Below, in pieces: positions 1 through 12,589 of a DNA stretch of 12,589 nt. A model generated the notes under the pieces. That model was not told the DNA's origin. It saw only the letters and a list, made by a program, of their open reading frames with translations, and ran no database searches. How positions within the stretch are numbered: the first letter of the stretch is position 1; the number at the start of each line of letters is the position of its first letter. Where the stretch lies: positions 1 to 12,589 of the forward strand of contig NZ_CP118111.1 in assembly GCF_028747985.1 (NCBI RefSeq), in the 5' to 3' direction. Source of the stretch: Paenibacillus urinalis (GTDB lineage: Bacteria; Bacillota; Bacilli; Paenibacillales; Paenibacillaceae). The position numbers were made by a program, and so were the translations under genes.

Positions 1-49
1 TTATTCTTTATAATGAATAATGTTTATAAAATTTCTTATCGGATTACTC
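1..49. repeat. Unit of AT-rich palindrome array (left window edge)
   Basis: TTATTC (1-6) and GAATAA (15-20) form a palindrome with an 8-nt centre. It is followed by TGTTTATAAAAT (21-32) and then GATTACTC (42-49). The same order (palindrome, TGTTTTAAAAT, GATTACTC) occurs at 12537-12579 at the other end of the window, so this is probably the continuation of that array across a circular junction. Seen directly: the shared motifs. Inferred: circularity. Confidence 0.6.
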
Positions 50-163
50 AGATTAATTTTTCACCATTTTTAGGAAATTTTTCAGAAAATGACCGACCGA
101 GCCCGAAAACGCTCATTTTACTTGGTTTTCTCTGCTGCCGCAGCGTGATTTTCGGGAAAAACC

Positions 164-211
164 AAACAAGCCCGATTTTGCGAACATTTGTTCGCAAAAT
201 CGGGCTTGTTT
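164..211 (-). terminator. Strong bidirectional intrinsic terminator after the recombinase gene
   Basis: This is a perfect 22-bp inverted repeat (164-185 and 190-211) with a 4-nt loop. It abuts the TAA stop of the recombinase gene (212-214). On the minus strand the stem runs into a T-rich tail; on the plus strand it is also followed by T residues, so it may work in both directions. A larger imperfect hairpin of related sequence (CCCGAAAA/TTTTCGGG arms) lies just beyond, at about 101-156. Confidence 0.9.
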
Positions 212-1654
212 TTAGCCGTTGTCGTACGGATTGACGCTCGACGTTCGATTGTGACCCAAAACTTGTGCCATATATGCTTTAATGAGCATTTTATCGGACA
301 TTGCGAGCAGCTTTTCACGCGTAAAAAGAGGTTCTTTAACAGTGTTATCTATCACCTTGTAAGGGCGACTTTTGCCTTTTTCGTCTTTGCGGTAACGGAT
401 CTCTACTTTATTGACGATTGGATTTAGTGGCATATTGCCGTTTTTGTCCTTAATGCTAACGTGCGCCATCGTACGATCAGCGAGTTCTTCGCGGGTTAAT
501 CGTCCACTTTTGACTTCGCGTCTAATGTATTCATTGTTTGCTTTGCGGAAGTCATGCAAAGCGGAATAGCCAACTTTACCCGAAGCACACGCATCTTTTA
601 TGATGTTGCGTACGTCCGTTTCGTTCATTTTAGAGCCCCAAATCCGCGTTTCTTTATTGTTTCCGGCAATGCCACTATCCCAAATGTCTCTCAGCGTTTC
701 CATTGTTTTTTCCGGAAGTTCAATAAAACGGATTCGCCCGTTTTTATTTTGGTTGTCATCGTCCAGGTAGACGCGATTAGATCCAAAATCGAGCTGCCGC
801 CACTTGATACCAAGTACTTCGTCCGCACGCGGCGCGCCGTAAGTGAACACTTCGACCAGCGCTTGTTCGCGAGGTGAAAACAATTTACCCGCGTGTTTAG
901 CGATAATTTGAGCTTCACGCAACGTATAACCGTTTTGCGGTTTTTGTTTTTTATTTTCCGATTCATCTTCTTTTGCTGGAATCGTTTTGCCGCGTCGGTA
1001 ATCTTCTTTTTTATATAAAAATCGATTTTCGTAAAGCGATTTATCCGATAATAGACCAGACATATCCACATTAAAACCGCGATCCGAATTTCCGATTTCA
1101 ACGAGTTTTTTTATACCGCTCATGTAACTGCCAATTGTTTTAGCCGAGCTGTTTTTACTGATATGGGACTCTAAAAACGATCCTAAAATGGTTGGATTGT
1201 CCAATTCTTCGAGCGTTTTTACACCAAAATTTTCGTAAGCGAATTTTAAGAACGTGTCCACGCGTTTGCGGTACGTTTTCCACGTATCCGTCGAATGCAC
1301 GCCCGCCACCCGCAATTCTCCAGGCGTAGCGATATCGCTTTTCGTGCCTTTGCTGTACTCGGTGCCATCGTGATGGTTCGATTCTTTATGTCCGATACGC
1401 GAATTTGCGATAAATAGGTCATCAGCTTGTTTTTTGAGATTGAAGAGCTCGGCACGTTCATTCGATGTCATGTGACCGAGTTTTCGCTGTACCTTCGATT
1501 TTTTGACCGGTTTTTCGCCGCTCGCCGCCATCTCTGCTTTTTTCTTTTTCGAAAGCTTCTCTTTTTTATTTCCGCTGTAGTGCTTGCCCCCAAAATTGCT
1601 GCGTCTTTCATACGATTGCTTCAGTTTTGCTTGTTCTTCAGGACTTAACGCCAT
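212..1654 (-). CDS. Tyrosine recombinase/integrase with a long catalytic-domain insert
   Basis: 480 aa from the ATG at 1654. I prefer this to the in-frame GTG at 1663, because GAAGGTGATC, a close match to the anti-Shine-Dalgarno complement, covers that GTG and lies 6 nt before the ATG. Residues below are numbered from the GTG form (483 aa; subtract 3). The first ~100 residues are basic and low-complexity. A core-binding, SAM-like helical region spans about 120-195. The catalytic domain has Arg279 (GAPRADE), a likely beta-hairpin Lys near 308, HDFR at 370-373, LGH at 469-471 and nucleophile Tyr480, three residues from the end. All five expected catalytic positions are present, so it is probably active in cutting and rejoining DNA through a 3'-phosphotyrosine link. 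Oddity: HxxR and LGH are ~98 residues apart instead of the usual ~22-25. Role is inferred: plasmid multimer resolution, integration, or recombination at the palindromes upstream. Subfamily not recognised. Confidence 0.85.
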   Translation of the reverse strand: MALSPEEQAKLKQSYERRSNFGGKHYSGNKKEKLSKKKKAEMAASGEKPVKKSKVQRKLGHMTSNERAELFNLKKQADDLFIANSRIGHKESNHHDGTEYSKGTKSDIATPGELRVAGVHSTDTWKTYRKRVDTFLKFAYENFGVKTLEELDNPTILGSFLESHISKNSSAKTIGSYMSGIKKLVEIGNSDRGFNVDMSGLLSDKSLYENRFLYKKEDYRRGKTIPAKEDESENKKQKPQNGYTLREAQIIAKHAGKLFSPREQALVEVFTYGAPRADEVLGIKWRQLDFGSNRVYLDDDNQNKNGRIRFIELPEKTMETLRDIWDSGIAGNNKETRIWGSKMNETDVRNIIKDACASGKVGYSALHDFRKANNEYIRREVKSGRLTREELADRTMAHVSIKDKNGNMPLNPIVNKVEIRYRKDEKGKSRPYKVIDNTVKEPLFTREKLLAMSDKMLIKAYMAQVLGHNRTSSVNPYDNG

Positions 1655-1783
1655 GTTGATCACCTTCCCTCACGCTTCCAGTATAATCCAATTTTTCATT
1701 TTGGGGAGAAAAAAGCCCTACAAAGCGAAAAACCCGAGAAGCCGCGCCCCGTGGGCGATTGAAAGGCAGCTCGGGCTTTGCCC
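1655..1783 (-). promoter_or_regulatory. Recombinase upstream region with a terminator-like hairpin
   Basis: Read on the minus strand, TATACT about 30 nt before the start is a plausible -10 box, but I see no good -35. Further upstream, CCCGAG and CTCGGG (plus 1733-1738 and 1770-1775) close a GC-rich hairpin followed on the minus strand by TTTTT. That is the form of an intrinsic terminator reading toward the recombinase, and could shield it from transcription entering through the GC-rich region. Activity is inferred. Confidence 0.45.
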
Positions 1784-2100
1784 TCGCTCTACCTCTATGA
1801 ATAGAGGTAGAGCGATCGAAGGACACGCCCAGTCGCTTTGCGACTGGGCTAAAGGCACGTGCCTGCGTCATCCGCGTCGTCCGTCACTCGGCGCGTTCGT
1901 GACGACAGTCACGAACGCGCACTCGTGACGTCCTAGCGGACGCCACAAGCACGCTAGAGCATGCCGCAAGCACTTCGTTCGCCCATGTCATCGCCAGGCA
2001 TGTGCAGCAACTGCTGCACGCCTGACAATGACCGGCGATCGAAGGCGGCACAAAGACGAAGCCCCGCACAACGCAAAAAGGCACCCAGCATTTGCTGCAT
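1784..2100. repeat. GC-rich cluster of palindromes, gene-free
   Basis: Consecutive dyads are: 1784-1798/1801-1815 (perfect 15-bp arms, 2-nt centre); 1827-1836/1840-1849 (10-bp arms, TTT loop); 1853-1864 (AGGCACGTGCCT, perfect); 1891-1903/1908-1920 (perfect 13-bp arms, 4-nt loop); CTAGCG/CGCTAG at 1933-1938/1952-1957; 1995-2009/2012-2024 (13 paired positions with a 2-nt bulge); CAGCA/TGCTG at 2089-2100. Direct repeats also occur: GCGATCGAAGG at 1812 and 2035, and GCC(A/G)CAAGCAC at 1942 and 1963. Short ORFs here have no convincing start or protein-like composition. The base composition is clearly richer in G+C than the flanks, suggesting separate ancestry. It could be a recombination site for the adjacent recombinase, an origin of transfer, a single-strand origin, or a structured RNA; the sequence does not decide. 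Confidence 0.7.
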
Positions 2101-2784
2101 CCCGTTAGACAAACTATTTTGTTTTTCCCGTCCCCCCCAGGAACTCCATTTGTTACTCGCTACAACAAGTGTCAATTTAATGACATCCCTTAGTTCATTG
2201 GAGCGATAGAAATCATCGACTTACCCAATACAAGTCCACAGAGGGTTTTGCGGCGTTGCAACCGCGATTTAAAGCGTGACTGACTGACCTCGACAACAAC
2301 AATCCTTGCGTATTTCTCATTTTCCGTTATAGCTATTTCACACCCGAAAGTTTGGCTGCCCTGCACACATCCTGATTCCTTCGCCCAGGTCAATGCGTGC
2401 TGCTTGCGCTTTAACAAGTGTTTTTCGTTCTGGATCTCAACCTACTTCATTCCAAATTCTTAGAATCTTTGCATATTTCACTGCTAAACGTATGCCGCAA
2501 AATGAGGGTTCATGCATGTTGGACACTCCTTTTCCTTCAATTTTTTTTGGTTTGAGCTTCACCTAAGGATCAGCTTCTGGTTATTTTTAAAAATCTGTTG
2601 TCTTAACGTCAAAATAACCAAAATGCAGGACGCGAAAAAATGCTGGCATCCCATATCTTGGTTATCTTTGGTCTCAATATCCGAAAAATCTGGATTTCTC
2701 GCGGATTTTGAGCACATGGATATATAATAATTATACCATTTATACACCTATTTTGTGGTAATACAACCATAATTTTCCACTAAT
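2101..2784. other. Gene-free stretch with weak promoter signals for the 378-aa gene
   Basis: No convincing gene was found. A minus-strand ORF of 75 codons (2190-2417, TTG start, no clear ribosome binding site) has fairly protein-like composition and could be a gene remnant. Near the right end are possible operator dyads: ATAACCA/TGGTTAT (about 2613-2665) and AAAATC/GATTTT (2685-2690/2704-2709). These are followed by TTGAGC (2708-2713) and AT-rich -10-like boxes (TATAAT at 2723, TTATAC at 2731) before the downstream plus-strand gene. Only TTGAGC with a box near 2731 has normal spacing. Confidence 0.4.
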
Positions 2785-2802
2785 ATGAAAGGAGTGAATT
2801 TT

Positions 2803-3939
2803 ATGATCAAAAATACCAAGCATTATCCGCCGCTTATCGTGCGGAAAAAACCTATTGATGACCCCGCACTCGTTCGTGCGACCGGCATCGGCGACTATAA
2901 CCGTGATGGATTTAAACCCTATTTTGACGAAAACGATCCGCATACCCTGGTTGTCCCAACGATTGCGATTAGCGAAAAACTGATTTTAAACTACTTTTCA
3001 GCGCCCATTCGCGGCAAAAACGTTGTGATCAACGGCGGTTATCGCAATCTCATCGAAGTAGAAATGAGTTACAAGACCGGCGCGATCCGCAAAATCGAAC
3101 GCATTTTTAAAATTGAGATCCAAAAAGAAAACGATAATCAGCACCCGCATCCCATTGAATTTTACCGGCAAGAAATCAAGCTACGTTTTGATGCATCTCC
3201 TGACGTTTGGCGCTGGATTATCGTTTCGGATTCACTTGAAAAACCGAACAAAAATAAAAACGAAACGACCGAAAACGAAAAACAAAACCGCCGGAACATG
3301 ACCCCGGAAGAACTTTGGGAAAGTATCTATGAAGAACAAGAGGAAGAGCAAAAATCGATCCTGGTCAATGAGATAAACGTGGCGTTTGAGAGCGTTTTTG
3401 ACGCGGTTTTAACGACCAAAGAGGGCGAAGCCTATTCAGATACATTAGACCGAAGCGAAAACGTGATTTTAGCCGTTGCAGCCTACGTACAGAAGGAATT
3501 TGATTTCGGTTACATCGATGCAGCGCAACATAAGCTGTTTTGCGACGAGATCCAGGAGAGCAAAGAAAAATTAGCTGCCGCACGTTTGTACCTGCAGCAA
3601 ACGCCAAAATACCATATTCGCCCTACAATCCAAGATGAACGGCACATGCTGCACCAGGATGCCAGCCTTTTTAAGACTGGCAATCATTTTATGGACAAGC
3701 TGCGCGAGAGCATCGAGCGTATGATAACCAAGCCCGCCTATTACGTGGATATTAACGCCTGGGAGATTTACCCCAATGTCGCCGAATACTATGCCCAAAA
3801 ACAATTTTCAGCCGTGACGCGCAACGCTTCAACGCGCCGAGAACAAAAAGCCGAACTGCTTAAAAAAGCGAAAATTGCCTATGATGCTGAAATTGCTGCA
3901 GGCAAAAAAGCCAAAACAATTAAGCGCATAAATATTTAA
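2803..3939 (+). CDS. Uncharacterised 378-aa plasmid protein
   Basis: The start is the ATG at 2803, preceded by AAAGGAG with 8 nt spacing. An in-frame ATG at 2785 overlaps that ribosome binding site and is unlikely. I do not recognise a family. The protein is soluble-looking, with no signal peptide or membrane segment. An N-terminal region (1-135) is rich in predicted beta structure with conserved-looking aromatic residues (EFYRQEIKLRFD, DVWRWIIV). A Lys/Asn/Glu-rich linker (about 145-165) leads to an acidic, helical C-terminal half (EELWESIYEEQEEEQ onward), ending in a basic helix (KKAKIAYDAEIAAGKKAKTIKRINI region). It is one of only three plus-strand genes, and the other two belong to the inserted transposon. 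Its TAA overlaps the ancestral stop of the convergent disrupted gene (3936-3938). Two-domain architecture is my reading of composition, not a match. Confidence 0.7.
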   Translation: MIKNTKHYPPLIVRKKPIDDPALVRATGIGDYNRDGFKPYFDENDPHTLVVPTIAISEKLILNYFSAPIRGKNVVINGGYRNLIEVEMSYKTGAIRKIERIFKIEIQKENDNQHPHPIEFYRQEIKLRFDASPDVWRWIIVSDSLEKPNKNKNETTENEKQNRRNMTPEELWESIYEEQEEEQKSILVNEINVAFESVFDAVLTTKEGEAYSDTLDRSENVILAVAAYVQKEFDFGYIDAAQHKLFCDEIQESKEKLAAARLYLQQTPKYHIRPTIQDERHMLHQDASLFKTGNHFMDKLRESIERMITKPAYYVDINAWEIYPNVAEYYAQKQFSAVTRNASTRREQKAELLKKAKIAYDAEIAAGKKAKTIKRINI

Positions 3940-3995
3940 GCAGCTATCGCGCCTTCGGCTTGCTGAAGGTCTACAAAAAAGTGAATATCGTCTTT
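3936..3995 (-). pseudogene. Severed 3' end of the coiled-coil gene (continues at 5417)
   Basis: If the 3996-5411 element and one TCTTT copy are removed, the minus-strand ORF at 5405-5869 runs on without a frameshift. The lysine shared at the junction is followed by DDIHFFVDLQQAEGAIAA, and translation stops at TAA (3936-3938). The open frame across the junction supports the view that these 60 bases were the original C-terminal codons. The reconstructed stop overlaps the stop of the convergent 378-aa gene by two bases. Confidence 0.7.
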
Positions 3996-4033
3996 GGGGT
4001 AGAGTCCTGAAAATGCGGATTTACAACGGTAAT
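3996..4033 (+). repeat. Left terminal inverted repeat (38 bp)
   Basis: It matches the reverse complement of 5374-5411 at 33 of 38 positions. Mismatches are at positions 8, 12, 13, 15 and 38 of the repeat; the block from position 16 to 37 is identical in both ends. Confidence 0.9.
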
Positions 4034-4186
4034 GTAATTTTCACCCATAAATAAAGCCGATTTTAAGAAATCGACTGTTGAACTAAAGCTCCCTTTACTT
4101 TAAGTACATTTCTTCACAATCTTTAGATTAATTTATTGGATTATTTTTATGTGAAAGAGTGATATTAAATAAGAGCTTTAATTCGA
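4034..4186. other. Left non-coding arm of the transposon
   Basis: About 150 AT-rich bases between the left inverted repeat and the tetR promoter. I see no gene. A short dyad GCCGATTT/AAATCGAC-like (about 4056-4074) is the only structure. No clear resolution site was found. Confidence 0.4.
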
Positions 4187-4216
4187 TTGACAAAAAAACC
4201 GTCCAGAAGGTATATT
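4187..4216 (+). promoter_or_regulatory. Promoter of the tetR-SMR operon
   Basis: TTGACA (4187-4192, consensus -35) and TATATT (4211-4216) are separated by 18 nt. The -10 overlaps an AT dyad (TATATTATAT, 4211-4220), a plausible operator for autorepression by the TetR protein, as is usual for this regulator family. The operator role is inferred. Confidence 0.75.
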
Positions 4217-4243
4217 ATATGTATCTAAGTTATGGAGGTTATT

Positions 4244-4795
4244 ATGTCTATTTCAAAGCATGCTAATAAGAAAAAAAATATATTGATTGCTGCATCTGAA
4301 ATTGTAAAAGAAGAAGGAGTTGTCAAACTCACATTAGAGGCAGTCGCCCAAAGAGCTGGCGTGAGTAAAGGTGGATTATTATACCATTTTCCTAGCAAGG
4401 AAGCATTAATTAAAGGAATGGTGGAAGATTGGACAAATAATTATTTCGAATGCATTAATACGTTAGTTAATAACGACGATGATAACGCAATAGGAAAATG
4501 GAATAGGGCTTATCTTAAATCTACATTTTCCGATTTAGAAAACAATAATCTAAATTCCGCACTAATGGCTGCTATGTTTATTAATCCAGATTTATTAGAT
4601 GAATTCCGGCAGAGATACGATATTTTGCATACAAAGTTAATAACTGATGGAATTGATCCTGTCAAAATAACAATTACAAGATTATCCATAGATGGTCTTT
4701 GGTTTTCAGAAATATTTGGAATGGCACCATTAAATGAAGAACTAAAAACACAAGTTTTTGATGAACTAATAAACATGATTCAGGAGGACGAATAA
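4244..4795 (+). CDS. TetR-family repressor of the efflux operon
   Basis: 183 aa from the ATG at 4244, preceded by GGAGG with 5 nt spacing. An upstream in-frame ATG (4232) overlaps that site and is rejected. The N-terminal TetR DNA-binding domain is clear: helices over residues 7-50, with AVAQRAGVSKGGLLYHFPSKEALI containing the recognition helix and the typical Y-H-F motif. The C-terminal ligand-binding and dimerisation part (about 55-183) is shorter than in many TetR proteins. Its stop shares one base with the start of the SMR gene and its 3' end contains that gene's AGGAGGA site, so the two are translationally coupled. By family knowledge and context, it probably represses this promoter and releases it when a cationic drug or biocide binds. 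The ligand is not shown by sequence. Confidence 0.9.
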   Translation: MSISKHANKKKNILIAASEIVKEEGVVKLTLEAVAQRAGVSKGGLLYHFPSKEALIKGMVEDWTNNYFECINTLVNNDDDNAIGKWNRAYLKSTFSDLENNNLNSALMAAMFINPDLLDEFRQRYDILHTKLITDGIDPVKITITRLSIDGLWFSEIFGMAPLNEELKTQVFDELINMIQEDE

Positions 4796-5172
4796 TGTCA
4801 TATCTATATTTAGCACTTGCAATAGTGGGGGAGATTATTGGCTCTTCCCTATTAAAAGCATCTGAAGGCTTTTCAAAACTCTATCCTACAATAGGGGTAA
4901 TAATAGCAATCGTTGGTTGTTTTTTCTTTTTATCCTTGTCGCTAAAAACAATCCCCTTAAACACTGCATATGCATTATGGGCAGGTTTAGGACTTGTTTT
5001 GACTACAGTAATTTCAGTTTTAGTTTGGAAGGAAAAAATTAACATGGCTAGCATTGCAGGAATAACACTGATTGTTGTAGGAGTTGTAATATTGAATTTG
5101 TTTGGACCAGGACATGGAGAATCTGGTCATGAAGCAAGCGAAACTATTACAATGAATGAGACAATGGAATAA
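4795..5172 (+). CDS. SMR-family multidrug/quaternary ammonium efflux pump (QacH/EmrE-like)
   Basis: 125 aa with four hydrophobic segments (about 3-22, 30-50, 57-77, 84-104), the layout of small multidrug resistance proteins. These work as membrane dimers exchanging protons for lipophilic cations. Glu13 in AIVGEIIG corresponds to the essential Glu14 of EmrE. The LNTAYALWAGLGLVLT motif in the third segment and the VWKE loop are typical. The C-terminal tail after residue 104 is longer than usual and rich in His, Gly and Glu (GPGHGESGHEASE); its role is unknown. Pairing with an adjacent tetR resembles qacH operons described in Gram-positive bacteria. Likely outcome: reduced susceptibility to quaternary ammonium biocides or dyes. 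Substrate range is inferred. It follows tetR with a 1-base overlap. Confidence 0.92.
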   Translation: MSYLYLALAIVGEIIGSSLLKASEGFSKLYPTIGVIIAIVGCFFFLSLSLKTIPLNTAYALWAGLGLVLTTVISVLVWKEKINMASIAGITLIVVGVVILNLFGPGHGESGHEASETITMNETME

Positions 5173-5178
5173 CACATA

Positions 5179-5212
5179 AAAAAGTCCTTCTTAATAAAGA
5201 GAAGGACTTTTT
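5179..5212 (+). terminator. Intrinsic terminator of the efflux operon
   Basis: 13-bp perfect stem (5179-5191 with 5200-5212), 8-nt loop, A-run on the left and T-run on the right. It sits 6 nt after the SMR stop codon. Confidence 0.92.
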
Positions 5213-5373
5213 AGCTTAATTAAGGGTATTTTTTGAAGTCCTTATTCAACAAACCTGCGTACGTTAGTTTAAGTGTATCACTTCACAATTCCAATAGAGT
5301 AGAGTTTATTGAGACATAATGAAATTAGCGTTTTAAATGACTTCTGACTGTCTCATAAGACTTGTATCAAATG
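5213..5373. other. Right non-coding arm of the transposon
   Basis: No gene seen. TGAGACA (5310-5316) and TGTCTCA (5349-5355) form a spaced dyad, which could be a leftover of a resolvase or transposase binding region of the parent transposon. Otherwise featureless. Confidence 0.35.
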
Positions 5374-5411
5374 CTTACCGTTGTAAATCCGCATTTCCCT
5401 GACGCTACCCC
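5374..5411 (-). repeat. Right terminal inverted repeat (38 bp)
   Basis: Reverse complement partner of 3996-4033. It is closer than the left end to the Tn1546/Tn5422-type end as I remember it (GGGGTAGCGTCAGG). Its TAG supplies the present stop codon of the interrupted minus-strand gene. Confidence 0.9.
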
Positions 5412-5869
5412 TCTTTAAAAACAGAAAACTCCTTGCTGATCTGCACGAGTTTTTCCTTCAATTTTCCGTTCTCTGATTTCAATTCCCGATTCTCATTTTG
5501 GTAAGACCGGTTCTCGATTTTTAGAGTGTCCACCTCTTGTTTTAACTGCTTTTTCTCCTTCAACTGGTCATTGTATTTATTAACGAGTCCATTGTACTTC
5601 TCTATCAAGTCTCCATAGTTCTTTACAATGTCTGTTTGCTTCACTTTTTGCAGTGCTTTTTTCTCTGCTAATGAGTCTAAATTCTCCTCAATATCCTTGT
5701 AATAATAGCGAATTTTATCTTGTCCAATTTGCATATCAGCTTTCAGCTGCGCACTCTGCAGAAATGAATCGTTCGATTCGTTTGCTGGGTTCGGATCCTT
5801 CACAAAACGGAAAGAAAGAGAACATTTCAGGATTCGGCTCTTTTCTCTTCCACGTTGGAGGAAATTCAT
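5405..5869 (-). pseudogene. Coiled-coil protein gene cut by the transposon
   Basis: The ORF has 154 codons to the TAG inside the transposon's right end. From about residue 60 to the end it is a strongly predicted coiled coil (KYNGLVNKYNDQLKEKK, KIENRSYQNENRELKSEN). The last two residues (EG) come from the transposon; the original end lies at 3936-3995. The 5' end is also doubtful. The ATG at 5869 has no ribosome binding site and lies 6 bases from the boundary of the 104-bp repeat, so the gene may be truncated there by an older recombination. Translation could instead begin internally (for example ATG near residue 43). Similar coiled coils end some MobV/Pre relaxases and other plasmid proteins, but no catalytic domain remains, so function is unknown. 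Confidence 0.65.
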
Positions 5870-5874
5870 AGATG

Positions 5875-5978
5875 AAGTGCGCTAAGCCCACCAACAACAA
5901 AGACCACCCCACCATTTCAATATCATTCTGCATCTAATCTTAAATACAAAAAAAGCAACCAGGTTTCCCTGACTGCTC
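5875..5978 (-). repeat. 104-bp direct repeat, copy 1
   Basis: About 94% identical to 8231-8333 by eye (five substitutions and a one-base indel in an A-run). On the minus strand both copies hold a terminator followed by a start ATG encoding MQNDIEMV-W-LLL-GLAHF. Homology stops exactly after the GCGCACTT, and a different sequence follows in each copy. Here the frame continues to a stop at 5736 with no recognisable protein. Confidence 0.9.
5948..5977 (-). terminator. Terminator at the end of replicon module 2
   Basis: On the minus strand, AGCAGTCAGG and CCTGGTTGCT form a 10-bp stem with two G-U pairs and a GAAA tetraloop, followed by seven T residues. It would end transcripts coming from the rep gene at 6126-7670. 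Confidence 0.8.
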
Positions 5979-5984
5979 TCTCCA

Positions 5985-6125
5985 TAAATTTTAGTATAAA
6001 TAAGTGCTCTGTTCTAATGTTCATATTTATCTATATATCTTAATTGGTTTCTTGTACTAACAAAAAAAACGTCTTTTATGGGTTTTTTTTTGAACACGCA
6101 CATTTGAACATAAAAATAAGAACGA
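5985..6125 (-). other. Putative replication origin region of module 2
   Basis: AT-rich gene-free DNA immediately downstream of rep. It shares AATAAGT and a TTATCTATATATCTT block (6027-6041) with the region after the other rep gene. In Inc18 plasmids such as pAMbeta1 and pIP501, the origin lies directly downstream of rep; by analogy this may be the origin. No perfect DnaA box is present. A7/T8-type runs at 6061-6093 may form a weak terminator. Confidence 0.4.
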
Positions 6126-7670
6126 TTATTCTCCCTTGATTTTTTTGATGTAATTTTGAACGGAGCCGACAGAAATGCCGGTTTTACTAGCGATTTCCCT
6201 TACTGTTGCATTCGGATTCGCTGCTAAAGCCGCCGTAATCGCTTCGATTTTCGCTCGTTTTTTATCCGCGTGAGTGCTTACGCCTTGTTCTTTTCTGCGA
6301 ATGGTATTCCGCGTTCTCTCGTATTCGGTGTCCCATTTTTTCCCCGTCTTGTTCTCATTGGACTTGTCTTTGTAGCTGCGAATCTTGATGATATTGAGCT
6401 GAAGCTGAATATTGACCGATAATTGCAATTCCTTAACGAGTGTTTCGTTTTTATAAAACAAACCAGCTTGCTTGTACTTCTTTTTATCGAACATTTGCTG
6501 CTTGAATTCCAGGTAATAACGGTCTGCCGTTTTCGATCTACGCATGATTTCTTTCAAAGTTGTACCTTCTTGCTCTGAAGCCGGTAGATTCATCCACCAT
6601 TCTTCAACTTGCTTTAACGCCATCGTTTCATCGTCCCAATAGATCCAGGCGAAGAAACGAACGATTGTCGCCATACGCCACCGCCATTGAAGCCCGACGA
6701 TCGTTTCACCTTCGCGTACTTTAAGCTCGGGAATGAGGTTCATGTCTTGAATCATGCCCCAGGCATATGAATGTTGGTTCCAAAACTTCGGCGATTTGAC
6801 GACCTTGCTGCCTGATTTTTTAACCGGCGCAGCCTTAAACACATCATGTAATGCCGTAAAATAATGATTGATAAAGAAGCCAAGACGTTTTCTTTCGGTA
6901 TGTAAAACGTACCCGCGAACGAGTTTACCGCCAGCTCTTTCATTTATCGTTTCAACCATACGTGTATTGTGCGATGGATTGAACACCGCTGGATCGGGCT
7001 TCAATCCTGCTTCATCCAACGCCGCAAAAATTGCCCGTTGAATGCCTTCCCACGTTTGATAGACTTTGCTGCCTACCTTCATCATGAGACTTTCAGTAAA
7101 CCAAAATGGCTGAATACCGGTGCCGCTAAACAGAATCTTGTTTGGCAGCGGCACCCTATTTTGAATCACTAATCCGTGAAGCCGACGCAGCTGCTCTTCG
7201 ATTGGCATGCCATCTTTACCCGCATCGATGTCTTGCGCGAATACGCTTGTCCGAAAAATGTTCTCTGGCGTACGAACCGCACCATTTTTCGCCGGATGCT
7301 TGCTGTAGAAGGTTGAAAAAGAAATCATTTTTTCGCTTTCGCCTATGTATTTACCGCGTTCTCTTTCAAATTCGTTGAAACCATAAAGGTCTTGATAGCC
7401 ACCGCCGGTTTCATTATTGCGATTTAAAACGCAAATGAACCGCCTGGCGTTGTTATACATGGCATCACGTTGAATGATCATGTCTATTTTCGTCGGTCTA
7501 ATCGTTACGCTATTGAAAATCCGCTTTATAAGAGCCATATTTTCAGAATCTTGAGCGTCTAACGGCACAGATTCGAGATTGTTTTGAAATTCGAGCGTAA
7601 TGCCCTTCCTTGCGAGTAAATCATGAACGCTTGATTCTCTATTTGCGTCAAGTTGACTAAAAATACCCAC
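6126..7670 (-). CDS. AEP-type plasmid replication initiator, copy 2 (RepE/RepS-like)
   Basis: 514 aa from the GTG at 7670. AAAGGGGGG lies 7 nt upstream, the same arrangement as before the other rep gene. A longer reading to the ATG at 7736 would run through the leader's conserved stem and lacks a ribosome site. Primase-like motifs in order: Asp147-Ile-Asp149 (QDID, metal binding), SGTG at 182-185 (FSGTGIQPFW), and Arg237 in RMVETIN, corresponding to the R-x-P-G-T-x-N segment of AEP primases. A helical middle with many Trp residues follows, then a basic linker. The last ~40 residues form a helix-turn-helix (ATVREIASKTGISVGSVQNYI), probably for origin binding. Expected role: recognise the origin and prime theta replication. 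It shares layout and upstream/downstream elements with the 8491-9822 gene but is divergent in sequence. Confidence 0.75.
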   Translation of the reverse strand: MGIFSQLDANRESSVHDLLARKGITLEFQNNLESVPLDAQDSENMALIKRIFNSVTIRPTKIDMIIQRDAMYNNARRFICVLNRNNETGGGYQDLYGFNEFERERGKYIGESEKMISFSTFYSKHPAKNGAVRTPENIFRTSVFAQDIDAGKDGMPIEEQLRRLHGLVIQNRVPLPNKILFSGTGIQPFWFTESLMMKVGSKVYQTWEGIQRAIFAALDEAGLKPDPAVFNPSHNTRMVETINERAGGKLVRGYVLHTERKRLGFFINHYFTALHDVFKAAPVKKSGSKVVKSPKFWNQHSYAWGMIQDMNLIPELKVREGETIVGLQWRWRMATIVRFFAWIYWDDETMALKQVEEWWMNLPASEQEGTTLKEIMRRSKTADRYYLEFKQQMFDKKKYKQAGLFYKNETLVKELQLSVNIQLQLNIIKIRSYKDKSNENKTGKKWDTEYERTRNTIRRKEQGVSTHADKKRAKIEAITAALAANPNATVREIASKTGISVGSVQNYIKKIKGE

Positions 7671-7980
7671 TAAAAAACCCCCCTTTTCTTTTGCGATCAT
7701 TAATCGCGTTGATAAGGTGGGAGCCCGCAGAACCATATAGACCCAAATTACGGATTGCCAGAATTTTTTTTCGCAAGGAGCTTGCGATTTTCGGCAGAAT
7801 CAGTAAGATGAATATATCGATAGTTTATACGGGATCTGCGGTCCCACCCGAAACGTCAGCCTGCCAGGGCTGACGTTTCCTCGTTTAACGCCACTTTCTT
7901 TAAACCTTTGACAAGATTTATGCGAATCCTGTCGTACCATATGAAATCAAGTTACACTATCAAACTATCAAAAGTAAAGA
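7671..7980 (-). promoter_or_regulatory. Structured leader of rep copy 2
   Basis: A gene-free ~310-nt leader. Plus-coordinate pairings: GGTGGGA (7716-7722) with TCCCACC (7842-7848), CCGCAGA (7725-7731) with TCTGCGG (7835-7841), and a distal hairpin CGCAAG/CTTGCG (7772-7777/7781-7786, loop GAG). An upstream hairpin lies at 7851-7878. At the promoter-proximal end, TTTACTTTT, tandem TTTGATAG and the block ACGACAGGA are shared in position with the other leader. The layout resembles Inc18 rep leaders controlled by transcription attenuation. No standard riboswitch was recognised. Confidence 0.65.
7851..7885 (+). terminator. Plus-strand hairpin, possible end of an antisense RNA (module 2)
   Basis: Perfect 11-bp stem AAACGTCAGCC/GGCTGACGTTT (7851-7861/7868-7878) with a TGCCAG loop, then TTTCCTCGTTT. 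The tail is weaker than that of the matching hairpin at 10021. With no plus-strand gene upstream, it best fits the end of a countertranscript of the leader. Confidence 0.5.
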
Positions 7981-7989
7981 AAACTCGCA

Positions 7990-8289
7990 TTATAAATACA
8001 TTTGATGAAGCTGTGTATTGACCTCATCATCAGATAACTGCAAGTACCTGCGCGTTTCCCTGGACTCTTTATGACCCAGAAACTGCATGGTCAAAAAAAT
8101 GTCTCGATTATTTTGATAGTAAAAATGCCAAGCTGCTGTTTTCCTGGTCGAATGCGTCGATATATTTTGGATCCCGCACTTTTCTGCAGCGCCTTTGATG
8201 ATATGCCATGCCATAATTCGCCCGAAATAAAAGTGCGCTAAGCCCTCCAACAACAAAAACCACCACACCATTTCAATATCATTCTGCAT
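7990..8289 (-). pseudogene. Tyrosine recombinase remnant fused to repeat-encoded N-terminus
   Basis: 99 codons. The first ~20 residues (MQNDIEMVWWFLLLEGLAHF) come from the 104-bp repeat. From residue 21 the protein is the C-terminal part of a XerC/D-like integrase: an AWHIIKGAAEKCGI helix, HSTR (H-x-x-R box), QFLGH (second His) and a Tyr in RRYL as nucleophile. The first catalytic Arg and the whole core-binding domain are missing, so it should be inactive. The fusion point coincides with the end of homology between the two repeat copies, showing that a recombination event created it. Confidence 0.75.
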
Positions 8290-8333
8290 CTAATCTTTAA
8301 CACAAAAAAGCAACCAGGTTTCCCTGACTGCTC
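8231..8333 (-). repeat. 104-bp direct repeat, copy 2
   Basis: Partner of 5875-5978. Together the copies bracket replicon module 2 and the integrase remnant (about 2.36 kb period). Homologous recombination between them would delete or restore that module. Confidence 0.9.
8304..8332 (-). terminator. Terminator at the end of replicon module 1
   Basis: Same hairpin as at 5948-5977 with GAAA tetraloop and six T residues on the minus strand. It lies about 160 bases after the stop of the rep gene at 8491. Confidence 0.8.
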
Positions 8334-8340
8334 CCTGAAG

Positions 8341-8490
8341 ATGAATATAATAAGTCCAGTGTGGATAGTATCTCTGTGTCTCTGTTATATCTTTATATAT
8401 CTTGTGGATAAAATCAAAAAGTTCGGGGACTACGTCATTTCTTTTTAAGTTCTTTAATACATGTGGTACGAAAATGGGAAAACTCGTTTT
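8341..8490 (-). other. Putative replication origin of module 1 with DnaA boxes
   Basis: Directly downstream of rep. A perfect DnaA box, TTATCCACA (minus strand, 8403-8411), and a one-mismatch box, CTATCCACA (8360-8368), flank an AT-rich stretch with TATCTTTATATATCTT (8388-8403). The same AT block occurs after the other rep gene. Position matches Inc18 origins, where DNA downstream of rep is the start site. Function is inferred. Confidence 0.5.
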
Positions 8491-9822
8491 TTAGAGTTCA
8501 GCCCGTACCTTTTTAACCGTCATATCGCTGCATTTTCCAAGCTTCGCCTTCACTAGCTCCGCAATTTTGTAGTCAGGCGCTTCAGGATTCGCCGTAATCG
8601 CTTCGACGATCGCCGCCCTTGTCTCTGCACGTTTGCCCTTCTCAGAGCCTCCACGCGCCTTACGCAGCCGTATTTTGTTCTTGTGCCTTACAGCTTCAGG
8701 CGTTTTTATGTTGAGCTTGATTTGAGCATCTAAATCCAGGTCGAACAGTTCGTTTATCTTCGCCTGGCTGTACCTATAGAGCTTTTTCCTATTGAGCGTT
8801 TGCTTTAGCACTTCTTCTTCAGGCAGCGGTTCAATGAAATACGAGTCGTTGAACTGCAGCGCTAATGTTTGCGATTCTTCAAAGAGCAATGGATCTCCGT
8901 TTTTGAACCTTTCCTCGTGCATCCAATGATAAAAATTGCGCGTCAGGAAAAGCAAATGCTCCCGATATCCTTCACAATTACGCTTGAATATGTCCTTTGC
9001 AATCGTCTTGAGATCCTTCAGCCGGTCAGCAGCAAGATTTTGCCCCTTGAGGAACGGATGCACCGGTGCCACCGATTTTTTTTCTTTTTGGGTAACGATT
9101 TTTCGCTCTTTTTTATAAACATCCCACAGGCTCGGAAGACTTTGCTGCAGCTGCTGCAGCGTATATCCAGGCAACGAATTAAACCGAGAGTAAACTTCGA
9201 CTTCTTCGCCGTTTTTGCCGTTGATCGTACCAGGAAGACGGAACACATGCGCAGCATCGAGAGACTTGGAATCGGCACCGAAATCTTTTAGAAGCTCGAA
9301 AAGAATCTTCATGATGACTTTTCGTTTCAAAATCGTTCCTGGCGTGCCTGGCGTAAACTGCATGTCATACACCAGGTACAGCCCATACCCCGAAAAGACA
9401 ACACCGTTTGGATATGGAACGACTTTGCCGAAGTAATCCCGTTCAAGAAGCGGCAACACGTCTTCAGGAGCCATAGAACCGTATTTAAGCGACTTATATA
9501 TGTCCAGGTCAAGAATCAACGCAGGAACTTGTACGCTGTCCTCTGTAACCCTATGAACGCTCTTAAACGCATTAGCTGTTATGTAATAGTCTTTACGATC
9601 ACTTGATTCTATGAAATCAATGACTTTTTGCTTGTCCTTTGTTTGAAACGCGGTTTGGACCCAAACCTTTTCCTTTTCATCGTGCGGCTTATTTGCCTTG
9701 TTTTCACAAACCACGACCCAAGCATTGCGCAGCCGCGAATCATATAAACCCATATATTCAGACAAAGGCATATCGTTGATATATGATGTATCTTCTATTT
9801 TTTTCTTTTTAGCTTCCAACAA
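8491..9822 (-). CDS. AEP-type plasmid replication initiator, copy 1 (RepE/RepS-like)
   Basis: 443 aa from TTG at 9822, chosen because AGAGGGGGG lies 8 nt upstream, parallel to the other rep gene; the next Met is residue 18. Clear AEP primase motifs: Asp105 and Asp107 (LILDLD, metal binding), SGYG at 144-147 (VVFSGYGLYLVY), Asp189 and RLPGTINGK at 195-203. Residues 282-300 (NCEGYREHLLFLTRNFYHW) resemble the PriCT helical domain that often follows plasmid primase domains. The basic C-terminal end (about 380-443) looks like a helix-turn-helix for origin DNA. Expected role: initiator-primase for theta replication. It lies downstream of a resolvase, as rep genes do near the resolvase in Inc18 plasmids. 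No frameshift or missing motif seen. Confidence 0.85.
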   Translation of the reverse strand: MLEAKKKKIEDTSYINDMPLSEYMGLYDSRLRNAWVVVCENKANKPHDEKEKVWVQTAFQTKDKQKVIDFIESSDRKDYYITANAFKSVHRVTEDSVQVPALILDLDIYKSLKYGSMAPEDVLPLLERDYFGKVVPYPNGVVFSGYGLYLVYDMQFTPGTPGTILKRKVIMKILFELLKDFGADSKSLDAAHVFRLPGTINGKNGEEVEVYSRFNSLPGYTLQQLQQSLPSLWDVYKKERKIVTQKEKKSVAPVHPFLKGQNLAADRLKDLKTIAKDIFKRNCEGYREHLLFLTRNFYHWMHEERFKNGDPLLFEESQTLALQFNDSYFIEPLPEEEVLKQTLNRKKLYRYSQAKINELFDLDLDAQIKLNIKTPEAVRHKNKIRLRKARGGSEKGKRAETRAAIVEAITANPEAPDYKIAELVKAKLGKCSDMTVKKVRAEL

Positions 9823-10140
9823 AAATACCCCCCTCTTTTTTTACGACGTACCGTCGATAGAGTGGGTTTGGTTACCTTCACGCTTAATGACCTCTATCAA
9901 AACGGATTACCAGAAATTTTTCGCACAAGGAACTTGCGTTTTCTGATAAAAGTATTTAGATTAGAGGTATCGAATAAGATTAAGCGTGAGGATCTAGTCC
10001 ATCCCCACAACATTTTTAGCAAACGTCAGCCTGCCAGGGCTGGCGTTTTTGCTTTTTCTTTGTTATTTCGACCGGATCCATGCCGGTTCCTGTCGTCTTT
10101 AAAACCAATCTACTCTACTAACCTAGTAAAAGTAAAGGAT
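9823..10140 (-). promoter_or_regulatory. Structured leader of rep copy 1
   Basis: Gene-free, ~320 nt, nested pairings (plus coordinates): GTGGGTTTGG (9862-9871) with CCATCCCCAC (9999-10008, 8 of 10 paired); TCACGCTTAAT (9878-9888) with ATTAAGCGTGA (9979-9989); ACCTCT (9890-9895) with AGAGGT (9963-9968); TACCAGAAA (9908-9916) with TTTCTGATA (9940-9948); distal hairpin around CGCA/TGCG (9922-9938). The apical part, including CGGATTACCAGAA, is shared with the other leader, while the basal stems differ yet still pair. Attenuation-type copy control, as in pIP501, is the favoured reading. Confidence 0.7.
10021..10058 (+). terminator. Plus-strand terminator, likely end of an antisense RNA (module 1)
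   Basis: 11-bp stem AAACGTCAGCC/GGCTGGCGTTT (10021-10031/10038-10048, one T-G pair), TGCCAG loop, then TTTTTGCTTTTT. A good intrinsic terminator only on the plus strand, opposite to rep and with no plus-strand gene upstream. It therefore implies a countertranscribed RNA covering the leader's main stem. I could not find a convincing promoter for it. Confidence 0.6.
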
Positions 10141-10149
10141 TACGACTCA

Positions 10150-10716
10150 CTATCTTTTAATGCCTGCCTTTTTCGCCATCGCATAAAGAGAGCTGCGCGG
10201 GATATTGTACTCGGCGCAAATGTCGGATACGAGTTCTTTGCCCTCTATATAGCGCTCTAACGCCTTCTGCATGCCTTCGCGAGAATAACCTATGGCTTCA
10301 CGCCCCAGGTGTTTCCCGCGCTTTCTCGCCGCTTCTATGCCCCTTTTTTGCTTCTCTTTGTTCATTGCCCTCTCCATCTCCGAGAACGCCGCCAAAATCG
10401 CAATAATGGGCTTTCCAAGTGGTCCGCGCGTATCGAGATCCAAATTTAAAATTCGAAATCGAACGTCTTTTTTTTCTAGCGTTTCAATGAGCTGCAGCAA
10501 CTGAACGGTGCTTCTGCCTAACCGATCCATTCGCGTAACGATAATGCTATCGCCACGTTCCACTTTTTCAACGAGTGCATCCAACCCGTCTTTGACCGGC
10601 GAAACGCCGGTAATCACCTCCTGAATGATCTCATCCACGCCGAACTTTTCTAATTCATCCAATTGCGAATTTAAGTTCTGTGATTTATCCGAAATTCTCG
10701 CATAGCCGTATATCAT
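10150..10716 (-). CDS. Serine resolvase (Tn3/beta-recombinase type)
   Basis: 188 aa from the ATG at 10716, with AGGGGGAG 5 nt upstream. The resolvase/invertase N-terminal catalytic domain has Ser9 in YARISDKSQN, and Arg62, Arg65 and Arg68 in TRMDRLGRS. The long helix starting near AILAAFSEMER (about 105-135) is the dimer/tetramer element. The C-terminal helix-turn-helix is at about 160-186 (SDICAEYNIPRSSLYAMAKKAG). Length is normal for the family. Such enzymes resolve plasmid multimers or cointegrates at a res/six site, usually just upstream of their own gene; here that space (10717-10860) holds several dyads. It is followed at once by the rep leader, as in Inc18 resolvase-rep arrangements. 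Confidence 0.93.
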   Translation of the reverse strand: MIYGYARISDKSQNLNSQLDELEKFGVDEIIQEVITGVSPVKDGLDALVEKVERGDSIIVTRMDRLGRSTVQLLQLIETLEKKDVRFRILNLDLDTRGPLGKPIIAILAAFSEMERAMNKEKQKRGIEAARKRGKHLGREAIGYSREGMQKALERYIEGKELVSDICAEYNIPRSSLYAMAKKAGIKR

Positions 10717-10756
10717 GACTTCTCCCCCTTAATCCCTATATCATTTTCCCCCAACT

Positions 10757-10785
10757 ATTTTAGACAGACCTTATAGACATGACAA
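10757..10785 (-). promoter_or_regulatory. Resolvase promoter and candidate res region
   Basis: On the minus strand, TTGTCA (10780-10785) and TAAAAT (10757-10762) are 17 nt apart. The spacer contains repeated TGTC/TCTGTCTA-like motifs, and TGATATATCA, a perfect palindrome, lies at 10790-10799. Overlap of a resolvase promoter with its binding sites would allow autorepression; this is inferred. Confidence 0.6.
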
Positions 10786-10836
10786 ACCCTGATATATCAA
10801 GGGGTCGTTTTTTTGAGATCTGAATTTTTATAGAGT

Positions 10837-10858
10837 TCTAAAAGGTGTACCTTTTAGA
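10837..10858. repeat. Perfect 22-bp dyad between resolvase and MerR-like genes
   Basis: TCTAAAAGGT and ACCTTTTAGA arms around GT. No T-tract, so it is more likely a protein-binding site (resolvase accessory site or MerR-like operator) than a terminator. Confidence 0.6.
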
Positions 10859-10894
10859 TATTTCTTTTTTAAAATGAAAAACCTTTTTTACCCC

Positions 10895-10928
10895 AAAAAA
10901 AAGAAGGCTTTTACGCCTTCTTTTTTTT
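10895..10928 (-). terminator. Terminator of the MerR-like gene
   Basis: A8-GAAGGC / GCCTTC-T8 perfect 14-bp stem with a 6-nt loop. The gene's TAA (10911-10913) lies in the loop. Symmetrical A and T runs make it bidirectional. Confidence 0.92.
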
Positions 10929-11540
10929 AAAAATTGAAAAAATCGAAGCGATCAAGCCGCGTTTTTCTTTTTCGATTTCGTTTTTTTCTGCCGCAGCTGC
11001 TGCAATTCGCTCCGATTTTTGGATCTCGTGCAAGGCTTTTGCCAATTCCGAAACACCAAATTGCGAGGTTTGAGCTTCGATTTTCTCTAGCCGCTCATCC
11101 TGGCGACGCAGCTGCTCTTCTAATTGCGGAATTCGGTCCAGGAGTGCCAATTTCGCCGCTATTTCAGCGTAACGGGCATCATACGCCGCCAAATCTTCGC
11201 CGGATTCGTTTTTTGCCAAATTCGTTTCGCTAGACGAGCGATTTTTTTGCGGAACTACTGCCGGTTTTGCTTGTTGTTGGATTTGCTTCACCGCAAACGC
11301 TGCCGCCTGTTCAACCGGCAAACCATTTGAAATGTGACTCTTTAATATATTGAAAATGGCGAAGTCATCTTGGATGTATCTGCGGTGTCCACCTTCACTT
11401 TTCGAGAACGTATAGCCCGCTTTTTCTAATGCTAACGCATAATTACGCAATGTTTCTGCCTTCGTATCGAGAAATTTGCCAAATGCTTTTGGTGAGATCG
11501 CTTTAAGCGAATCTTCAATTACTTCTTCTTCGTTTTCCAT
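10911..11540 (-). CDS. MerR-like DNA-binding coiled-coil protein (DUF3967/RacA-like layout)
   Basis: 209 aa from the ATG at 11540. GGAGGTG lies ~9 nt upstream, and the in-frame ATG at 11558 overlaps it. Residues 15-70 form a MerR-type winged helix (SPKAFGKFLDTKAETLRNYALALEKAGY, then GGHRRYIQDDF). A Gln/Ser-rich linker (85-115) leads to a coiled coil (about 117-158, and again 165-192). The end, RGLIASIFSIFKKKKA (194-209), is amphipathic and basic, like a membrane-touching helix. The layout of MerR-like head, coiled coil and membrane-affine tail is that of RacA, which links chromosome DNA to the cell pole; DUF3967 plasmid proteins share the head. Inferred role: plasmid segregation or anchoring, perhaps with the AT-rich array. 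Ordinary transcription regulation is the alternative. Confidence 0.75.
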   Translation of the reverse strand: MENEEEVIEDSLKAISPKAFGKFLDTKAETLRNYALALEKAGYTFSKSEGGHRRYIQDDFAIFNILKSHISNGLPVEQAAAFAVKQIQQQAKPAVVPQKNRSSSETNLAKNESGEDLAAYDARYAEIAAKLALLDRIPQLEEQLRRQDERLEKIEAQTSQFGVSELAKALHEIQKSERIAAAAAEKNEIEKEKRGLIASIFSIFKKKKA

Positions 11541-11612
11541 AACGAATTTCACCTCCATTTTGTTTTCGGCATAGGATCGGCATTTTCCTAGTAAAAATCG
11601 AAAATTTCACGC

Positions 11613-11636
11613 AAAAAAGACGCTTATTCAGCGTCT
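11613..11636 (-). terminator. Terminator between the two HTH-coiled-coil genes
   Basis: On the minus strand, AGACGCT/AGCGTCT with a 5-nt loop, then six T residues. The stop codon of the upstream gene (TAA, 11624-11626) lies in the hairpin. It separates the two genes or reduces read-through to the MerR-like gene. Confidence 0.85.
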
Positions 11637-12046
11637 CTTTCTTCGTTTTTCGTTTCGTTTTCTGCCTTAATCGATGTCGGATCTAACTTCGCCAGCTGCC
11701 GCTTTAGCTTCGCGTTCTCTTTCTTCAGTTCTTTCAAGCTTTTCCAAGCTTCATCACGTTCCATTTCAGCCGATTCCAGGCGTTTAGAGCGTTCTAGAAG
11801 CTCCTGGCGGCTCATGGATTGCTCGGCAATGTACTTCAAAAGCGATTCTTCAACGACTTGATAGCCATGATACTTCGACCCTGGCATTGTTCCTTCGATT
11901 TCTCCCGCCGAAATTAAGCGACGAACGATCTGTGCAGGGTATTTTGCGTCTTTTTCCATCAATCCCGCGCCCTGCAAACGCTCAATTGCGTCTTCCATCG
12001 CGATATGACCAGGCAAAATGTCCGGTTTTGAACTTATATATGGCAT
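11624..12046 (-). CDS. Small winged-helix/coiled-coil plasmid protein
   Basis: 140 aa from the ATG at 12046, preceded by AGGAGGT with 6 nt spacing. A further in-frame ATG at 12088 overlaps the -10 box and is unlikely. Residues 15-75 resemble an excisionase/MerR-type helix-turn-helix with wing (KYPAQIVRRLISAGEIEG, then KYHGYQVVEESLLKYIAEQ). Residues 78-120 form a coiled coil (RKR-rich, LKELKKENAKLKRQLAK), followed by an acidic tail. It is the first gene beside the AT-rich repeat array and faces away from it. Its structure (DNA-binding head, dimerising coil) suits a centromere- or iteron-binding protein or a regulator of the block. No exact family is recognised. Confidence 0.7.
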   Translation of the reverse strand: MPYISSKPDILPGHIAMEDAIERLQGAGLMEKDAKYPAQIVRRLISAGEIEGTMPGSKYHGYQVVEESLLKYIAEQSMSRQELLERSKRLESAEMERDEAWKSLKELKKENAKLKRQLAKLDPTSIKAENETKNEERDAE

Positions 12047-12079
12047 AAAATGACCTCCTAAATTAATCTCATTACAATC

Positions 12080-12109
12080 ATTATACATTAAATTAACAAT
12101 CTTTTACAA
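12080..12109 (-). promoter_or_regulatory. Promoter of the small winged-helix gene
   Basis: Minus strand: TTGTAA (12104-12109), 18-nt spacer, TATAAT (12080-12085, consensus -10). It lies at the edge of the AT-rich array, so a protein bound to the array could also control it. Confidence 0.7.
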
Positions 12110-12589
12110 CATTCTTCAATAAAAAGTTTATTCTTTTTTATAATTAAACTTTTATACTATATTCTTTTTGTCATTATTTTTATAAAACATCATTCTTTTT
12201 ATAGTTTAATTTTTGTTAAGAATAATTTTACCAAAGAACAAACATTTTATACATTATTCATTTATTATTATTAAAACAATAATCATTTATATGATTTTTG
12301 TTTTAAACTTTGTTTAGAATGTATAATCAAAATGGTTTCCTATCTTTTCAAAAACGTTCTTTTTATTGATTAGGAATTGTTTAGAATTTTATTTTAATCT
12401 TCTATGTTTTTAGACTATTTACTTAAAAAACGCATTATACCAACGTTTTATCTTCATGCAACAACTAGATTGAGGTTTTTATATTTCATTCTTTAACATC
12501 ATTCATCAAAGTAATGATGATTGTTTTAAAATACCATTCATTAAAATGAACGATGTTTTAAAATTATGATAGATTACTCTTTTAAAACT
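12089..12589. repeat. AT-rich array of palindrome + TGTTTTAAA units (putative centromere or iterons)
   Basis: About 500 gene-free bases, very AT-rich. Degenerate units consist of a short palindrome followed by TGTTTTAAA(AT). 12281-12308: AATCAT/ATGATT then TTTGTTTTAAAC. 12497-12532: CATCATT/AATGATG then ATTGTTTTAAAAT. 12537-12564: TTCATT/AATGAA then CGATGTTTTAAAAT. The unit at 1-32 fits the same scheme. Related GTTTAGAAT motifs occur near 12310 and 12377, and (A/T)TTCTTT motifs recur at about 12111, 12130, 12159, 12189, 12351, 12488 and 3. Such arrays are typical of partition centromeres and replication iterons. Which protein binds is not shown. Confidence 0.7.

What the first reader, a model, noticed from the sequence alone, without database searches (positions are those of the whole stretch)
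3996..5411. Minimal Tn3-family transposon whose only cargo is a biocide-efflux operon
38-bp inverted repeats (33/38 identical) of Tn1546/Tn5422 type, an exact TCTTT target duplication, and no transposase. Inside is a self-contained promoter-tetR-SMR-terminator unit. Passenger-carrying non-autonomous Tn3 elements are few, and this one would spread biocide tolerance using other transposons' enzymes.
Basis: partly seen in the sequence, partly recalled or inferred. Interest (0 to 1): 0.78.

Follow-up and report, generated by a model that had tools for sequence, protein, structure and literature searches.

The report
Mobile cassette carrying a disinfectant pump
This stretch is a small jumping-DNA cassette that carries a disinfectant-efflux pump and its regulator but no enzyme to move itself; near-identical copies sit at different places in several bacteria, and the same cassette was described in Listeria in 2021.

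Summary
Confirmed, and already in print. Window 3996-5411 is a 1,416-bp element with Tn1546-type Tn3-family ends (33/37 identical), a TCTTT target duplication, a tetR-SMR operon, and no transposase or resolvase gene. Copies at 99.4-99.7% identity lie at five other sites in Priestia, Listeria, Enterococcus and Paenibacillus. Five of the six sites read at both ends have exact, different 5-bp duplications, and a Listeria plasmid shows the empty site with a single TGTAA. So it has moved. Chmielowska et al. 2021 (PMC8508797) described this unit as a mobile insertion cassette on pLIS12/pLIS26 in benzalkonium-resistant strains. The window adds a new site (a Paenibacillus urinalis plasmid). Movement in trans by a Tn1546-group transposase is inferred: none of eight carrier records held any other such end. 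Two side observations: 5 of 13 variable columns among nine copies fall in a 24-bp tetR promoter/operator; and the cargo lies between two direct copies of a 45-bp hairpin repeat dispersed in Bacillaceae plasmids, at whose first base homology to a Brochothrix operon begins. I found neither in print, but searched little.

The parts
3991..3995 (.). left copy of the 5-bp target duplication TCTTT
3996..4032 (+). left terminal inverted repeat (37 bp)
   Evidence: 33/37 to the right arm
4078..4120 (+). left copy of the dispersed hairpin repeat 'D1' (my label)
4187..4216 (+). promoter-like TTGACA-N18-TATATT, overlapping an operator-like palindrome (about 4198-4211) that is perfect in three diverged homologues and departs at one base here
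4232..4795 (+). tetR-family regulator gene, 187 aa
   Evidence: named WP_002019922.1 in relatives
4795..5172 (+). SMR efflux pump gene, 125 aa (qacH-like)
5179..5212 (.). 13-bp perfect stem-loop, terminator-like (scan flagged the minus strand)
5245..5289 (+). right copy of the dispersed repeat 'D1', same orientation
5375..5411 (-). right terminal inverted repeat (37 bp), of the common Tn1546-like type
5412..5416 (.). right copy of TCTTT

Best explanation
It is a non-autonomous Tn3-family element, a mobile insertion cassette (MIC). Two Tn1546-type 37/38-bp ends enclose only a tetR-SMR (qacH-like) operon. Shown by sequence: exact ends, 5-bp duplications that differ between sites, an empty site, presence in several genera, no transposase gene. 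Inferred: a Tn1546-group TnpA supplied by another element recognises the ends and copies the cassette to new sites by replicative transposition; the cointegrate is resolved by another route, since the cassette has no resolvase gene; TetR represses the operon until a quaternary ammonium compound releases it, and the SMR pump then exports the compound.
For: 7 PLSDB records hold at least 80% of the unit, each at 99% identity or more. Duplications: TCTTT (P. urinalis), TAGAA (Priestia), TGTAA (two Listeria plasmids), TAAAA (E. faecalis LR962259), AAGAT (Paenibacillus TCA20). Empty site: in 6 of 28 records matching the pLIS26 region, all six Listeria, the two flank pieces span exactly 995 bp (2,416-1,416-5); one of the six, pLI47-2, was read and has a single TGTAA. 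The right end is 36/38 identical to ends on many plasmids (369 of 442 matching records in the 90-95% band; 276 of the 442 are Enterococcus), one of them in an Exiguobacterium element with its own Tn3 transposase. Strains with the Listeria copies were benzalkonium-resistant (PMC8508797 section 2.5.2, read whole). Deleting qacH of the related Tn6188 halved the benzalkonium MIC (30 to 15 mg/l) (PMC3788773, passages).
Against: E. faecalis 142-1 has no clean duplication (GTTAT/TATAT). No Tn1546-type end besides the element's own was found in any of 8 carrier records (7 plasmids and the TCA20 draft genome) at up to 3 mismatches. A Tn3 transposase gene occurs in 2 of those 8, and the transposon next to the LR962259 copy ends in a different sequence (by eye). 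The other carriers' chromosomes were not searched. The SMR protein scores below NCBIfam's cut-offs for QacCGHJ (144.6 against 160 bits) and QacH (137.8 against 205). PMC8508797 says further experiments are needed to confirm the cassette's function, and PMC3788773 says complementation would be needed for proof.
Confidence: 0.93

Rival explanations
1. It is an internal-deletion derivative of one larger, still existing transposon that carried tetR-SMR next to tnpA.
For: Non-autonomous Tn3 elements can arise this way (recalled). The 91 bp inside the right end match DNA beside similar ends in Priestia flexa, Peribacillus muralis and Cytobacillus solani at 73-78%.
Against: The 53 bp inside the left end match only copies of the element (7 of 7 records). 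The two ends differ at 4 of 37 bases, and the left end's closest other matches (91.9-94.6%) are on a Fusobacteria, a Priestia flexa and a B. subtilis plasmid, not on an element with this operon. Of the 10 records that hold the operon, none showed it together with tnpA between such ends; in 3 of them (L010-L012) no such end was seen in the stretch fetched.
Confidence: 0.15
2. The cargo is itself a cassette flanked by recombination sites (the D1 repeat), captured between Tn3 ends after moving by another route; a Tn554-like transposon and a Brochothrix plasmid hold the same operon from the same source.
For: Two direct D1 copies flank the operon. Homology to the Brochothrix operon starts at window 4078, the first base of D1, and Brochothrix has D1-like copies on both sides. 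A D1-like copy (5 mismatches in 26) lies downstream of the operon in the Tn554-like context of Macrococcoides. Its core occurs at 45 places in 7 of 8 records, most of them picked for having it, with 0 hits for the reversed control. Alignment ends fall at D1 18 of 226 times, against a rotated mean of 1.9 and maximum of 9 in 200.
Against: No recombinase is identified. The regions were chosen because they hold D1, their 113 alignments are not independent (many are IS110 copies), and no matched intergenic control was made. D1 may be an intergenic palindrome at which breakage or IS110 insertion happens. Rossellomorea showed none near its operon, the Macrococcoides record had no hit for the core at 3 mismatches, and one P. 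asahii stretch searched in 72,556 plasmids gave no shared module with both borders at D1.
Confidence: 0.12
3. Chance inverted repeats, or a dead relic fixed in one plasmid lineage.
For: No transposase gene was seen among the window's scanned ORFs.
Against: Six sites read at both ends, five with exact duplications, plus an empty site; best shuffle match 24/37.
Confidence: 0.01

Closest known systems
tetR-SMR mobile insertion cassette of Listeria plasmids pLIS12/pLIS26 (Chmielowska et al. 2021, PMC8508797)
   Same: Same element: pLIS26 copy 99.5% identical over all 1,416 bp, same ends, 5-bp duplication; the paper also names E. faecalis LR962259 and C. difficile LR595854 copies.
   Different: The window copy is in a Paenibacillus urinalis plasmid at another site.
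Tn6188 (Listeria, Tn554-like; PMC3788773)
   Same: Related tetR-qacH operon; PMC8508797 gives 93% amino-acid identity for the pump.
   Different: Tn6188 has tnpABC and sits in radC (abstract); here Tn3-type ends and no recombinase. That Tn554-type movement leaves no duplication I saw only as a title in its reference list.
Tn1546 / Tn5422-type Tn3-family transposons
   Same: Terminal repeats (right end 36/38 to the commonest type) and 5-bp duplication.
   Different: No tnpA or tnpR. PMC8508797 compares the ends with Tn7129 (32/37).
[quoted passage not shown] PMC4133298)
   Same: Non-autonomous, Tn3-family ends, 5- or 6-bp duplications (abstract).
   Different: TIMEs are 262 bp; this is 1,416 bp with an operon.

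Membership tests
Mobile insertion cassette (MIC) | ends of a known transposon family, no transposase | tested here: met
Mobile insertion cassette (MIC) | carries genes unrelated to transposition | tested here: met
   tetR and SMR only
Mobile insertion cassette (MIC) | has moved as a unit (several sites, target duplications, empty site) | tested here: met
   one of six sites lacks an exact duplication
Mobile insertion cassette (MIC) | moved in trans by a related transposase | not testable with these tools
   needs a bench assay
Autonomous Tn3-family transposon | encodes TnpA (DDE_Tnp_Tn3) | tested here: not met
   no such ORF in the element; PF01526 in 0 of the 2 P. urinalis plasmid records
Autonomous Tn3-family transposon | resolvase gene | tested here: not met
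   no resolvase ORF inside; the window's recombinase gene is at 10150-10716, outside
Autonomous Tn3-family transposon | res site | not tested
   not specifically searched
QacH (NCBIfam NF000279) | score over the curated cut-off | tested here: not met
   137.8 against 205 bits; PLSDB's AMRFinder rows for the copies call it qacH at 97.6-100% identity
SMR family (Pfam Multi_Drug_Res) | score over the gathering cut-off | tested here: met
   97.3 against 23.7 bits; EmrE is the closest solved structure by sequence
Tn6188 / Tn554-like | tnpABC recombinases | tested here: not met
   absent from the element
TIME | miniature (262 bp in the defining paper) | tested here: not met
   1,416 bp with two genes

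The most novel reading that the evidence does not exclude
The efflux operon is a gene cassette of an undescribed site-specific system in Bacillaceae megaplasmids. It is bounded by direct copies of a 45-bp hairpin repeat (D1) that acts as the recombination site, and it has been handed on from there to a Tn3-type cassette, a Tn554-type transposon and a small Brochothrix plasmid. Its promoter/operator then diversified independently in the recipient hosts.
Probability: 0.1. Interest if true: 0.7.

Novelty: already known. Interest (0 to 1): 0.3.

Why it matters
A small unit carrying only a disinfectant pump moves between plasmids of soil, food and clinical Bacillota, independently of Tn6188 and bcrABC. 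Most of this was published for Listeria in 2021; the wider host list, the target-site comparison and the empty site extend it. If the D1 repeat proves to be a recombination site, that would be a separate and larger finding.

Tried and rejected
Parent transposon: the 53 bp inside the left end found only copies of the element (7 of 7 records). The 91 bp inside the right end matched 22 records, 7 of them copies; 8 of the other 15 were listed. Of these I looked at P. flexa, P. muralis, C. solani and a second Priestia megaterium plasmid.

Other paired ends among fetched loci (scan at up to 10 mismatches): 216 bp (L016), 267 bp (L018), 240 bp (L071), 669 bp (L092) and 444 bp (L093) lacked matching duplications; 240 bp (L061, duplication TTAAA, one end at 8 mismatches) and 3,190 bp (L017, TCTTA) had them; for L019 the right flank was not held.

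Cognate transposase in the same cell: IR pattern on 9 records or genomes; 8 held only the element's own ends, and the ninth (another plasmid of the Priestia strain) held none. The transposon beside the LR962259 copy has a different end and is shared with Priestia and Cytobacillus plasmids.

D1: no Rfam match over a gathering score. As a general Bacillota repeat, rejected: 2 of 199 drawn genomes have the core at up to 2 mismatches, and in one of the two the match is the copy inside this element. As a dif-like Xer site: judged by eye against recalled dif sequences, not convincing. A paper on GTAG/CGTC-tagged palindromic repeats (PMC3733652) was seen only in a listing.

Contigs labelled Rhodanobacter and Mycolicibacterium (L013, L015; 4,824 bp each, coverage 4.7 and 4.6 in their titles) hold the Priestia site with the same flanks; I treat them as probable contamination and count them neither as sites nor as hosts. 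Phage records: 4 match, best 85.3% over 72%, none a full copy. The C. difficile copy named in the paper (LR595854.1) was not among the records and was not examined.

Paper searches. One search found nothing; one search gave almost only irrelevant papers. Papers opened: PMC8508797 (passages and section 2.5.2), PMC3788773, PMC6542083, PMC4133298 (passages); no supplements.

Full report
WHAT IS THERE. The element runs from 3996 to 5411 (1,416 bp). The arms 3996-4032 and 5375-5411 match at 33 of 37 bases, against at most 24 of 37 for a fixed 37-mer in each of 200 shuffles. TCTTT stands on both sides. Inside are tetR (4232-4795) and an SMR pump gene (4795-5172), overlapping by one base, a promoter-like site at 4187-4216 and a perfect stem-loop at 5179-5212. 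There is no transposase or resolvase gene. The whole window matches Paenibacillus urinalis plasmids NZ_CP118104 (12,591 bp, 99.4%) and NZ_CP118107 (25,177 bp, 99.8%; apparently a head-to-tail dimer with two copies of the element).

IT HAS MOVED. Of 72,556 plasmid records, 12 match and 7 hold at least 80% of the query, each at 99% identity or more. One scan of genome contigs gave 3 loci and one of viral contigs gave 1, left end only. The sites are: TCTTT in P. urinalis; TAGAA in Priestia megaterium pPmC-129-16; TGTAA in Listeria pLIS26 and pLIS12; TAAAA in E. faecalis LR962259; AAGAT in Paenibacillus TCA20; GTTAT/TATAT, not a duplication, in E. faecalis 142-1; and the viral contig with left flank AATAA, right side not held. 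So six sites are known at both ends, five with exact and different duplications. Six of the 28 records matching the pLIS26 region are Listeria plasmids in which two pieces span exactly 995 bp, the length expected of an empty site with one copy of the 5-mer; in one of them, pLI47-2, I read CTCTGTAAGTGG there.

WHICH FAMILY. The right end matches 442 plasmid records, 369 of them in the 90-95% band (those listed in that band at 36 of 38) and 276 of them Enterococcus. The left end is farther: 378 records, 368 in the 80-90% band. An Exiguobacterium element with such ends has a Tn3 transposase, a recombinase gene and dfrE. In a draw of 398 genomes of the class, 34 hold such an end at up to 2 mismatches, one of them through this element. 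Another cargo-only element with these ends lies on a B. subtilis plasmid: 3,190 bp, duplication TCTTA, with a multicopper oxidase and a DUF6944 protein. So the vehicle is of a known kind and not unique.

ALREADY IN PRINT. PMC8508797 section 2.5.2 (read whole) describes the pLIS12/pLIS26 cassette with 37-bp inverted repeats and 5-bp repeats, calls it typical of non-autonomous mobile insertion cassettes, reports that strains with it were benzalkonium-resistant (function still to be confirmed), and names copies in E. faecalis LR962259 and C. difficile LR595854. The pLIS26 copy is 99.5% identical to the window. The finding is therefore a new site and host for a known element. MICs are mentioned in PMC6542083 (passages); activation of MICs in trans, with Tn3-family elements among the examples, in PMC4133298 (passages).

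HOW IT PROBABLY WORKS. Transposition in trans by a Tn1546-group TnpA is inferred from the ends and the 5-bp duplications. None of the 8 carrier records held any such end besides the element's own, and a Tn3 transposase gene is present in 2 of those 8, so the enzyme was elsewhere in the cell or has been lost; the other carriers' chromosomes were not searched. Regulation is inferred: a palindrome (ACCGTC-CA-GACGGT or ACCGTC-TG-GACGGT) between the -35 and -10 hexamers is perfect in Brochothrix, Rossellomorea and Macrococcoides homologues, which are 84-90% identical to the window, the usual place for a TetR operator. The window's copy departs from it at one base.

A REGULATORY HOT SPOT. Among nine aligned copies (window, L001-L005, L009, L014, L015; left out were L006, whose two copies equal the window's, L013, which is cut by the contig ends, and the partial L094) there are 13 variable columns, and 5 lie in 24 bp (4192, 4199, 4206, 4208, 4215): the A-run after the -35, the palindrome, and the -10. 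Random placement puts 5 or more in any 24-bp window in 63 of 200,000 trials (38 if the adjacent pair 4908/4909 counts once); without the A-run column, 4 in 17 bp in 385 of 200,000. pLIS12 and pLIS26, 99.9% identical over the 2,416 bp compared, differ here. This fits selection on pump regulation after transfer, but the copies are few and related, L015 is probably contamination, the 24-bp window was chosen after seeing the data, and an A-run length difference can be a sequencing error. The direction of any effect is unknown.

THE D1 REPEAT. Two direct copies of a hairpin with a conserved tail (4078-4120, 5245-5289) flank the operon inside the ends. The 53-bp query around the left copy matches 64 plasmid records at 122 places at E up to 1, the element's own copies in 7 records included. 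In eight records, most chosen for holding D1, 45 places match the 22-base core at up to 3 mismatches, in 7 of 8 records, with no hit for the reversed control; in the four megaplasmids 6 of 10, 8 of 12, 11 of 12 and 7 of 8 copies share the commoner strand. IS110-family transposase genes lie near some copies. Homology between this operon and the Brochothrix one starts at D1's first base. Query-side ends of 113 alignments among fetched regions fall at D1 18 of 226 times (rotated mean 1.9, maximum 9 of 200), but the regions were picked for holding D1, the alignments are not independent, and no matched intergenic control was made. A D1-rich stretch of the P. asahii plasmid searched in PLSDB gave only short matches elsewhere and no module bounded by D1 on both sides. 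I keep this as an open lead.

Noticed in passing
window 4078-4120 and 5245-5289; L023, L033-L052: Dispersed 45-bp hairpin repeat (D1) in Bacillaceae megaplasmids, partly in local same-strand runs, some copies near IS110 genes; no Rfam family reached its gathering score.
   Followed up: partly
window 4192-4215: Five of 13 variable columns among nine copies fall in the 24-bp tetR promoter/operator.
   Followed up: partly
L017:7001-10190: Cargo-only element with the same kind of ends on a B. subtilis plasmid: multicopper oxidase plus DUF6944 protein, duplication TCTTA.
   Followed up: partly
L006 (NZ_CP118107.1): The 25,177-bp record looks like a head-to-tail dimer of the 12.59-kb plasmid (element copies 12,588 bp apart).
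   Followed up: partly
L013, L015: The same 4,824-bp low-coverage plasmid contig appears in assemblies named Rhodanobacter and Mycolicibacterium; probably contamination by a Priestia-like plasmid.
   Followed up: partly
window 5405-5869 (minus); L003:2915-3859: The neighbouring reading frame ends inside the element's right part, in the window and in pLIS26 (Rgg-type regulator).
   Followed up: no
L094:12919-13019: Left end of the element on a contig of the viral collection (IMGVR_UViG_3300011386_000001), left flank AATAA; right side not held.
   Followed up: no
   Followed up: no
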